From Fusobacterium ulcerans ATCC 49185 (GTDB lineage Bacteria; Fusobacteriota; Fusobacteriia; Fusobacteriales; Fusobacteriaceae), in NCBI RefSeq assembly GCF_900683735.1, contig NZ_LR215979.1:992001-1056000 (forward strand): a stretch of 64,000 bases of DNA. Reading direction: 5' to 3'. Each line of letters opens with the position of its first letter. Position 1 is the stretch's first letter. Under the pieces are notes generated by a model. The model did no database searches. It was not told the DNA's origin and saw nothing but the letters and a program-made list of their open reading frames with translations. The position numbers and the translations under genes are program-made. Shown here in pieces: positions 1 through 64,000 of this stretch.

Positions 1-75
1 AAAACAAATGAATTTGTATTTAAAACTTTCGAAAGTTCCAAGAAACCAAAAAAAATACTAGATGAGGAGATTTTC

Positions 76-672
76 ATGAATAAAAAAGGACAGGAAGTTA
101 GATATATAAATAAAAGTGATTTAGTAAATATAAGAAAATATTTTAAAGAAAATAAAAAAATAATAATGTTAGCATTAATCAATATAGGAGTAAATGTAGG
201 ATTAAGAATTTCAGATCTTTCTAGATTAAGATTTGAAAACATAAATGGTGATTATACAATAAGGTTAAAAGAAAAGAAAACTAAAAAAAATAGAAAAATA
301 AAGTTTAACTCTATATGTCAAAAAGCAATAAAAGAACTTAAATTTTATTATAAAGAACTAGGTTTTTCATCAGAAGAAGGTTTTTTATTTAAATCTTTGA
401 ATAGAAAGTATGTGAAGGAATTGATAGATAAACCTATTTCAACAGTAGGAATTTCTAAATACTTAAATAAAGCTAGAAAAGATTTAAATATTAGTTATCC
501 AATAGGAACTCATTCATTGAGGAAAACATGGGGACATAGAGTTTATAAAGGGACATTAGATATAGCAATAGTAATGACTATATTGAATCATTCTTCTGCC
601 AACCAAACATTAAAGTATATAGGAATAGAAGAAGATAAAATAAATAAAATTTATGAAAAGTTTGAAATTTAA
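76..672 (+). CDS. Small tyrosine recombinase (phage-integrase family)
   Basis: Catalytic domain of a tyrosine site-specific recombinase, 198 residues, with no N-terminal SAM-like core-binding domain. Visible catalytic residues are R44 (in GLRISDL), a lysine in the basic beta-hairpin around residues 67-73, H146xxR149 (HSLR), H172 (LNHSS) and the nucleophile Y181 (TLKYIGI), so the full R-K-H-R-H-Y set is present. The length matches stand-alone invertases such as FimB and FimE (about 200 residues) better than phage integrases (300-400 residues). The ATG follows a GAGGAG ribosome-binding site. It stands alone, with a hairpin terminator about 250 bases downstream. It could act on an invertible switch or be a relic of a mobile element; which one cannot be decided from the protein. 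Confidence 0.9.
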   Translation: MNKKGQEVRYINKSDLVNIRKYFKENKKIIMLALINIGVNVGLRISDLSRLRFENINGDYTIRLKEKKTKKNRKIKFNSICQKAIKELKFYYKELGFSSEEGFLFKSLNRKYVKELIDKPISTVGISKYLNKARKDLNISYPIGTHSLRKTWGHRVYKGTLDIAIVMTILNHSSANQTLKYIGIEEDKINKIYEKFEI

Positions 673-1094
673 TAAATTTAGTAATAAGAAAAAGTTGTAG
701 TAAGTAAAAAGTTAACATAAATGGAAATTATAAAATAGCAAGAAAAATATTTTAAATTCTTTATCATTTAACCAATAAATAAAAACTGATGAACATAAAA
801 AAATTAATAATCAAAAAATTTGGGTTATTAAAGAGTTATATTGAAGGATTAGAAAAGAAATATATAAAATAGATTTTAGATTTGGATAAAACCTTCCTTA
901 AAATTTAATAGATTAGGAAAAGAAGCTTTTAATTCTATTATTAGCTTCTTTTTTATTTTAATTTTTTTATATAAAATAAAAACGTAACAAAGAATTATAT
1001 TATACCTCTATATTTTTATGAAAAACTAAATAGTAAATTTATATGGTATAATATTTTATATATTAAAACTATTTTAATAAAAGGGGATTGATTT
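673..1094. other. Intergenic region with one terminator and a repeated flank
   Basis: No convincing coding sequence. It contains the terminator at 918-956. Its right part (973-1042) has a diverged second copy at 49094-49163, which marks the left edge of an accessory module. Confidence 0.6.
918..956 (+). terminator. Rho-independent terminator
   Basis: A 10-bp stem, AAAAGAAGCT (918-927) with AGCTTCTTTT (943-952), runs into a T tract. It probably ends transcription from the recombinase gene. Confidence 0.7.
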
Positions 1095-2149
1095 ATGGAG
1101 CTATATCATTATGAAAATGAAACTATCAAAACAGAAATAGTATAAAATCTAAAATTAATGATGAAGAAATAGAACTGAAACAAATAGATTTCTCCAATAT
1201 ATAAATGTTTCTCAAAAAAGGAGTATTTATTATAACTGGATATTTGAGAGGAGAAGATGAAAAGAATCTTGCAGAGATTATGAAATTAAATAAATGGAGC
1301 ATGATTACAGGAATATCTAAAGAATCTCTGAGAGATATTGAAATTAAAATATCAAGAAATGGCTATGTGTTAAGACATTTAATATTTGAAGGGTATTTAT
1401 CCTCTTATAATGAAACATATGACAATGTAAAAGGTTATAGATTTCATTTTATTTTGAGGGAACACAAAAAAATAAATAGAGAAGGGGCATATATAAGAAC
1501 TGTAACATTAAAAGGTGTAAAAGGTGATATGATAATAATGCCACATGACTTTAATTTTAGTCAAAGTTTGTTAAGTGGTTTAAATGGAGTTACAGGAGCT
1601 TCTTTATTAAAAGATGTTGGGATTAAACTAGCTGTAACAAGTGAGAGTAAAATAATAACAGGGGCTTTAGGATTTTATTTCATAGCACATGGAACAGGAA
1701 TGGTAAGTGAGTTCATGGCAGATGTTACTTTTGCCATAAAAAGAGAACCTGAAAAAATAGGAAGCTTTAATATGACTAGAGATTGGGTTTATCAACCATT
1801 GGGAGAATCAATAGCTCAAGAAATTAATAGAATAGTTCCTGGAATAAATATAAATAAAGATATAGGTATAGATGCTTATAATCATGCAAATTTAGCATTT
1901 TCAATTTTAACTTTAAGTGCAGATGTAGAAAAAAGTTATAGGATGTTAAAAGGGTATGAAGGAGCAGGAATCTATTATAAAGTAAAATATAGAGATACAA
2001 TAGTAAGTACATGGGGTAGAAGATTAACTGCTTACAGAGAATATGGTTCTACAACTATTAAAGCTTTACTAGGGGATCTTGGTTTTCTAGTTCCTGGAGC
2101 ATATTCAGTTAAAGAGTCCATTAAGTCAGAAATTGAAAAAAGGAAGTAA
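1095..2149 (+). pseudogene. DUF4225-like protein gene, N-terminus frameshifted
   Basis: The long open frame starts at an ATG at 1205 with no ribosome-binding site and an in-frame stop directly before it. A well-placed start exists at 1095 (AAGGGG upstream) encoding MELYHYENETIKTEI, which stops at 1145. The frame of the long part continues upstream to about 1146 with KSKINDEEIELKQIDFSNI. These pieces read as one original protein broken by a frameshift and a stop. The long part (314 residues) has a hydrophobic middle and a C-terminal region that reminds me of DUF4225 proteins (YREYGSTTIKALLGDLG, residues about 278-294), often met in accessory and effector-like loci. I am unsure of that family call. 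The small membrane gene follows 5 bases after the stop, so the two probably form a unit. Confidence 0.5.
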
Positions 2150-2154
2150 AGGAT

Positions 2155-2442
2155 ATGAAAGATAAAGAGTTTTTAATAAAAAATCTAATTATAACAGTAA
2201 TACTTTATATTATATTTAGAATATGGGGATATCATTATTCTGGAATATTTGTTCCTTTGTCACTAGGTGATTTAAAATTGTTTTTTTTCTTTTTTATAGT
2301 AATCATTATCTTACGAAGCTTTTTAGTACTTGCTCAAAATGTAACAGGAGATTTGATGGAAGGTCCATGGAGTAAAAGAATAATTTTCATAATAGTAGCA
2401 ATAGTCATGATATATTTATATAAATCTACAGGTAGAATTTAA
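2155..2442 (+). CDS. Small membrane protein, partner of the DUF4225-like gene
   Basis: A 95-residue protein with three hydrophobic segments (about residues 8-25, 38-57 and 74-88) and a conserved middle, VTGDLMEGPWSKR. An AAAGGAT element about 4 bases before the ATG serves as ribosome-binding site. It starts 5 bases after the DUF4225-like gene, so it is translated from the same message. I do not recognise the family. Its position behind a larger accessory gene would suit an immunity-type role, but that is a guess. Its 3' end occurs twice more in the window as decayed copies (4319-4443 and 49165-49214), so the unit has been duplicated and lost repeatedly. Confidence 0.65.
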   Translation: MKDKEFLIKNLIITVILYIIFRIWGYHYSGIFVPLSLGDLKLFFFFFIVIIILRSFLVLAQNVTGDLMEGPWSKRIIFIIVAIVMIYLYKSTGRI

Positions 2443-2676
2443 AATATCTTCAAAATTTTTTTGAAAATAATAGTATCTGTTTATGAAATTTTTAAGTAGG
2501 AATACCATTGTCTTTTCTTTTCAAAGTTGGAATAAATGAAGAATTGCTAATAGAAAGAATAACTGGATAATTTTAAAAATTTCCAGAAAAAATAGCTTTA
2601 TAAGATTGATTTTAAAGGACTTTAAAAGGGGAAGTCTATACAATATATACCTTTAGAATGTATGCTTTAATTATTT

Positions 2677-3117
2677 ATGGGAGGTCCAGTAAATAAATCG
2701 AGCTTCACTTTTGGAATCGCTATGATAGCGGCTGGAAACTATGCACCTCATGCTGCTGTAATGGCAGGAGGTATGGTACCGCCTTTAGGAATAGCTTTGG
2801 CAACTACATTCTTTAGAAATAAATTCACTAAAGATGAAAGAGAAGCAGGAAAAGTTTGTTATATAGTGGGACTATCATTCATAACTGAGGGAGCTATTCC
2901 ATTTGCAGCATCTGACCCAATAAGAGTTATCCCTGCAAGTGTAATAGGAGCAGCAATCGCTGGAGGACTTGGAGTATTATTACCAGCTCCTCATGGTGGA
3001 ATATTCGTTTTCCCAGTAGTTACCAATCCAGTAATGTATCTTGTATCAATAATTATTGGTTCATTAGTAACAGCCTTTATATTAGGAGCTTGGAAAAAAC
3101 CAGTGAATGAAATTTAA
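2677..3117 (+). pseudogene. fruA: Fructose PTS permease EIIC, C-terminal fragment
   Basis: 146 residues matching the last third of a fructose-family EIIC: MGGPVNKSSF at the start, then FITEGAIPFAASDP, LPAPHGGIFVFP and a final membrane helix ending GAWKKPVNEI. The EIIA, EIIB and most of the EIIC parts are missing. The sequence before MGGPVNK is non-coding, so the break lies just before that motif. It cannot transport anything alone. A second, shorter copy of the same tail lies at 5243-5368. Both probably arose from recombination at or next to an intact fruA elsewhere in the genome. Confidence 0.85.
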
Positions 3118-3314
3118 GTTATATAAAGAAAAATTTGACATATTATAAGATGAAACAAAAGATTTTAAAAAATGTCAAAAAATTATATAGTAGGATATAT
3201 TAATTTGAAAATTTGAAATAAGAAAGAGGAAATCAAAAAAATTTGCTGACAGCCATTTTTTATTAATTTTTTTATAAATAATCAAACCAATAACTAGTAA
3301 ATAGAGTAACAATG

Positions 3315-3356
3315 AAAACAGTGTATACTGCATGAGAAAAGTACACACTGTTTTTT
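3315..3356 (+). terminator. Hairpin terminator
   Basis: Stem AAAACAGTGT (3315-3324) with ACACTGTTTT (3345-3354), followed by more T. It lies after the fruA fragment and before the convergent acetyltransferase gene, and could serve both strands. Confidence 0.7.
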
Positions 3357-3398
3357 GTTTTGTCATTCTATCAAACACTATTTTTGATAGATGAAAAT

Positions 3399-3983
3399 TT
3401 ATTTATTTTCTCTCATTACTTGACAAGGATTGCCATATGCTATGCTATTGTCTGGAATATCTTTTGTAACAATGCTTCCTGCTCCAATTACAACATTATT
3501 TCCTATTGTAACACCTGGCATAATAATAGCACCACCGCCAATCCATACATTATTTCCTATTGTAACTGGAGCTGTTTGAGTTTTGCAAAATTCAAATGAA
3601 CCATCCTCTTTAGGTTTTCCAAATCGCTCTAGTGAATTTGTTGGATGAAAAGCTGTGTATATTTGTACATTTGGAGCAATTAGAGCATTATCTCCAATAT
3701 GAATGATATTATCATCTAGAAATGTACAGTTCATATTTACTTCACAATTATTTCCAAAATAAATATTATTGCCATAATCAACAAAAAATGGTGCTGTTAT
3801 CCAAAGATTTTTACCCATTCCTCCAAGTAATTCACTTAAAATCTTTTCTTTTTCTTTGGTGTTTTCAGAATTAATATTGTTATAACTCCTTACCAAATTT
3901 TTTGCCTTATGCCATTGAGATAATAGCTCAGCATCTCCACAATCATAAAGCTCTCCTGCTAACATTTTTTCTCTTTCAGTCAT
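3399..3983 (-). CDS. maa: Maltose/galactoside O-acetyltransferase family
   Basis: Left-handed beta-helix acetyltransferase of the maltose/galactoside type, transferring acetyl from acetyl-CoA to a sugar hydroxyl in the cytoplasm. The N-terminal region TEREKMLAGELYDCGD is the Maa-specific helix. The rest is hexapeptide repeats (IGNNVWIGGGAIIMPGVTIG), with the catalytic histidine expected in YTAFHPT. At 194 residues it is full length. I chose the ATG at 3983 because GGAGG lies 5 bases upstream; the frame also opens at a TTG four codons earlier that overlaps this ribosome-binding site. It is monocistronic and convergent with the fruA fragment. Physiological substrate unknown, as for most of the family. 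Confidence 0.9.
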   Translation of the reverse strand: MTEREKMLAGELYDCGDAELLSQWHKAKNLVRSYNNINSENTKEKEKILSELLGGMGKNLWITAPFFVDYGNNIYFGNNCEVNMNCTFLDDNIIHIGDNALIAPNVQIYTAFHPTNSLERFGKPKEDGSFEFCKTQTAPVTIGNNVWIGGGAIIMPGVTIGNNVVIGAGSIVTKDIPDNSIAYGNPCQVMRENK

Positions 3984-4318
3984 AATTTCCTCCAACTTCT
4001 AATTTTTAAATTTTTTTCAAATACAATCTTCTTGAACTATTTTTCAGGAAGTATCCTTAGCTCTACTTGGTTAATTATGATTTATAATTTTAGTTTATGT
4101 TCTTATTTTAACACGTTCTTCTTCTTTTTTTCTATATATTTTTGATTTTGGTGATATCCCCTTTATTATCTTCTTATAAAATATTTCATTTTTTCAAAGT
4201 TATATCATTTTTTATCTATATTTAACAGTTTCCAATTTTGCTATATTTAAAAAACAAGAAAATCTTTTTGAGAAATTTTTATTATTCCTTTGCTGAAATG
4301 TACATATAAGTTTGCCAA
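3984..4318. other. Non-coding AT-rich region
   Basis: Upstream region of the acetyltransferase gene. I see no gene; a weak hairpin lies around 4030-4055 (TTCTTG with CAGGAA). The right end borders the decayed membrane-gene tail. Confidence 0.4.
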
Positions 4319-4443
4319 GATTTTTGGTACTTGTTCAAAAGATAACTGGAGATTTGATGGAAGGCTTACAGAACAAAAGAATAATTTTTTATAGTAGTAG
4401 CAATAGTTATGATATATTTATATAAATCTACAGGAAGAATTTA
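4319..4443 (+). pseudogene. Decayed tail of the 2155-2442 membrane-protein gene
   Basis: Base-by-base similarity to 2317-2442: shared blocks include GGAGATTTGATGGAAGG, AAAAGAATAATTTT and TATATTTATATAAATCTACA, ending in the same stop. A small length change near 4390 breaks the frame and there is no start. It is a relic of a duplicated unit. Confidence 0.8.
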
Positions 4444-4598
4444 AAAACAATATTTCAATATGAAGACAAATTTTTGAACATAAATTTGAAAGTTATAAAT
4501 AGCAATTACTAGTTGCCAAAAAGTTAATTATTAGTGGTTGAATGTCAAATGAAAATTGTGATAAGATAATAATAAAGATTTTTTTAAGAGGGGATAAT

Positions 4599-5147
4599 AT
4601 GAAAAAAATAATATTTGTTTTAAGTATTCTTATTTCTAGTTTTGTTTATGGAGAGGAAAAAGCAGAAATTACTAAAAAAGTGTCTTCAGTTGTATCTGGA
4701 GCTGTATCAACTGGAAAAAATATACTGAAAGGGGTAAAAGAAGGGATAGATACTGGAAGAAAAGAAGGAACAAGTATTGATGGAGCAATGATTATATTTG
4801 ATAAGGAATCCTTAGAAAAATATATAAAGGTTTCTATAATTTCAGTAGAGAATTTACCAGATAAAAACATTGAGGATTCAGAAAATAAAATTGAATATAA
4901 AATAACACTTGGACTAAAAAATAATACTGATAAACCAGTGCGAATGACAAATCTTCAAGAAAGAGGTTCATTGCAACTTTTAGATAAAAATGGATTTGCA
5001 GTTTTTTCTTCTGGTCCTTTTGAAGATGTAACAATTCCAAAAGATGTAGCCATAAAACATAGTTTTATATTTTTAACTGATGGAGAACCAAATATTATAA
5101 AGATTTATGGAAAAGAATTTGAAGTTTTTAATAAAATATTAAGATAA
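4599..5147 (+). CDS. Secreted or periplasmic protein of unknown function
   Basis: 182 residues with a clear signal peptide (MKKIIFVLSILISSFVYG, cleavage before EEKAE). Mature part: a small amphipathic region (residues about 20-55) and a beta-rich domain (about 65-180) with YKITLGLKNNTDKPVRM, like the Ig-like folds of small lipoproteins and DUF4352-type proteins, though I cannot name the family. I chose the ATG at 4599 because AGAGGGG lies just upstream; an earlier in-frame ATG at 4542 has no ribosome-binding site and would bury the signal peptide. A hairpin at 5193-5215 probably ends the transcript. A signal-peptide remnant of similar sequence lies at 60235. Confidence 0.75.
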   Translation: MKKIIFVLSILISSFVYGEEKAEITKKVSSVVSGAVSTGKNILKGVKEGIDTGRKEGTSIDGAMIIFDKESLEKYIKVSIISVENLPDKNIEDSENKIEYKITLGLKNNTDKPVRMTNLQERGSLQLLDKNGFAVFSSGPFEDVTIPKDVAIKHSFIFLTDGEPNIIKIYGKEFEVFNKILR

Positions 5148-5192
5148 TTTATATCTATTGAAAATAAAAAAGTAAGATTTTTATAATAAAGG

Positions 5193-5222
5193 AACCTCTG
5201 CATTGTAAAGAGGTTAGTTTTA
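5193..5222 (+). terminator. Putative terminator after the secreted protein gene
   Basis: Stem AACCTCT (5193-5199) with AGAGGTT (5209-5215), then AGTTTT. The T run is short, so efficiency is uncertain. Confidence 0.5.
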
Positions 5223-5242
5223 AAAGGATATATAAATGTCTG

Positions 5243-5368
5243 CATGGTGGAATATTTGTTTTCCCAGTAGTTACCAATCCAGCAATGTATCTTGTATCAA
5301 TAATTGTTAGTTCATTAGTAGCAGCCTTTATATTAGGAGCTTGGAAAAAATCAGTGAATGAACTTTAA
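5243..5368 (+). pseudogene. fruA: Second fruA 3'-end fragment
   Basis: About 126 bases nearly identical to the 3' end of the fragment at 2677-3117 (HGGIFVFPVVTNPAMYLVS through GAWKKSVNEL and the stop), with no start. Point differences include Ser for Pro near the end. A terminator follows directly at 5382. Confidence 0.85.
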
Positions 5369-5381
5369 TATATTATAGAAG

Positions 5382-5418
5382 AAAAGACCAATCAGCTTAG
5401 TACTAATTGGTCTTTTTT
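5382..5418 (+). terminator. Terminator, copy 1 of a duplicated hairpin
   Basis: AAAGACCAAT pairs with ATTGGTCTTT and runs into TTTT. The same element with minor changes recurs at 6880-6917. Confidence 0.8.
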
Positions 5419-5468
5419 GAGTTATATATAATTGCAATTTTTTTGTTTCTAAAGAATTAATTTAGTCT

Positions 5469-6266
5469 TTAGTTTAAAATATTTAACTTTTTAAAACTTT
5501 CTCTTACTATTTCTTCTCTTTTATATAGAAGTTCAGCAGTAGGATTATCAATATTAGTGGCAAAAATAAAAATATTATCAGGAGTTTCCAACCATCCAAC
5601 AAACCACCCTATTGGAATTTCTATATTATTAGTTGCCCAGCCTGTTTTGCCATGTAATACATAGTTTGTACCCTTTTCTAAAATTGTAATATCAGCAATT
5701 TCTTCCTGATGCTTAATGTTATAAGGTAATTTTTTTTGTGCTAAAAGAGTTAATAAGTTTATCTGTTCAAATGCACTAATTTTTAAAGGGCCATGTAACC
5801 AGAAAGAATCTACTTTTGTTCCAATATTTTTATTACCATAATTTAATTTTTCAATGTTCTCTTTCATTGATTTTAAACCTATTTTTTTTGCTAATTCTTT
5901 ATAAGCAGGAACCTGAGATACTTTTATTGCATACTTTAAACTTGAATCCTTAGCCCAAGATTCAAGAAAAACTTTTTTACCATCATATTTATAAAAAACT
6001 TCATCAACATCCCTGACACTTTCAGTTTCTAATCCTATTAAGCTATTAAAAATTTTAAAAGTTGAAGCTGGATAAAATTGTTGTTCAGCTCTTTCTCTAT
6101 TATAGCCTACAAAAACATCTTTTTTTAAATCATAGACAACAAAAGTTCCATTAATATTTTGATTTTTAAATATATATTTTATTTCATCATTTTCAAAGAA
6201 CTCAGTAGCTTTTAGTTGTGGGATAAATATAAAAAATATATTTATAATCAAAAAAAATTTTTTCAT
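5469..6266 (-). CDS. blaOXA: Class D (OXA-type) beta-lactamase
   Basis: Serine beta-lactamase that hydrolyses penicillins in the periplasm. All class D motifs are visible: S68-T-F-K71 (STFK, with the carbamylatable lysine), S117-Q-V119 (SxV), Y143-G-N145, W156 in SFWLHGP, and K207-T-G209. The length of 265 residues is normal for OXA enzymes. An N-terminal hydrophobic signal (MKKFFLIINIFFIFIPQLKA) precedes the mature enzyme. The ATG has GGAGG upstream. Class D enzymes are known from Fusobacterium (FUS-1/OXA-85), and this looks like that lineage rather than the clinical OXA-48 or OXA-23 groups. It stands alone between accessory relics; the spectrum cannot be told from sequence. Confidence 0.95.
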   Translation of the reverse strand: MKKFFLIINIFFIFIPQLKATEFFENDEIKYIFKNQNINGTFVVYDLKKDVFVGYNRERAEQQFYPASTFKIFNSLIGLETESVRDVDEVFYKYDGKKVFLESWAKDSSLKYAIKVSQVPAYKELAKKIGLKSMKENIEKLNYGNKNIGTKVDSFWLHGPLKISAFEQINLLTLLAQKKLPYNIKHQEEIADITILEKGTNYVLHGKTGWATNNIEIPIGWFVGWLETPDNIFIFATNIDNPTAELLYKREEIVRESFKKLNILN

Positions 6267-6684
6267 AAAATGTTACCTCCATTAAGCTTTATATTGTTTA
6301 TATAATAAGCTATTTTTATAAAAAATACTATCTCAAAATATAATGCAAAATTTTTTGAGAGAAAGAAAATAAATATTGTAAATTGAATTTTGGAAGAGAA
6401 AAAATATAATTAAAGATACCTAATAAAATAATTAGTATATTAGTAACTGACTAACCTGAGTATTGAATTTAAGTTATTTTAATAATTGAAATTTCAGAAT
6501 AAGAAAGACTACCTAATAAAGATTGAAAACAATGATCTAGTATTTCTACTAGATATTTTAATTAATTAAATGTCTTGATTTTTATATTACAAGGAATAAA
6601 ATTATAATTAAATATTAAAAAAGGAACTTCATTAAAATATTAGAATGAAAAAGTTAGAGAGTAAATATTAGTATGAGGTGAAAT
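6267..6684. other. Intergenic region, no gene seen
   Basis: About 420 AT-rich bases between the divergent beta-lactamase gene and a 33-codon ORF. It must hold promoters for both, but no near-consensus pair stands out. Confidence 0.4.
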
Positions 6685-6786
6685 ATGGAAAAATATTTAA
6701 TAACAGGAGCAATATTAGCTGCTATGACTTTCTTAATTGTAGGAGTTGGAATAGGGGTAGGAATAGTGATATGTTTAATAATGTAA
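6685..6786 (+). CDS. 33-residue single-span membrane peptide
   Basis: Encodes MEKYLITGAILAAMTF followed by a glycine-rich helix (VGVGIGVGIVI) and ends ICLIM. A GAGGTG element 4-5 bases before the ATG supports translation. Almost the whole peptide is hydrophobic, as in small regulatory membrane peptides or toxin-like peptides; no family is recognised. The terminator at 6880 lies about 95 bases downstream. Confidence 0.5.
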   Translation: MEKYLITGAILAAMTFLIVGVGIGVGIVICLIM

Positions 6787-6879
6787 GGGTGTCTATGATA
6801 AATTTTAAGAAAAAATAAAATATAAAAAATTATAACAATAGAGAAATAATCTATAGATTATATTTAAATTATATAAAAG

Positions 6880-6917
6880 AAAAGACCAATCAGCTTATTG
6901 CTGATTAGCCTTTTTTT
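6880..6917 (+). terminator. Terminator, copy 2 of a duplicated hairpin
   Basis: AAGACCAATCAGC pairs with GCTGATTAGCCTT (one mismatch) and is followed by T. It shares GAAAAGACCAATCAGCTTA with the terminator at 5382. Confidence 0.75.
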
Positions 6918-6933
6918 AATTAAGATGATAATT

Positions 6934-7092
6934 TTAAACAGCTGAATTATTGTTAAAAATACTTGTAGGAAGAATTTTTAACCTTAAAGCTTTAGCAATA
7001 CTGTGAAAACAATCAGGGTTAAAAATAGAAAGAGCAATAGCAATTAAAAAAATTATTATAAATAAAATAATTAATACTTTTAGAATCTTCAT
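6934..7092 (-). CDS. 52-residue small membrane protein
   Basis: Begins MKILKVLIILFIIIFLIAIA, one strong membrane segment, followed by LSIFNPDCFHSIAKALRLK and a short polar tail. The ribosome-binding site, AGAGGGGGGA about 6 bases before the ATG, is among the strongest in the window, so it is very likely translated. It lies downstream of and on the same strand as the 7164-7574 gene, 71 bases away. Function unknown. Confidence 0.6.
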   Translation of the reverse strand: MKILKVLIILFIIIFLIAIALSIFNPDCFHSIAKALRLKILPTSIFNNNSAV

Positions 7093-7163
7093 AAAAATCC
7101 CCCCTCTTTTGTATCAGCAAATATTGTAACTGTTTTTTATATTATAACATAAAAAAATTGAAA

Positions 7164-7574
7164 TTATCTATTATATCCTGAGATAATAAATAATTCATTT
7201 TTAATAGTATATGGAATAGCATATGCTTCTAATATTTCTTTAAGTTTTTTTGCAGCATTTACTTTTTTAGGCTTGTCCATATATCTTTGATGTGCATAAT
7301 AATAAGGGTATATTTTTATCCAATCAATAACAAAAAAATTTCCTTTACAGATACTTTCAAATGACCAATCTCCAAAAAAGACCATATGATCTTCAAAGGG
7401 AGGTTCTTCTGGGGGAGCTTCTTCATCAAGACGTTTTAAGATGAATGGAGGTTCAAAAGGCATTTCAGTTTCCATAGCTAAGAGAAGGTCACACCATTTT
7501 GAATTACTTATTATCCTGTATAATCTTTTTTCATCTACTATTTTTTTTATTTTTCTTTTTAGAACAATATCCAA
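7164..7574 (-). CDS. DUF6678-like cytoplasmic protein
   Basis: 136 residues, no membrane segments. A WCDLLLAM segment (residues 27-34), FFGDWSFESI (66-75), VIDWIKIYP (82-90) and a C-terminal AYAIPYTIKNELFIISGY look like the small DUF6678 family, usually annotated only as hypothetical; I am moderately sure. The start is a TTG at 7574 with AAGGAG eight bases upstream; no ATG in this frame is as well placed. A proline/glutamate run (EEAPPEEPP) sits in the middle. Role unknown. Confidence 0.65.
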   Translation of the reverse strand: MDIVLKRKIKKIVDEKRLYRIISNSKWCDLLLAMETEMPFEPPFILKRLDEEAPPEEPPFEDHMVFFGDWSFESICKGNFFVIDWIKIYPYYYAHQRYMDKPKKVNAAKKLKEILEAYAIPYTIKNELFIISGYNR

Positions 7575-7741
7575 AATACCAACTCCTTCCTTTATAGTAG
7601 GAAATATATTTTTTATAACGACGAGATTATATCATAATCAAAGGGATTAATTCAAGAGTTTAAAAATGACAAGTGAATTTAATTAATAAAAAAAGAGGAA
7701 AATCATATTTTTGTAATGAGAAAAAATGAAGATACATAGCT

Positions 7742-7956
7742 GTAAATGAAATGGATATGAATGAAAGAATGTCAACAATAGGGAATAGTCTTTTAATAGG
7801 ACCTATTACATTGATATGTTCTTTTGTAACTGTTGCTTTTACAAAAGAGAAACTGCTTTTCCTGCTGATTGTGATTATATATTAGAAGCTTTAAAAAGTG
7901 AAATACAAAAAGTAAAAAATGATGATGAAGAGAAGTATGAAAACTTATTCTTTTGA
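7742..7956 (+). pseudogene. Decayed C-terminal piece of a membrane transporter-like gene
   Basis: One frame reads MDMNERMSTIGNSLLIGPIT then a hydrophobic helix; a frameshift near 7850 is needed to join it to FPADCDYILEALKSEIQKVK and a charged tail ending NDDEEKYENLFF. A membrane helix plus a charged cytoplasmic tail fits the end of a secondary transporter, but the family cannot be named. No usable start. Confidence 0.4.
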
Positions 7957-8085
7957 AATTAAGATATTAATAAAAATCATTAACGAAATTAAAAAAAAAA
8001 TTAGATTAAAAAAATTTATGATTTAGTAGAATAATATAAACTATTGTGGTACTATAAAATATACAAACAATAGGAGATAGGATAA

Positions 8086-9153
8086 ATGATATATGATATA
8101 GTAGTGATTGGGGGAGGCCCAGCAGGGAGTGTTTTTTCAAAATTTATTGACAGTAAATACAAAGTTCTTCTTCTGGATAGAAGAGATTATGAAGATGAAA
8201 ATAATAAGGTTATAAAATGCTGTGGGGGACTTCTGGCACATGAGGCCCAGGCTGCTTTATCAGGATTGGGTTATTCTTTATCTAAAGATGTACTGGTATC
8301 ACCACAGGTATTCAATGTACAGGTAATAGATTATGATAATAATCTTAGAAAAAAATACTATAAAAACTATCTGAACTTTGATAGAGAAAAATTTGACAGT
8401 TTTCTTTTATCTCAGAGAGCAGCTCATGTAGAGCTTATAAAAGGAGCTTTATTTATAGATTATTCTGAAGATGAAAATGGAATATACACTGTGATATACA
8501 GAATGGGTACGGATATCAAAAAAGTAAAAACTAAGATGATAATAAGTGCTGAAGGAGCCAATTCTTTAGTCAGAAAAAATATAGATAGAGATTCTAAAAA
8601 TAACTACATAGCTATTCAAAGAGTATACAAGATGAAAGAAGATTTTTCATATCATATGGCTATATTTGATAAAAATATAAATAATTACTATTCATGGATG
8701 GTACCTAAAGGAGAAGAACTTATCTTGGGAACTATTATGAAAAAAGGCAAGGACTGTTGGGATAGATTTCATAAGCTGGAGCAAAGAGTCAAATCAGAGG
8801 GAATTAATTTAGATGATGTAATTAGAGATGAGGGAACTTTTATAAAAGTACCTAAATGGAATGAATATTTTATGGGAAAAGACAGAATAGCTCTCATAGG
8901 AGAAGCAGCAGGGCTTATAAGTTCAAGTTCTTCAGAGGGGATAAGCTACGCTCTTATCAGTGGATATTATCTGGCAGATTCTATAAATAAAAAAGGTTTA
9001 AAAAATGGACTCACAGATTATTATAAAAGAACTGGAAGTATGAGAACAAAATTGAATCTAAAAGTTTTGAAAGGAAAGTTGATGTACAATCCTTTTATCA
9101 GAAAGTTTATAATAATGTCAGGAATTTTTTCAAATAAAGATTATATAAAATAA
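8086..9153 (+). CDS. FAD-dependent oxidoreductase, geranylgeranyl-reductase family
   Basis: 355 residues with an N-terminal Rossmann FAD-binding motif (VVIGGGPAGSVFSK, residues 6-19), a KCCGG segment near residue 46, and a second FAD motif (RIALIGEAAGLISSSSSEGI, near 267-286). This is the layout of geranylgeranyl-reductase/FixC-like flavoproteins, which reduce isoprenoid or other lipid double bonds or move electrons to quinones. No signal peptide. AGGAGATAGG precedes the ATG. Monocistronic, with a perfect bidirectional terminator right after the stop. The substrate cannot be told. Confidence 0.85.
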   Translation: MIYDIVVIGGGPAGSVFSKFIDSKYKVLLLDRRDYEDENNKVIKCCGGLLAHEAQAALSGLGYSLSKDVLVSPQVFNVQVIDYDNNLRKKYYKNYLNFDREKFDSFLLSQRAAHVELIKGALFIDYSEDENGIYTVIYRMGTDIKKVKTKMIISAEGANSLVRKNIDRDSKNNYIAIQRVYKMKEDFSYHMAIFDKNINNYYSWMVPKGEELILGTIMKKGKDCWDRFHKLEQRVKSEGINLDDVIRDEGTFIKVPKWNEYFMGKDRIALIGEAAGLISSSSSEGISYALISGYYLADSINKKGLKNGLTDYYKRTGSMRTKLNLKVLKGKLMYNPFIRKFIIMSGIFSNKDYIK

Positions 9154-9160
9154 GATATAG

Positions 9161-9190
9161 AAAAAGAGGATGACACTGCATCCTCTTTTT
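9161..9190. terminator. Bidirectional terminator
   Basis: Perfect 12-bp stem AAAAAGAGGATG / CATCCTCTTTTT with a 6-base loop between two convergent genes. It has A and T runs on the two sides, so it works in both directions. Confidence 0.9.
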
Positions 9191-9201
9191 AAAATTAATA
9201 T

Positions 9202-10881
9202 TTATTTGTTGATATATTTAGCAGCTTCCTGTCCTGCGATACGTCCAAACACAACAGCAGCACTGTAAGCGCCAGTTGTATTAGTAACCTCACCAGCAGC
9301 ATAAAGTCCTTTTACTACATGACCATCTTTATGAAGTACTTCAGCTTTTTCATTAGCAGCAACTCCACCTTTTGTCATATGAATAGCAGATTCAACTTGT
9401 ACACCATAGTAAGGGCCTTCAGCTTTAAATTCTTTTTTAGTAGGTTTTTCTCTGAATGGATCTTTCATTTCTCCACGAACAGCTTTATTGAAATCAGCTA
9501 CTGTCTTTTTAAGAGTTTCAGCTGGAATATTTAACTTTGCAGCTAATTCCTCAAGAGTAGCAGCTTTTGTATGAAGTCCTTGAGCTGTATGCTTTTGTAA
9601 ACGATAGCTAGAATCATAAAGATCTTGGTCATAAATATAAAAAACTTTACTTTCAGGCTGATCAAGTATAGTGTAAGCAGTAGGCAGTCCAGATTGGCTT
9701 TCATCTGCAAATCTTTCACCATTTTTATTTACAAATATAAATCCATCCCCAGCACCTGTAAGATCTCTTGTAGGATTAATTATAGTTTTAAATACACTTA
9801 GAACTTCCATATTTTCCATTTTTAAATTATTTTTCTCAAATACAGGAATAAAATCTCCAGTTGCTCCCATTTGATTTGAAGTTTGAACTCTCTCAGAACC
9901 AGGAGCAAATTTAGCAAGATATTCTTTATTAGCAGAGAATCCACCAGTAGCAATAATAACAGCTTTTGCATTGATGTTATAAGTATTGTTTTTCTGCTGT
10001 ACTTTTACACCTACAGCATTTCCATCTTTCATAATAAGGTCAAGTCCTTTAGTGCCAGTACGAATATCTACACCTAATTCATTTACTCTTTTCTCCATAC
10101 CATCTTGAATGTGAGCTCCAGCATAAGCATCAGCTTCTGCCATATGATTTCTCAATCCATAGTTGTAATTAAGATTTACACCAAAGCTTCTCAACCATTC
10201 ATCAAGGACATATGCACCTTCAGCTTGTGCTTTTGTACGTTCTATAGTATCTCTTGGATTAGTTTTATCTTTAATAAAAGCTTCAATAGTATCATTTATT
10301 CCATTAGCTTTTTGAGCTTGTGAATTAATCATATCAAAGAAGTTCATATCAAATTTTCCATTACCACTAAGTATATCCAGTTTTTCAATAATAATTACAT
10401 TTTTTACCCCTGATTCTTTAGCAGATATGGCAGCAGCAAGTCCAGCAGGCCCACCTCCGATAATTACAAGGTCAGTATTTACATCCTCTAATATAGCAGC
10501 AGGCTGCTCTGGTGCTTTAGTTTTAAAAGTTATTCTTCCAAAATCTATACCATTTTTTTTCATAGCATCAGCAACAGCTCTTTTTACTGCAAAAGATGTA
10601 TAAGAAGCCCCAGATACACTGTCAACAATAGGTGACTGAGCTTCAAGTATTCTTTCTTTAATAATAGGGAAAGCTCTATCCATTAAATGTGAAGTTTCTT
10701 TATGAGAGATAAGCTTGATATCCTCAATTTTTTTTCCTTCAGTTACAACTTCGATTTTAATATCTCCTCCAAATCCTGATGCAACAGCTTCAGTAGTAGT
10801 TTTTTCAGCAGCAAAACAGCTGAAAGCTATAAGAAGTGTTCCTAGAACAACAGAAGCAGCTAATGAAGTTAATTTTTTCAT
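9202..10881 (-). CDS. Secreted FMN/FAD fumarate-reductase-like flavoprotein
   Basis: 559 residues. A signal peptide (1-24, ending SCFA) is followed by an FMN-binding domain (about 33-118) with D87SVSGAS93. This resembles the ApbE flavinylation motif, in which FMN is joined covalently to a serine or threonine. Then comes a fumarate-reductase/flavocytochrome-c FAD domain (IIGGGPAGLAAAIS, 140-153; AIHMTKGGV and GLYAAGEVTNTTGAYSAAVVFGRIAG near the C-terminus). Such proteins act in the cell envelope as terminal reductases for fumarate, urocanate, cinnamate-like or other unsaturated acids. No heme CxxCH motif is present. It has a close paralogue directly upstream (11119-12789). The ATG is preceded by AAGGAGGA. 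Which acceptor it uses is unknown. Confidence 0.9.
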   Translation of the reverse strand: MKKLTSLAASVVLGTLLIAFSCFAAEKTTTEAVASGFGGDIKIEVVTEGKKIEDIKLISHKETSHLMDRAFPIIKERILEAQSPIVDSVSGASYTSFAVKRAVADAMKKNGIDFGRITFKTKAPEQPAAILEDVNTDLVIIGGGPAGLAAAISAKESGVKNVIIIEKLDILSGNGKFDMNFFDMINSQAQKANGINDTIEAFIKDKTNPRDTIERTKAQAEGAYVLDEWLRSFGVNLNYNYGLRNHMAEADAYAGAHIQDGMEKRVNELGVDIRTGTKGLDLIMKDGNAVGVKVQQKNNTYNINAKAVIIATGGFSANKEYLAKFAPGSERVQTSNQMGATGDFIPVFEKNNLKMENMEVLSVFKTIINPTRDLTGAGDGFIFVNKNGERFADESQSGLPTAYTILDQPESKVFYIYDQDLYDSSYRLQKHTAQGLHTKAATLEELAAKLNIPAETLKKTVADFNKAVRGEMKDPFREKPTKKEFKAEGPYYGVQVESAIHMTKGGVAANEKAEVLHKDGHVVKGLYAAGEVTNTTGAYSAAVVFGRIAGQEAAKYINK

Positions 10882-10925
10882 TTTAAATCCTCCTTAGATG
10901 TTGTATTATTTTGAAATTTAATGTT

Positions 10926-10950
10926 AATATATAAACTTTTTTTATATATT
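10926..10950. repeat. Perfect 10-bp inverted repeat upstream of the reductase gene
   Basis: AATATATAAA and TTTATATATT separated by 5 bases, about 45 bases upstream of the reductase start. It could be a regulator site or simply an AT-rich hairpin in the promoter region. Confidence 0.45.
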
Positions 10951-11062
10951 AAGGACATTATATATTTGTATTATAACCTGAAATCTATTAAAAGTAAAAT
11001 TAAATTAGAATGGGATAAATATATATTATATATAAAAGTTAAAGAGGAAATTAGAAATAAAA

Positions 11063-11108
11063 AAGAGATTGATAAATTTTGTCCTAGTTTCTATCAATCT
11101 CTTAAAAA
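11063..11108 (-). terminator. Terminator of the second reductase gene
   Basis: 12-bp stem AAGAGATTGATA (11063-11074) with TATCAATCTCTT (11092-11103). Read on the minus strand it follows the 11119-12789 gene and runs into T. Confidence 0.8.
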
Positions 11109-11118
11109 AGTTAATATT

Positions 11119-12789
11119 TTATTTGTTAATATATTTTGCAGCTTCCTGCCCTGCAATTCTACCAAAGATTACAGCAGCACTGTAAGCACCAGAGTTGCTA
11201 TTGGCAACTTCTCCAGCAGCATAAAGTCCATTTACTATATTACCATTGTCATAAAGAACCTGAGTTTTTTCATCAGCAACAACTCCACCTCTAGTCATAT
11301 GGATAGCAGATTCAACTTGAACACCATAGTAAGGCCCTTCACTCATAAATTCTTTTTTAGTAGGTTTTTCTCTGAATGGATCTTTGATTTCACCACGAAC
11401 TGCTTTATTGAATTCCTCAACAGTTGATTTAAGATTATTCTTATCTATTCCTAATTTATCAGCTAATTCATCAAGGGTATCAGCTTTTAGATGAAGTCCT
11501 TGAGCTGTATGCTTTTGAAGACGGAAACTTGAATCATACAATTTTTGGTCATAAATATAGAAAGCAGCAGAATCAGTCTGATCAAGAATTTTTTGTGCAG
11601 TACTGAATCTTGTAGCATAAGTAATACTTTCACTTGTAAATCTTTTACCTTCTTTATTTACAAGAATAAATCCATCTCCACCACCAGTCAAATCTCTAGT
11701 TTGTCTGATAATGAATGGGAATATATTTAAAACTTCAAGATTAGCAGTTTTTATATTATTTTTTTCAAATACAGGGATGAAATCTCCAGTAGCTCCAATT
11801 TGATTTGAAGTTTGGAAAACTTCTGACCCAGGAACATATTTTTTAAGAAGTTCTTTGTTGGCAGAGAATCCTCCAGTAGCAAGGATAACGGCTTTAGCAT
11901 TAATATCATAGAAGTTATTTCCATTCTGTACTTTAACACCAGCAGCTTTTCCATCTTTCATAATAAGATCAAGTCCCTTTGTACCAGTACGAACATCTAT
12001 ACCTAATTCTTTTACTTTGTTCTCCATACCATCTTGTACATGAGCCCCAGCATAAGCATTAGATTCTGCCATATGTCCTCTTTTTCCATAATTATAGTTT
12101 AATTTTACCCCAAAGCTTCTCAGCCATTTATCCAAAACAAATGCTCCTTCAGCCTGAGCTTTTATTCTTTCAGGAGTATCAAGAGGGTTGCTGTTGTCAG
12201 CAATAAGAGATTCAACAGTATCGTTTATTCCTCTTGCTTTTTGGGCTTCTGAATTAATAAGATCATAGAAATTCATATCATATTTTCCATTACCACTAAG
12301 AATATCTAATTTTTCAATAAGAATAATATTTTTCAATCCAGCTTCTCTGGCAGATATAGCAGCAGCTAATCCAGCAGGTCCCCCACCAATGATTACAAGA
12401 TCAGTGTTTACAGCTTCAAGGTTAGCAGCTGGCTGTTCAGGTGCTTTAGTATTGAATCTGATTCTTCCAAAATCTTTTCCATTAGCTTTAAGGGCCTCAG
12501 CAACAGCTTTTTTAACTCCAAAAGAAGTGTAAGAAGCACCAGACACACTGTCAACAACAGGTGATTGAGCTTTTAAAATTCTTTCTTTCAATATAGGGAA
12601 AGCTCTTGATATTATATGAGAAGTTTCAGAATCTGAAACAAGTTTGATATCCTCTATTTTTTCCCCATTTGTTAAAACATCAACTTTGATTTTACCAGAA
12701 AATCCATCTCCAATCCCAGATGTAGTTACAGTTGCAAATATAAAAGTACTGATAATTAAAAATAATACAATTGTAAATAGTTTTTTCAT
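11119..12789 (-). CDS. Secreted FMN/FAD fumarate-reductase-like flavoprotein, paralogue
   Basis: 556 residues with the same architecture as the neighbour at 9202-10881: a signal peptide (about 1-19), an FMN domain with DSVSGAS (around residue 83), a fumarate-reductase-type FAD domain with GGGPAGLAAAIS, and the same C-terminal motifs (AIHMTRGGV, NSGAYSAAVIFGRIAG). Long identical stretches such as PFREKPTKKEF show a recent tandem duplication, but each copy has its own terminator and promoter region, so they are separate transcription units. The most divergent stretch lies around residues 370-400, which could line the substrate pocket; that is inference. AAAGGAGA precedes the ATG. Confidence 0.9.
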   Translation of the reverse strand: MKKLFTIVLFLIISTFIFATVTTSGIGDGFSGKIKVDVLTNGEKIEDIKLVSDSETSHIISRAFPILKERILKAQSPVVDSVSGASYTSFGVKKAVAEALKANGKDFGRIRFNTKAPEQPAANLEAVNTDLVIIGGGPAGLAAAISAREAGLKNIILIEKLDILSGNGKYDMNFYDLINSEAQKARGINDTVESLIADNSNPLDTPERIKAQAEGAFVLDKWLRSFGVKLNYNYGKRGHMAESNAYAGAHVQDGMENKVKELGIDVRTGTKGLDLIMKDGKAAGVKVQNGNNFYDINAKAVILATGGFSANKELLKKYVPGSEVFQTSNQIGATGDFIPVFEKNNIKTANLEVLNIFPFIIRQTRDLTGGGDGFILVNKEGKRFTSESITYATRFSTAQKILDQTDSAAFYIYDQKLYDSSFRLQKHTAQGLHLKADTLDELADKLGIDKNNLKSTVEEFNKAVRGEIKDPFREKPTKKEFMSEGPYYGVQVESAIHMTRGGVVADEKTQVLYDNGNIVNGLYAAGEVANSNSGAYSAAVIFGRIAGQEAAKYINK

Positions 12790-12837
12790 TAATATTTCTC
12801 CTTTTAAAGTATTGTATTGTCAACATTTAATCTTCTT

Positions 12838-12853
12838 AAGTATTGACATACTT
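12838..12853. promoter_or_regulatory. Operator-like palindrome at the reductase start site
   Basis: AAGTAT-TGAC-ATACTT, a 6+6 bp palindrome lying where transcription from the leftward promoter would begin, a typical repressor position. The regulator is not identified. Confidence 0.4.
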
Positions 12854-12857
12854 CAAT

Positions 12858-12886
12858 AGTATAATCTATAAAATGAAAAAAGTAAA
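12858..12886 (-). promoter_or_regulatory. Sigma-70-type promoter for the secreted reductase gene
   Basis: Read on the minus strand: TTTACT (-35), 17-base spacer, TATACT (-10). It points to the gene starting at 12789. Confidence 0.5.
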
Positions 12887-13190
12887 TTCTAAATTTTTGT
12901 TTATATAAATATTTAGTAAAGAGTTGAAAAAATAAAATTGAGGACTTAGCTTAGAGGATAAAATAATTTTATAAGTAGAATGGATAAATATCTTTATACC
13001 ATATTTTTTAGGAATGAAGTTTATAAAAATTAATTTTTAAAATTTATAGATATTTTATCAGAAAAATATTTTTCAGAAAAATTTTACATAATATATTAAG
13101 GAAACAAAATAAAATATATAAAGAAAATATTATGTTTTGATATATAGTTATACCGTCCGTAAAAAAACCAAATTACTCTTTTTATAATCG

Positions 13191-13219
13191 TTGACATTTG
13201 TAATTACATATGATAATAT
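13191..13219 (+). promoter_or_regulatory. Near-consensus promoter of the DhaL/DhaK/LsrF operon
   Basis: TTGACA (13191-13196), exactly 17 bases, TAATAT (13214-13219). The predicted start is around 13226, which leaves a very short leader before the ribosome-binding site at 13236-13240. One of the best promoters in the window. Confidence 0.8.
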
Positions 13220-13248
13220 TAAATTAAAGAAATATGGAGGTGTCAAAA

Positions 13249-13875
13249 TTGAAGATTAATAGAGAAGATATTAAAAAAATGTTTCTGACATCATGTGAGC
13301 TTTTAAAAGCCAATGCTGATGAATTGTCTGAGATTGATTCTAAGTTTGGTGATGGAGATCATGGAATAACTATTGTAAAGATAGCAAATGCTATAGAAAA
13401 AGATATAGAAAACTGGGATTCAGGAACAAGTATAAAAGATTTTATAGATGACCTTGGAATGAGTGCCATGGGAGTAAATGGCGGATCAGCAGGACCTCTT
13501 TGGGGAAGCTGGATATCTGGATTGGCTATTGGTATTCCAGAGGGAGCAGAAGAACTGGATGAACAAATTATAAAAGATATGTTTGCAGCTTCATTGGAAG
13601 AGATGAATGATGTATCTGGAGCAAAAGTTGGGGATAAGACTATGATGGATACATTTATACCAGCAGTGGAAGCTATTGCAGCTTCTGATTCAGATATCAA
13701 AGGAATGTTTAAAGAAGCAGCCGCCGCTGCAGAACAGGGATGTGAAGATACTAAGAATTACATCTCAAAATATGGAAGAGCTAAAAGTTATAAAGAAAAA
13801 ACTCTTGGGTTTAAAGATGCAGGAGCGGTTTCAATGAATCTTTTATTCCAGGGATTTGCAAAAAGTTTTGAATAA
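13249..13875 (+). CDS. dhaL: Dihydroxyacetone-kinase-like, ADP/ATP-binding subunit (DhaL family)
   Basis: 208 residues. The DhaL nucleotide-binding signature GDGDHG lies at residues 34-39, with MGVNGGSAGPLWGSW (about 71-85) and a C-terminal DAGAVSMNLLF, as in DhaL subunits that pass phosphate to a substrate held by DhaK. The start is taken as TTG at 13249 because ATGGAGGTG ends 8 bases upstream and is the ribosome-binding site; the ATG at 13234 overlaps it. Homologues phosphorylate dihydroxyacetone or related ketoses such as erythrulose. No DhaM phosphodonor gene is in the window, so ATP may be the donor. Its partner gene follows 27 bases downstream. Confidence 0.85.
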   Translation: MKINREDIKKMFLTSCELLKANADELSEIDSKFGDGDHGITIVKIANAIEKDIENWDSGTSIKDFIDDLGMSAMGVNGGSAGPLWGSWISGLAIGIPEGAEELDEQIIKDMFAASLEEMNDVSGAKVGDKTMMDTFIPAVEAIAASDSDIKGMFKEAAAAAEQGCEDTKNYISKYGRAKSYKEKTLGFKDAGAVSMNLLFQGFAKSFE

Positions 13876-13902
13876 AATAAATTAATAGGAGGGGTTTTTA
13901 TT

Positions 13903-14904
13903 ATGAAAATGAAAAAATTCATCAATGATCCAAGTAATTTAACACAAGAACTTTTAGAGGGATTGGCACTTTCTAATCAAGATATTATTGAATTGACTGA
14001 GGGAACAAGATTAGTAGTAAATAAAAAATTAAAAGATGCAGACAGAGTGACTATAGTAACTCTTGGTGGAACTGGACATGAGCCTGCTATCAGTGGATTT
14101 GTAGGAGAAGGAATGGTAGATATTTCTGTACCAGGAGATATTTTTGCTGCACCTGGACCACAACCATGTTTTGAAGCTATCAAAATAGCTGATAAAGGAA
14201 AAGGAGTACTTTTTGTAGTATTAAATCATGCTGGAGATATGCTGACTGCTAACCTTACTATGAAAATGGTAAAAAAAGCTGGATTGAATGTAATAAAAGT
14301 AGTTACTCAAGATGATGTGGCTAATGCACCTAGAGAAAATGCTGATGACAGAAGAGGACTTGTTGGATGTGTACCTTTATATAAAATAGCTGGAGCAGCC
14401 GCTGCAGAAGGAAAATCTTTAGAAGAAGTAGCAGAAATAGCTCAGAAATTTGCTGACAATATGGCAACTATAGCAGTAGCAGCAAAAGGAGCTACTCATC
14501 CAAGCACAGGTGGAGTTATAGCAGAACTTGATGAAGATGATATGGAAATTGGAATGGGTCAGCATGGAGAAGGTGGAGGAGGAAGAATGCCTCTTAAAAC
14601 TGCTGATGAAACAGCTCAAATTATGCTTGATGCTCTATTAAAAGATTTAGATATCAAAACAGGAGAAAAATTATTAGTAGTTATTAATGGAACTGGGGCA
14701 ACTACTCTTATGGAACAATTAATAGTATTTAGAAAGTGCTATAATTACCTAAAAGAAAAAGGAATAGAAGTTGTGGCTAATGCAGTTGGAGAATTATTGA
14801 CAGTTCAGGAGCAGGCAGGATTCCAAATGATGATAGCAAGAATGGATGACGAACTTGTTCATTACTGGAATCAACCATGTAATACACCATATTTTAAAAA
14901 GTAA
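13903..14904 (+). CDS. dhaK: Dihydroxyacetone-kinase-like, substrate-binding subunit (DhaK family)
   Basis: 333 residues, the normal DhaK length. GGTGHEPA (55-62, with H59) and the covalent-substrate histidine region MGQHGEGG (218-225, H221) are both present. DhaK holds the ketone of dihydroxyacetone as a hemiaminal on that histidine while phosphate is transferred. The surrounding loop is GQHGEGGGG rather than the more usual HGEPG, a hint that the substrate may not be dihydroxyacetone. The ribosome-binding site AGGAGGGG is strong. It is paired with the DhaL-like gene and followed 14 bases later by the LsrF-like gene, pointing to one pathway. Confidence 0.85.
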   Translation: MKMKKFINDPSNLTQELLEGLALSNQDIIELTEGTRLVVNKKLKDADRVTIVTLGGTGHEPAISGFVGEGMVDISVPGDIFAAPGPQPCFEAIKIADKGKGVLFVVLNHAGDMLTANLTMKMVKKAGLNVIKVVTQDDVANAPRENADDRRGLVGCVPLYKIAGAAAAEGKSLEEVAEIAQKFADNMATIAVAAKGATHPSTGGVIAELDEDDMEIGMGQHGEGGGGRMPLKTADETAQIMLDALLKDLDIKTGEKLLVVINGTGATTLMEQLIVFRKCYNYLKEKGIEVVANAVGELLTVQEQAGFQMMIARMDDELVHYWNQPCNTPYFKK

Positions 14905-14918
14905 GAGAGGTAAAATAG

Positions 14919-15797
14919 ATGGCAGATCAATTTGGAAATAAATTAGCAAAGGACTATATGACAGATGTCCCTTTTGAAAATAATAAATCATTTTATGTAA
15001 AAGGAATGGAGAATATGGACTGGGGAATGAAATCTCGTCTAGCTAAAATATTCAATCCTAAAAGTGGAAGAACAGTTATGCTGGCTTTTGATCATGGATA
15101 TATAATGGGGTCAACTGCTGGATTAGAGAGATTAGATTTAGCTATTCCCCCTTTAGCAGAAGATGTGGATGTTTTTATGGCAACAAGAGGAGCTATGAGA
15201 ACTTGTATACCTCCATATTTTGATAAAGGCTTAGCACTTAGAGTAACAGCAGGAGGTTCTGTACTTGATGATGACATGAGCTATGAAGTAATAGGGGTAG
15301 ATATAGAAGATGCTATCCGTATGAATGCTACATGTATGGCAGTACAGACTTTTATAGGAGCACCAGGACAAAAAGAGTCTATTGCCAACCTTACAAAGAC
15401 TATTGATATGGGAAATAGATATGGGATACCTGTAATGGGAGTTGTAGCAGTAGGAAAACAGATGGAAAGAACAACTAAATATTTCCTTCTTGCAACAAGA
15501 ATACTAGCTGAATTAGGAGCTCATATAATAAAAACTTATTATTGTGAAGATTTTGATAAAGTAGTAGCAGCTTGCCCTGTACCTATTGTGGTAGCTGGAG
15601 GGAAAAAGCTTCCAGAAGATGAAGCTTTAGAAATGACATATAATGCTATAAGACAAGGTGCAGCAGGAGTAGATATGGGAAGAAATATATTCCAAGCTGA
15701 AGATCCTAAGGCTATGGCTAAAGCAGTAGCAAAAGTAGTTCATGAAAATTATACTGGTAAAGAAGCTTATGACTATTATCTAAGTATTAAAAAATAA
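14919..15797 (+). CDS. lsrF: LsrF-like thiolase/aldolase (DeoC/FbaB class I aldolase superfamily)
   Basis: 292 residues, clearly LsrF-like along its whole length: DWGMKSRLAKIFNP (34-47), RTVMLAFDHGY (51-61), the Schiff-base lysine K205 in IIKTYYCED, PIVVAGGKKLP (222-232) and GVDMGRNIFQ. LsrF of enteric bacteria uses CoA to split the phosphorylated AI-2 derivative 3-hydroxy-2,4-pentanedione-5-phosphate into acetyl-CoA and DHAP. Here it sits with a DhaK/DhaL-type kinase instead of LsrK. The first 30 residues are variable, as in other homologues. It could alternatively be an aldolase for another short ketose phosphate. AGAGAGG precedes the ATG. Confidence 0.85.
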   Translation: MADQFGNKLAKDYMTDVPFENNKSFYVKGMENMDWGMKSRLAKIFNPKSGRTVMLAFDHGYIMGSTAGLERLDLAIPPLAEDVDVFMATRGAMRTCIPPYFDKGLALRVTAGGSVLDDDMSYEVIGVDIEDAIRMNATCMAVQTFIGAPGQKESIANLTKTIDMGNRYGIPVMGVVAVGKQMERTTKYFLLATRILAELGAHIIKTYYCEDFDKVVAACPVPIVVAGGKKLPEDEALEMTYNAIRQGAAGVDMGRNIFQAEDPKAMAKAVAKVVHENYTGKEAYDYYLSIKK

Positions 15798-15819
15798 GAG
15801 ATTTTGAGGAGGATAAAAT

Positions 15820-16137
15820 ATGGAATTTGTACATATAGGTGTTCCTACTACAGAAATAAAAGAGAATGAGATATATTTAGCACCTTTAAAAGTATTTGTA
15901 ACAGTTGCCGATGATCATGAATATAAATTTGAATATTTAAGATACGAAAGTGGAACTCCACTTCCTATTGAAATGCAGCATCAGCCTCACATAGCTATAA
16001 AGGTGGCATCTATTGAAGAAGAAAAGAAAAAAATGGATAGAGTTATCTTTGATACTTTTGATGCTGGAGATATAAATATAGCTTTTGCTATCAAAGAGGG
16101 AGTAATTTTTGAGTTGATAGAAGAGAAAAATAAATAA
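15820..16137 (+). CDS. Small VOC (glyoxalase/dioxygenase fold) family protein
   Basis: 105 residues fitting one vicinal-oxygen-chelate module pair: an N-terminal VHIGVPTTEI strand with a histidine (H5), HIAIKVASIEE in the second half and a terminal FELIEE glutamate, the usual metal-ligand positions of VOC isomerases and epimerases. It follows the LsrF-like gene by 22 bases behind GAGGAGG and is the last gene before a strong terminator. Together with the kinase and thiolase it could be an isomerase step, the place LsrG occupies in the Lsr pathway, although LsrG has an unrelated fold. Activity is not established. Confidence 0.7.
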   Translation: MEFVHIGVPTTEIKENEIYLAPLKVFVTVADDHEYKFEYLRYESGTPLPIEMQHQPHIAIKVASIEEEKKKMDRVIFDTFDAGDINIAFAIKEGVIFELIEEKNK

Positions 16138-16158
16138 GAAAAGAGATTGTTATAGAGT

Positions 16159-16190
16159 GAAAAAAGCGGGTTAAGCCGCTTTTTTCTTTT
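16159..16190 (+). terminator. Strong terminator ending the DhaL-VOC operon
   Basis: 11-bp stem GAAAAAAGCGG / CCGCTTTTTTC with a 6-base loop, then CTTTT. Confidence 0.9.
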
Positions 16191-16493
16191 ATATTTAAAT
16201 ATAAAACTGAAATTTATAAATTATAAAACTTTAACTATTGGAATAATTCTAAGTTCTTGAATATAATTTATAGTGTAATTGCAAAAATTGATTTTTAAAT
16301 ATCTCTATATTTAACATGCTACAATTTAATATCTGAGTTAGAAATAGAAGGGAGTATAAATATTAATACCAGAGAAAAATTTAAAGGGCAACTTTGTGTA
16401 AAAAAAATCCTGTTGAAAGTGACCTTGAAGAAATTATCAAAATAAACTAAACTGAAGCTATAAGAAGGATATATAAATATAAAGGGGGACTTT
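16191..16493. other. Leader region of the PTS gene
   Basis: About 300 bases with a possible promoter at 16238-16267 and a long untranslated leader. A short decayed coding trace may lie at 16380-16450, too weak to name. No antiterminator (RAT-like) hairpin was recognised. Confidence 0.4.
16238..16267 (+). promoter_or_regulatory. Possible promoter of the PTS-lyase pair
   Basis: TTGGAA, 18-base spacer, TATAAT. The -10 box is perfect and the -35 box partial. Confidence 0.4.
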
Positions 16494-18059
16494 ATGAAAA
16501 ATAGTTTTAAAGATAATGTACAAGTCTTTGGTAGATCATTGCTTCTTCCAATAGCAGTAATGGCTCCAATAGGAATGGTAATGGGGATAACAGGAGCATT
16601 AACACAAAGTTATATGATTTCAAGATTTCCATTTTTAGGAAATGAATTTTTAAATATGCTTATCAACAGTTTGAAAAGTATAACAAGTGTGGTTTTTGAT
16701 AATATTCCTTTATTATTTGCAATGGGTGTGGCATATGGTATGTCAAAAAAAGAAAAAGGAATAGCTGTATTTGCTGCTGTTCTTGCATATCTTACTTTGA
16801 ATATTGTTATGAATGTATATCTGAAGACAACAGGTCTTCTTGTGACAAAGGGAATGTCACAGGTAGGTCAGGGAATAGTTTTAGGAATACATACTTTAAA
16901 AATAGATGCTGCTGGAGGTATTATCAGTGGACTTGTAGCTGCAAAGATAACTGACAGATTCTATAAGCTTGAACTTCCATTGGCTTTTGCTTTTTTCAGT
17001 GGTAAAAAATCAGTGCCTATTATAACATTTATGGTAATGATACCAGTAGGAATTGTAGTACCAGTTGTATGGGGAGTTATTACAAAAGTTCTGCTGAAAT
17101 CTTCTTTCATCTTTATGAATGATAAATTTGGATTAGCAGTTTACTGGTTCTTGCACAGATCACTTATTCCATTTGGACTGCACCATGTACTTGCTTCTAT
17201 AGTCAGATTTACAGAAGCTGGGGGAACATATATGATAGAGGGGCAAGCATATATTGGAATATTGAATGCTGTAAATCATGTACTGTTTGTATTAGGACCT
17301 CAAAGTCCTTATTGGAACGAACTTATGCCTAAATTAACAAGTTATCTGGGTGCAGGGCAGATGCTTACAACTCTATTTAGAGTACCAGCAATAGGGCTTG
17401 CAATGTATCATACTTCTTATGCAAGAAATAAAAAGATAGCTGGAGGGGTTATCCTTACAGTTGTACTTACAGCTTTTCTTGGAAATGTTACTGAGCCTTT
17501 AGAATTTTCATTTCTGTTTATAGCTCCTCAATTATTCGTTGTGTATGCTGTCCTTTGTGGAATAATGGCACTTCCATTGAATTTCTTAAATGTATCAATT
17601 GGATATATTAGAGGGACTATATTTGACTTTGGAATATTTGGACTGCTATACGAAAATACACACTGGGTACAGCTCATCCTTTTAGGTATTGTAAACTTTG
17701 TGGTATTCTATTTAGTATTCAGATTTGCAATTACTAAATTCAATCTTGAAACTCCAGGTAGGGAGCAGGGAGAAATGGAAGACAACAGAAATAATCAATA
17801 CCTGAAAGAAAAACAATATGGAAAAGTAGCTGAAATAGTGGTAGAGGGTCTTGGTGGAAAAGATAATATAGTAAATGCAGAGAACTGTATAACTAGATTA
17901 AGAGTGGATATAAAGAATAAAGAGCTTATCAATCAGGCAAAATTAAAAGAAGCAGGGGCTTCTGGAATATTCTTCCCACAAGAAAAGCATATCCATGTGG
18001 TATTTGGACCATATGTTGAATTTGTAAAAAATGCTGTTGATGACTATCTTAAAAAATAA
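16494..18059 (+). CDS. PTS permease, glucose/glucoside family EIICB
   Basis: 521 residues. Residues 1-420 form the EIIC transport domain with about ten membrane segments and the family motif FLGNVTEPLEF (about 331-341), where the glutamate binds sugar. A linker leads to an EIIB domain (about 440-521) with the phospho-cysteine C465 in AENCITRLRV. No EIIA domain is attached, so a separate EIIA must supply phosphate. The family brings in glucose, maltose, N-acetylglucosamine or glucosides as sugar phosphates; the substrate here is unknown. AAGGGGGAC precedes the ATG. It is separated from the upstream operon by a strong terminator and shares its message with the lyase 27 bases downstream. Confidence 0.9.
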   Translation: MKNSFKDNVQVFGRSLLLPIAVMAPIGMVMGITGALTQSYMISRFPFLGNEFLNMLINSLKSITSVVFDNIPLLFAMGVAYGMSKKEKGIAVFAAVLAYLTLNIVMNVYLKTTGLLVTKGMSQVGQGIVLGIHTLKIDAAGGIISGLVAAKITDRFYKLELPLAFAFFSGKKSVPIITFMVMIPVGIVVPVVWGVITKVLLKSSFIFMNDKFGLAVYWFLHRSLIPFGLHHVLASIVRFTEAGGTYMIEGQAYIGILNAVNHVLFVLGPQSPYWNELMPKLTSYLGAGQMLTTLFRVPAIGLAMYHTSYARNKKIAGGVILTVVLTAFLGNVTEPLEFSFLFIAPQLFVVYAVLCGIMALPLNFLNVSIGYIRGTIFDFGIFGLLYENTHWVQLILLGIVNFVVFYLVFRFAITKFNLETPGREQGEMEDNRNNQYLKEKQYGKVAEIVVEGLGGKDNIVNAENCITRLRVDIKNKELINQAKLKEAGASGIFFPQEKHIHVVFGPYVEFVKNAVDDYLKK

Positions 18060-18086
18060 AGAAATATATAGTTTTGGGAGGAAAGT

Positions 18087-19463
18087 ATGAGAGCACTCTA
18101 TGATTCAAAGAGTAAGACAATGAATTATTTTGGTATAAAGGAATTGATGTCTAAAGAAGCTAAATATCAAGCATGGCTGGATATAGAAGCTGCTCTGGCA
18201 AAAGCTCAGGGAGAATTTGGAATAATACCTAAGGAAGCTGCTGAAAATATTGGAAAAGCAGCTAAGGTAGAATATATAGATTTTAAATTGATGGATGAGA
18301 TATACAAAAAGATAGGACATGGGTTCGTTCCATTTGTAAAAGTTTTCATAAAAGCTTGTGATGAAATATCTGGAGAAAGTGAAAGTTCAAAATATATTCA
18401 TTATGGTGTAACCACTCAAAATATACAGCAGAGCGGACAGCTTATTGTATTGAAACAAATACATGAAAAATATCTTTTGATTTGCTCTAAAATACTTGAT
18501 AATCTAGCTAAACTTGCTGAGAATAATAAAGATTCGGTAATGGCTGGAAGGACGCATGGAAAACATGCCACTCCAATAACTTATGGATATAAGGTATCTG
18601 TATGGATAAGTGATATTCTTACAAGTGTAGAGAGAATGAAAGAAGTGGAGAAGAGGACTTTCAAAATAATGATGGGGGGAGCAGTTGGAGCTTTTAATAC
18701 AGTAGGAGAAACTGGGAGAAAAGTTCAGGACAGAGTGGCTGAAATACTTGGAATGTACTCTATGGATGTGCCTTCAAGAAATATAACAAGCCACAAAGAA
18801 GAATATATAATGGGACTGGCTCTTTTAGCAAACAACTGTCATAAAATAGCTGAGGAAGTATATAGTACTTCAATAGAGGAATATGGAGAAATATCAGAGG
18901 CTTATGAAGAGGGAACTGTGGGAAGCAGTACAATGCCTCAAAAAATTAACCCAAAACTTGCTAAGGGAATAATAGCTAATTCACAAAAACTTTATTCAAT
19001 AGTACCACTGGGATTATATTCAGGAAGCAGACCTTTTGAAGCTGACAGCTCATCATATATGCTTTTTGATGCAGCATTGGAAGAAGCTATGGAACTGATA
19101 ACAGAGGTGCTGTTAAGAACTGAGGAACTTACTAGAACAGTACAGGTATTTAAAGAAAGAATGTATCAGAATGTTCTTAACAATAAAGGGCTGGATAATA
19201 GTGAGTATATTATGATGAAGATAGCAGAGAAATTAGGAAAAGATAAGGCTCATTCAATAATTTATGAGTTGGCTATAAAATCAGAGGTAGAACATAAGGA
19301 GTATTTTCAGCTGTTAAAAGAAAATGAGATAATTTCATCAGCTTTTAGTGAGGAAGAGATAAAAAGTATGCTCAAACCTGAAAACTATATAGGATTATCT
19401 AGTGAACTAGCAGTGGAAATGGCAGAAAAGGCAAGAAAAAAAGCAGAAGAAATTAGAAAATAA
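18087..19463 (+). CDS. Fumarase/adenylosuccinate-lyase superfamily lyase
   Basis: 458 residues with the superfamily signature GSSTMPQKINP (about 278-288), a catalytic-acid histidine region GRTHGKHATP (154-163, H157) and HYGVTTQNIQQ (105-115). These are closer to adenylosuccinate lyase and 3-carboxymuconate cycloisomerase than to argininosuccinate lyase. Members eliminate fumarate or cyclise carboxylates. Its location right after a PTS permease and near a catabolic kinase suggests a breakdown role rather than purine synthesis, perhaps on an N-succinyl or other dicarboxylate-bearing substrate; that is inference. GGGAGGA precedes the ATG, and a hairpin follows the stop by 20 bases. Confidence 0.8.
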   Translation: MRALYDSKSKTMNYFGIKELMSKEAKYQAWLDIEAALAKAQGEFGIIPKEAAENIGKAAKVEYIDFKLMDEIYKKIGHGFVPFVKVFIKACDEISGESESSKYIHYGVTTQNIQQSGQLIVLKQIHEKYLLICSKILDNLAKLAENNKDSVMAGRTHGKHATPITYGYKVSVWISDILTSVERMKEVEKRTFKIMMGGAVGAFNTVGETGRKVQDRVAEILGMYSMDVPSRNITSHKEEYIMGLALLANNCHKIAEEVYSTSIEEYGEISEAYEEGTVGSSTMPQKINPKLAKGIIANSQKLYSIVPLGLYSGSRPFEADSSSYMLFDAALEEAMELITEVLLRTEELTRTVQVFKERMYQNVLNNKGLDNSEYIMMKIAEKLGKDKAHSIIYELAIKSEVEHKEYFQLLKENEIISSAFSEEEIKSMLKPENYIGLSSELAVEMAEKARKKAEEIRK

Positions 19464-19482
19464 ATATATAAATAAATTAAAG

Positions 19483-19528
19483 TGTCCATTAAAGTATTGA
19501 AATCGTCAATATTTATGGACATTTTTTT
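19483..19528 (+). terminator. Terminator after the lyase gene
   Basis: GTCCAT (19484-19489) pairs with ATGGAC (19515-19520), extended inside by AGTATTGA with TCAATATT, followed by seven T. Confidence 0.8.
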
Positions 19529-19565
19529 GTTGTTTGAAAATACTCTTAAAATCGTATATTTAAAA

Positions 19566-19592
19566 AAGGCGCATTTGTGTATAAAGGCGCCC
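19566..19592 (-). terminator. Hairpin stopping leftward transcription out of the switch
   Basis: GGCGC (19568-19572) pairs with GCGCC (19587-19591). On the minus strand it is followed by six T, making a terminator. Two of the pairing bases lie inside the invertible part, so the hairpin is complete only in the orientation shown. Confidence 0.55.
19574..19589 (+). repeat. Left inverted repeat of the predicted switch
   Basis: TTTGTGTATAAAGGCG, the exact reverse complement of 19723-19738. The match stops at both ends, giving a sharply bounded 16-bp repeat. Confidence 0.9.
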
Positions 19593-19616
19593 TTTTTTCA
19601 TGGAAATTTTATATTA

Positions 19617-19645
19617 ATTATATCCTTTAATTTTAAAAAAATCAA
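19617..19645 (-). promoter_or_regulatory. Leftward promoter inside the predicted switch
   Basis: On the minus strand: TTGATT (19640-19645), exactly 17 bases, TATAAT (19617-19622). It points away from the autotransporter and into the hairpin at 19566-19592. No equally good rightward promoter was found in the segment. Confidence 0.7.
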
Positions 19646-19718
19646 GAAAAAAGTTTTTTGGTGAAATAATATGTTCAAAAAATAGAATCTTTATATAGTG
19701 GAAAATACAAAGGGTTAA

Positions 19719-19750
19719 AGTTCGCCTTTATACACAAAAGAGAACTCTTT
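19719..19750 (+). terminator. Weak hairpin between switch and adhesin gene
   Basis: AGTTC (19719-19723) with GAACT (about 19743-19747) followed by CTTTTTTTT. A 5-bp stem with a long loop. The left half of the stem lies almost wholly in the invertible part, so it would vanish after inversion. Confidence 0.4.
19723..19738 (-). repeat. Right inverted repeat of the predicted switch
   Basis: CGCCTTTATACACAAA, the exact reverse complement of 19574-19589, with 133 bases between the two arms. Confidence 0.9.
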
Positions 19751-19792
19751 TTTTTACTGGAATTATAAAAAAAATGACAGAGGGGAAAGAAT

Positions 19793-22700
19793 ATGCTAGA
19801 GAATATAATGAAAGCAGTAAAAAGAAAAGTAAAGAAAAAAAGTTTGAATGTAACAACAGCAGCTGTAGTAGGATTTTTGTTATCATGTCCATTGACAATG
19901 GGAGAAGGATTGGAAATAACTCAAGAGGCAGGAGAAAAAATATTATTTAATGATAAAGTCTACGATAAGGCAACACATCCATTTGTATATAATACTTTTG
20001 AGGATAATATCTACAGTAATAATATGGAAATAGTAAATAATGGACAGTTAGGTCTGGCAATAGAAATAGCTGATGATTTGCAACTAGAGATATATAATAA
20101 TAATTTAATATCAGCAGATAATAATGATGAGGCATATGGAATATATAATAGCAGCTCAAAAATAAAAAAAATAGAAAATAATGGAACAATATCAGCAAAA
20201 GGAACTAATTCCAGTAGTGGAATATATAATATTTATGGAGAAATAGAAAGTATAGTAAATACAGGAGAAATAATTGTAGAAACAACTGCCAGTTCCCAAT
20301 CTAGTTATGGGATATATAATCTTTCAAGTAAGATTGGAGATATAGTGAACGATGGAATAATATCAGCAGAAACAAAAGGAAATAATAGTGATGGATATGG
20401 AATATATAATCGTTTACACAATGATCAAGGAACAATAAAAAACATATTAAATAATGGCTTAGTACTAGGAAAAGGAATAGATAATGGATTAGGAATAAGA
20501 AATACAGGAATGATAAATAATATAAAAAATGCAGGAATAATATACGGAAATTCACTCAATCAGTCTTCAGGGGTACATAATGAAAGTACTGGAGTTATAA
20601 AAAAGATAAATAACAGTGGGAAAATTGTAGGAACAGTAGGAAGTCAAGCAAGAGGAATTTATAATTATTCTGGAACAATAAAAAGTATAGAAAATACAGG
20701 AATAATTTCTGGGGAAGGATCAAGGTTAGGGGCTGGAGTAGCTATGGGACCAATGAACAGTATCAGAAGCTCAATAAAGAATACATCAGATAATGAAACT
20801 AAAAATATAAGTAATACAGGAATAATATATGGAGCTGGAAATAGAGGCTTTGGAATTTTTATAAATGGAACAACAATAAGAACAATAGAAAACTCAGGAC
20901 TTATAGCAGGGGTAGGAAATAATGATGAAGCATATGGAGTTCAAAATAATTTTAATTCTTCAGAAATAGATAATATAAAAAATACAGGAAAAATTATGGG
21001 AATATCTGCAAATGGTAATAGTGTTGGATTATCAGATAATACTGGAGTTTCATCAATAACAAATCCAATAGATAACTTAGGAATGATAATAGGAAAAGGA
21101 AAGTCTTCTGGAACAGGATTTCGTAGTGAATCAATTGTTGGAGATAAAATAAATAATTTTGGAATAGTTTATGGAAATACTTATGCTCTTAGTGCAAATA
21201 GTCTAGGAGCAGTAGGAGGAAAGAACTATGGACTATTAATTGGAGAGCTAAATAATGTAGTAATAGGAGATGATGAAAAAGAAATAAAAAACTATGGAAT
21301 TGTATTTAAAGTTAAATCTAGTGACAAATATGATGTTTCATATAGATATGATGGAAGTGAAGATATAGATGTAAGTATGTTTTCTAATGAAAGACAAATG
21401 AAGGTTAAAAATGCTGCCACATCAGAAAATGGAAGTAGTAGCTTTTCAGAAAAAACTTATGAAGATTCTATAATAAATGGAATAACAGATACAATTAAAA
21501 TATCAGGAACAGGGAATACAATAAAAGGTTCTGTAGTAAATGCCTATACATCAGCAATAAAATTCGATGATAGTGGAGATAATTCCTTGACTATTTCTGG
21601 AAGTATTATAAATGGTGGGTTAGAGGATAAAGGAATAGCCATTAAGGGAGATTCTAAAAATGATGAATTGATTTTAGAGTCTGGAGAAGTAGAATTTAAA
21701 GATGGAAGTAGTGAAAAAATAAATACTGTAATAAATGGAAGTATAGATTTAGGTGAAGGGGACAACAAACTTACAATCTCTGAAGGAACAGTAATAAATG
21801 GAGAAATTATAACAGGAAGTGGAAATAATGCTCTTACTCTAGGAAAAGGAAATCTAAATCGCAGTGCAGAACAGGAAGAAATAAATATTTTTAATAATAT
21901 AAAAGGATTTGATGAAACATTAATTAATGGAAACATAACTATATTTGATAAAACTTATGTATTTGATAAAGACTTGAGTGTTGCTGAAGAAAAATTGACA
22001 GCAGAGCTTGGAGATATAACATTGGAAAATGGAAGCAATCTAATACTCAAAATAGATGGTACACAGAAAGAGGAAGGTAAAATTACAGGTCATGCATTGC
22101 ATGGAAATACAGGAAGTATATCATCTAATGGTGGGAAACTTTTGTTGGATGTAGGGAAATTATCTGTAGGAACTATAGTAAACTTTGGTGGAACAGAATT
22201 GACTGATTCAATGAAAGGAAATGAAATAAATTATGCTTTAGATGTGACATTGGACAGTCTTTCTCTTCTTCATAATATTGAAAAAATTTCAAGTGAAGAT
22301 ATCAAAGTAACAATAAAAGGAAATCTACCTGTAATGCCTTATCCAGATGATATAAATTATAATCAGTTAAATAAGATGTATCAAGGAATTCTTTCAACTG
22401 ATCAGATAAAATATTTTAATATTGTTAGTAAAGAAAATCTTTCTACTTTTTTAGGATATTTAAATAATATTTATGCAGGAAGTCCATACTCATATTCTAG
22501 TGAACTTTCAAGAAAATCAACAGGAATGTTCAGAGATATAGTCACTGATAATATCTTTAAATCTGATATAGGAAAATGGATGATATATGGGGGATTAACT
22601 CATGTAGATGGAGGAACTAAAGATACTTACTTTGGAAAAGGGTATTATACTTATGATATTGGAAGTTCAGATATAGAAACAGATACAAAAATAACAGGGG

Positions 22701-23482
22701 CATATATGTTGGGAGAATATGGAATATCTGACACTTTTACCTCTGGCATAGTTGTTGGAGGAAATAAACTTAAGTCTAATCTTTCTAATGGTTCAAAAAC
22801 AAATGGAGATACTCTATATGTTGGAGCTTATACTAAAAAATATATAGGAAATTTAAAAGTAATAGCAGGAGCAGGGTTTCAGTATGGAGATTATAATGCT
22901 GACAGAATAGCCCTAAATAAAGTAGCCTCTGACATAGCAGAGTCAATAATAAGATATTCTGATAATTACAATGATGTAGTATACGATATTTATTTAAATG
23001 GAAGATATTCTAATCCAATAGGAGATAATTTATTCTTAGAGCCTTATGCAACTCTATCATATACATACCTAGATCAAGATGGAGCTAATGAGGGAAGCAA
23101 AGTTCTTGCTATTGAAACAGATTCAAAATCATTTGATTATACAGTTGGAAAAATGGGAGTAGACTTGAAGAAAGTTATTCTACATTCAACTGGTAAAAGC
23201 ACTCTAACAGCAGGAGGCAGCTATACAAAAATATTAGATGGAGCAGAGGAAGAATATATCACAGGAAGATTTAAAGGTGGAAGAGATTTTGATATTTTAG
23301 TCGCTCACAAGAATGAACATAGCATAGGACTTAATATTAAGTATGCTCTTGAATTAGAAAATGGAGTGCTATTTGACATAAAAGGAATTTATACAATAGA
23401 AAGAGATTCTAATAATAATTCTGGAAAGAATAAGGCTAAAGAAGAATGGATAATAGGAACAGGGTTAGGATATAAATTTTAA
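19793..23482 (+). CDS. Autotransporter adhesin (type Va secretion)
   Basis: 1229 residues. A long basic signal region (MLENIMKAVKRKVKKKSLNV, then a hydrophobic stretch to about residue 37) leads into a passenger domain (about 38-920). The passenger is made of imperfect repeats around I-NTG-I-G and GIYN, the pattern of a beta-helix adhesin. The last 310 residues are an outer-membrane beta-barrel (from KWMIYGGLTHVDGG near 924) ending in aromatic GTGLGYKF, as required for BAM insertion. Fusobacterial genomes carry many such proteins, used for adhesion and coaggregation. AGAGGGG precedes the ATG. Expression is probably controlled by the invertible segment just upstream. Two HU-like genes follow on the same strand with no terminator between. 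Confidence 0.9.
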   Translation: MLENIMKAVKRKVKKKSLNVTTAAVVGFLLSCPLTMGEGLEITQEAGEKILFNDKVYDKATHPFVYNTFEDNIYSNNMEIVNNGQLGLAIEIADDLQLEIYNNNLISADNNDEAYGIYNSSSKIKKIENNGTISAKGTNSSSGIYNIYGEIESIVNTGEIIVETTASSQSSYGIYNLSSKIGDIVNDGIISAETKGNNSDGYGIYNRLHNDQGTIKNILNNGLVLGKGIDNGLGIRNTGMINNIKNAGIIYGNSLNQSSGVHNESTGVIKKINNSGKIVGTVGSQARGIYNYSGTIKSIENTGIISGEGSRLGAGVAMGPMNSIRSSIKNTSDNETKNISNTGIIYGAGNRGFGIFINGTTIRTIENSGLIAGVGNNDEAYGVQNNFNSSEIDNIKNTGKIMGISANGNSVGLSDNTGVSSITNPIDNLGMIIGKGKSSGTGFRSESIVGDKINNFGIVYGNTYALSANSLGAVGGKNYGLLIGELNNVVIGDDEKEIKNYGIVFKVKSSDKYDVSYRYDGSEDIDVSMFSNERQMKVKNAATSENGSSSFSEKTYEDSIINGITDTIKISGTGNTIKGSVVNAYTSAIKFDDSGDNSLTISGSIINGGLEDKGIAIKGDSKNDELILESGEVEFKDGSSEKINTVINGSIDLGEGDNKLTISEGTVINGEIITGSGNNALTLGKGNLNRSAEQEEINIFNNIKGFDETLINGNITIFDKTYVFDKDLSVAEEKLTAELGDITLENGSNLILKIDGTQKEEGKITGHALHGNTGSISSNGGKLLLDVGKLSVGTIVNFGGTELTDSMKGNEINYALDVTLDSLSLLHNIEKISSEDIKVTIKGNLPVMPYPDDINYNQLNKMYQGILSTDQIKYFNIVSKENLSTFLGYLNNIYAGSPYSYSSELSRKSTGMFRDIVTDNIFKSDIGKWMIYGGLTHVDGGTKDTYFGKGYYTYDIGSSDIETDTKITGAYMLGEYGISDTFTSGIVVGGNKLKSNLSNGSKTNGDTLYVGAYTKKYIGNLKVIAGAGFQYGDYNADRIALNKVASDIAESIIRYSDNYNDVVYDIYLNGRYSNPIGDNLFLEPYATLSYTYLDQDGANEGSKVLAIETDSKSFDYTVGKMGVDLKKVILHSTGKSTLTAGGSYTKILDGAEEEYITGRFKGGRDFDILVAHKNEHSIGLNIKYALELENGVLFDIKGIYTIERDSNNNSGKNKAKEEWIIGTGLGYKF

Positions 23483-23513
23483 TTGGTTTATAAAGTTTTA
23501 AGGGGGAATGATT

Positions 23514-23810
23514 ATGAAAGAATCAGATTTTATCAAACTTTATAAAAAGAAAATAAAGGCTAAAAACTATAAAGAAACAAAGAAAAAAGTAGATTTATTC
23601 TGGAATGCATTTTTTAAGCTATTAGATAATGAAAAGAAAATTGTAATAAAAAATTGGGGTATTTTTGAAAAGAAAAGTGTAAAATCAAGAAAAGTAGTAG
23701 TCCCAATGTGGATAGAAGCGGGGTATAGTAAACCTAAAGAAATAATAAAATTTAGAGCAGGAGAAGGATTAATAAAAAAGATAAATAAAAGTGGTGAAAA
23801 CAATGAATAA
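23514..23810 (+). CDS. Divergent HU/IHF-like DNA-binding protein
   Basis: 98 residues with the HU fold pattern: two N-terminal helices (about 1-42), IVIKNWGIFEKK (the HU GxFE turn, 44-55), then a beta-arm segment and a final KFRAGEGLIKKIN helix as in HU (KFKAGKxL). The arm lacks the usual RNPxTG and reads VVVPMWIEAGYSKPKE instead, so DNA bending may differ. I chose the second of two close ATGs (23514) because AGGGGG lies 8 bases before it and only 1-2 bases before the first. It starts 31 bases after the adhesin stop and overlaps the next HU-like gene. Confidence 0.75.
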   Translation: MKESDFIKLYKKKIKAKNYKETKKKVDLFWNAFFKLLDNEKKIVIKNWGIFEKKSVKSRKVVVPMWIEAGYSKPKEIIKFRAGEGLIKKINKSGENNE

Positions 23811-24078
23811 AAAGTCACTAGCAAAATTATATAGAGAAATGAATTCAAAAACATTGACAGTAAATGAATCAATAAAAGAAATAGATATATTTCTTGAAAC
23901 ATTGGAAGAAGCTTTATTAATAGATGGAGAAGTTAAATTTACAAAAGTAGGAGTATTTGAAATTCTTATAAGAAAACCAAGAGTAATAGCCAATCCTATA
24001 ACAAAAGAATTAATGACAATTTATCCAAAGAAAACAGTAAAATTCAGAATATCTAAAAAAAATGAAATAACAAAATAA
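23803..24078 (+). CDS. Second divergent HU/IHF-like DNA-binding protein
   Basis: 91 residues, HU-like: helices at 1-40, EVKFTKVGVFEILIRKPRVIANPITKE with the beta-arm (RVIANPITKE in place of RxGRNPxTGE), and KKTVKFRISKKNE at the end. It starts within the last codons of the preceding HU-like gene (8-base overlap), so the two are translationally coupled and may form a heterodimer. A GTG at 23791 is an alternative start; the ATG at 23803 gives the expected N-terminus. Together they could organise DNA at the adhesin locus or assist site-specific inversion, as HU and IHF do elsewhere; that is inference. Confidence 0.7.
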   Translation: MNKKSLAKLYREMNSKTLTVNESIKEIDIFLETLEEALLIDGEVKFTKVGVFEILIRKPRVIANPITKELMTIYPKKTVKFRISKKNEITK

Positions 24079-24094
24079 TAAGATCAAATATTTT

Positions 24095-24149
24095 TAGCTG
24101 TACTTTGAATATCAATGAAAGGTTGGTATTTAAGTACAGCTATTTTTAT
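24095..24149 (+). terminator. Terminator after the HU-like pair
   Basis: 11-bp stem TAGCTGTACTT (24095-24105) with AAGTACAGCTA (24132-24142), then TTTTTATTTTT. It closes the adhesin-HU-HU unit. Confidence 0.85.
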
Positions 24150-24230
24150 TTTTCAAATACTTCTTGAACTTCCTGCCTCTGTACATAGATTAATATCTGT
24201 GGTACTATTTAGATATAATATTTTCAGGGG

Positions 24231-25802
24231 GTGAGAAAGCTGAGTATAAATAAATCTGAACTTAAACTTTTAAAAAAAATACAGGAGAAAAAATCTTTTA
24301 ATCTGGAAGAATCAGAAGATGTATTTAATAAAAGTGAAATAAGTTTGAAAAGAAATATAGTAAATCTCAATAACTATCTTCCTGAAAAGAAAAAATTAAA
24401 AATAATAAATAATACTGTAACAGCAGAAATAGATTACAGAGATTATATAGATTTTGTTCATAGCCTCTCCTTAAATGATTATATGATATCTCAAGAGGAA
24501 AGAGTCAACCTTATGATTGTCTATTCTTTTTTCAGCGAAATATTAAATATGACAAGCTTATATGATAATTTAGGAATCAGTCTTACTACTAAGAAAAAAG
24601 ACAGCAAGGAATTAAATAATATGCTGAAATCTAACGAACTAAAATCTGAAATAGTAGCAAAGAAAGGAATCAAAGTAATAGGAAATGAAAGAAATTATCG
24701 TATTCTTATAGCTTCTATATTGTCAGATGTATTTGATCTCGACTTTGATGACAGTCTTATAAATAGAAAAGCAAATAATCCTCTTGAAAGAATGATATTC
24801 AATTATTTTATAGTCAAGGGAGCTAAGGAGATAAGTAGAGCAAAGGTTATATTAAATGACTTTTTAGAGAAGAATAAATTAAGAATATCTTATTCTTCAA
24901 AGAAATTTATATATATCTATATTGCTTTAAGTTTGTACAGAATAAATAGAGAACACAACATAGAGGATAAAACTGTAAAGAATATTGTGAAAATCAATGA
25001 GTATAATATATTGGGAGATAAATTTGAAGATAATTTTTTGAGTTATCTAGTATCTTCACTTGATTATACTGCCAGTTCAGAGCCTCTTATTAGTGAAGAG
25101 CTTAAAAATCTGACTAAAGAATTTATAGAAAAAGTACAGAGCAGAGTGATAACACAGTTCTATAATTATACTCAGCTGTTTAATGAAATATACTGCTATA
25201 TACACAAATCCTTGATAAGAAACAGTTTTAAATATAGTTTTTATGATAATAATATTGAAAATACCAAAAATGTATATACAAGTCTGTATAATATAGTAAA
25301 AGAATCTATAGATACTATTGAGGAAAAATATGGAATATATTTTACTCACCAGCAAATATCTGCAATGACCCTTATATTTAGAAAAACTGTTATGAAGAAT
25401 AAAGTTCTTGGAAGAAATAGAAAAAAGATAGTGATAGTGAGCAACTCAGCAATAGAGAAGATAGACTTTTTTGTGGAGATTCTTAAAATATATACAGATG
25501 TAGACATAGTTTTGAAAATAAATATAAATGAACTTTATCTGCTGAAAGATACAGAATATGATTTGATAATCACTTTTTCAAATAGAATAAAATCACTTCT
25601 TGAATTTAATGGTTATGAAAATATAAAGCTTAATTTTTATCTGGGAAATGAAGATGTAGAGAAACTATTTTCATTGGGAGTTTCTACAGGAAGCAGAAAG
25701 ATAAAAGTTAATGGCTTCATTGAAGAAATAAAGGAAAAAAGTGATGAAGAGATTAAAGAGATTTTATTAAATAAATATGAACATTATTTTTTGAATTCAT
25801 AA
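24231..25802 (+). CDS. Mga/BglG-like transcriptional regulator
   Basis: 523 residues. An N-terminal winged-helix region (about 1-70), central helical PRD-like domains and a C-terminal EIIB-like alpha/beta domain (RKKIVIVSNSAIEKIDFF, about residue 398 onward). This is the layout of PTS-linked activators and virulence regulators of the Mga type. It has no BglG-type RNA-binding domain. PRD histidines are not obvious, so PTS phosphorylation is uncertain. Start: the frame opens at GTG 24231, but AGGGGG lies immediately before it, and translation may really begin at the CTG at 24240. Placed after the adhesin-HU unit, it is a candidate regulator of it or of surface genes elsewhere. Confidence 0.75.
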   Translation: MRKLSINKSELKLLKKIQEKKSFNLEESEDVFNKSEISLKRNIVNLNNYLPEKKKLKIINNTVTAEIDYRDYIDFVHSLSLNDYMISQEERVNLMIVYSFFSEILNMTSLYDNLGISLTTKKKDSKELNNMLKSNELKSEIVAKKGIKVIGNERNYRILIASILSDVFDLDFDDSLINRKANNPLERMIFNYFIVKGAKEISRAKVILNDFLEKNKLRISYSSKKFIYIYIALSLYRINREHNIEDKTVKNIVKINEYNILGDKFEDNFLSYLVSSLDYTASSEPLISEELKNLTKEFIEKVQSRVITQFYNYTQLFNEIYCYIHKSLIRNSFKYSFYDNNIENTKNVYTSLYNIVKESIDTIEEKYGIYFTHQQISAMTLIFRKTVMKNKVLGRNRKKIVIVSNSAIEKIDFFVEILKIYTDVDIVLKININELYLLKDTEYDLIITFSNRIKSLLEFNGYENIKLNFYLGNEDVEKLFSLGVSTGSRKIKVNGFIEEIKEKSDEEIKEILLNKYEHYFLNS

Positions 25803-25804
25803 TA

Positions 25805-25830
25805 AAAACGAGGATAGTTCCTCGTTTTAT
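25805..25830. terminator. Bidirectional terminator
   Basis: Perfect 10-bp stem AAAACGAGGA / TCCTCGTTTT with a 4-base loop between convergent genes. Confidence 0.9.
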
Positions 25831-25843
25831 TTTGCTAGTAATA

Positions 25844-26245
25844 TTACTTATTTTTTAGTAAATCTCTGATTTCAGTAAGTAAAACTTCTTCTGCAGAAGG
25901 AGCAGGTGCTGCTGCAGGAGCCTCTTCTTTTTTCTTTTTAAAATTGTTTATAAATTTAATAAAAATAAATATACAGAAAACAATTATTATAAAATCAAGA
26001 GTATTTTGTAAAAACATTCCATATTTTACCATAATAGGTTCTGCCCCTTGAGTTGGAGAAGGAATTGTCAAAGCAAGAGCTGAAATGTCAATTTTTCCTG
26101 TAACTATACCAATCAAAGGCATAATAATATCATTAACCATACTTGAAACTATTTTTCCAAAAGCTCCCCCTATAATTACTCCAACTGCCATATCAAGCAC
26201 ATTTCCACGTACTGCAAATTCTTTAAATTCTTTAAAAAATCCCAT
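25844..26245 (-). CDS. mscL: Large-conductance mechanosensitive channel MscL
   Basis: 133 residues. The N-terminal amphipathic helix and first gate helix are typical (FKEFAVRGNVLDMAVGVIIGGAFGKIV), followed by a periplasmic loop, a second membrane helix (FIIIVFCIFIFIKF) and a C-terminal helical bundle after an alanine/proline linker (EEAPAAAPAPSAEE). It releases solutes on osmotic downshock. The ATG at 26245 is chosen because GGAGG lies 6 bases upstream; an ATG four codons earlier overlaps that site. Monocistronic. Confidence 0.95.
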   Translation of the reverse strand: MGFFKEFKEFAVRGNVLDMAVGVIIGGAFGKIVSSMVNDIIMPLIGIVTGKIDISALALTIPSPTQGAEPIMVKYGMFLQNTLDFIIIVFCIFIFIKFINNFKKKKEEAPAAAPAPSAEEVLLTEIRDLLKNK

Positions 26246-26393
26246 AAAAACCTCCATTTCTAACTATCGTTAAATATTGTAAATATATTATATAACATAT
26301 ATTTCTGTAAAGGAAGTAAAATTCCTTTATTAAAATATATAAAAATATTTTAATCATTTTTTTGAAAAATAAAAAATATTTTGCAAAAAGATA

Positions 26394-26422
26394 TTGACAT
26401 ACTTTTAAAAAGATGATAATTT
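26394..26422 (+). promoter_or_regulatory. Promoter of the P-loop protein gene
   Basis: TTGACA (26394-26399), 17-base spacer, TAATTT (26417-26422), about 40 bases before the gene. Confidence 0.6.
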
Positions 26423-26465
26423 ATACCTATGAATAAATTATGCAAGGGGATTTCAGGAGGATAAG

Positions 26466-28193
26466 ATGAGACAAGAAGCGACTATTAACAGAAACAGCAT
26501 AACAGTAAACTTTACAATAAAATATTGCAATAATGCAGAATCTCTGTTAGATAGTGATGGATTTAAAAGAATTATGACAGCATTTTTAGAAAAATTGGAA
26601 AGAAAAGAAGTTCCAGTTTACATATATATCAAGGAGAGATGCAATACAGATGACAATCTGCCAGAAGTAATGACAAAGTTCTTCAAGCTTCTTATAGTTT
26701 TAGAAGCTGAAGAGATAGCTACATTAGATGAAAAATATGCTAGACTTTTAGAAAGTAGAGATACATTAGTAGAATTTATAGAAAGGCTTTATACTTTTTG
26801 GAGAAAATATGAAAGATACGCAGTAGTAAGAAATACAAAAAGAGGAGAAGGATTACAAAATGTAAACTTTATTGAAGCTATAAATAATTTTAAAAACCTT
26901 ATACTCAGTACATACAGACAGATAGAAGAAGCTGTGATGGGGTACAAACACAGAGTTTATAGACAATTAAGTGCTGGTATAAATGCAGGAATAATATTGA
27001 ATGATACAAAAAGAAGCTGTCCTTCTGAATATTCATTTTTAGAGAAAATTCCTTTTATTGAAACAATTATATTACAACCTCCATTTATTACTTACCCAAA
27101 AAGAAATACAAGAACAGGAATATTTCAAGAAGTAAAAGAAAATCCATTTAAAGATATATGTATAAATACTGAAAACTGGTTTTGTTATCCAGCTAAGGTA
27201 GGAGATTCTCTGGCTTTTATATATTTCAACAGATATTTTATGTCACAAGGGATAGCTTTATGCAACCTTTTTGAATTGGCTAGAGAAGAGGAGTATATGA
27301 ACAGAAGGCCTGATATATTATATATCTATGGAGTAAAAGACTTTGAAAATGAAATGAAAACTGTATTTTATAATGATAAAGAAAATAATATGATGATAGG
27401 ATATGCTAACTACAACGAAGATATAGACTACTTTGGATATATGAAAAAAATGATATTGACACTTCACAATATAAGAATGATAGAAAAAGGAAAACTTCCA
27501 ATACATGGTGCTATGGTAAATATTGTCATGAAAAATGGAAAAACATTTAATGTTGCCATAATGGGAGATAGTGGAGCTGGAAAATCGGAAAGTTTAGAAG
27601 CGTTCAGAACTCTCAGCGAGAAGTATGTAAAAGATATGAAAGTTATATTTGATGATATGGGAACATTTGTATTGAATGAAACTACAAGTCCTAAAGCATA
27701 TGGGACAGAGATAGGAGCCTTTGTAAGATTGGACGACCTTGATACTGGATATGCCTATAAAGAGATAGACAGAAGTATTTTTATGAACCCAGATAAGATA
27801 AATTCAAGAATAATTATTCCAATAGCTTCATACAATGATATCATGAAGGGGTATCCTATAGATATGTTTCTTTATGCTAACAACTATGAAGAGGGAGAAG
27901 AGATAGAATTTTTTAATTCAGCAGAAGAGGCTATACCAGTATTTAAAGCTGGAAAGAGAATGGCTAAAGGAACTACAAGTGAAAAAGGTTTGGTGGATTC
28001 ATATTTTGCTAACCCATTTGGTCCTGTGCAGAATATAGAAAAAACAGATGTACTTATAGAAAAATTCTTTGAAGATATGTTTAAAAAAGGTGTAAAAGTA
28101 GGTCAGATAAGAACTCAATTAGGGATAAAAGGAAATGAAAAAGATGGTCCTAAAAGAGCAGCACAGAAATTATTTGATCTAATAAAAGATTAG
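26466..28193 (+). CDS. P-loop protein with PEPCK/HPr-kinase-like nucleotide domain
   Basis: 575 residues, soluble. The first 340 residues are helical and unfamiliar. A Walker A loop, GDSGAGKSES, lies at 367-376, followed by FDDMGTF (about 396-402). The pattern resembles PEP carboxykinase and HPr kinase/phosphorylase, where the loop sits in a compact C-terminal kinase fold. TTSEKGLVDSYFANPFGP (about 505-522) also recalls PEPCK-like families. True PEPCK uses a different loop sequence and extra metal-binding lysine and histidine residues that I cannot place, so carboxykinase activity is doubtful. AGGAGGA precedes the ATG. It stands alone, so context gives no function. Confidence 0.6.
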   Translation: MRQEATINRNSITVNFTIKYCNNAESLLDSDGFKRIMTAFLEKLERKEVPVYIYIKERCNTDDNLPEVMTKFFKLLIVLEAEEIATLDEKYARLLESRDTLVEFIERLYTFWRKYERYAVVRNTKRGEGLQNVNFIEAINNFKNLILSTYRQIEEAVMGYKHRVYRQLSAGINAGIILNDTKRSCPSEYSFLEKIPFIETIILQPPFITYPKRNTRTGIFQEVKENPFKDICINTENWFCYPAKVGDSLAFIYFNRYFMSQGIALCNLFELAREEEYMNRRPDILYIYGVKDFENEMKTVFYNDKENNMMIGYANYNEDIDYFGYMKKMILTLHNIRMIEKGKLPIHGAMVNIVMKNGKTFNVAIMGDSGAGKSESLEAFRTLSEKYVKDMKVIFDDMGTFVLNETTSPKAYGTEIGAFVRLDDLDTGYAYKEIDRSIFMNPDKINSRIIIPIASYNDIMKGYPIDMFLYANNYEEGEEIEFFNSAEEAIPVFKAGKRMAKGTTSEKGLVDSYFANPFGPVQNIEKTDVLIEKFFEDMFKKGVKVGQIRTQLGIKGNEKDGPKRAAQKLFDLIKD

Positions 28194-28220
28194 CTCCTTA
28201 AGATTTATTTTAAAGTATAA

Positions 28221-28318
28221 AAAGAGATTGATATATTAGTCAAGAATATAATTTTAGAATTTTTCTAATTTCCAAATTTCTAAAATTCATTCTAGCTTTT
28301 TAATCAATCTCTTTTCTA
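28221..28318. terminator. Long bidirectional hairpin terminator
   Basis: 12-bp outer stem AAAGAGATTGAT (28221-28232) with ATCAATCTCTTT (28303-28314), with a further inverted segment inside (AATTTTAGAA with TTCTAAAATT). It lies between convergent genes. Confidence 0.75.
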
Positions 28319-28330
28319 TTGCATTATTTA

Positions 28331-28807
28331 TTACATTGTCATTTCTTCATCACCATAAAAAACTTCAGATTTCTCTGCTGTTTTATCTAAAAAATTAACT
28401 TTGTAGCCTACATTATTCTTATAAAAAAATCCATCTTCCAATTCTACTTTAACAAAACACATATTTTCATGTGCTTCATTATTATGTTCAAAATACCAGG
28501 GTTCAAAAACTTTAATAAGTTTAGAACGAATTTCTTTGTTTTCAGGTAGCAGAGGATGCCCTATATTATATGCTTTTCCATTGAATTTGTGAAAGTTTCT
28601 GGAAAAAGAAACATGAGAGTTTTCAGTGATATCTTTTACTTTTTGTGAATTTGAATAAGTAACTATATAGAATATTCCATCTTCAAAAAAGGTATCAACA
28701 AATCTTACAGAAGGAATGTTGTCCCTTGCAGTTGCCATAGCAAAATGGTAATCTTTTCCAAATAATTCTGACATAACTTTCATGCTTTCATTGTAAGTAT
28801 TTTCCAT
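28331..28807 (-). CDS. Pyridoxamine 5'-phosphate oxidase-like FMN protein
   Basis: 158 residues with the split-barrel flavin-binding fold: HFAMATARDNIPSVRFVDTFF (start of the barrel, residues 21-41), IFYIVTYSNSQKVKDI (50-65) and HVSFSRNF. Members bind FMN or F420 and reduce or oxidise small molecules, or detoxify nitro and heme compounds. AGGAGA precedes the ATG. It lies downstream of the Old-Yellow-Enzyme-like gene on the same strand, about 50 bases away, so the two flavin proteins may be co-transcribed. Substrate unknown. Confidence 0.8.
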   Translation of the reverse strand: MENTYNESMKVMSELFGKDYHFAMATARDNIPSVRFVDTFFEDGIFYIVTYSNSQKVKDITENSHVSFSRNFHKFNGKAYNIGHPLLPENKEIRSKLIKVFEPWYFEHNNEAHENMCFVKVELEDGFFYKNNVGYKVNFLDKTAEKSEVFYGDEEMTM

Positions 28808-28854
28808 GTATCTCCTCCATGATGTATAAGTATTTGTTAGTTAAGTAAGACCAA

Positions 28855-29916
28855 TTACCTGTTAAAAATACATTCTATTTTTTTACTAGGAACACGACAT
28901 TTGTTGCAAGAGATACACTTTGATTTTCTAATATCCCCCTCTTCCCATCTTTTTACTAAATTAGGTTCAGCAATAAAAGGTCTGGCTAACGAAAAATATT
29001 CTATTGAAGAATTATTGAGTATTTCCTCCATCCCTTCTATACTTCTGTTTCCTCCTACCAATAAAGTAGGTATTTGAGTATTTTGAGCTATGGTATTGGC
29101 AAATACTTTGAAATAACTTTCTTCAGAAGGAGAAGAAATAGTTCTAGAAGGATTAGCTCCACTCACTTCAATAAAATCAAGCCCCATCATAGCAAGTCTT
29201 TCACAAACCCAAGAACTTTCACCAAAGTTAAGTCCTTCATCTTCAAAATCATCACAATTTATTTTCATACCAACAATGAAGTCATCTCCAACAGCTTCTC
29301 TTATAGAAAGATATACATCAATCAGTATTCTTGCACGTCCATCTACATCTCCACCATACTCATCTTCTCTTTTATTAAAGAAAGGATTTAAGAATTGGCT
29401 TAAAAGATATCCATGAGCAGCATGTATCTGGATACCGTCAAATCCACTATTTTTTGCTCTCACAGCTGCCTCTTTAAATTTTTCTACTAAATTACATATA
29501 TCTTTCTGTGTCATTTCCACAGCTTCTATACCAGTGATAGGATTTTTATGGGCGCTGGGACCATAAATAGTTTTACCAGAGTTTATATTATTTTTTCCTT
29601 GTGAACCTCCAGCAACGATTTGAAGGAAAATATTTGCTCCATATGAATGTACTTTTTCAGTAAGCAGAGTATAGTCATCTATAAAAGAATCATCATAGAT
29701 ACAAAGCATATTAGGTGCAGGAAGATCATCTTTTAATACAGATGAAAAACTGGTAATTATGTTACCTACTCCCCCTTTAGCAAGATTTTCATAAAGATCA
29801 AAAAGCTCTTTTGTCATGTGACCATTATCTGCAAGATTTTCCCAAACAGCACTTCTAAAAAGTCTATTTTTTAATTTGAGATTTGCAAGATTAGTTTTAT
29901 CGAAAATAGTTTTCAT
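28855..29916 (-). CDS. Old Yellow Enzyme-type NADH:flavin oxidoreductase
   Basis: 353 residues, a TIM-barrel FMN enzyme. Motifs: LKNRLFRSAVWE (N-terminal FMN binding), HAAHGYLLSQFLNPFFNKR (active-site histidines and the family signature, around residue 170-190) and GGNRS. It ends with CISCNKC, a remnant of the iron-sulfur site of the longer 2,4-dienoyl-CoA-reductase-type members, but the large C-terminal half of those is absent. It reduces activated double bonds with NAD(P)H. The ATG at 29916 has AAGGGG 8 bases upstream; a GTG three codons earlier overlaps that site. A DUF486 gene lies just upstream (24-base gap) on the same strand. Confidence 0.85.
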   Translation of the reverse strand: MKTIFDKTNLANLKLKNRLFRSAVWENLADNGHMTKELFDLYENLAKGGVGNIITSFSSVLKDDLPAPNMLCIYDDSFIDDYTLLTEKVHSYGANIFLQIVAGGSQGKNNINSGKTIYGPSAHKNPITGIEAVEMTQKDICNLVEKFKEAAVRAKNSGFDGIQIHAAHGYLLSQFLNPFFNKREDEYGGDVDGRARILIDVYLSIREAVGDDFIVGMKINCDDFEDEGLNFGESSWVCERLAMMGLDFIEVSGANPSRTISSPSEESYFKVFANTIAQNTQIPTLLVGGNRSIEGMEEILNNSSIEYFSLARPFIAEPNLVKRWEEGDIRKSKCISCNKCRVPSKKIECIFNR

Positions 29917-29940
29917 TGAAGCCACCCCTTATGTTACATT

Positions 29941-30273
29941 TTATTTCTTGAACATAAAATATACAGCCCCTATCATGCAGAAAAAAGCATAGATATAATT
30001 TAATTTAAATTCTTGTTTCAAATATAATATAGAAAACCCTGAGAATACAATAAGAGTAATTACTTCTTGTATAATTTTCAGCTGTGCAACAGTGAAATAT
30101 TGAGAACCTATTCTGTTGGCAGGTATAGAAAAGCAATATTCAAAAAATGCTATTCCCCAGCTTGTGGCTATTGCAAATATCAAAGCACTTTTGGTATTTT
30201 TTAAATGTCCATACCATGCAAATGACATAAAAATGTTAGAAACAAACAATAGGCAGATTGGTAAAATTTTCAT
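29941..30273 (-). CDS. DUF486 (DMT-family) small membrane protein
   Basis: 110 residues, four membrane helices. The WYGHLKN motif near residue 21, GIAFFEYCFSIPANRIG in the middle and SGFSILYLKQEF mark the DUF486 family, a half-size relative of drug/metabolite transporters that probably works as a dimer. Substrate unknown. AAAGGAGA precedes the ATG. First gene of a probable three-gene unit with the two flavin enzymes downstream. Confidence 0.85.
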   Translation of the reverse strand: MKILPICLLFVSNIFMSFAWYGHLKNTKSALIFAIATSWGIAFFEYCFSIPANRIGSQYFTVAQLKIIQEVITLIVFSGFSILYLKQEFKLNYIYAFFCMIGAVYFMFKK

Positions 30274-30383
30274 AAATATCTTTCTCCTTTGTAAATCATA
30301 ATTTTAACATAATGATTTTATACCAAAGAAGAATAATAATCAACAAGATTTTTTTTAAATTAAAATCGAATAGTTGCTATATA

Positions 30384-30420
30384 TTATATATATAGTTCTC
30401 TCGAAAAACTATATATATAA
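30384..30420. repeat. Perfect 14-bp inverted repeat
   Basis: TTATATATATAGTT and AACTATATATATAA with a 9-base loop (CTCTCGAAA), between the DUF486 gene and the rbs terminator. No T run follows, so it is not a simple terminator; it may be a protein-binding palindrome or a stable RNA hairpin. Confidence 0.6.
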
Positions 30421-30461
30421 TTATATAACTTTTAAGAAAAAAAACAAGGAAATTTTTATAA

Positions 30462-30508
30462 AAAAACCTCTTATTATTCCGAAATAATCAGAATGTTAAG
30501 AGGTTTTT
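30462..30508. terminator. Terminator of the ribose operon
   Basis: 12-bp stem AAAAACCTCTTA / TAAGAGGTTTTT (30462-30473 and 30497-30508). On the minus strand it follows rbsB. Confidence 0.85.
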
Positions 30509-30547
30509 AAATTTTGTTAAGTATTGATTAAAATATTAGTCTATCAT

Positions 30548-31426
30548 TTATTTTATTAATTCTAAAGCAACAGGAACATTTTCCTGAACAGTTTCTTTTT
30601 TGATTATTTTACCAGCAACTTCTACACCAATAGCTCCTATTTCAGCAGGTTTTTGAGCAACAGTAGCAGATAATTTTCCATCTTTTACAGCAGCAACAGC
30701 ATCATCTGTAGCATCAAATCCAACAACTATTATATTTTTTCTTCCAGAAGATTCAATAGCTTTTAAAGCTCCTAATGCCATTTCATCATTGTGAGCAAAT
30801 ACAGCATTGATTTCAGGTTGAGCCTGAAGAATATTTTCCATAACTGTAAGACCTTTAGTTCTGTCAAAATCAGCAGCCTGTTTAGCTACAACATCAAGTT
30901 TACCAGCAATAGCTTTGTTAAATCCTTCTCCTCTATCTCTGGCAGCTGTAGTTCCAGGAATACCTTCTAATTCAACTACTTTACCTTTTCCACCTAATTT
31001 TTCAACAATATAGTTACCAGCAACTTCTCCCCCTAAAACATTGTCAGAAGCAACATGAGAAACTACTTTTCCACCATTAGCAGCTCTGTCAAGAGTTACA
31101 ACTGGTATTTTGCTTCTATTAGCTGCTCTTACAGAACTTACAACAGCATCAGAATCAGTAGGATTGATAAGAAGGACATCTACCCCCTTTACTAGAAGAT
31201 CTTCTACATTTCCTAATTCTTTAGAAGGGTCATTTTGAGAGTCAAGAACTATAAGTTCATATCCCAATTCATTAGCTTTTTGTACAGCTCCTTCTTTTAA
31301 TGTTACAAAGAAAGGATTATTTTGTGTAGAAACAACAAGACCTATTTTTTCTCCAGCTGCAGAAGCTGCTGATGAAACAGCAACAAGCAGAGCTGCCACT
31401 CCAAAAACTTTTAGAAATTTTTTCAT
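30548..31426 (-). CDS. rbsB: Ribose ABC transporter, periplasmic binding protein
   Basis: 292 residues: a signal peptide (1-23, ending SSAASAAG), then the two-lobe sugar-binding fold ([56 protein letters not shown]-like and [19 protein letters not shown] motifs), very like E. coli RbsB. It delivers ribose to RbsA/RbsC. RbsB proteins can also bind AI-2 in some bacteria, which cannot be judged here. It is the last gene of the operon; its own ribosome-binding site is AAGGAG. Confidence 0.95.
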
Positions 31427-31442
31427 TTACACCACTCCTTAT

Positions 31443-32369
31443 TTATTTGTTAGACTTTTTGTCTATTAATACTGCGATTAAGATAACTAGAGCTTTAATC
31501 ATCATTTGATAATAAGAAGAAACATCAAGTAGATTTAAAGCATTTCCTAAAACACCAATGATAATGGCTCCAAGAGCTGTTCCTGTAACTTTTCCAACTC
31601 CTCCAGAAAGAGATGTTCCTCCTAAAACAACAGCTGCTATTGCATCAAGTTCATATCCTGTACCTGCTGTAGGCTGAGCAGAGAAAAGTCTGGAAGTAGT
31701 TATTACTCCTGCAAGAGCTGCAAGAACTCCACAAGTACCATATACCCATATTTTTATTTTATCTACATTTATACCAGAAAGTTTGGTAGCTTCTTCATTT
31801 CCACCTATTGCATATGTATATCTACCAAATTTTGTATGAGATAGGATATAATGACCTCCAATAAATAAAAGAATCATTAAGTATATAGGAACTGGAATGT
31901 TGAAAATATATCCATCACCAATATTTTCAAAAAGCATACCTCCATCACGAACAGTAATAGGCTTTCCATTAGTAAATACCAGGGTAGCACCTCTTAGGAA
32001 AGTCATTGTCACCAATGTAACAATGAAAGCCTGTAATTTCATTACTGAAACTAAAAATCCATTGAAAAATCCAAAAATCATTCCTAAAGCGAGAGTTATT
32101 ATAAGAGCAATTAAGGGATTTAATCCAATATTTAAAAGATAAGCCATAACTGCACCGCAAAAAGCAAGAATTGAACCTACTGAAAGATCAATTCCTCCTG
32201 TAAGAATAACAAATGTCATTCCAATAGCAATTATTGAATTTATAGAAGTTTGTCTTAATACATTCAGAATATTTGCCATAGACAAGAATCTGGGATTTAG
32301 AATAGCCACTATTATAGAAAATATAACAAGACCAATCAAAGGTTTGTTGCTCCAAAGTTTTTTAAACAT
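31443..32369 (-). CDS. rbsC: Ribose ABC transporter permease
   Basis: 308 residues, eight or more membrane helices, with the BPD_transp_2 motif GGIDLSVGSILAFCGAVMA (about 59-77) and LGGTSLSGGVGKVTGT (about 247-262). It forms the membrane channel with RbsA. The start overlaps the end of rbsA by 8 bases, implying coupled translation. Confidence 0.95.
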   Translation of the reverse strand: MFKKLWSNKPLIGLVIFSIIVAILNPRFLSMANILNVLRQTSINSIIAIGMTFVILTGGIDLSVGSILAFCGAVMAYLLNIGLNPLIALIITLALGMIFGFFNGFLVSVMKLQAFIVTLVTMTFLRGATLVFTNGKPITVRDGGMLFENIGDGYIFNIPVPIYLMILLFIGGHYILSHTKFGRYTYAIGGNEEATKLSGINVDKIKIWVYGTCGVLAALAGVITTSRLFSAQPTAGTGYELDAIAAVVLGGTSLSGGVGKVTGTALGAIIIGVLGNALNLLDVSSYYQMMIKALVILIAVLIDKKSNK

Positions 32370-33858
32370 TATTTCCTCCTACTGCACATCTCATTATTTT
32401 TTCCTGTGTTGCCTCTTCACCTGTGAATTCACCAGTTATTTTATGATTATGAATAACTAATATTCTATCACTAAGTCCAAGAATTTCAGGCATTTCAGAG
32501 GAAACAATGATGATGCTTAATCCTTTTTTCTTTAATTCATTAATGAAGTCATATATCTCTTTTTTAGCTCCTACATCTACTCCTCTTGTAGGTTCATCTA
32601 ATATAAGTATCTTAGGATTAGTTAGTAAAGCTTTAGCAATAGCTACTTTCTGCTGATTTCCTCCACTCAGATTTTTAATTTTCTGATCAATAGTTGGAGT
32701 TTTAATACTAAATTTCTCTACATAATCTTCTACACTGTTTTTTTCACTTTTTTTATTAATTTTAAAGAAAGTTGAAAAGAATTTTAAAGATGATATAGTC
32801 ATATTTTCTTTAACACTTAACCCAAGAACAAGACCATCACCTTTTCTGTCTTCAGATACATAGGCAATTCCATTAGAAATACCTTCTTGAGCTGACTTTA
32901 TATTTTTTTCAGAACCATTGAGCAATACCTGCCCTGAATGCTTTTTTAAATGGCCATAGATAGTTTTTACAAGTTCACTTCTTCCAGCTCCCATAAGACC
33001 AGATATTCCTAGTATTTCACTTTCGTGAAGCGTAAATGAGATATCATCTATAAAGTCATTTTTAAGATTTTTTACTTTTAGAACTTCTTTTCCTTTTTTT
33101 ACATTTACTCTGGGAAATTGTTCATCAAGAGATCTTCCTACCATATTTCTAATAATAAATTCTTCATCAATATCTTTTACTTCTTTTTCATATATAAATT
33201 TTCCATCTCTCATTATTGTAATATCATCACATATTTCTGGAATCTCTTTTAACCTGTGAGAGATATATACAATGCTTTTCTTTTCTTTTGTAAGTTCCCT
33301 GATTACTTCAAAAAGACTTTCAGTTTCACTGTCAGTAAGAGCATCAGTAGGCTCATCCATTACTATTATTTTAGCATTTTGAGATAAGGCTTTAGCTATT
33401 TCCACCATTTGCATTTTTCCAATAGTAAGATTTTTAATTAATGTTTTTTCGCTTTCAGTGACATTTAATTTATCAAGTAAAAATCTTGCTTCTTTATCCA
33501 TAAGTTTAGCATCTATTTTTCCAAAGCTGTTTGTAAGTTCTCTTCCTAAAAAGATATTTTCTGTTATACTTAGCTCTGGAATCAGGTTTAATTCTTGATG
33601 AATAACAGCAATTCCTCTTTCCTGTGAATCTGTTACATTTTTAAAATTTACTTTTTCATTTCCTAGATAGATATTCCCACTGTCCATTTGATATATACCA
33701 GTCATAATTTTGATAAGGGTAGACTTACCAGCTCCATTTTCTCCTAAAAGAGCCATTACTCTTCCACGATATATATTTAAATGAGCACCATTGAGGGCCT
33801 TTACACCAGGGAAAGTTTTGACAATTTCAGTCATTTTTAAAACTATTTCTTTTTCCAT
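32362..33858 (-). CDS. rbsA: Ribose ABC transporter ATPase (double cassette)
   Basis: 498 residues with two ABC cassettes. The N-terminal one has Walker A GENGAGKST (about 38-46) and Walker B IIVMDEPTDAL. The C-terminal one has a degenerate Walker A (GLMGAGRSE) but an intact signature LSGGNQQKVAIAKAL and ILILDEPTRGVD, the usual asymmetry of RbsA/MglA proteins. The N-terminal signature (LTIGKMQMVEIAKAL) is also weak, as in the family. It powers import through RbsC. Confidence 0.95.
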   Translation of the reverse strand: MEKEIVLKMTEIVKTFPGVKALNGAHLNIYRGRVMALLGENGAGKSTLIKIMTGIYQMDSGNIYLGNEKVNFKNVTDSQERGIAVIHQELNLIPELSITENIFLGRELTNSFGKIDAKLMDKEARFLLDKLNVTESEKTLIKNLTIGKMQMVEIAKALSQNAKIIVMDEPTDALTDSETESLFEVIRELTKEKKSIVYISHRLKEIPEICDDITIMRDGKFIYEKEVKDIDEEFIIRNMVGRSLDEQFPRVNVKKGKEVLKVKNLKNDFIDDISFTLHESEILGISGLMGAGRSELVKTIYGHLKKHSGQVLLNGSEKNIKSAQEGISNGIAYVSEDRKGDGLVLGLSVKENMTISSLKFFSTFFKINKKSEKNSVEDYVEKFSIKTPTIDQKIKNLSGGNQQKVAIAKALLTNPKILILDEPTRGVDVGAKKEIYDFINELKKKGLSIIIVSSEMPEILGLSDRILVIHNHKITGEFTGEEATQEKIMRCAVGGNNV

Positions 33859-33867
33859 ATTCTCTCC

Positions 33868-34275
33868 CTAAAATACTACTCCTGATTTCAGTATTATATT
33901 TGCATACGGAGAACATTCTCCAGTTCTTACAATAACCTCACTATTATGAGTAATTTTTTTAAACTCTTCATGAGGAACAAAAACAACTTTAGGATTCATG
34001 CCAGCTTCTTTAAATGATTTCATGATTGATTCATACATAAACATATTTTTTTCTTTTATTTCTTCAGCAAGAATGATTTCCTCTACCTGCATTTCGCTAA
34101 GTACAGGGTTTAACACTTTAATAAATCCTGGAAGACCAGCTTCTACAGCTAAATCTATTCTTTTGACATTTTGTGGAATAGGAAGACCAGAATCACAAAG
34201 AGTGATATGTGCTGTATGTCCGATTTTTGCTATTTCATAAGATAATTCACTATTTAGTAATCTACTTTTTTTCAT
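33868..34275 (-). CDS. rbsD: D-ribose pyranase
   Basis: 135 residues. The catalytic histidine is in IAKIGHTAHITLCDSGLPIP (about 13-32), and the C-terminus has VRTGECSPYANIILKSGV, as in RbsD. It converts beta-pyranose to beta-furanose ribose for the kinase. The ATG at 34275 has AAGGAG six bases upstream; the frame opens further up but without a site. It overlaps the end of rbsK by 14 bases. Confidence 0.95.
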   Translation of the reverse strand: MKKSRLLNSELSYEIAKIGHTAHITLCDSGLPIPQNVKRIDLAVEAGLPGFIKVLNPVLSEMQVEEIILAEEIKEKNMFMYESIMKSFKEAGMNPKVVFVPHEEFKKITHNSEVIVRTGECSPYANIILKSGVVF

Positions 34276-35185
34276 TCTTTTCTCCTTTGAAATTTTCAAC
34301 TTCTTTAATAGTTGGTATTGATATTTGAGCTCCTTTTCTTGTTACAGTTATGGCAGAAACTTTTGTAGCAAATTCAATAGCTTCATCTAAATTATCACCT
34401 TGAATATTTTTTACAAGACCACCAATAAAACTGTCACCAGCAGCAGTAGTATCCACAGCTTTTACTTTATAAGCAGTATGAAGTGTAGAACCTTTTTTAT
34501 TTAAATGAAGAGAACCTTGACTTCCAAGAGTAACAATAAGTTCTTTTACTCCCATATTTAAAAGTTTTTGAGCAGCAGCTTCTATTTCTTCTAAAGTGTT
34601 TGTAGGCATACCAGTTATGATGCCAAGTTCACTTTCATTAGGAATAATTATATCGCTGTTTTTTATGATTTCATCACTCAGCAGAGCAGCAGGAGCAGGG
34701 TTTAATATAGTTATTTTTTCAGCTTCCTTTGCTTTTTTTAATACATATTCCACAGTATCTATAGGTATTTCCAGCTGAGTAACAAGTATATCTGCATTAT
34801 TTATAACTTCTATATGTCTGTCTATATATGCTCTGTCTACATCCATATTTGCACCAGATACAACAAGTATTCTATTTTGACCATTTTCTTCAACTATTAT
34901 TTTAGCTATACCAGTAGATGAAGCAGAATTTTCTATATATTCAGTATCAACTCCGCTGTTATTCATTGATGATATAAGATCCTTACCAAATGAGTCATTT
35001 CCTATTTTGCCAAGCATTGTAACTTGAGTTCCTAATTTTCCAATAGCAACAGCCTGATTAGCTCCTTTTCCACCAGGCACTTGAAAAAATTCTTTTCCAA
35101 AAAGAGTTTCTCCTCCCCTTGGAGCTCTTTCACACACAGTTACCAAGTCCATATTTATACTTCCTGCAACTACAACTTTTTTCAT
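34262..35185 (-). CDS. rbsK: Ribokinase
   Basis: 307 residues, PfkB family. GGKGANQAVA (about 38-47) at the ribose site, AKEAEKITILNPAPA, and the anion-hole/catalytic-base motif DTTAAGDSFIGG (about 247-258) are intact. It makes ribose 5-phosphate. The start shares one base with the rbsR stop; AAGGAG lies inside the rbsR end. Confidence 0.95.
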   Translation of the reverse strand: MKKVVVAGSINMDLVTVCERAPRGGETLFGKEFFQVPGGKGANQAVAIGKLGTQVTMLGKIGNDSFGKDLISSMNNSGVDTEYIENSASSTGIAKIIVEENGQNRILVVSGANMDVDRAYIDRHIEVINNADILVTQLEIPIDTVEYVLKKAKEAEKITILNPAPAALLSDEIIKNSDIIIPNESELGIITGMPTNTLEEIEAAAQKLLNMGVKELIVTLGSQGSLHLNKKGSTLHTAYKVKAVDTTAAGDSFIGGLVKNIQGDNLDEAIEFATKVSAITVTRKGAQISIPTIKEVENFKGEKNEKK

Positions 35186-36150
35186 TAAAACTCCTTTCTA
35201 TTTTTTATCAAAATAGGTTCTATATATGTTTTTTTTCTTTTATTTTTATCTGTAAAAAAAAGAGAGTATGTTTTTTCTCCTATTATATCAAGTGGTATTT
35301 TACAAGAGATAATATTTATTCCAAGTACCTCAAGATATTCAATTTCCTCAAAACATGATAATTCTATTTCTTTATCAACAGCTTTCATAGCTTTTAAAAA
35401 TCCTAAAAGCATAAGGTTATTAGAAGCAAAAACAGCTGTAGCTGAAGTATTCAAAATTTTTTTTCCAGCTTTATATCCGCTTTCAAATAAAAAATCTCCT
35501 TCATGAATATTAGTTTTTGAATATGGAATATTCATATCAAGGTGGGCGTTTATATATCCTTTTAATCTTTCTTCTGCATTGAGGGATGAAAGATCTCCAG
35601 TAATAATAGCTATATCTCTATGTCCTCTATTCAATAATTCAGTAACTACTTTATAGGCACCAATATAATTATCAAGAAATACTCCAGGAAGAGTGTAATC
35701 TCTAATATCCCTGTCTAAAAGAAAAACAGGAATATTGTAATTAATAAGGGGCAGAAGAGGATTTTTCTCATATTTACCATTAATTAGAATGGCAATAACC
35801 CCAGCTATTCTCTGTCCTATTATATTTTTTATAGCTTTCTTTTCTAGTTCAATATTTTCAGATGTATTGTAAAGAGCTATCTGATAATCACTTTTTGCAA
35901 AATTAGCACATATATTATTTATAAGTGAAGCAAAAAATGGGTTGCTGATATTAGGAACTAACAAAGCAATAGTATTATTTTCCATTTTAGATAAATTTCT
36001 AGCTATAACATTTGGAGTATATCCTTTCTTTTCTACAAATGCCAGAACTCTTTCCTTTGTTTCAGGGTTGATATTTTCACTTCCATTAATAGCTCTGGAA
36101 ACAGTGGCTACTGAAATTCCGAGATGAGCTGCAATGTCTTTCATATTCAT
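35185..36150 (-). CDS. rbsR: LacI-family ribose repressor
   Basis: 321 residues: an N-terminal HTH with hinge helix (MKDIAAHLGISVATVSRAING, residues 3-23), then a periplasmic-binding-protein-like effector domain (IALLVPNISNPFFASLI; PVFLLDRDI). It should repress the operon until ribose or a derivative binds. As the first gene of the operon it is autoregulated through the operator at 36177-36190. The ATG at 36150 or the one two codons later could be used. Confidence 0.9.
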   Translation of the reverse strand: MNMKDIAAHLGISVATVSRAINGSENINPETKERVLAFVEKKGYTPNVIARNLSKMENNTIALLVPNISNPFFASLINNICANFAKSDYQIALYNTSENIELEKKAIKNIIGQRIAGVIAILINGKYEKNPLLPLINYNIPVFLLDRDIRDYTLPGVFLDNYIGAYKVVTELLNRGHRDIAIITGDLSSLNAEERLKGYINAHLDMNIPYSKTNIHEGDFLFESGYKAGKKILNTSATAVFASNNLMLLGFLKAMKAVDKEIELSCFEEIEYLEVLGINIISCKIPLDIIGEKTYSLFFTDKNKRKKTYIEPILIKNRKEF

Positions 36151-36176
36151 ATAATCACCACTTGTTTTTATAGTTA

Positions 36177-36190
36177 TGTAACCGTTTACA
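36177..36190. promoter_or_regulatory. LacI-type operator of the ribose operon
   Basis: TGTAACCGTTTACA, a near-perfect palindrome with a central CG as in LacI-family sites. It begins 5 bases after the -10 box, so it covers the start site, where RbsR binding would block transcription. Confidence 0.75.
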
Positions 36191-36195
36191 ATAGA

Positions 36196-36224
36196 ATATT
36201 ACCTTACACTTTGTACTTTGTCAA
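36196..36224 (-). promoter_or_regulatory. Near-consensus promoter of the ribose operon
   Basis: On the minus strand: TTGACA (36219-36224), exactly 17 bases, TAATAT (36196-36201), followed by the RbsR operator. Confidence 0.85.
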
Positions 36225-36634
36225 TAATGAATGTTTAAAAAATAAAATGATATGCACTCTGAAAAAAAAATTCATATTTTTTAGAAAAAAATGTTATATT
36301 ATTTTAAACAAATAGAACGTAAAAAGCATTCTCATTACCTGATGAGAACTTTTTATAAAAAAAAGTGATTTTTAAAGGTACTTATTTTTTTATTGTTTTA
36401 AATGCGAACAGAAAAAATTATTGTCAGAATATTATTATTAATTAAAAAAAAAGGAAGATAAAATATCAAAATGTCAGCAGCTGTACTTGAAAATTTAAAT
36501 AGATTATGATACTCTTAGTGTGTGCTATATGCATTGTTAATTGGTAATTATAAAATTTTAAGAATATTTGTGAAATATAAAACATAGAAGTAAAAATATA
36601 GATTAAAAAGCTTTATTTATCAGGGAGGTTTATT
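36225..36634. other. Intergenic region between rbs and the PHP phosphatase gene
   Basis: About 410 bases. An imperfect hairpin lies at 36318-36354 (TTCTCAT with ATGAGAA, T run after). No gene was seen; a 12-codon ORF at about 36470 is not supported by a ribosome-binding site. Confidence 0.4.
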
Positions 36635-37447
36635 TTGGGAAATATTATAAGCGACTATCATGTACATAGTGAGTTTTCAGGAGATTCAACTCAGGATATG
36701 GAGGAAATTATTCAAAGGGCTATTTCTTTAGGATTACAGGAGATAGCTCTCACAGACCATTTGGAATATGATATAGAAGGAATGACTGACAGATGGGTAC
36801 TGAAAGTAGATAAATATGTAAAAAGGGTATTGGAACTGAAGGAAAAATACAAAAAAGAAATAGATGTAAAGTTAGGAGTAGAGGTAGGAGTACAGACTCA
36901 TACAAGGGAATATTTAGAGGGAGTTGTAAGCAGCTATCCTTTTGATTTTGTAATAAATTCCAGCCATGCTATCAATAGAATAGATCTTGCTTTTGGAGAG
37001 ATACAGGAAGGAAAAACAAAAGAAGAAGTACAGGCACTTTATTTTGACAATGTATTAAAAAATGTAGAGATTTATGATAAATTTAATGTTTATGGACATC
37101 TGGATTTTGTAACAAGATATGGTGGACCTAAATATAGAGGGTTAAACTATAAAGAAAATTTTGATAGAATTGATGCTGTATTAAAAAAGTTAATAGAAAA
37201 AGGAAAAGGTATAGAAATTAATACTTCTGGATATAGATATAAAGAAGATAGATTTTATCCATGTACTGATATCATAAAAAGATATTATGAACTTGGGGGA
37301 GAAATCTTGACAATAGGATCAGATGCTCATGTAAAAGAGTATTTAACTATGGATTTCAAGAGAGCATATGACTTTTTAGAAAGTATAGGTAAAAAATATA
37401 TTACTTCTTTTGAAGGAATGCAGCCAGTTTTTAAGAAAATAAAATAA
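36635..37447 (+). CDS. PHP-family phosphatase (histidinol-phosphatase type)
   Basis: 270 residues. The PHP metal-binding motifs are DYHVHSEFSGDS (residues 6-17, with H8 and H10), LTDHLEYDIE, GVEVGVQTHTR, NSSHAI, YGHLDFVTRYG and a terminal GSDAHVKEY, which matches HisK/HisJ-type histidinol phosphatases. It may dephosphorylate histidinol phosphate or another small phosphate; no his genes are nearby. The start is a TTG at 36635 with GGGAGG seven bases upstream. The 37473 gene follows by 25 bases. Confidence 0.85.
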   Translation: MGNIISDYHVHSEFSGDSTQDMEEIIQRAISLGLQEIALTDHLEYDIEGMTDRWVLKVDKYVKRVLELKEKYKKEIDVKLGVEVGVQTHTREYLEGVVSSYPFDFVINSSHAINRIDLAFGEIQEGKTKEEVQALYFDNVLKNVEIYDKFNVYGHLDFVTRYGGPKYRGLNYKENFDRIDAVLKKLIEKGKGIEINTSGYRYKEDRFYPCTDIIKRYYELGGEILTIGSDAHVKEYLTMDFKRAYDFLESIGKKYITSFEGMQPVFKKIK

Positions 37448-37472
37448 TATAGAGAAGGAAGAGGTAAATAAA

Positions 37473-37757
37473 ATGACATATGAAGTAAGCAGAGAAGTAA
37501 TGAATGAAGTGATAAAAGAATTTGCTAAAACGGCAAAAAAATTGAAAGGAGATTTGGTAGTATTTACATCAAGACTTGAAGATGAATATGTAATAAGAGA
37601 TATCAAAGATTTTGAAAAATTAAAAATAAAAAATGGTGACATGGTTGAAGCTACTGTTTATGTAGATGATGATGACGAGTTATTTGAAGAATTTAGACTT
37701 GGAAATGGAAAAGATGATCAAGAAGTAAGAGATAAAGTTCTTGATAGAAAAAAATAA
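37473..37757 (+). CDS. Small acidic protein of unknown function
   Basis: 94 residues, no membrane segment, highly acidic near the C-terminus (YVDDDDELFEEF). It could be a small alpha/beta domain. Follows the PHP phosphatase with a GAAGGAAGAGG site and probably shares its message. Family not recognised. Confidence 0.6.
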   Translation: MTYEVSREVMNEVIKEFAKTAKKLKGDLVVFTSRLEDEYVIRDIKDFEKLKIKNGDMVEATVYVDDDDELFEEFRLGNGKDDQEVRDKVLDRKK

Positions 37758-37929
37758 TATATTTTTAGTATTTATTAGAAATTAATGACTAAAAATATGT
37801 TAATAAAACTTACATAATGAAGAAATTTGAAATGGTAAAATTGTATTTTCAGCTTGTTTTAAAAACTGTTTGATTTAATATATAAAAAATGATAGAGTGT
37901 ATTAAAAGTCTTTAATGGAGGTAGAAATA

Positions 37930-38325
37930 ATGTATAAAAAAATAATAACTTTTTTAGCAGCAGGAGCTCTTTTAGTTGGGTGTTCTAGTTTAGGGTCTGG
38001 AAAAAATGATATAAAAAGTATAGAAAAACAAGAATTTCTATTAACTAATATGTACAAAGATGCAAATATAACTATTGCATTTGAAGGAGATAGAGTATAT
38101 GGATTTTCTGGTGTAAATAGATATTTTGGAGGAGCTAAAATAGAGGGAGATAATATAGAAGTACTTAATGTTGCTTCTACTATGATGGCTGGGCCAGAAA
38201 ATAGAATGCAGGCTGAAAGTGGATATATCAAACTCTTAAATGAAGCTGATAAAATAGAAGTTAAAAATGATAGTATCATATTACTTACTAAAGATAATGA
38301 AAAATTAATATTTGAAAAAAAATAG
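37930..38325 (+). CDS. META-domain (HslJ-like) lipoprotein
   Basis: 131 residues: a lipoprotein signal with lipobox LVGC (C18), then a META domain (about 40-130) with GFSGVNRYFGG (the GxxGCNxY-like signature) and MMAGPENRMQAESGYIKLL, as in HslJ heat-shock lipoproteins. Likely anchored in an envelope membrane facing the periplasm. The ATG at 37930 is chosen since GGAGGT lies 8 bases before it; an ATG at 37915 overlaps that site. Confidence 0.85.
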   Translation: MYKKIITFLAAGALLVGCSSLGSGKNDIKSIEKQEFLLTNMYKDANITIAFEGDRVYGFSGVNRYFGGAKIEGDNIEVLNVASTMMAGPENRMQAESGYIKLLNEADKIEVKNDSIILLTKDNEKLIFEKK

Positions 38326-38475
38326 TCAGATAATTTAGTCAATGTATATAGGAAACTGTAAAATAGTTTAATGTTTTATATGAAATAAGCTAAAAATTAT
38401 TTAGACAGAATAAATTTGATATTGTTAATGCAATTGTAACCTTGTTGCCACATGATTGGATTAAATTGAATCTAA

Positions 38476-38518
38476 AATTTCCCTCTATGTAATTAGAGGG
38501 ATTTGAATTTTTTGTAAA
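38476..38518 (+). terminator. Hairpin before the MATE gene
   Basis: CCCTCTA (38481-38487) with TAGAGGG (38494-38500), with partly paired A/T flanks and a T tract after. Probably ends the META lipoprotein transcript. Confidence 0.65.
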
Positions 38519-38538
38519 AAATTTATAAGGAGAATAAA

Positions 38539-39855
38539 ATGTCTAAAAGTATTAGCTTGGGTAAAGATCCAGTATGGAAATTATTTTTAAATTTCTCTAT
38601 CCCAGCAGTGACAGGAATGATAGTAACAGCTATGTATTCTATAGTGGATGGAATATTTGTAGGTCGGGGAGTAGGAGCAGAAGGGCTTGCTGCCTTAAAT
38701 TTAGGCTATCCAATAGTGAATTTTGGAGCTGCCTTGAGTCTGATGTTTGGAATAGGAGGGGCTACTCTTATTTCTTTAAATCCAAAGGATAAAGAATTTT
38801 GTAACAGATGTTTTTCATATATAATAGTGCTTAATGTTACTGCATATCTGCTTATACTTCTTTTGGTTATATTTTTTAATGAAAGAATAATAAGGCTTAT
38901 GGGAGCAAATGATAATCTTCTTCCAATGGTAAAAGCATATATGTATCCATGTACAGCAGCATTGGGATTTCTAATGATATCAAATAGTCTTAATGCTGTG
39001 GTAAGAAATGACAAAGCACCAGCTTATGCTTTTATTTCAATGGTCATAGGAGCTGTTACCAATATATTTTTAGATTGGCTTTTTATAATGAAATTTGGTT
39101 TTGGAATATTTGGGGCAGCAACAGCTACTGGAATAGGACAATTATTTTCAATGCTTTTTCTTATAAGGTACTTTATGAAACCTGGTTCAAGATTTAAGTT
39201 TTCATTTGAAAATAGAATAAAAATGGATATAATGAAAAAAATAGCAGCCATAGGGTTTCCATCATTTATAATGGAATTTACAGTGGCACTGATAACAATC
39301 TTGTTCAATATTTCCTTTATGAAGTATAGTGGGGAGATGGGGGTATCAGCTTTCTGTATAGTTGGTTATGTATTTTATATATTCAGGATGTTGTATAATG
39401 GTATGGGACAGGGAATACAGCCAATAGTAAGTTATAATTATGGAGAGAGAAAATTAGAAAGAGTGGAAGACACATTTAAAATTGGACATAAAATATCATT
39501 TGGAATAGCAGTTATCATACTTATATGGGTGAACTTCTTTGGAAGCAGCCTTATAAGAATGTTTAATGAAGATCCAGAACTTATAAAGACTGCTGTGCAT
39601 GGGTTAAGATTGTATGCAAGTGCAATAATATTTGTGGGAGCTAATTTTATAAATATATCTTTCCTTCAATCTAAGGATAAAGCAAAGGCTGCCAATATAC
39701 TTTCAGTCTTGAGAAGTACAGTATTTGTATTGATAGGACTTATTCTTCTTCCTAAATTTTTAGGTGAGAATGGAATATGGTTGGCTCTGCCATTTTCAGA
39801 TTTGATGACATTTTTAACAACTTTAGTATTGAGAAAGAAAACAGATATATTATAA
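38539..39855 (+). CDS. MATE-family efflux transporter, first of two
   Basis: 438 residues, about twelve membrane helices in two repeats (each opening with a SIPAVTGMIVTAMYSIVDGIFVG-like stretch, here near residues 17-39). It exports cations or drugs using a Na+ or H+ gradient. Closer in style to the MepA/VmrA branch. AAGGAGA precedes the ATG. The terminator at 39863 follows, so it is separate from the second MATE gene. Confidence 0.9.
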   Translation: MSKSISLGKDPVWKLFLNFSIPAVTGMIVTAMYSIVDGIFVGRGVGAEGLAALNLGYPIVNFGAALSLMFGIGGATLISLNPKDKEFCNRCFSYIIVLNVTAYLLILLLVIFFNERIIRLMGANDNLLPMVKAYMYPCTAALGFLMISNSLNAVVRNDKAPAYAFISMVIGAVTNIFLDWLFIMKFGFGIFGAATATGIGQLFSMLFLIRYFMKPGSRFKFSFENRIKMDIMKKIAAIGFPSFIMEFTVALITILFNISFMKYSGEMGVSAFCIVGYVFYIFRMLYNGMGQGIQPIVSYNYGERKLERVEDTFKIGHKISFGIAVIILIWVNFFGSSLIRMFNEDPELIKTAVHGLRLYASAIIFVGANFINISFLQSKDKAKAANILSVLRSTVFVLIGLILLPKFLGENGIWLALPFSDLMTFLTTLVLRKKTDIL

Positions 39856-39862
39856 AAAAGAA

Positions 39863-39948
39863 AGACTGTTTTAAAAATAAAAAATATTAGAATTTTCTGG
39901 TAATAAAAAATTTTAAAATTTGGATTATTTTAACAGTCTCTTTTTTTA
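39863..39948 (+). terminator. Long hairpin terminator
   Basis: AGACTGTT (39863-39870) with AACAGTCT (39932-39939), extended by TTTAAAAATAA with an imperfect TTATTTTA arm, then eight T. Confidence 0.75.
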
Positions 39949-40119
39949 TGAAATAAAAAATATAAAACATTTGACTGAAAAATATTTAGTATACAATTTA
40001 ATTTTTGTTATATTGAAAATAATCTAAAAATCTGAAATTAAAAAATTAAATTAAAAAGATGAAAAAAAATAGGAAATGTACTATAATTAAAGTAGAGAAT
40101 ATACATGGGGGGAGTGGCA

Positions 40120-41466
40120 ATGGATATAAAAAGAGAGTGGAGAAGAAATAAAAAAGTATTTGCAGCGATTATGGCAATAGCTCTTCCTGCAATAGCTGAT
40201 TTATTTGTTCAAACATTATTAGGATTTTTTGATATGATAATGGTTGGAAAATTAGGGCCAGTAGCAATAAGTTCAGTAGGAATAGGAAATGCTCCTGTGC
40301 AGGCAGTTATTCCAGTGTTTTTTGCAATAAGTATTGGAACAACAGCCATAGTCAGCAGAGCTTTTGGATCAGACAATAAAAAAGAGGGGAAAAATTCAAT
40401 GGCACAGAGTATAATTCTATCTGTACCATTTTCTATTATTATAGCAGGGCTCCTATTAATTTTTGGAGATAATATACTTAATCTTGTAGGAAGAGCTGAT
40501 GATATGGACTTAGTAAGAACTACAGAGTATTACAGAGCAGTAATTATAGGACTGCCATTTTTATGTTTTAACGTAGTATTTGCAGCAGCCTATAGATCAA
40601 CAAGTAAATCTACGATCCCTATGATAGCAAATCTTATAAGTGTTATTTCAAATATTATATTGAATTATATTTTTATTTTTACACTTGGAATGGGTGTACT
40701 TGGAGCTGGAATAGCTACTACAATAGCAAGGGGAATAGTAACAGTTATTTATTTAGTGCTTACACTATTTACAAATAAGTTTTGGGTTTCAATACCATTT
40801 AGTGCATTAAAATATGATGGAAGCATGATAAGAAGAATATTGAAAGTGGGAATACCTGCTGCAGTAGAACAGGGTATATTCAGAATAGGTATGCTTGTGT
40901 TTGAAATGATGGTAATATCTTTAGGAACTATGGCATATACTTCACATAAGATAGCTCTTACAGCTGAATCATTCTCATTTAATATGGGATTTGGGTTTTC
41001 TGTAGCAGGAACAGCATTGGTAGGACAGCAGTTAGGAAAAAATTCACCTAAAAATGCTGAAAGGGATGCAAAGGCAACAACTTTGCTGGCACTTTGCGCA
41101 ATGTCAGCTTTTGGATTGACATTCTTTATACTTCCTGGAACGATAATAGCAATGTTTACTAAGGAGCCTGCTATTAGAGAGATGGCAACAGGAGCTTTAA
41201 GATTGGTGTCAATATGTCAGCCGTTCCTTGCAGTATCAATGGTATTGAGTGGTTGCTTGAGAGGAGCTGGAGATACTAAGGCAGTTCTTCTTATAACAAG
41301 TCTGGGAATGTATCTGATAAGAATACCACTTACATATTTATTTTTATATAAATTAGATACAGGGCTGTTGGGAGCATGGGTAGTTATGTCAATAGATCTA
41401 GGATTTAGAAGTATAGCTTGCTACAGAACATTTAAAAAAGGAAGATGGAGATACTTGAGTGTTTAA
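40120..41466 (+). CDS. MATE-family efflux transporter, second of two (NorM-like)
   Basis: 448 residues, twelve predicted membrane helices, with ALPAIADLFVQTLLGFFDMIMVGKLG near the start and an internal repeat (IPAAVEQGIFRIGMLVFEMMVISLG). About as distant from the first MATE protein as members of different subfamilies, so this is not a recent duplication. The ATG at 40120 is preceded by GGGGGGAG; the ATG at 40105 overlaps that site. It is the first gene of a unit leading into addB (15-base gap). Confidence 0.85.
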   Translation: MDIKREWRRNKKVFAAIMAIALPAIADLFVQTLLGFFDMIMVGKLGPVAISSVGIGNAPVQAVIPVFFAISIGTTAIVSRAFGSDNKKEGKNSMAQSIILSVPFSIIIAGLLLIFGDNILNLVGRADDMDLVRTTEYYRAVIIGLPFLCFNVVFAAAYRSTSKSTIPMIANLISVISNIILNYIFIFTLGMGVLGAGIATTIARGIVTVIYLVLTLFTNKFWVSIPFSALKYDGSMIRRILKVGIPAAVEQGIFRIGMLVFEMMVISLGTMAYTSHKIALTAESFSFNMGFGFSVAGTALVGQQLGKNSPKNAERDAKATTLLALCAMSAFGLTFFILPGTIIAMFTKEPAIREMATGALRLVSICQPFLAVSMVLSGCLRGAGDTKAVLLITSLGMYLIRIPLTYLFLYKLDTGLLGAWVVMSIDLGFRSIACYRTFKKGRWRYLSV

Positions 41467-41481
41467 TGAATGGAGGTAGTT

Positions 41482-44145
41482 TTGGCAGAAAAAAAAATAA
41501 ACTTTAGATATATTGGGTATGGAAATAGTTTTGCAGATGAATATTGGAGAAAAGAGGACAAGGTAGAGAGCAATCTGTACCTTTTTTCTGATAACAGGAT
41601 GAAATCTGTATTTGTTAAGAAAATGAAAAGAGATATTTTCTCAAAACAACCAGAGTTTATGACTATGGATGAGTTTAGAGAGAGAATATTTATTTCAGAT
41701 AAAATAGTATTGAAAGAGGCTAAGAGAATCTTAGCCTTTTATAAGTCTATACCACAAGATGTGAAAGATGAGCTTAATATAAAATCATATTATGATATAA
41801 TAGATTTTGCAAATAATTTTTTTACATATTACAGAGAAATGAATATAAATGATATAGAAAAGATAGACAATATACATAACTGGCAGGAAAAATATTTCTA
41901 CTATTTTGACAGAATAAAAGAGTCATTTGATATGCTGTGTCAGAAACATAACTATATTCCGAATGACTGGCTTGAGAGTATGGAATATTTTCAGGCAAAG
42001 TGGATTCAGAAATACAAAAGAATAATTTTTGTAGATATAATAGAATATCCAGAAATATATAAAAGAATAATAAATAAGTTATTAGAAGAAAAAGAGATAG
42101 AAATAATACTTCAATTAGAAAATGGAGATTTTGATGAAAATAAGCTTAAAATAGAAAAAATAACTTTACCAGAAATTTCTCCTAGCAGAATATATGTATA
42201 TCAGTCTAAAGATGAATTAGAAGAGAGTATGAGTCTGATTTATTTATTTGAAGAAAAAAGGAAAAGTGGAGATATGTATTCGCCTGTTCCAGAAAATAAT
42301 ACCTACCATAATATTTTCCCAAGATATTTTGGAAAATCTCAGGCAGTAACAATGAATGATACAAAATTATATAAATTTTTAAATATACAGTTGAATATTC
42401 TTATGAATATGGAAGAAAAACTTGGAAGAGTTTATTTAATATCAGCTTTTAAAAAAGCATTTGATGATAGAGTATTTAGAGAATATTATTCACTGAGTGC
42501 AGAAGATATAATTACACTTAATAGCTTTATGAGAGAAGATTATAAATATATTTCTTCTAAAATATTGGACACATCAGAAGCTGAATGGATATTTTCAAAT
42601 AATGTTGAATTTAGAAATAAAATGGAAAATATATTTTTTGATCTGAGTAGTATAATAGAATTAAAAGGTGTAGATGATATATATGAATATTTTAAAAAGC
42701 AGATAAATTTAGAAAAATTTATTGAGAAAGAATATGGAAGTATTTTTGAGAAATTTTTTGAAATATTTGGAATAATGAAAAGTAATGAAAATATGAGTAT
42801 TCATAATAGTTTTAATACATATTTTGAAGGAAATCTTGGAAGTTCTCTTTTTAGGCTTGTTATTCAGTATATGAAAGACATAGTTATATCTTCAAATGAA
42901 AAAGTAGATTCTGAAAGGGCTATTGTTAAAAATATGGAAGCTGCTAGATTTGCAAGAGAAAGCAGATCATTATATAAAGAGAAAAAAATGTTTGGAGAAA
43001 CTAATTTCTTTATGGATATTACTGGGGATATTCTACCAGGGAATATAGGTGATAATCTTATATTTACTGAAAAACAAAGAAAAGATATGGGAATGGTAAG
43101 TAGAGAGGAAAAAAGAGAAATAAAAAAATATAGATTTTTTCAAGCTGTATTCACTAACATCAATGCTGTTATTTTTACTAAAAAAAATGAAGATAAGGGT
43201 ATAGATATATCTCCATTTTTAGATGAGCTTTGTATAAAATATAATTTAGAAATAAAAAAGGCACCTGTTGATCTAAATGGAAGTATAGAGGCTCTTAAGA
43301 ATTCTATATTTGAAAAAGAAAAAGGATATTCACAATTTGAAATGGAAAGTTTTCCAAAAGATAATGAAGATTTCAAAGATGGAAAATTAAGTATGGGAGC
43401 ATACGATTACAGCAATTTAAAACAATGCAGATTGAAATTCTATTTTCAAAAGATGAATAATCTGGAATATCTATGTCTGCCAGAAGAAAGTGATATAAGC
43501 AGCAGATTTTTTGGAATACTTGTTCATAAAGTATTAGAAGAAATAGTAAAAGGAATGTGGAAAGAAGTAATATCAAAGGGAAACTTTAAAATTGACAGTA
43601 CTTATATAGAGGAAATATTGAATAAACATTTTTCATACAGCAGAGCTAAAATACCAGTACATATGGATAATTACTGCAGTGAAATAATGATTCCAATAAT
43701 TACAGCTAATATAGAGAAGTTTTTTAGTTATATAGAAACAAAATATCAAAATATTAAAATAAAAAGATTTCAAGGAGAAAAGGGAGTATATGAAACAAAG
43801 CCATTTATAGATGGAGATATTCAGATATTTCTAAGAGGAGTAGCAGATCTGGTAATAGAAAGTGAAATTGGAAACGAAATCATAGACTACAAGACTGGAG
43901 GAGCTAACAAAGAACAGCTGGATTATTACAGCATAATTCTATATGAAGATGAAAAGAAAGCTCAAAAATATATTTTCAATGTATGGAAAGGAAATATAGA
44001 AGTACATGAAGAGATAAAACTTACAAAAGAGGGATTAAAAGAGGATATAATTGACTTCTTGAAAAGCAGTGAATATTCTCTGGCTGAAAAAACAGGAACA
44101 TGCAGCAGCTGTGAATATATAAAAATATGTGGAAGGGGGAGATAA
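41482..44145 (+). CDS. addB: AddB-like PD-(D/E)XK nuclease subunit
   Basis: 887 residues. The long N-terminal part is a divergent helicase-like region without a Walker A motif I can see. The C-terminal nuclease has EIIDYKTGG (about 796-804; D and K of the catalytic site). One cysteine in LKQCRLKFYF (about 647) and three near the end in CSSCEYIKIC match the iron-sulfur staple of AddB nucleases. With AddA it processes double-strand ends for RecA loading. The likely start is TTG at 41482, five bases after GGAGG; the ATG at 41470 overlaps that site. Two bases separate its stop from addA. Confidence 0.8.
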   Translation: MAEKKINFRYIGYGNSFADEYWRKEDKVESNLYLFSDNRMKSVFVKKMKRDIFSKQPEFMTMDEFRERIFISDKIVLKEAKRILAFYKSIPQDVKDELNIKSYYDIIDFANNFFTYYREMNINDIEKIDNIHNWQEKYFYYFDRIKESFDMLCQKHNYIPNDWLESMEYFQAKWIQKYKRIIFVDIIEYPEIYKRIINKLLEEKEIEIILQLENGDFDENKLKIEKITLPEISPSRIYVYQSKDELEESMSLIYLFEEKRKSGDMYSPVPENNTYHNIFPRYFGKSQAVTMNDTKLYKFLNIQLNILMNMEEKLGRVYLISAFKKAFDDRVFREYYSLSAEDIITLNSFMREDYKYISSKILDTSEAEWIFSNNVEFRNKMENIFFDLSSIIELKGVDDIYEYFKKQINLEKFIEKEYGSIFEKFFEIFGIMKSNENMSIHNSFNTYFEGNLGSSLFRLVIQYMKDIVISSNEKVDSERAIVKNMEAARFARESRSLYKEKKMFGETNFFMDITGDILPGNIGDNLIFTEKQRKDMGMVSREEKREIKKYRFFQAVFTNINAVIFTKKNEDKGIDISPFLDELCIKYNLEIKKAPVDLNGSIEALKNSIFEKEKGYSQFEMESFPKDNEDFKDGKLSMGAYDYSNLKQCRLKFYFQKMNNLEYLCLPEESDISSRFFGILVHKVLEEIVKGMWKEVISKGNFKIDSTYIEEILNKHFSYSRAKIPVHMDNYCSEIMIPIITANIEKFFSYIETKYQNIKIKRFQGEKGVYETKPFIDGDIQIFLRGVADLVIESEIGNEIIDYKTGGANKEQLDYYSIILYEDEKKAQKYIFNVWKGNIEVHEEIKLTKEGLKEDIIDFLKSSEYSLAEKTGTCSSCEYIKICGRGR

Positions 44146-44147
44146 TT

Positions 44148-47100
44148 GTGAAAAACAGACTGGTTTTGAAAGCAAGTGCTGGAACAGGAAAAACTTATCG
44201 TCTCTCTCTGGAATATGTAGGGGCATTATGCAGAGGTATAGATTTTAAAGATATACTTGTAATGACTTTTACTAAAAAGGCCACTGCTGAAATAAAAGAA
44301 AGGATACTTAAATTTCTTAAAGAACTGGAAGAAAATACAAAAGATGGAGAAAGTATAAAAGAAAATTTGAAGAAGATATATCCAGATATGGAATTTAACC
44401 ATGAAAAAATATCTTCTATATATAGAGATCTGATTCAAAATAGAGATAAATTAAAAGTATATACTATTGACGCCTTTACCAATCTGATATTTAAAAAGGC
44501 GATAGCTCCATATTTAAAAATATATTCATATGAGATAATTGATGATGATGAAAATAGAAAAATCCTTATAAAAACATTTCAGAAGATATTTGATAATAAA
44601 GATGATTTCAGAGCTTTTAAAGGTTTTCTGGAGGATAATTCAGAAAAAGATATGGAAAATTATCTTACCCTTATAAAAAATCTGTTAAATGAAAGATGGA
44701 AAGTTATTGTGCTGGGAGAAAAGCTGAAAGAGAAAAGAAATGGACTGTCAGCAGAAAGCAACTGGAAATATATGGACAGAATAACTGAGATATTAGAGAG
44801 GGTATCTAAAATAAAGGATAAATCTTTGGAGGAGCTTTTTAAAACTTCACTGAAAAAATATCTCTTATGTAAGAATGAAGATGAAAAAGAGAGCTTTATA
44901 CTTGAAAAAAATGGAGATATTCTGGAAAAAGAAGTATGGAATGGAGTAAAAGTAAAATCTAAAAAAGGTGATATAGATTCTGAGCTGGAAGATATGAAAT
45001 ATATCTATGGAGAGCTGAGAGACAACCTAGCTAAGACTATGTACAATAACAGCATCATTCCTTATGAGGAAAAGCTTCTGTATATTTTAAATAGAATATA
45101 TGAGGTTTATGATGATATAAAATTCAGAGAGAAAAGATTTACCCATTCTGATATCAGCAGCTACACTTTTAAATATATCAGAGATAAGGAATTGAATTTT
45201 ATAAATGAAAATGGAGTGACAGATGAATTTTTTGAAATATTAGATGGAAAAATTGATACTATATTCATAGATGAGTTTCAAGATACAAGTATACTTCAAT
45301 GGAAAATACTAAAAGATATAATTGATCAGACAAACAATGTAATATGTGTTGGAGATGAAAAGCAGAGTATCTACGGCTGGCGTGGAGGAGAGAAAAAACT
45401 TTTTGAAAATCTTGAAAAAATAATAGATGGAAAAGAGGAGAAACTTTTTACCTGCTTTAGAAGTGAAAAAAATATAGTGAGCTTTACAAATATGATATTC
45501 TCAAATATTTCTAAAATGTCAGATAGGGAAGAATTTGGAGAAGAACCATGGAATTTCTATGAGGTAAATTCAAAGTCAGAAGATGTATCAGGCCATATAG
45601 AAGTATTGAGAAAAAAATCAGAGGAAGAAGCTACAGTAATAGATCAGATAATAAAAAGAATAAAAGATGATTTCAATGGAAATTATAGAGGAATAGGAAT
45701 ATTAGGAAGAACTAATAAAGAGCTGGATATGATAGCAGAAAAATTATCAGAAGCAGATATTCCATATGTTATAGACTCAAATTCCAATATAGTAGATTAC
45801 AGAGGAATAAATGGACTTTTTTCTTTGATAAATTATCTTGTAAAAAATGATTATCTAGCACTTTTAGATTTTTTTAGATCGGATTTGATAAATATAAGGG
45901 TAAAAGCTCTTAAATATTTGATAAAAAATAGAGAAGATGTAGAAAAATATCTCAATATGGAAGAGGCAGAAATTCTATTAGACGGTGTCGATCTTGAAGT
46001 ATTGGAAATAGTGAGAGATATTAGAAAAGAATATCTGGAGAACAATGGAGAAACAATTTTTCTTACTTATGATATTTTGAAAAAAGTAGGAATAGGTGGA
46101 AAACTTAATAGTAAAAGTGATATTTCAAATATTTATTCTTTTTATAAAATAATAAAGAGCTATAAATATTTTGAGGAATTTATAGTTGAATTTGAAGATA
46201 AAAGAAATAGTGATAAATTTAAAAAAATGGTATTGGAAGATGATAACAGTGTCAATGTTATGACAATACATAAATCTAAAGGGTTAGAATTTGATACTTT
46301 GTTTTATTATTATAATCCTTCATCAAGAGGGAGCTCAAGAGGGAATATGAGATTCTTTCTGAAAATGGATAAAGAGTACAATGAGCCTGAAAGTTTTCTG
46401 ATTACTCATGACAAATTCAAAAAAGTTATAAAATCTCTAGGAAGAGAGTATGACTATCTGGCTGATATAGAAATCAAAGAGAAGCATGAAGAGATAAATA
46501 ACCTGTATGTAGCCCTTACGAGGCCTAAAAATAATTTATATATAGCAGTTGAAAATGATAAAGAAAATCTTTTTTCTGAGGCACTCTTTATCAGTGAAGA
46601 CAAGATAGAAGACAGTGATATCATACCTAGCAAAATTGAAAAGAATGCAATTAAGGAAAAGAAAAGGGAGTTTGTACTTGATTTATCAACACCAGAAGCT
46701 GAATATCCTGATGCAGAAGAAAGTATGGAAAAAGAAAGAGAAAAAATTTATTCTCATGCTCTTGGAAATGAGATAAAAAGAGTAAGGGGAACAACAGTAC
46801 ATTTTTTCTTAGAAAATATTATAAATGGAACTGATGAAGAGGTGACTCTCTCAAAGGAACTTACTTTTTCAAAATTTGCTTCTGTCATAGGAGAAAAGGC
46901 TATAAAGGAACTTTTGTCAGATGAAAATATAGAATATATTTTGAATAAAAATAGAGAGATTTTTTCCAATAAATGGGATTTTATATTTCCTGAATATGAA
47001 GTATTTACAGAAGACAAGACATACAGAATAGATAGACTTATGATAAAAATGCCAGATGAAGATACTAAAGGAACAGTATATATAGTTGACTATAAAACTG

Positions 47101-47219
47101 GAGAAACTGATGAAGACCAGATAGAAAATTATAAATATTTAATAGAAAAACTTTTAGAAGATAGAGAGATGCTGAATAAATTTGAAATAATCACAGAATT
47201 TATAGAATTTAAATTATGA
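44148..47219 (+). CDS. addA: AddA-like helicase-nuclease subunit
   Basis: 1023 residues, superfamily 1 helicase. Walker A ASAGTGKT (9-16), motif II IFIDEFQDTS (about 376), CVGDEKQSIYGWRGG (motif III, about 402-416), MTIHKSKGLEFDTLF (motif V) and VALTRPKNNLY (motif VI). A C-terminal PD-(D/E)XK nuclease has YIVDYKTGE (about 981) and QIENYKYLIEKL. GTG start at 44148 with GGGGGAG seven bases upstream; the frame also opens earlier without a site. It overlaps nothing of addB but is 2 bases behind it, so the two subunits are coupled. Confidence 0.9.
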   Translation: MKNRLVLKASAGTGKTYRLSLEYVGALCRGIDFKDILVMTFTKKATAEIKERILKFLKELEENTKDGESIKENLKKIYPDMEFNHEKISSIYRDLIQNRDKLKVYTIDAFTNLIFKKAIAPYLKIYSYEIIDDDENRKILIKTFQKIFDNKDDFRAFKGFLEDNSEKDMENYLTLIKNLLNERWKVIVLGEKLKEKRNGLSAESNWKYMDRITEILERVSKIKDKSLEELFKTSLKKYLLCKNEDEKESFILEKNGDILEKEVWNGVKVKSKKGDIDSELEDMKYIYGELRDNLAKTMYNNSIIPYEEKLLYILNRIYEVYDDIKFREKRFTHSDISSYTFKYIRDKELNFINENGVTDEFFEILDGKIDTIFIDEFQDTSILQWKILKDIIDQTNNVICVGDEKQSIYGWRGGEKKLFENLEKIIDGKEEKLFTCFRSEKNIVSFTNMIFSNISKMSDREEFGEEPWNFYEVNSKSEDVSGHIEVLRKKSEEEATVIDQIIKRIKDDFNGNYRGIGILGRTNKELDMIAEKLSEADIPYVIDSNSNIVDYRGINGLFSLINYLVKNDYLALLDFFRSDLINIRVKALKYLIKNREDVEKYLNMEEAEILLDGVDLEVLEIVRDIRKEYLENNGETIFLTYDILKKVGIGGKLNSKSDISNIYSFYKIIKSYKYFEEFIVEFEDKRNSDKFKKMVLEDDNSVNVMTIHKSKGLEFDTLFYYYNPSSRGSSRGNMRFFLKMDKEYNEPESFLITHDKFKKVIKSLGREYDYLADIEIKEKHEEINNLYVALTRPKNNLYIAVENDKENLFSEALFISEDKIEDSDIIPSKIEKNAIKEKKREFVLDLSTPEAEYPDAEESMEKEREKIYSHALGNEIKRVRGTTVHFFLENIINGTDEEVTLSKELTFSKFASVIGEKAIKELLSDENIEYILNKNREIFSNKWDFIFPEYEVFTEDKTYRIDRLMIKMPDEDTKGTVYIVDYKTGETDEDQIENYKYLIEKLLEDREMLNKFEIITEFIEFKL

Positions 47220-47236
47220 AAATAGAAGGAGTAAAT

Positions 47237-47749
47237 ATGATAGTTGAAGTAAAAGAGCACAATCCAGAATGGGCTTGTTTGTATCTTGAGGAAGCTGAAA
47301 AAATAAAAAAAATACTTCAAGGTGAGCTTATCAAAATATATCATATAGGAAGCACTTCTGTAAAAGGGTTAAAAGCAAAGCCAATAATAGATATAATGCC
47401 AGTGGTAAAAGATATAAATAGTATAGATCAGTATAATAGTGAGTTTATTGAATTAGGCTATGAGCCAATGGGTGAATTTGGAATACCAAAAAGAAGATTT
47501 TTTAAAAAAGGAAAAGAAAAAAGAACTCATCATATTCATATATTTCAAATTGCTGATAGAGAAAATATTGAAAGGCATCTTGCAGTAAGAGATTATCTGA
47601 GAGAACATCCAGAAGATGCAGAAGCATATGGAGAGCTGAAGTATGAATTAGCACAAAAGTTTCCAAAAGATATAGAAGGCTATTGTGATGGAAAAGATTC
47701 CTTTGTAAAAAATTTAGAGAAAAAAGCTCTTGCATGGGATAAAAAGTAG
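47237..47749 (+). CDS. GrpB-family (nucleotidyltransferase-fold) protein
   Basis: 170 residues. HIGSTSVKGLKAKPIIDIMPVV (about 36-57), HHIHIFQ and the paired D residues are the GrpB/UPF0157 pattern, related to nucleotidyltransferases; biochemical role unproven. The ATG at 47237 has GAAGGAG five bases upstream; another ATG at 47216 lies inside the addA end. Third gene of the addB-addA unit. Confidence 0.85.
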   Translation: MIVEVKEHNPEWACLYLEEAEKIKKILQGELIKIYHIGSTSVKGLKAKPIIDIMPVVKDINSIDQYNSEFIELGYEPMGEFGIPKRRFFKKGKEKRTHHIHIFQIADRENIERHLAVRDYLREHPEDAEAYGELKYELAQKFPKDIEGYCDGKDSFVKNLEKKALAWDKK

Positions 47750-47779
47750 ACATTTAAAGTTTTGACAAGGGAGAGGTTT

Positions 47780-48361
47780 ATGAAAAATATATTAGTAGTT
47801 GTTGGAAGTGGAAGAAAAAATGGAAATACTGAACAATTAGCAGATTCTTTTATAAAGGGTGCTGAAGAAGCTGGACATCATGTGAAAAAAGTTTTTTTAG
47901 GAAATAAAACAATAAATGGCTGTATAGGATGTAATGCCTGCCGTTATGGGAAACCATGCATACAGAAAGATGATTTCAATGAGCTGATTCCTGATATAAA
48001 AAGTTGTGACTTACTGGTTTTTGCTTCTCCACTTTTTTTCTGGACAATTTCAGCAAAAATAAAAGCTTTTATTGAACGTTTTTATTGTATTGCAGAAGAG
48101 GATTCTAATCCTTCATTAGGAAGATATGAAAAATATCCTGTAAAAGACTGTGCACTGCTTATGACTTCAGCAGATAATTTCTTCTGGACATTTGAACAGG
48201 TAACTTCTTATTATCAGTTTACTTTAGTCAATTATATAGGATTTAAAGATAAGGGAATGGTGTTGGCAGGAGGATGTGGAAATACTAATGGTAAGCCTAA
48301 GATTAAAGAAACAGGACATCTCTTAAGGGCATATGAATTTGGTAAAAGAATATATGGATAA
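47780..48361 (+). CDS. NADPH-dependent FMN reductase / flavodoxin-fold iron-sulfur flavoprotein
   Basis: 193 residues, flavodoxin fold: VVVGSGRKNGNTEQLADSF (5-23) binds FMN phosphate, and CIGCNACRYGKPC (about 50-62) is the cysteine cluster of iron-sulfur flavoproteins. Likely a small electron-transfer or quinone/FMN reductase. The ATG at 47780 has GGGAGAGG directly upstream. It is the last gene of the addB-addA-grpB unit, closed by a strong terminator. Confidence 0.8.
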   Translation: MKNILVVVGSGRKNGNTEQLADSFIKGAEEAGHHVKKVFLGNKTINGCIGCNACRYGKPCIQKDDFNELIPDIKSCDLLVFASPLFFWTISAKIKAFIERFYCIAEEDSNPSLGRYEKYPVKDCALLMTSADNFFWTFEQVTSYYQFTLVNYIGFKDKGMVLAGGCGNTNGKPKIKETGHLLRAYEFGKRIYG

Positions 48362-48364
48362 AAT

Positions 48365-48396
48365 AAAGGAGAATGACCAAATCATTCTCCTTTTGT
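48365..48396. terminator. Bidirectional terminator
   Basis: 12-bp stem AAAGGAGAATGA / TCATTCTCCTTT with a 5-base loop, between convergent genes. Confidence 0.9.
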
Positions 48397-48404
48397 TTTA
48401 GAAT

Positions 48405-48857
48405 CTAATAATTTAATTCTTTTAGTACTGTATCAATCTCTTCACTTTTTTCCTGAGGAGCATTAATAAAAATAAATGTATTTTCCACTCTAGAAATAAC
48501 TTTGTATTTTGAGTTAGTTTTCAATGTAAATCTTGAAGTGTTCCCAACAGTTTTTTGAGTTTGAACACTCTTATTTCCCTTTGATTTTTCAAAAGTTTCT
48601 TTATTAAGATTGTAAGAACTAACTGCAACATCTACATTTTCAACAATGAAAAATTCAATCTGGTAACCATCTTTTCCTGCAATTAAAACATCTTTAATAG
48701 CCTTTGAAGGATATTGAGATGTAATGTTTATTACTTCATACCCATTTTTTCCCATCTTGTTTTCAAAATCTCCAGCTGTCATAGCTTTTTTGTTGCCACA
48801 ACCTATAATTGTAAAAATCAATACTGCTCCAATTAAAATTGAAATAATTTTTTTCAT
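48405..48857 (-). CDS. Lipoprotein of unknown function
   Basis: 150 residues with a clear lipobox (TIIGC, C20) and a small soluble domain (GDFENKMGKNGYEVINI, then beta-rich sequence). Likely anchored in the envelope. GGGGGA precedes the ATG. No family recognised. Confidence 0.7.
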   Translation of the reverse strand: MKKIISILIGAVLIFTIIGCGNKKAMTAGDFENKMGKNGYEVINITSQYPSKAIKDVLIAGKDGYQIEFFIVENVDVAVSSYNLNKETFEKSKGNKSVQTQKTVGNTSRFTLKTNSKYKVISRVENTFIFINAPQEKSEEIDTVLKELNY

Positions 48858-49093
48858 AAAATCCCCCTTGATAATTTTTATAGTTAATTATATCATAAAA
48901 CAAATTAATGATGTTAACTTATTTTGAAAGAAAAAATATTTTTTGAAAAATATTGTAGAAATATTGAAAGAAATCAACTATATATTTTTTGAAGAAAGAT
49001 TTTTTCATAGATATATCACTATTCTTAAAAAATTTATTTTTTTCTTTCTAAATAAAAAATACTCTTTTAAAATATAATGTAAAAAATTTTAAA

Positions 49094-49214
49094 AAAATAA
49101 AAATGTAATGAAGAATTAAATTGGATATTTATAATTTTATTAAAAACTAAATAGTAAATTTATGTAGTAGCAATGGTAATGATATATTTATATAAATTTA
49201 CTGGAAGAATTTGA
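49094..49214 (+). pseudogene. Deletion scar of the DUF4225-like/membrane-protein module
   Basis: 49094-49163 matches 973-1042 without gaps (59 of 70 by eye). It is followed at 49165 by the 3' end of the small membrane gene (compare 2394-2442). All the sequence between, including the DUF4225-like gene, is missing. So a copy of the module once stood here and was lost, leaving its two ends joined. Confidence 0.75.
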
Positions 49215-49233
49215 AAAGAGAAGAAATTAATCT
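49214..49233 (+). repeat. 20-bp direct repeat, copy 1
   Basis: AAAAGAGAAGAAATTAATCT, identical to 49742-49761, directly after the scar. The two copies flank the small membrane gene at 49405. Confidence 0.9.
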
Positions 49234-49404
49234 GTTGCTTCAATACTTTAAAAAATTTTATGAAAGAATGGTAAAATCGTAAGAAGCAGCTAAAAGCAAT
49301 AAAAGGTTGCCATAATGAAAAATTTACTTGGTAGTATGTAAAGCTAATATTATGTTAAAATTATTTTATAATTTAGATATAAAAATATTAGTGGGGGAAT
49401 AACT

Positions 49405-49647
49405 ATGAAGGAATTGATTGTTGTTTATAATTTAGCTGTTTGGGTTATTTTATCCTTATTAGGTTTAGTAGTATTGGGAAAATTTGCTCAACTTTTAATA
49501 AGGGACTTATCTACAGGAGTTGAAATTTTTATTCCAGGTATATTAATTTTAGTTTGTGGAACTTTGCTGATAGAATATTTTTTTATTACTAGAGTAATTA
49601 AATATAACAGAATTTTAAAAAATCGTCATAAAAATAATAAAAAATAA
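49405..49647 (+). CDS. Small membrane protein of unknown function
   Basis: 80 residues, two hydrophobic segments (about 5-33 and 41-63) and a basic tail (KNRHKNNKK). GTGGGGGAA precedes the ATG. It sits between two identical 20-bp direct repeats, suggesting insertion or duplication. No family recognised. Confidence 0.6.
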   Translation: MKELIVVYNLAVWVILSLLGLVVLGKFAQLLIRDLSTGVEIFIPGILILVCGTLLIEYFFITRVIKYNRILKNRHKNNKK

Positions 49648-49740
49648 AAAATTATATTATGAAATTTAACTGGCTTAAAAATACTTATTTTTATAAAATT
49701 AAAAAAGGTTTTTAGAATAATATGAGGAATAAGTAAAATA

Positions 49741-49773
49741 AAAAAGAGAAGAAATTAATCTTCCCTTTTATTT
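49741..49773 (+). terminator. Terminator containing direct-repeat copy 2
   Basis: AAAAGAGAAGA pairs with TCTTCCCTTTT (one mismatch) before a T-rich tract. Its left arm is the second copy of the 20-bp direct repeat. Confidence 0.6.
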
Positions 49774-49839
49774 TTTATTAGTCTTTAAATACTTGGCTGA
49801 TGCAACTATATTTACAAAAATATCTTATTTTTCAGAGCA

Positions 49840-50931
49840 TTAATCTCTAAGTGCCAATGGCATTAAGATATATCTGTAATCCTCTTTTCCTGTTTCAGTT
49901 ATTTCAAACATAGAAGAAGCATTGCTTCCTTTAATAACTGGATTATCTGAAATATTATCTATATATTCAGCAAGAAATTTACAGTTTAATGAAGATTTGA
50001 AATCTTCTCCCTCTTTTATCATATTAACTTTTTGATTAATTTTAGCCTTTCCAGAAAAAGCATTGATTAAAAGAGTTTTACCTTTAAAATCAAATATAGC
50101 TCCAAATTTAGCATCTACACTTGTTTTAGCTACAGTGATGACTCTTTTTAAAGCACTTTTTAATTCATCTCTATTAAATTCCATGACTTTAGTAAAAGAG
50201 TTGTTAGCAAGAATACCTTTAAAATCTGGGAAAGGCAAAGCAATAGTCTTGCTTGAAAAATAAGCATTTTTCCAAGCAAGAATAACATTTTCTCCACTGA
50301 AACCAATAGTTACTTCTTCTTCTGAATCTTTTAAAAGTTTACAGATAACATTTATACTGTCCATTGGAATTGATATCTCTTTTTCTACATGACAATTTTT
50401 TTCAGCTTTAAAATATAAGAGTCTGTAAGAATCTGTAGATACAAGATTGATTTCATTTAATTTGAAAATTGCTCTAACACAGTTTATTTGAAGATTATCA
50501 TTTGTTAGAGAAGCTGCAAACTTAGATTTTTCAAGGAGTTTTACAAGTTCTCCTCCTGTTATAGTAAGAAGCTTTATAGGTGTAGTTTCTGTAATTATAG
50601 GGAAAGTTCCCTCTTCAAGTATTGAAAATTCTGCCTGATGTACTGTAATAAATCCATTGCTTAAGATAAATTCAATATATTCTTCATCAAGTAATTTTAT
50701 ATATTCAAGTAGAAGAAATGGTTTTAAAACTACATTTCCCTCTTCTTTAACTTCAGCTTCAGCTTTTCTTATATGATCTACTTCTAGATTAGTTCCTACA
50801 AAAGTAATAAGATTGTTTTCAGCTTTTATCTGCAGCCCTGAAACAATAGGTTTAATAGGATTTTCCTTTAATATATTTGTATATTCAGAAAGTATTGAAA
50901 TCAATTCCTCTCTTTTTATAGAAAATTTCAT
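49840..50931 (-). CDS. dnaN: DNA polymerase III beta clamp
   Basis: 363 residues with three clamp domains: MKFSIKREELISILS at the start, LVSTDSYRLLYFKAE (about 179-193) and the C-terminal YILMPLALRD, the usual clamp ending. It forms the ring that tethers DNA polymerase. ATG at 50931 with GGAGG five bases upstream; the frame opens at a TTG four codons earlier. No dnaA or recF is adjacent, so it is not in the classic origin cluster. The potD gene lies upstream on the same strand. Confidence 0.95.
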   Translation of the reverse strand: MKFSIKREELISILSEYTNILKENPIKPIVSGLQIKAENNLITFVGTNLEVDHIRKAEAEVKEEGNVVLKPFLLLEYIKLLDEEYIEFILSNGFITVHQAEFSILEEGTFPIITETTPIKLLTITGGELVKLLEKSKFAASLTNDNLQINCVRAIFKLNEINLVSTDSYRLLYFKAEKNCHVEKEISIPMDSINVICKLLKDSEEEVTIGFSGENVILAWKNAYFSSKTIALPFPDFKGILANNSFTKVMEFNRDELKSALKRVITVAKTSVDAKFGAIFDFKGKTLLINAFSGKAKINQKVNMIKEGEDFKSSLNCKFLAEYIDNISDNPVIKGSNASSMFEITETGKEDYRYILMPLALRD

Positions 50932-50952
50932 TTGTGCCTCCAAAGGTATTTG

Positions 50953-51981
50953 TTAATCAGCAATCAATATTTCTTGCCAGTATTTATTCTGCAGGTCAAG
51001 AGTATTGTGAATATCTCTCAATACCTGAGTATTTTTTAAATCTTCTATCTGGAATAGAGGTTCTACTTCCATTAATTCTCTAGCTGGAATATTGATAGAA
51101 GGTGTTTCCAGTATATCTGCCAATTGAGCATATACTTCTGGTCTGTGTATAAATTCAATAAATTTGTAAGCATTTTCTTTATGAGGTGCATTGCTAAGAA
51201 TAACAAATGAATCTATATATGCAGTTCCACCTTTTTCAGGAATAATGAAATCAACTTTTTTTCTTTCATTTGCATCAAGTTCTCTAAAAATATTATCAGG
51301 ATATCCTTGTACTACCCAGAAATCACCACTTGCAAAACCTTTTCCAAAAGATTCAGAATCGAATTTAGCTATATTTCTTTTCCATCCTTTTACCATTTCA
51401 GCAGCATCAGCTATATCTTTTTCATTAGATGTAGTCTGATCTTTCCCATTCATAGCAAGAGCTGATGTCATAACTTCTCTCATATCATCTAAAAGAGTCA
51501 TTCTTCCTTTTAAATCGCTTCTATTGTAGATTGAATAATCTCTTGGATAATCTTTTACATAGTCTTTATTAACTGCAATAACAGTAGCTCCCATTACATA
51601 AGGAACACCATAGTCATTGTTTTTATCAAAATATTGAAGCTTTTCAAGTACCAAAGGGTCTATATTTTTCAATGTAGATAATTTACTTTTATCAAGTTTG
51701 TCTATCATTTTTTCTTTCATCATAATCTCAGTATAGTCAGCTGAAGGAAGTACGATATCATATCCAGCTCCACCTGCTTTTAATTTTGTAAACATTTCTT
51801 CATTAGAAGAATAGATATCTTCAATGACTTTTATACCAGTTTCCTTTTCAAATGCCTGATAAGTTTCTTTTGGAATATAATCAGCCCATCCGTAGAGGTA
51901 TAGTGTATTTTCATCTTTACCGCTCTTTCCACAAGAAATCAAAGTGAAAGCCAAAGTTAATAGTAATAGTATTTTTTTCAT
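50953..51981 (-). CDS. potD: Spermidine/putrescine-type ABC transporter binding lipoprotein
   Basis: 342 residues. Lipobox LISC (C17), then the polyamine-binding fold: LYLYGWADYIPKETYQAFEKETGI, DIVLPSADY, GAGYDIV, GYPDNIFRELD and YKFIEFIHRPEVYAQLADI. It would feed polyamines to a PotABC permease that is not in the window. GGAGGA precedes the ATG. The 21-base gap to dnaN suggests joint transcription. Confidence 0.9.
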   Translation of the reverse strand: MKKILLLLTLAFTLISCGKSGKDENTLYLYGWADYIPKETYQAFEKETGIKVIEDIYSSNEEMFTKLKAGGAGYDIVLPSADYTEIMMKEKMIDKLDKSKLSTLKNIDPLVLEKLQYFDKNNDYGVPYVMGATVIAVNKDYVKDYPRDYSIYNRSDLKGRMTLLDDMREVMTSALAMNGKDQTTSNEKDIADAAEMVKGWKRNIAKFDSESFGKGFASGDFWVVQGYPDNIFRELDANERKKVDFIIPEKGGTAYIDSFVILSNAPHKENAYKFIEFIHRPEVYAQLADILETPSINIPARELMEVEPLFQIEDLKNTQVLRDIHNTLDLQNKYWQEILIAD

Positions 51982-52054
51982 TTATCAATCCTCCTAAGTT
52001 CATAATCTTTTAATATTTTAATATAGAATAAAGATTAAGTCAATTAAATTCGTA

Positions 52055-53257
52055 TTATTGGTAGAGAGAAATTTCGGTTAAAATCCTTGAAATATCCTCG
52101 GCAAAATATGTTTTTGGCTTGACTTTAAGTGCCATATTTTCCAGATAAATAAAAGATTTAACAACTGGATATATTTCATCGCTAAAAGTCATTCCATATT
52201 TTATTCCTGCTTTGAAGGAACACATTATATTTTTGCATATGCTGTCTTTTTGCAGATAGCTTCCTTTTGAGTTTTTAAATATATTATTGATTTCTACAGA
52301 GAGTATATTCATTTTTTCAGGCTGAATTTTCACTTTTGACATATTATTTAAAATATCTGGTATTTCAGAATAATCATATTTAGAAATAGCTGAAAGAATT
52401 TTAAATAGGTTTATTCTTGTATCATCATTTATTGAAGAAAGAACATTGCAGTCTTGAAAATATATAAAGCCGTCACTTCCAAGAATAATATTTCCCATAT
52501 GAAGATTGCTGTGAAAAGTACCTATTTTCAAAATAAAGAAAAGCTGTATTCTTATTACTTCCAGTACATCTTTATAGCTGAGCCTTCTATTTTCAAGCAT
52601 CTGATAAAAATATGTTCCATATGTATATTTGCTTACTAACATGATATCAGATGTAAGATAAGCATATATAGAAGGAAATTTTAATCTGGCAAAACCTTTG
52701 TAACCACTGTATTGATTGAGATAGTCTTTTAAAAGTTCTGTACTTCTTATCTCATTGTTAAGATTAAGTTTTTGTTCAGTTACTTTTTTTAAATTTTCAA
52801 TTATCTCAACTGTCTTATATTTTTTGTTGAATCTAGGATAGAACCAAGAGAGAAATTTTAATTCTTTTTCCAATGAAGCTACTTTTTTAGTAAAATTCTT
52901 TTTAGCATTTTCATTAACAGCTTTTATAGTGATTTCAATACCGTTTTTCAGACAGCCTTTAAAAAGATAGTTTATGTCTGAGTAAGAGTAGGAATCATTA
53001 TCATAATACTCCATTTGTGACAACAGAGGACTTTTTTTAGGCAGCAGAGTCAGAAGGTGCCTATCTTCTTTTTCTGTATCAGAGGTTTGAAATTTAGATA
53101 GATAAATACATTTTTCTATATCTATGACATCAAATCTTGAAGAATATTCCTGAGCTATCCGAATACCAAGTATACCAAGTTTTGTAATAATATTTGGATT
53201 GGGAAGTTTTTTGGAATGAAAAGATGAAATTAATTTTATAAAATTTAATAAAAGCAT
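52055..53257 (-). CDS. UbiB/ABC1-like protein kinase homologue with altered catalytic site
   Basis: 400 residues. The ABC1/UbiB pattern is visible: a basic N-terminal extension, an ATP-lysine in ITIKAVNENAKK, a hinge-like LVSKYTYGTYF, the catalytic-loop equivalent HSNLHMGN (about 249-256; normally HxDxHPGN) and FQDCNVL in place of DFG. The catalytic aspartate is asparagine here, so it may be a pseudokinase or an altered ATPase. No membrane helices. The ATG at 53257 has AAGGAGG eight bases upstream. Lone gene; role unknown. Confidence 0.6.
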   Translation of the reverse strand: MLLLNFIKLISSFHSKKLPNPNIITKLGILGIRIAQEYSSRFDVIDIEKCIYLSKFQTSDTEKEDRHLLTLLPKKSPLLSQMEYYDNDSYSYSDINYLFKGCLKNGIEITIKAVNENAKKNFTKKVASLEKELKFLSWFYPRFNKKYKTVEIIENLKKVTEQKLNLNNEIRSTELLKDYLNQYSGYKGFARLKFPSIYAYLTSDIMLVSKYTYGTYFYQMLENRRLSYKDVLEVIRIQLFFILKIGTFHSNLHMGNIILGSDGFIYFQDCNVLSSINDDTRINLFKILSAISKYDYSEIPDILNNMSKVKIQPEKMNILSVEINNIFKNSKGSYLQKDSICKNIMCSFKAGIKYGMTFSDEIYPVVKSFIYLENMALKVKPKTYFAEDISRILTEISLYQ

Positions 53258-53376
53258 ACAAACTTCCTCCTTAGTGTAATACAATATTTGTACAATTAAT
53301 TATAGCTCATATTTTCCTTAAAGTAAATATTAAGAAGGGAGGAGAGTATAAATTAAAATCCTAATTTTTGATAAAT

Positions 53377-53387
53377 TATGATATAAT
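53377..53387 (+). promoter_or_regulatory. Extended -10 promoter of the RNA methyltransferase gene
   Basis: TATGATATAAT, a TGn-TATAAT extended -10 box, 48 bases before the start codon. The same 11-mer recurs at 59498 and 62403, also before genes. Confidence 0.55.
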
Positions 53388-53434
53388 TACTGTAGGAAAA
53401 TTTAAAAATAATCAAAAAAGTTTTAGGAGGAACA

Positions 53435-54202
53435 GTGGACTACGTTAACAGTCTAGAAAATAATACAATAAAAAAAATAAAGAAACTTAAAATAAAAAAA
53501 TATAGAGAAGAGGAACAGCTTTTTATAGCTGAAGGAAGAAAATTTCTTGATTTTACTTTTGAACCTGAGATAATAGTTTTTAGAGAAAATTATGGGATAA
53601 CTAGAGAAATAGAAGAAAAATTAGAAAAGTTTCAATGCAGGAAGATAATTGTTTCTGAAAGAGTTTTTGCACAGCTCACTTCACAAGAAAATTCACAAGG
53701 TGTAATAGTTGTATATCCATATATTAAGGGCTCACTGATTAAATTACAGAAGAATATAGTAGTTCTTGATAAAATAGGAGATCCAGGAAATCTGGGAACT
53801 ATTATAAGAGTAGCTGATGCAGCTGGATTTAAAGATATAATTCTCACAAAGGGAAGTGTAGACTGTTACAATGAGAAAGTTGTGAGAAGCAGTATGGGTT
53901 CTATTCTCAATATGAATATACTTTACATGGAAGAAGAGGAGCTTATAACTTTTCTCAAAAGAGAAAACTATAAAATGGAGGTTACAGCATTGGATAAAGA
54001 TTCTGTATCTTATACTGAAATGAAGCTTACAGAGAAAAATGCAATAGTATTTGGAAGTGAAGGAGATGGGGTATCTCAGAATTTTTTAAAAATATGTGAT
54101 GAAAAAATAATAATACCAATTTATGGGATAGCAGAATCTTTGAATGTAGCCATGGCGTGTGGAATAATTTTATATAAAACTAAGGAGATACTGGGGGAAT
54201 AA
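53435..54202 (+). CDS. SpoU/TrmH-family RNA 2'-O-methyltransferase
   Basis: 255 residues. N-terminal substrate-binding region (KIKKLKIKKYREEEQLFIAEG), then the SPOUT knot: DKIGDPGNLGTIIRVADAAGF (about 108-128), VFGSEGDGVS (about 206-215) and IIPIYGIAESLNVAMACGIIL (about 225-245). It methylates a ribose in rRNA or tRNA using SAM; the exact site is unknown. GTG start with AGGAGG upstream. Its stop abuts the Nudix start. Confidence 0.9.
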   Translation: MDYVNSLENNTIKKIKKLKIKKYREEEQLFIAEGRKFLDFTFEPEIIVFRENYGITREIEEKLEKFQCRKIIVSERVFAQLTSQENSQGVIVVYPYIKGSLIKLQKNIVVLDKIGDPGNLGTIIRVADAAGFKDIILTKGSVDCYNEKVVRSSMGSILNMNILYMEEEELITFLKRENYKMEVTALDKDSVSYTEMKLTEKNAIVFGSEGDGVSQNFLKICDEKIIIPIYGIAESLNVAMACGIILYKTKEILGE

Positions 54203-54724
54203 ATGGTAGAGAAATACAAACATTTAGAAAGAAAAGAAGTTTTTAAAAATAATCATATTACAGTTTATAGTGAAAAATTACAGCTTCCTAATGAAAAAAT
54301 AGTAGACTGGACATTTACTGGAAAAAAAGAGGCAGTAGGAATAGTTGCTTCCTTTGATGATAATACAATACTTATGGTAAAGCAGTACAGGCCAGCAGTA
54401 AAAAAGGTAACTATGGAAATACCTGCTGGATTGGTGGAAGAGGGAGAAGATCCTCAAGAAGCTGCATTGAGAGAACTTGAAGAGGAAACAGGATACAAGG
54501 CTGGCAAAATAGAAAAAATGTGTGAATTTTATAACAGTCCAGGAATGACAGATGGTAAATTTTATATTTACTATGCTGAAGAATTAAAAAAAACTCACCA
54601 ACACCTAGATGATGATGAGTTTTTAGAAGTTGAAAGAATATCTTTGAAAGATATTAATATAACAAATCTCTCAGATGCTAAAACAATGCTGGCAGTGAGT
54701 TTTGTAAATCATAAGAAACGTTAA
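54203..54724 (+). CDS. Nudix hydrolase, ADP-ribose pyrophosphatase type
   Basis: 173 residues. Complete Nudix box, GLVEEGEDPQEAALRELEEE plus TGY (about 73-95), preceded by MEIPAG. Likely cleaves ADP-ribose to AMP and ribose 5-phosphate. It starts directly after the methyltransferase stop, so the two are coupled. Its 3' end overlaps the convergent transporter gene by 4 bases. Confidence 0.9.
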   Translation: MVEKYKHLERKEVFKNNHITVYSEKLQLPNEKIVDWTFTGKKEAVGIVASFDDNTILMVKQYRPAVKKVTMEIPAGLVEEGEDPQEAALRELEEETGYKAGKIEKMCEFYNSPGMTDGKFYIYYAEELKKTHQHLDDDEFLEVERISLKDINITNLSDAKTMLAVSFVNHKKR

Positions 54725-55572
54725 GCTTTTTTCTGATTGTGCCTGAATGTATAGTAAGCAACTCCTATGATTATAGCACCACCTAAAAGGCTCAGCATAT
54801 CAGGTATCTCATGGAAGAATATGAATCCTAATATAATACCAAAAACAATTGCTGAATAATTATAAATGGATACTTCTGTAGCCTTTGAATATTTGTAGGC
54901 ATAAGTTATACCGAATTGCCCTATAGAAGCAAAGAGCCCAGTGGCTAATAAAAGCATAAGCTGAGTTGAATTAGGCATAATATAATCATTAAGAACAAAA
55001 GGAAGAGTTCCTACTACTGATACAACAGAAAAATAAAATACAATAGTATCAGGACTTTCTTTATCCTTTAAGTATCTAAGAAGTGTGTAGGCAATTCCTG
55101 CAGAGGCAGCTGACAGCAGTCCAGCTAGACTTGGAATTATACTTAAAGAGAATTCAGGTTTTATAACTAGTAATGCTCCACCAAATGTAATAAATATACC
55201 AATAATCTGTTCTTTATCTATTTTTTCTTTTAAGAAAAGACATGCCATTATAGTGACAAATATTGGAGAGAGCTTTCCAAGCATGGTGGAATCTGCAAGA
55301 GTCAGATGAGTTATAGCATAGAAGTTAAGTATAACTCCAGCAAGTCCGAATCCTGCTCTGGCAAAAAGAGCCAACTGACTTTTCTTTTGTCCAAAAATAG
55401 GAACAGCAGATTTTTTAATCAGGTAGAATGCTATAACAAGGCTCACCAGATTTCTAAAAAATACTTTTTCAAATAAAGGAATATCTCTCAGGTACTTTAC
55501 TGTAACACTCATAAGGGTAAATCCTAAGGCGGATATAAGCATGGAAAATACGGCTTTGGTTTTGTTTGACAT
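54721..55572 (-). CDS. EamA/DMT-family transporter
   Basis: 283 residues, ten membrane helices in two EamA repeats (MLISALGFTLMSVTVKYLRD, LIRNLVSLVIAFYL-like; second repeat LAGLLSAASAGIAYTLLRYL). Exports or imports metabolites; substrate unknown. AAGGATG-type site before the ATG. Divergent from the M15 peptidase gene. Confidence 0.85.
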   Translation of the reverse strand: MSNKTKAVFSMLISALGFTLMSVTVKYLRDIPLFEKVFFRNLVSLVIAFYLIKKSAVPIFGQKKSQLALFARAGFGLAGVILNFYAITHLTLADSTMLGKLSPIFVTIMACLFLKEKIDKEQIIGIFITFGGALLVIKPEFSLSIIPSLAGLLSAASAGIAYTLLRYLKDKESPDTIVFYFSVVSVVGTLPFVLNDYIMPNSTQLMLLLATGLFASIGQFGITYAYKYSKATEVSIYNYSAIVFGIILGFIFFHEIPDMLSLLGGAIIIGVAYYTFRHNQKKA

Positions 55573-55623
55573 AGTTTGAACATCCTTTCTATAAATTAGT
55601 TTAAGTTTTTAAGGGGGAAAATT

Positions 55624-56112
55624 TTGAAAAAATTATCATTTTTTATATTACTGACAATATTGTTTTCAGGATGTATGTTTTCCCGAGCAGAGATTAGGAG
55701 AGATGAAAAAATCTCTAAATATTTTACAATGGGAGAGGCAGTAGATAGTGCCAGTGCCAAAAAATATGGGATAGACAACACACCTTCAAAACAACAGGCA
55801 GCTAACATAAGATATACAGCTGTAAGGCTGGATAAAGTTAGAAGACTGTTGGGAAGACCAATTCAAGTAAGCAGTTGGTACAGGAGCAGCCGTGTGAATA
55901 AGAGAGTAGGCGGTTCTGATAGTTCTGCTCATCAAAGTGGTCTGGCTGTTGATATAATACTGAAAAAAGGTTCAGCAAAAAAAGAATTTCAAAAGATAAT
56001 GAAATCTTCATTAAGTTATGACCAATTAATATATTATCCTAAAAGAGGACATTTGCATATAGGTTTTCGAAAAAATATGAAAAAAGAAAGACAACAAGTA
56101 ATGATAAAATAG
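55624..56112 (+). CDS. Peptidase M15 (YcbK-like) murein lipoprotein
   Basis: 162 residues. Lipobox LFSGC (C17). The zinc motifs of Peptidase_M15_3 are SSAHQSGLAVDI (HxxGxAxD, about 97-108) and HLHIG (about 143-147), after SSWYRSS. Probably a periplasmic murein carboxypeptidase or amidase. TTG start with AAGGGGG upstream. hydE follows 8 bases after the stop. Confidence 0.85.
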   Translation: MKKLSFFILLTILFSGCMFSRAEIRRDEKISKYFTMGEAVDSASAKKYGIDNTPSKQQAANIRYTAVRLDKVRRLLGRPIQVSSWYRSSRVNKRVGGSDSSAHQSGLAVDIILKKGSAKKEFQKIMKSSLSYDQLIYYPKRGHLHIGFRKNMKKERQQVMIK

Positions 56113-56120
56113 GAGAAAAA

Positions 56121-57212
56121 ATGAGATTAAAAGAGATATTAGAGAAAGAAAAATTTACTAGAGATGATTTAGTCACTCTTATGAAAATATCTGATTCTAA
56201 AGAATTGGATATGCTTTATAAAAAAGCCTATGAGATTAAAACTGAAGAAATAGGAAGAAAAGTATATTACAGAGGACTTATAGAAATAAGTAATATCTGT
56301 ATAAAAAACTGTAACTACTGTGGAATAAGAAAAGGAAACTGCAAGGCTGAAAGATTTTCTATGTCTAAAGATGAAATAATGAAAGGAGTAAAGTGGATAT
56401 ATGAGAATAATTATGGTTCACTGGCACTTCAATCTGGAGAAAGACAGGATGAAGAATTTACTGATTTTATAGAAGATATAGTAAAAGAGATAAAAAAACT
56501 TTCTAATGGAAAACTGGGAATCACACTTTCTTTAGGAGAACAATCTTATGAAACATATAAGAGATGGTTTGATGCAGGAGCTCATAGATATCTTTTGAGA
56601 ATTGAAAGTACAAATGAGGAACTATTTAAAAAGCTTCATCCTCAAGATGGTAAACATACCTTTGAAGTGAGAAAAAGATGTCTAGAGGATTTGAGAGATA
56701 TAGGGTATCAGGTAGGAACAGGAGTTATGATTGGACTTCCAGGTCAAACTGAAGAAGATTTAGTAGATGATATTATTTTCTATAGAGATATGAAAATAGA
56801 TATGATAGGAATGGGACCATATATAATTCATAAAGACACACCACTGGGGCAGGAATGGGAGCATATAGTACCTTCTAAGGAGAAAAGAGTAGAGCTTGGT
56901 TTAAAGATGATTGCGATAACAAGAATATTCCTCAAAGATGTAAATATAGCAGCTACAACAGCTTTACAGGGATTAGACCCTCATGGAAGAGAAAAAGGAC
57001 TTCTGGCAGGGGCTAATATACTTATGCCAACTGCTACACTAAAGGAACATAAGAAAAAATATCTTCTTTATGATGATAAGCCTGGAATAGAAGACAGTGT
57101 TGAAAAATGCAGAGATGATATGGATATGAAGGTAAAATCTATAGGAGATGAAATAGTATATGGTGAATGGGGTGATTCACTCCATTTTAAAAGAAAGAAA
57201 AATAGAAATTAA
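56121..57212 (+). CDS. hydE: [FeFe]-hydrogenase maturase HydE (radical SAM)
   Basis: 363 residues. The radical SAM cluster motif CIKNCNYC (C60, C64, C67) is intact, with SLGEQSYETYKRWFDAGAHRYLLRIES and GVMIGLPGQTEEDLVDDI as in HydE/biotin-synthase relatives. It makes the organometallic precursor of the hydrogenase H-cluster in concert with HydF and HydG, which lie outside the window. ATG with AGGAG upstream. Confidence 0.9.
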   Translation: MRLKEILEKEKFTRDDLVTLMKISDSKELDMLYKKAYEIKTEEIGRKVYYRGLIEISNICIKNCNYCGIRKGNCKAERFSMSKDEIMKGVKWIYENNYGSLALQSGERQDEEFTDFIEDIVKEIKKLSNGKLGITLSLGEQSYETYKRWFDAGAHRYLLRIESTNEELFKKLHPQDGKHTFEVRKRCLEDLRDIGYQVGTGVMIGLPGQTEEDLVDDIIFYRDMKIDMIGMGPYIIHKDTPLGQEWEHIVPSKEKRVELGLKMIAITRIFLKDVNIAATTALQGLDPHGREKGLLAGANILMPTATLKEHKKKYLLYDDKPGIEDSVEKCRDDMDMKVKSIGDEIVYGEWGDSLHFKRKKNRN

Positions 57213-57231
57213 AATAACTGAGAAAATAAAA

Positions 57232-57265
57232 AAGAAGCTGGGTCAATTTTGATCCAGCTTCTTAA
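57232..57265. terminator. Terminator between hydE and HU
   Basis: 15-bp stem with one G-U pair, AAGAAGCTGGGTCAA / TTGATCCAGCTTCTT, between convergent genes. Confidence 0.9.
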
Positions 57266-57274
57266 AAACAAAGA

Positions 57275-57550
57275 TTAGTTCATTTTGTCTGTTAAAGTTT
57301 TTCCAGCTTTGAATTTTACAGTCTTCTTAGCTTCTATTTTGATTTCTTCACCAGTTTTAGGGTTTCTTCCCATTCTTTCAGCTTTTTGAACTACTTCAAA
57401 TTTTCCCCATCCGATAAAATTTAATTCATCACCAGACTTTAGTACTTCTTCGATCTCTGTTAAAATAGCATCAACTTTTCTTTCTGATTCAGCTTTAGAA
57501 ACAAATATCCCTTTTTCAAATAAAGCTTTTGCAAAATCCTTTTTTGTCAT
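57275..57550 (-). CDS. hup: HU family DNA-binding protein
   Basis: 91 residues, canonical HU: MTKKDFAKALFE, GDELNFIGWGKFEV (about 40-53), RMGRNPKTGEEI (beta-arm with the RNPxTG motif) and KKTVKFKAGKTL. Nucleoid bending and compaction. AGGAGGA precedes the ATG. Unlike the two HU-like genes at 23.5-24.1 kb it has the full arm motif, so it is probably the housekeeping HU. Confidence 0.95.
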   Translation of the reverse strand: MTKKDFAKALFEKGIFVSKAESERKVDAILTEIEEVLKSGDELNFIGWGKFEVVQKAERMGRNPKTGEEIKIEAKKTVKFKAGKTLTDKMN

Positions 57551-57732
57551 TATAAATTTCCTCCTAAAATAAAACTAAAAAAATACAAGTTCCTAATTTA
57601 TATCACATAATCCAGATATTTTCAAATTTTTTTTATAATTTTTTAAATATTTCTTTTGATATTTTGAGAAAACATAGTAGAATATACTCAGTGATAAATA
57701 AAAATATAAGTTTAAAAAAGAGAGAGGTAGAA

Positions 57733-58563
57733 ATGATGAAGAAAAAAAGCTTGGTGCTATTTCTGTTGGCAATAATTTTTTTCTCATGCAGCCGTGTTAA
57801 CTATAAAATAGATGAAAAATCTTATCAGGCTAAGGGGAAGGATAGTAGAATAAAATATATAGTTTTGCATTATACAGCAACTAATGATGAGGTAGGAATA
57901 AGAGCTTTAACTGGTCCAAATGTTAGTTCTCATTATTTGATAACTTCTAAAGCTGAAGAACCAACATATGCTTTAGTGCCTCATGAAGATAGAGCATGGC
58001 ATGCTGGAGTAAGTGAATTTGCTGGAAGAAGTAATATCAATGATACATCAATTGGAATAGAAATAGTAAACAAGGGAATAAAAGCTATTCCAGATGCTCC
58101 TAAATACGATGGCTTTTTCAGACCTTATGATGAGTATGTAGAGTTTGATGATGCACAGATAATGAAGGTAGCAGCATTGGTAAAAGTTTTGGCAGAGCAG
58201 TATCAGATAAAACCTAAATTTATTGTGGGACATTCAGATGTGGCCCCATTGAGAAAAATTGATCCAGGTCCAAAATTTCCATGGGAAAGACTTTATAGAG
58301 AGTATAATATAGGAGCATGGTATGATGAGAGTGATAAAATATTTTTCATGAATGAAACTCTATTTAATGTAACACCTATCTCTGAAATAAAAGATGAGCT
58401 TAGAAAATATGGTTATAAAATTAATACTACAAATGAGTGGGATGAGGAAAGTAAGAGGGTAGTATATAATTTTAAAGCGCATTTTAATCCAAAAATGCTG
58501 AGTGAGGAAATGGATTTAGAAAGTTTTGCTATCTTAAGAGCTTTGAATAAAAAATATAAATAA
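57733..58563 (+). CDS. N-acetylmuramoyl-L-alanine amidase (AmiD-type), lipoprotein
   Basis: 276 residues. Lipoprotein-like signal (ILFFSC-type, FFSCSRV), then Amidase_2: YIVLHYTATNDEVGIRALTG (H zinc ligand), HYLITS, AWHAGVSEF, GIEIVNKG and VGHSDVAPLRKIDPGPKFPW (zinc H and catalytic D). A peptidoglycan-binding-like C-terminus follows. Cuts cell-wall peptide from glycan. ATG 57733 with GAGAGG five bases upstream; a second ATG follows directly. Confidence 0.85.
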   Translation: MMKKKSLVLFLLAIIFFSCSRVNYKIDEKSYQAKGKDSRIKYIVLHYTATNDEVGIRALTGPNVSSHYLITSKAEEPTYALVPHEDRAWHAGVSEFAGRSNINDTSIGIEIVNKGIKAIPDAPKYDGFFRPYDEYVEFDDAQIMKVAALVKVLAEQYQIKPKFIVGHSDVAPLRKIDPGPKFPWERLYREYNIGAWYDESDKIFFMNETLFNVTPISEIKDELRKYGYKINTTNEWDEESKRVVYNFKAHFNPKMLSEEMDLESFAILRALNKKYK

Positions 58564-58620
58564 GTGAGTTAAGAATTGTATAGAAGTACATAAATAGGCA
58601 ACTTTTTTAAAAAAATTTGC

Positions 58621-58649
58621 TTGTATAAAATGCTAATTAGTGGTAAAAT
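58621..58649 (+). promoter_or_regulatory. Promoter of the cold-shock gene
   Basis: TTGTAT, 17-base spacer, TAAAAT. It leaves a leader of about 115 bases before the ATG, typical of cold-shock genes whose leader folds differently at low temperature. Confidence 0.55.
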
Positions 58650-58771
58650 AGAGCTGTAGTAAAACCTTAATTTATAAATTAAACACTAAGTTTTTAACAC
58701 TTTTCAAAAATTTTAGGGTTTGTTTGTTCTTAATGGTTTTAATTTTCTTAAAATTTTTGGAGGTGCTTTAA

Positions 58772-58972
58772 ATGCTAAAAGGAACTGTAAAATGGTTTAA
58801 CAAAGACAAAGGGTTTGGATTTATTTCTGGTGAAGATGGAAACGATTATTTCGTACACTATTCTAATATCAATTCAAAAGGATTTAGATCTTTAGAAGAA
58901 GGACAAGCTGTAACTTTTGAAGTTACTGAAGGAAACAAAGGTCCAGTTGCTTCTAATGTAACTGTAGCATAG
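58772..58972 (+). CDS. Cold-shock protein (CspA family)
   Basis: 66 residues, one cold-shock domain: [15 protein letters not shown] (RNP1 region) and DYFVHYSNI (RNP2). An RNA chaperone active after cold shock or in normal growth. Strong GGAGGTG site. A hairpin follows the stop. Confidence 0.95.
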
Positions 58973-58997
58973 TTTAAATTTGCTGAAAAAATTTGTG

Positions 58998-59024
58998 GGG
59001 TGCCAGCAGGTGCCCTATTTTTTC
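58998..59024 (+). terminator. Terminator of the cold-shock gene
   Basis: GGGTGCC / GGTGCCC (two G-U pairs) with an AGCA loop, then TATTTTTTC. Confidence 0.75.
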
Positions 59025-59054
59025 TTGGTGGAAATGATTGATGGAGGGATAACT

Positions 59055-59225
59055 ATGAAAAAAGAATATAATAAAAAAGAAAAAAAATCTCATACTTTTG
59101 TCATTAACACAGCAGTAAAAATATTTTTGTTTCCACTTTTTATTTTTGGTATATTATTGAGAGAATATGACAGAATATTTAAGAAAAAGAAAATCAAGAA
59201 AAGAACAGAAGGATTATGGTATTAA
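59055..59225 (+). CDS. 56-residue basic membrane protein
   Basis: Basic ends (KKEYNKKEKKS and FKKKKIKKRTEG) around one hydrophobic segment (VINTAVKIFLFPLFIFGILL). ATG at 59055 with GGAGGGA upstream. No family recognised. Confidence 0.55.
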   Translation: MKKEYNKKEKKSHTFVINTAVKIFLFPLFIFGILLREYDRIFKKKKIKKRTEGLWY

Positions 59226-59241
59226 AGGCATAAGAAATTAC

Positions 59242-59270
59242 TTTACAAAATACTATATTTGTGATAAAAT
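59242..59270 (+). promoter_or_regulatory. Promoter of the tRNA gene
   Basis: TTTACA, 17-base spacer, TAAAAT, ending 13 bases before the tRNA. Confidence 0.6.
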
Positions 59271-59283
59271 AAAATCCTTGTGT

Positions 59284-59370
59284 GCACAGGTGGCGGAATG
59301 GTAGACGCGTAAGGTTGAGGTCCTTATTGGTAGTTTTCCAGTGAGAGTTCAAGTCTCTTCCTGTGCACCA
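59284..59370 (+). tRNA. tRNA-Leu (GAG anticodon)
   Basis: Acceptor stem GCACAGG pairs with CCTGTGC, discriminator A and encoded CCA. Anticodon stem TAAGG/CCTTA holds the loop TTGAGGT with anticodon GAG (reads CTC/CTT). The long variable arm and the T-loop TTCAAGT fit class II leucine tRNA. Length 87. Confidence 0.95.
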
Positions 59371-59420
59371 TGTATACTTACACTAAAAAAAATTATGAAT
59401 AGTTATATAGAGGATAAAAG

Positions 59421-59446
59421 ACTGTGTTTTTAACAGTTTTTTTTAT
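59421..59446 (+). terminator. Terminator after the tRNA
   Basis: ACTGT / ACAGT stem with a 7-base loop and eight T. Confidence 0.6.
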
Positions 59447-59497
59447 TTTTTGACTTTCTAATGATTTTAGAAATAGTTTATTTTATAGTTGCTATTT

Positions 59498-59508
59498 TAT
59501 GATATAAT
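59498..59508 (+). promoter_or_regulatory. Extended -10 promoter of the GNAT gene
   Basis: TATGATATAAT, the same 11-mer as at 53377 and 62403. Confidence 0.5.
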
Positions 59509-59541
59509 AAAATAATATTCAGAAAATAAAGGAGAACTGGT

Positions 59542-60078
59542 ATGTATATTAAAACTGAAAGGCTTGTGATTCGTGACTTGGAACAAAAAGATATACCTGA
59601 ATTAATCAGAATAGTATGGCAGAAAAATGTTCTTAAATTTATGAAAGATTGGTCTGAAAATACTTCATTTCCAGATGTACTTCAAAAATATATTGATTGG
59701 CATCAAAAGCAAAAAAATTCTACAGATATATATGAAAGCAAACGTTATGCTGTTGTACTTCCAAATGATGATAAATTAATTGGTATAGTTGGAATGGGAC
59801 TTGAGGATGTAGTTAATGAAGTGGAAATGGCATATTTCATTGATGAAGAACATCAGGGAAAAGGATATGCAGCTGAAGTGTTGTCTGCATTATTTGATTG
59901 GTGTATATCTGTATCTGACTTACCATATCTTATTTTGATTATAGATTGTGCAAATATTGCTTCTTGCAGGGTGGCAGAGAAAGTTGGATTTGAATTATTT
60001 GAAAAGAGAACTCCAATAAGCCATAAACAGCCAAATATGGTTAGTGATAGTTATTTTTATTATCGAAAATATCGTTAG
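59542..60078 (+). CDS. GNAT-family N-acetyltransferase
   Basis: 178 residues, RimJ/RimL-like: ERLVIRDLEQKDIPEL at the start, EVEMAYFIDEEHQGKGYAAEVLSAL (motif A, acetyl-CoA pyrophosphate binding with QGKGYA) and IIDCANIASCRVAEKVGFELFEK (motif B). Acetylates an N-terminus or small amine; target unknown. AAGGAGAA precedes the ATG. Confidence 0.85.
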   Translation: MYIKTERLVIRDLEQKDIPELIRIVWQKNVLKFMKDWSENTSFPDVLQKYIDWHQKQKNSTDIYESKRYAVVLPNDDKLIGIVGMGLEDVVNEVEMAYFIDEEHQGKGYAAEVLSALFDWCISVSDLPYLILIIDCANIASCRVAEKVGFELFEKRTPISHKQPNMVSDSYFYYRKYR

Positions 60079-60166
60079 AAAAGAAAAAATTCAGTTTTAA
60101 AGACTAGAGAAATAAAAAATATTACAAAAAGGCAATTATTGTTTACATAAAGTCATTCATAATTGG

Positions 60167-60195
60167 TTGTATGTAAAGAATAGTTATGATAGAAT
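60167..60195 (+). promoter_or_regulatory. Promoter with inverted repeat before the YwqK-like gene
   Basis: TTGTAT, 17-base spacer, TAGAAT. An 8-bp inverted repeat, TTTACATA (60142-60149) and TATGTAAA (60170-60177), overlaps the -35 side, a possible regulator site. Confidence 0.5.
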
Positions 60196-60234
60196 AAAAC
60201 ATAATTATAAAATTTAAAGGGGTGTATATCATCA

Positions 60235-60412
60235 ATGAAAAGAATAATATTAATTTCAAGTATTATTATTTCTAGTTTTACTTATGGATAGAAAATCTAA
60301 AATAGTTATTGCTTTTTCTTTGATATATCAAAATACAACAAAGAAAAGTATTTTAAAAGAAGTTGAAAAAGTATATGAATTTAAAATTTTAGACAAAGTG
60401 AGGTTTTAGAAA
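60235..60412 (+). pseudogene. Remnant of a secreted-protein gene
   Basis: ATG with AAGGGG upstream, then a signal peptide MKRIILISSIIISSFTYG ended by a stop at 60289. It resembles the signal peptide of the 4599-5147 protein (MKKIIFVLSILISSFVYG). The downstream bases hold a possible short tail (EVEKVYEFKILDKVRF, stop just before 60413) out of frame with it. Confidence 0.5.
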
Positions 60413-60413
60413 G

Positions 60414-61139
60414 ATGAAAAAAAATAAAATATTTATAATACTTATCATAATTTTATTATGTGTAGCTGCTGTAGTTTATTATAATAGATATTTACTTTTT
60501 AAATTTTTACCTGCTCAGCTAGATGATAACTATAGTAATGTAAATGGAGTTATGGTGAATAATGAAGAACAAAAACCATTTACTGGAAGACTTAAAACTG
60601 ATTTAGGAGATAGAATTGAAATTTATTCTTATAAAGATGGACAATTGGATGGGCTTAATGTTGCTTATCAAAATGGAAAAATAAAGGAAATAGGGCATTG
60701 GAAGAATGGTATGCAGAATGGAGTATTTCAACTTTATACAAAAGAAGGGATCTTAGTTGATGATGCAATATTTAAAAATGGACAAAGAGATGGAATTACT
60801 AGACAGTACTATAATGATACTGGCAATCTTCAAATAGAAGTATATTACACTGATGGGATTTTAAATGGTGTAGCAAAAGAATATTATCAAAATAAAAAAC
60901 TTTTGAGAGAGATTATCTATAGTTATGGGAAGAGAGAAGGGTTAACTCAAGAATATTATGATAATGGAAAGAAAAAAATAGAGATGTACTATGAACTTGA
61001 TGTTCCAAATGGTTCATATAAAATGTATGATCCAAATGGGCAGATTTTATTAGAAGGTAGATTTGAAAATGGAAAGTTTGTTCCTGAATCTAATAATGAA
61101 GAGGCTACAATAAGTGTTGATGAAATTTCTAATGAGTGA
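60414..61139 (+). CDS. YwqK-like MORN-repeat protein, membrane-anchored
   Basis: 241 residues. N-terminal membrane anchor (KIFIILIIILLCVAAVVYY, about 5-23), then MORN-type repeats with YxNGxxKE and GxxNGxxKxY patterns (YQNGKIKEIGHWKNGMQNG; YYNDTGNLQIEVYYTDG; YDNGKKKIEMYYELD). The family is often annotated as a YwqK antitoxin component; no matching toxin is seen next door, so treat that label with caution. Likely in the envelope. Confidence 0.75.
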   Translation: MKKNKIFIILIIILLCVAAVVYYNRYLLFKFLPAQLDDNYSNVNGVMVNNEEQKPFTGRLKTDLGDRIEIYSYKDGQLDGLNVAYQNGKIKEIGHWKNGMQNGVFQLYTKEGILVDDAIFKNGQRDGITRQYYNDTGNLQIEVYYTDGILNGVAKEYYQNKKLLREIIYSYGKREGLTQEYYDNGKKKIEMYYELDVPNGSYKMYDPNGQILLEGRFENGKFVPESNNEEATISVDEISNE

Positions 61140-61281
61140 TTTATTTGGTGCTTTATCAATTTTCTGTTATAATAACTTGAAAGTATATTCAATATATAAA
61201 GATTTTGTAAAACTAATGAAATGTAATAATTATGTATAGTGCTTGATATACTTAATCTATGTACAAAAAGGGAGAGAATTA

Positions 61282-62073
61282 ATGAAGAAACAGATTGTAT
61301 TTGGAATTGCTGGATTTATAATAATATTGGTATTTTTTATGGTATTTACATCATTTTATACAGTAAAAACTGGAGAAGTAGCAATTATTTCAAGTTGGGG
61401 GAAAATTACAAGAATTGATAAAGAGGGATTGAATTTTAAAATACCAATAGTTCAAACAAAGGAAATGTTAACAACAAGGGATAAAATATATAGTTTTGAT
61501 AATATGTCAGTAAGTACAAAGGATATGCAGTCAATAGTTTTAGACCTTACAGTGCAAAGTGCAGTTTCTGATCCTGAAAACCTTTACAGATCATTTAGAG
61601 GACTGCATGAAACAAGTTTTATTATTCCAAGAACAAAAGAGGTAGTTCAAGCTTCAATAAGCAAATACACAATTGAAGAATTTGTTTCAAAAAGACAGGA
61701 ATTGAGCAAAATAATATATGAAGATCTGAAAGATGATTTTAATGCTTATGGATTATCAGTATCAAATGTTTCTATAACAAATCATGATTTCTCTGTGGAA
61801 TATGAAAGAGCTATTGAGGCTAAAAAGGTTGCTGAACAAGAAGTAGAAAGAACAAGATTTGAACAAGAAAAATTTAGAGTAGAAGCAGAAAATCAAGTTT
61901 TATTAGCTGAATACAAGTTAAAGGAAAAAGAGCTTCAAGCAAAGGCTAATCAGGTAGAGGCAGAATCATTATCACCAATGCTGTTAAGAAAATTAACTAT
62001 TGAAAAATGGGATGGAAAACTTCCACAAGTTAGTGGAGGAGATAATTCTCCAATAATAAAGTTAAATGACTAA
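61282..62073 (+). CDS. SPFH/prohibitin-family membrane protein
   Basis: 263 residues. N-terminal membrane helix (IVFGIAGFIIILVFFMVFTSF), then the SPFH domain (TVKTGEVAIISSWGKITRI, KDMQSIVLDLTVQSAVSDPENL, EVVQASISKYTIEEFVSKRQEL) and a coiled coil (KKVAEQEVERTRFEQEKFRVE). Like HflC/prohibitin, it may form membrane rings that control proteases such as FtsH. ATG at 61282 with GGGAGAG six bases upstream. Confidence 0.9.
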   Translation: MKKQIVFGIAGFIIILVFFMVFTSFYTVKTGEVAIISSWGKITRIDKEGLNFKIPIVQTKEMLTTRDKIYSFDNMSVSTKDMQSIVLDLTVQSAVSDPENLYRSFRGLHETSFIIPRTKEVVQASISKYTIEEFVSKRQELSKIIYEDLKDDFNAYGLSVSNVSITNHDFSVEYERAIEAKKVAEQEVERTRFEQEKFRVEAENQVLLAEYKLKEKELQAKANQVEAESLSPMLLRKLTIEKWDGKLPQVSGGDNSPIIKLND

Positions 62074-62081
62074 AGATATGG

Positions 62082-62116
62082 AAAGGGCTAAAGAAGAATT
62101 TAGTCCTTTTGTTTTG
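62082..62116 (+). terminator. Terminator of the SPFH gene
   Basis: AAAGGGCTAAA / TTTAGTCCTTT (one G-U pair), followed by TTGTTTTG. Confidence 0.75.
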
Positions 62117-62510
62117 TAAAAAATATGAAAAAAATTAAAAGAAGATAAATATTTAAGAAAAAAATGAGTCCATGTAATTTTAGAAATAAAAATTTCTGAA
62201 GTTTATAGGTTTTTTAATATTGAAATTTTTAGAATAAAGAATAATACTTCTAACCATTTAAAAATCTAACAGTAAAAAAGATTAAATTAGTTTTTTATAA
62301 TCCACAGTTATATAAAATTAAAGGGAAAAGAATAAAATAATAATTAAAATAATAGAAAAAAATAAATCTTTCCTTTATAATTTTTATAAAAACAATAAAT
62401 ATTATGATATAATAAAATGTCTGATAGGATAAAAGGAGTGATAAAATATATTATTTTTTAAATAATAAAGTATATTTTTTCCAATTAAAAAACAGGGGGA
62501 AAGGGAAAAT
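62117..62510. other. AT-rich intergenic region
   Basis: About 390 bases. Only a promoter (62403-62413) is recognised. A possible 8-codon leader (GTG at about 62438 after AAAGGAG) is noted but weak. Confidence 0.4.
62403..62413 (+). promoter_or_regulatory. Extended -10 promoter
   Basis: TATGATATAAT, third occurrence in the window, about 98 bases before the 62511 ORF. Confidence 0.5.
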
Positions 62511-62642
62511 ATGCCGAAATTAATTCTAGGAGCAATAGTAATATTATGTAGTTATATTGGATATAAGAGTAAGAAAGTGCATATACAAATAATTTCTCTT
62601 TTTATTATTATATTGGCAATAATCTATCGAATTTATAAATAA
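62511..62642 (+). CDS. 43-residue two-span membrane peptide
   Basis: Encodes MPKLILGAIVILCSYIGYKS, a basic turn (KSKKVHIQ) and a second hydrophobic span (IISLFIIILAIIYRIYK). GGGGGAAAGGG directly before the ATG supports translation. Function unknown. Confidence 0.5.
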   Translation: MPKLILGAIVILCSYIGYKSKKVHIQIISLFIIILAIIYRIYK

Positions 62643-62705
62643 TGAATTTTTTTTATTTACAATGGAGATATTGTGATTAAATTATAAGACATCAGGGGAG
62701 AATTT

Positions 62706-62915
62706 ATGAAATGTAAAAATTGCAATAATCTAGTAAAAAGAACTTTATCTGATAACTGCGTCAGCAGATTTAAATTCTATAAAACTGTTGCTTATTATTG
62801 TGATCACTGTGATAAAATATATATTTTGGAAAAATATAAAGATGTCATAGCTGAAAATAAATATGACAGCGAACTGGAATGGCTGAGGGATCAGAATCCA
62901 TATTTGAATAAATAA
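62706..62915 (+). CDS. Small zinc-ribbon-like protein
   Basis: 69 residues with CKNC (3-6) and CDHC (32-35), the two halves of a four-cysteine zinc site, plus a basic loop between and an acidic C-terminus (ENKYDSELEWLRDQNP). It may bind nucleic acid or act as a small regulator. GGGGAG precedes the ATG. Confidence 0.6.
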   Translation: MKCKNCNNLVKRTLSDNCVSRFKFYKTVAYYCDHCDKIYILEKYKDVIAENKYDSELEWLRDQNPYLNK

Positions 62916-62927
62916 TATAAATGAAAT

Positions 62928-62962
62928 AAGGAACAGGAAAATAATTTCCCTGTTCCTTTTAT
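62928..62962. terminator. Bidirectional terminator
   Basis: AAGGAACAGG / CCTGTTCCTT (62928-62937 and 62949-62958) with a T run, between convergent genes. Confidence 0.85.
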
Positions 62963-63339
62963 TTTGTCAAAGCTTCTCTAATAGAATGAAGAAGCTCTAA
63001 AAGTCTTTTTTCTTCAGAATCAGCTATTTCTTTTTGAGAAGTGTGTATGTAAAAAGCTCCCATCTCACTGTTGGTAATATAAGAGGCATGAGATTTCAAA
63101 TATCCTTCCATTTCTTCAAACAACATAGTAGTCATAGTTTTAGCAGTAATCTCTTCTCTTCCTTCAAGAATTATTTTGTCATTAGTCAATAAATATGCTT
63201 TTTCAACAGTAGCCAAGCATTTACTGTGTTTATATGCAATAAATCCCCCAAACATATTTTCTATCTCAGTAAAAAATTTAAAATTTCCCACCCACATTTT
63301 TTTCACTACACCAGAAATTTCTTTTAATGATTCGCTCAT
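62959..63339 (-). CDS. Uncharacterised soluble protein
   Basis: 126 residues, no membrane segments, alpha/beta character (FFTEIENMFGGFIAYKHSKC; EEITAKTMTTMLFEEMEGYLKSH). GGGGGG precedes the ATG. Family not recognised. Confidence 0.6.
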   Translation of the reverse strand: MSESLKEISGVVKKMWVGNFKFFTEIENMFGGFIAYKHSKCLATVEKAYLLTNDKIILEGREEITAKTMTTMLFEEMEGYLKSHASYITNSEMGAFYIHTSQKEIADSEEKRLLELLHSIREALTK

Positions 63340-63611
63340 AGATACCCCCCTGCATGATATTTTCTAGTTCTATTATTTATTATACACTGATTTTGTAAAT
63401 AAATCAAAAAAGTATGGAGATTAATTACCTGAAATCTATTTGATGATAAAAAATGATAAAACTTAACTTGAGTAAGTATCTTTGAATTTGATTTTAAAGA
63501 ATTCTATAATGTAAAAAAGGATTGCCTCCTGCTGTTTACAGAAATCAACCCTTGTTAAACAATTTTAAAATAAAATATATTTATTATTTTATCAAAACTT
63601 TTTAGAATCAC

Positions 63612-64000
63612 CTATTGAACAGCTTCATATTCATCAGTGAAGTTTTTAAGTTTTTTCTTAATTCTTTGTATAGCATTATCTACTGATTTTGGTTCTCTTC
63701 CAGTTTGAGAAGCAATTTCTGTATATGACATTTCAACAAGCATATAATCAAAGATTTCATTTTCCATTTTACTCAAATGTGTTTTTAAGTATTTTTTCAG
63801 AAATTTAAATTTTTCCTTACTTAAATATATTTCTTCAGGATTATAAAAATTAAATGATTTATTAGAATATGCTGGAACAGCATTATAATCAAAAGAATTT
63901 TCATTGTTATTTACAGCCATATTCAACATTTTATGCTTACCACTATTGGAACTTTTTATTGCAGTAATCAACTGTCTTTTAATACATAAAATTGCAAAAG
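63612..64000 (-). CDS. SigH-like RNA polymerase sigma factor, 5' end beyond the window
   Basis: The readable part covers the C-terminal half of a sigma-70-family protein: FAILCIKRQLITAIKSSNSGKHKML at the window edge matches the region 2/3 border of SigH-type factors (FAxLCIxRQIITAIK). The region 4 helix-turn-helix follows (EMSYTEIASQTGREPKSVDNAIQRIKKKL). The frame stays open to base 64000, so the gene continues outside; the TTG at 63971 is not its true start. Reads like the SigH/alternative sigma group, in a lineage that does not sporulate. Confidence 0.85.
   Translation of the reverse strand, partial: FAILCIKRQLITAIKSSNSGKHKMLNMAVNNNENSFDYNAVPAYSNKSFNFYNPEEIYLSKEKFKFLKKYLKTHLSKMENEIFDYMLVEMSYTEIASQTGREPKSVDNAIQRIKKKLKNFTDEYEAVQ

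What the first reader, a model, noticed from the sequence alone, without database searches (positions are those of the whole stretch)
19574..19738. Predicted invertible promoter controlling an autotransporter, caught in the OFF orientation
Seen: perfect 16-bp inverted repeats 133 bases apart directly upstream of an adhesin gene. Between them lies a near-consensus promoter (TTGATT, 17 bases, TATAAT) on the minus strand, aiming away from the gene. No comparable rightward promoter was found. Known: promoter inversions of this size control fimbriae and capsules in E. coli and Bacteroides. Inferred: inversion would place the -10 box at 19690-19695, driving the adhesin, making this a phase-variable surface protein in a Fusobacterium.
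Basis: partly seen in the sequence, partly recalled or inferred. Interest (0 to 1): 0.88.

Follow-up and report, generated by a model that had tools for sequence, protein, structure and literature searches.

The report
One of many Fusobacterium promoter switches
A 153-base promoter segment in front of a surface-protein gene is flanked by flip sites and points the wrong way; it is one of about 25 such switches in this Fusobacterium genome, which suggests that the bacterium keeps most of these surface proteins silent and flips individual ones on.

Summary
The perfect inverted repeats (19574-19589 / 19723-19738) enclose a minus-strand TTGATT-17-TATAAT promoter pointing away from a PF03797 autotransporter gene (19793-23482). 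They are the cores of two 26-bp sites (10-bp arm, 6-bp centre, 10-bp arm). I catalogued 92 such inverted pairs in four Fusobacterium genomes (25, 23, 26, 18); the site pattern was absent from 57 other relatives. The 6-bp centre is identical within 76 of 77 independently detected pairs, although centres differ between loci and arms vary, as expected of a tyrosine-recombinase overlap. A near-consensus promoter lies at fixed distances inside the pairs. Next to genes of 800 aa or more it points away in 49, towards in 1, and is unclear in 4. That one copy (L069) is inverted relative to eleven homologous segments whose flanks are not inverted. In 45 of 53 loci the far-side gene faces the element, so the outward promoter drives nothing obvious. 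A 198-aa tyrosine recombinase (window 76-672) is the only recombinase tested whose close orthologues track the four genomes. Not shown: inversion in living cells, this locus flipped, or which enzyme acts. I found no report of such switches in Fusobacterium.

The parts
19567..19592 (.). Left (gene-distal) 26-bp site AGGCGCATTT|GTGTAT|AAAGGCGCCC; centre at 19577-19582; holds the left 16-mer 19574-19589
   Evidence: A variant with GC-rich outer ends, like one site of the pairs in L052, L079, L080 and L081.
19720..19745 (.). Right (gene-proximal) 26-bp site GTTCGCCTTT|ATACAC|AAAAGAGAAC; centre at 19730-19735; holds the right 16-mer 19723-19738
   Evidence: matches the family consensus.
19580..19732 (.). 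Predicted invertible segment, 153 bp between site centres
   Evidence: Inferred from the paired sites; inversion at this locus itself not observed.
19617..19645 (-). Promoter TTGATT-17-TATAAT pointing away from the gene; -10 box 43 bp from the distal site centre
   Evidence: same position as the near-consensus promoters of relatives.
19667..19695 (+). Where the promoter would lie after inversion (-35 at 19667-19672, -10 at 19690-19695)
   Evidence: In-silico inversion.
19562..19598 (.). Terminator-like hairpin with U-tract formed by the distal site, strongest in the outward (minus) transcript
   Evidence: Folding -14.8 kcal/mol outward, -11.4 on the + strand; the hybrid site met after inversion folds at -7.8.
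19479..19528 (+). Predicted terminator of the upstream lyase gene
   Evidence: Hairpin of -18.5 kcal/mol followed by a T-run.
19793..23482 (+). 1229-aa autotransporter, the predicted target gene
   Evidence: PF03797 at residues 952-1191, E=6e-22.
18087..19463 (+). Upstream adenylosuccinate-lyase-type gene, read towards the element
   Evidence: PF00206 and PF10397.
76..672 (+). 198-aa tyrosine recombinase, best candidate for the invertase
   Evidence: PF00589 E=3.9e-21; 80-84% identical orthologues in exactly the four site-bearing genomes; invariant R44, K68, H146, R149, H172, Y181.

Best explanation
The 153-bp stretch between the centres of two inverted 26-bp sites is an invertible promoter. 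A tyrosine recombinase, most likely the 198-aa protein encoded at 76-672, exchanges strands at the 6-bp centre (GTGTAT) of each site and flips the segment. As assembled, the promoter faces away from the autotransporter gene and its transcript runs into a terminator-like hairpin made by the distal site, so the gene is OFF. After inversion the same promoter would read into the gene (ON). The element belongs to a set of about 25 switches in this genome that share site architecture but carry locus-specific centres; most lie in front of surface-protein genes, and nearly all autotransporter copies are OFF. Shown: the repeats, promoters, catalogue, centre identity within pairs, inverted paralogues, and co-occurrence of the recombinase. 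Inferred: the point of strand exchange, which recombinase acts, the expression states, and that this locus still switches.
For: Perfect repeat, unlikely by chance. 92 paired sites in four genomes and none of the site pattern in 57 other relatives. 6-bp centre identical in 76 of 77 pairs found without using the centre, against a shuffled mean of 35 and maximum of 46. Near-consensus promoter at fixed distance, score 9 or more pointing away in 45 of 54 autotransporter-type loci, towards in 2, 0.9% per strand in resampled segments. Outward promoter faces no co-directional gene in 45 of 53 loci. L069 inner segment inverted relative to eleven homologues with flanks in normal orientation, and its promoter faces the gene; L064 likewise inverted relative to L056, L058, L059. 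Recombinase orthologues track the site-bearing genomes.
Against: No reads or second strain show both orientations of this or any locus; the inverted copies are diverged paralogues. 49 OFF to 1 ON could mean that most copies are locked or very rarely flip. The window's distal site departs from consensus at its outer ends. The enzyme is assigned by co-occurrence only; a paralogue exists in three of the four genomes, and 52-64% identical relatives sit on plasmids without such repeats. By the automatic orientation rule the window itself was 'unclear' (7.9 away versus 7.0 towards).
Confidence: 0.82

Rival explanations
1. The sites are not recombined. They are paired palindromic operators or terminators of a fixed control region, with a conserved outward promoter that makes an antisense or regulatory RNA.
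For: The promoter points away in nearly all autotransporter copies; sites are near-palindromes and several fold into hairpins with U-tracts.
Against: Identity of an asymmetric 6-bp centre within pairs but not between pairs has no reason in an operator or a terminator. Two groups of paralogues show the inner segment inverted between flanks that are not. Hairpin strength is not consistently tied to one orientation.
Confidence: 0.08
2. It was an invertible switch in the past, but this copy is now locked OFF by decay of its distal site.
For: The distal site departs from the consensus at its outer ends, and the orientation bias across the family is strong.
Against: The same kind of GC-rich variant site is kept in L052, L079, L080 and L081 in two genomes, the 6-bp centres still match exactly, and the promoter is preserved.
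Confidence: 0.12
3. The elements are non-autonomous transposon-like repeats (MITEs) with terminal inverted repeats that happen to carry a promoter.
For: Many copies, paired inverted ends and internal similarity.
Against: Copies lie in front of the same kinds of surface-protein or HU-like genes rather than at scattered positions. Centres differ between copies but match within each. Similarity often continues into the flanks, so copies seem to spread with their genes. Target-site duplications were not searched for.
Confidence: 0.03

Closest known systems
E. coli fim switch (fimS with FimB/FimE and IHF)
   Same: Short promoter segment between inverted repeats in front of a surface structure; small tyrosine recombinase of similar size (size of FimB/FimE from general knowledge).
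   Different: One locus there, about 25 here; the recombinase gene here is 19 kb away; no sequence comparison with FimB/FimE was made; the role of HU-like proteins is untested.
Bacteroides fragilis master invertases Mpi, Tsr0667 and Tsr19
   Same: One enzyme flips many distant promoters of surface genes; Mpi inverts 13 regions and Tsr19 is a tyrosine recombinase acting on local and distant promoters (PMC4747536).
   Different: Mpi is a serine recombinase and no small serine invertase is shared by the four genomes here; different phylum; targets here are mainly autotransporters; more pairs per genome; sites carry locus-specific 6-bp centres.
Clostridioides difficile invertible switches (RecV and others)
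   Same: Several invertible segments of similar size (the pdcB switch is 174 bp with imperfect 19-bp repeats), RecV needed for some of them; seven sequences invert in strain R20291 (PMC9286219).
   Different: Different phylum and targets; RecV itself was not compared with the enzyme here.

Membership tests
Invertible-promoter phase-variation switch (general kind) | Promoter enclosed by inverted repeats next to the controlled gene | tested here: met
Invertible-promoter phase-variation switch (general kind) | Segment found in both orientations relative to its flanks | tested here: inconclusive
   Seen between paralogous loci (L069, L064), not for this locus or between strains.
Invertible-promoter phase-variation switch (general kind) | Both orientations within one culture, with expression following orientation | not testable with these tools
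   No reads or expression data available.
Tyrosine-recombinase switch | Two inverted arms around a short overlap that is identical in both partner sites | tested here: met
   76 of 77 pairs.
Tyrosine-recombinase switch | A catalytic tyrosine recombinase that occurs with the sites | tested here: met
   co-occurrence only, activity not tested.
FimB/FimE-type fimbrial switch | Recombinase of the FimB/FimE family by sequence, encoded next to the switch | tested here: inconclusive
   Size and Pfam family fit, but the gene is 19 kb away and FimB/FimE were not compared; best PDB matches are XerA-like.
Serine-invertase system (Hin, Mpi) | Small serine recombinase in every genome that has the sites | tested here: not met
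   G000, G001 and G003 each have one PF00239 match, in a frame of 456-504 aa.
MITE | Target-site duplications and empty sites | not tested
   Not searched for.

The most novel reading that the evidence does not exclude
A genome-wide repertoire switch: one recombinase flips 18-26 promoters whose site centres act as addresses that keep each pair to itself. Autotransporter switches rest OFF, while switches with an ATATAA/GTATAA centre in front of stand-alone pairs of HU-like DNA-binding protein genes rest ON in all four genomes, so switching of DNA-bending proteins could feed back on the rest. Occasional crossing between loci with the same centre would reshuffle adhesin cassettes.
Probability: 0.25. 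Interest if true: 0.9.

Novelty: new variant of a known kind. Interest (0 to 1): 0.76.

Why it matters
F. varium and its relatives are gut bacteria with unusually many autotransporters (44 in Fv113-g1, PMC5720691), and that paper gives no mechanism for how so many are controlled. A shared promoter-inversion system would explain how most could be silent at any time, and would mean that assembled genomes and bulk expression data hide cell-to-cell variation in surface proteins. With 18-26 pairs per genome it would exceed the 13 regions reported for Mpi in B. fragilis. The natural variety of 6-bp centres also offers a ready-made test of how much overlap identity a tyrosine recombinase needs.

Tried and rejected
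Plasmid and other fusobacterial relatives of the recombinase were checked for matching repeats nearby: none convincing. The idea that inversion builds a terminator only in the OFF state holds for this window (-14.8 versus -7.8 kcal/mol) but not in general (OFF hairpin stronger in 33 of 56, ON in 19). The 333-aa Xer-like recombinase was rejected as the specific invertase because it occurs across the family, and the 189-aa one because its relatives occur in genomes without sites. Viral-contig scans gave one contig with an exact site match; its switch has the same orientation as its G003 relatives. Automatic choice of target gene was wrong for L130 and L148 and was corrected by hand. My first impression that the very long autotransporters lack switches was wrong for some of them.

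Full report
Observation. The window holds a perfect 16-bp inverted repeat, TTTGTGTATAAAGGCG at 19574-19589 (+) and 19723-19738 (-), 133 bases apart. It is the only one of that length with a loop of up to 400 bases in the window; 30 first-order Markov simulations gave a mean of 0.03 for loops of 60-400. Between the copies lies a minus-strand TTGATT-17-TATAAT promoter. Downstream is a 1229-aa protein with a PF03797 autotransporter barrel. Upstream is an adenylosuccinate-lyase-type gene followed by a predicted terminator.

A family of sites. The 16-mer recurs, with changes, in inverted pairs across the 3.84-Mb genome. The full site is a 26-bp near-palindrome, GTTCNCNTTT | 6-bp centre | AAANGNGAAC. 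The pattern GTTCNNNTTTRTNTATAAANNNGAAC with one mismatch gave 35/36, 47/44, 24/24 and 21/25 forward/reverse matches in G000-G003 and none in 57 other relatives; the reversed-pattern control gave none in the four genomes. These counts partly count one near-palindromic site on both strands.

Pairs. I catalogued 92 pairs: 25, 23, 26 and 18 in G000-G003. Seventy-seven were found by site score alone; 15, the window among them, have a weaker second site that was accepted because its centre matched, and these are left out of the next test. In 76 of the 77 the 6-bp centre is identical between the partners, against a mean of 35 and a maximum of 46 in 2000 shuffles that allowed either orientation. Over 87 pairs (ten of them chosen for matching centres) mismatches within pairs were 282 of 1740 in the arms and 2 of 522 in the centre. 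Centres differ between loci (ATGTAT, ATCTAT, GTGTAT, ATATAA, GTATAT, ATGGAT, AGGTAT and others). Asymmetric, partner-matched centres with looser arms are what a tyrosine-recombinase overlap would leave; an operator or a terminator would not need them. The pairs are not all independent, since many loci are paralogues. The one exception, G001:1564473/1564624, pairs two different centres and would be expected not to flip.

Promoters. Inside the pairs sits a near-consensus promoter, most often TTGACT-17-TATAAT, with its -10 box about 33, 42 or 86 bp from the site centre depending on the length class. For the 54 pairs next to genes of 800 aa or more, a score of 9 or more is found pointing away in 45 and towards in 2, against 0.9% per strand in resampled segments. 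By the orientation rule, 49 are OFF, 1 is ON and 4 are unclear. The window itself falls in the unclear group, because a weak rightward match overlapping the distal site scored 7.0 against 7.9; I read it as OFF because its promoter sits at the family's conserved distance and the related G003 locus (L073), with the same promoter, is called OFF. Over all 92, after correcting two targets by hand (L130, L148), 67 are OFF, 7 ON and 18 unclear. In 45 of 53 loci the next gene on the far side reads towards the element, so the outward promoter has no obvious gene to drive.

Signs of inversion. Comparing inner segments without their half-sites, L069 (G000:958543) is inverted relative to eleven segments in front of homologous genes in G000 and G003 (inverted score 87-122, same-orientation 20-38, chance maximum 51), while the gene-proximal flanks align in the normal direction. 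L069 is the one autotransporter copy whose promoter faces the gene. L064 is inverted relative to L056, L058 and L059, with flanks about 98% (upstream) and 93% (downstream) identical to L058, although part of its inner segment also matches unflipped. These are diverged paralogues, so they show that inversion happened in evolution, not that it happens now.

Recombinase. The window encodes a 198-aa tyrosine recombinase at 76-672 (PF00589 E=3.9e-21) with invariant R44, K68, H146, R149, H172 and Y181. Orthologues at 80-84% identity occur in exactly the four site-bearing genomes; elsewhere among the relatives the best is 58%. A paralogue (73-75%) is in G000, G002 and G003, but only a broken relative was found in G001. 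A Xer-like 333-aa recombinase is family-wide. No small serine invertase is shared. The link between enzyme and sites is by co-occurrence, and four genomes are few.

Targets and surroundings. G000 has 39 PF03797 matches. By position, about 16 lie directly behind a catalogued switch. Some switches instead face a pair of HU-like genes (PF00216) that head a same-direction gene run; in L054, L056, L058, L059 and L064 this run leads within about 2-4 kb to the start of another autotransporter-type frame, very long in four of these five, so these may be switched too. Other very long autotransporter genes lie far from any switch. Further targets include an outer-membrane barrel protein (PF13505), an MBOAT acyltransferase (PF03062) and a family-9 glycosyltransferase (PF01075). 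The only ON calls besides L069 are five switches in front of HU-like genes with an ATATAA/GTATAA centre, spread over all four genomes, and L141, in front of a protein that looks like a chain-length determinant by eye but had no Pfam match.

Terminator behaviour. The distal site of the window forms a hairpin with a U-tract in the outward transcript (-14.8 kcal/mol); the hybrid site met after inversion folds more weakly (-7.8). Across 56 loci this is only a tendency (33 versus 19), so I treat it as a local feature. In B. fragilis, repeats between promoter and gene reduce transcription at the Tsr19 locus (PMC4747536).

Comparison with known systems. It works like the fim switch, the B. fragilis Mpi/Tsr systems (Mpi inverts 13 regions, PMC4747536) and the C. 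difficile switches (seven sequences in R20291, PMC9286219). Membership in the general kind rests on anatomy and comparison; both orientations in one culture could not be tested. Searches of the open literature found no invertible promoters reported in Fusobacterium; most subscription papers and preprints are not held. [quoted passage not shown] this is compatible with many being silent, but I did not match those genes to switches.

Limits. No reads, no second strain of this species, no expression data. Orientation calls rest on promoter scores with E. coli-like weights. Gene calls in the fetched loci are open reading frames, not annotation.

Noticed in passing
L058:3582-7503; L186:1589-3501: Many switches follow a repeated block with a DnaD-like/winged-helix protein, an IstB/DnaC-like ATPase and an excisionase-like HTH protein, i.e. 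a phage-like replication module; one copy is in a viral-contig record (IMGVR_UViG_2806310933). The adhesin cassettes may travel with a mobile element.
   Followed up: partly
L056, L058, L059, L064 around their switches: Flanks are mosaic: L056 is like L059 upstream but identical to L058 downstream, and L058 is like L064 upstream. This suggests exchange between loci at or near the switch.
   Followed up: partly
L129, G001:C1:1564473-1564649: A chimeric pair whose two sites have different 6-bp centres (ATACAT and ATCTAT), between two loci that carry one centre each; possibly a locked product of recombination between neighbours.
   Followed up: no
L061:944-1120, L158, L136, L157, L164: Switches with ATATAA/GTATAA-type centres in front of HU-like gene pairs have the promoter facing the genes in all four genomes, opposite to the autotransporter switches.
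   Followed up: partly
G000:C1 barrels at 825118, 1432554, 1715808, 3152248 and others: A class of very long autotransporter frames (about 3100-3600 aa); several lie more than 20 kb from any catalogued switch.
   Followed up: partly
window 5469-6266 (-): Class D beta-lactamase gene, above the NCBIfam class D cut-off and closest to the OXA-63 and OXA-85 models.
   Followed up: partly
L179:15357-15953 and 17618-18202; L180:7995-8600; L181:7998-8543: Plasmids of F. varium, F. polymorphum and Cetobacterium carry 52-64% identical small tyrosine recombinases with no comparable repeats nearby, so part of this enzyme family may serve another purpose such as plasmid resolution.
   Followed up: partly
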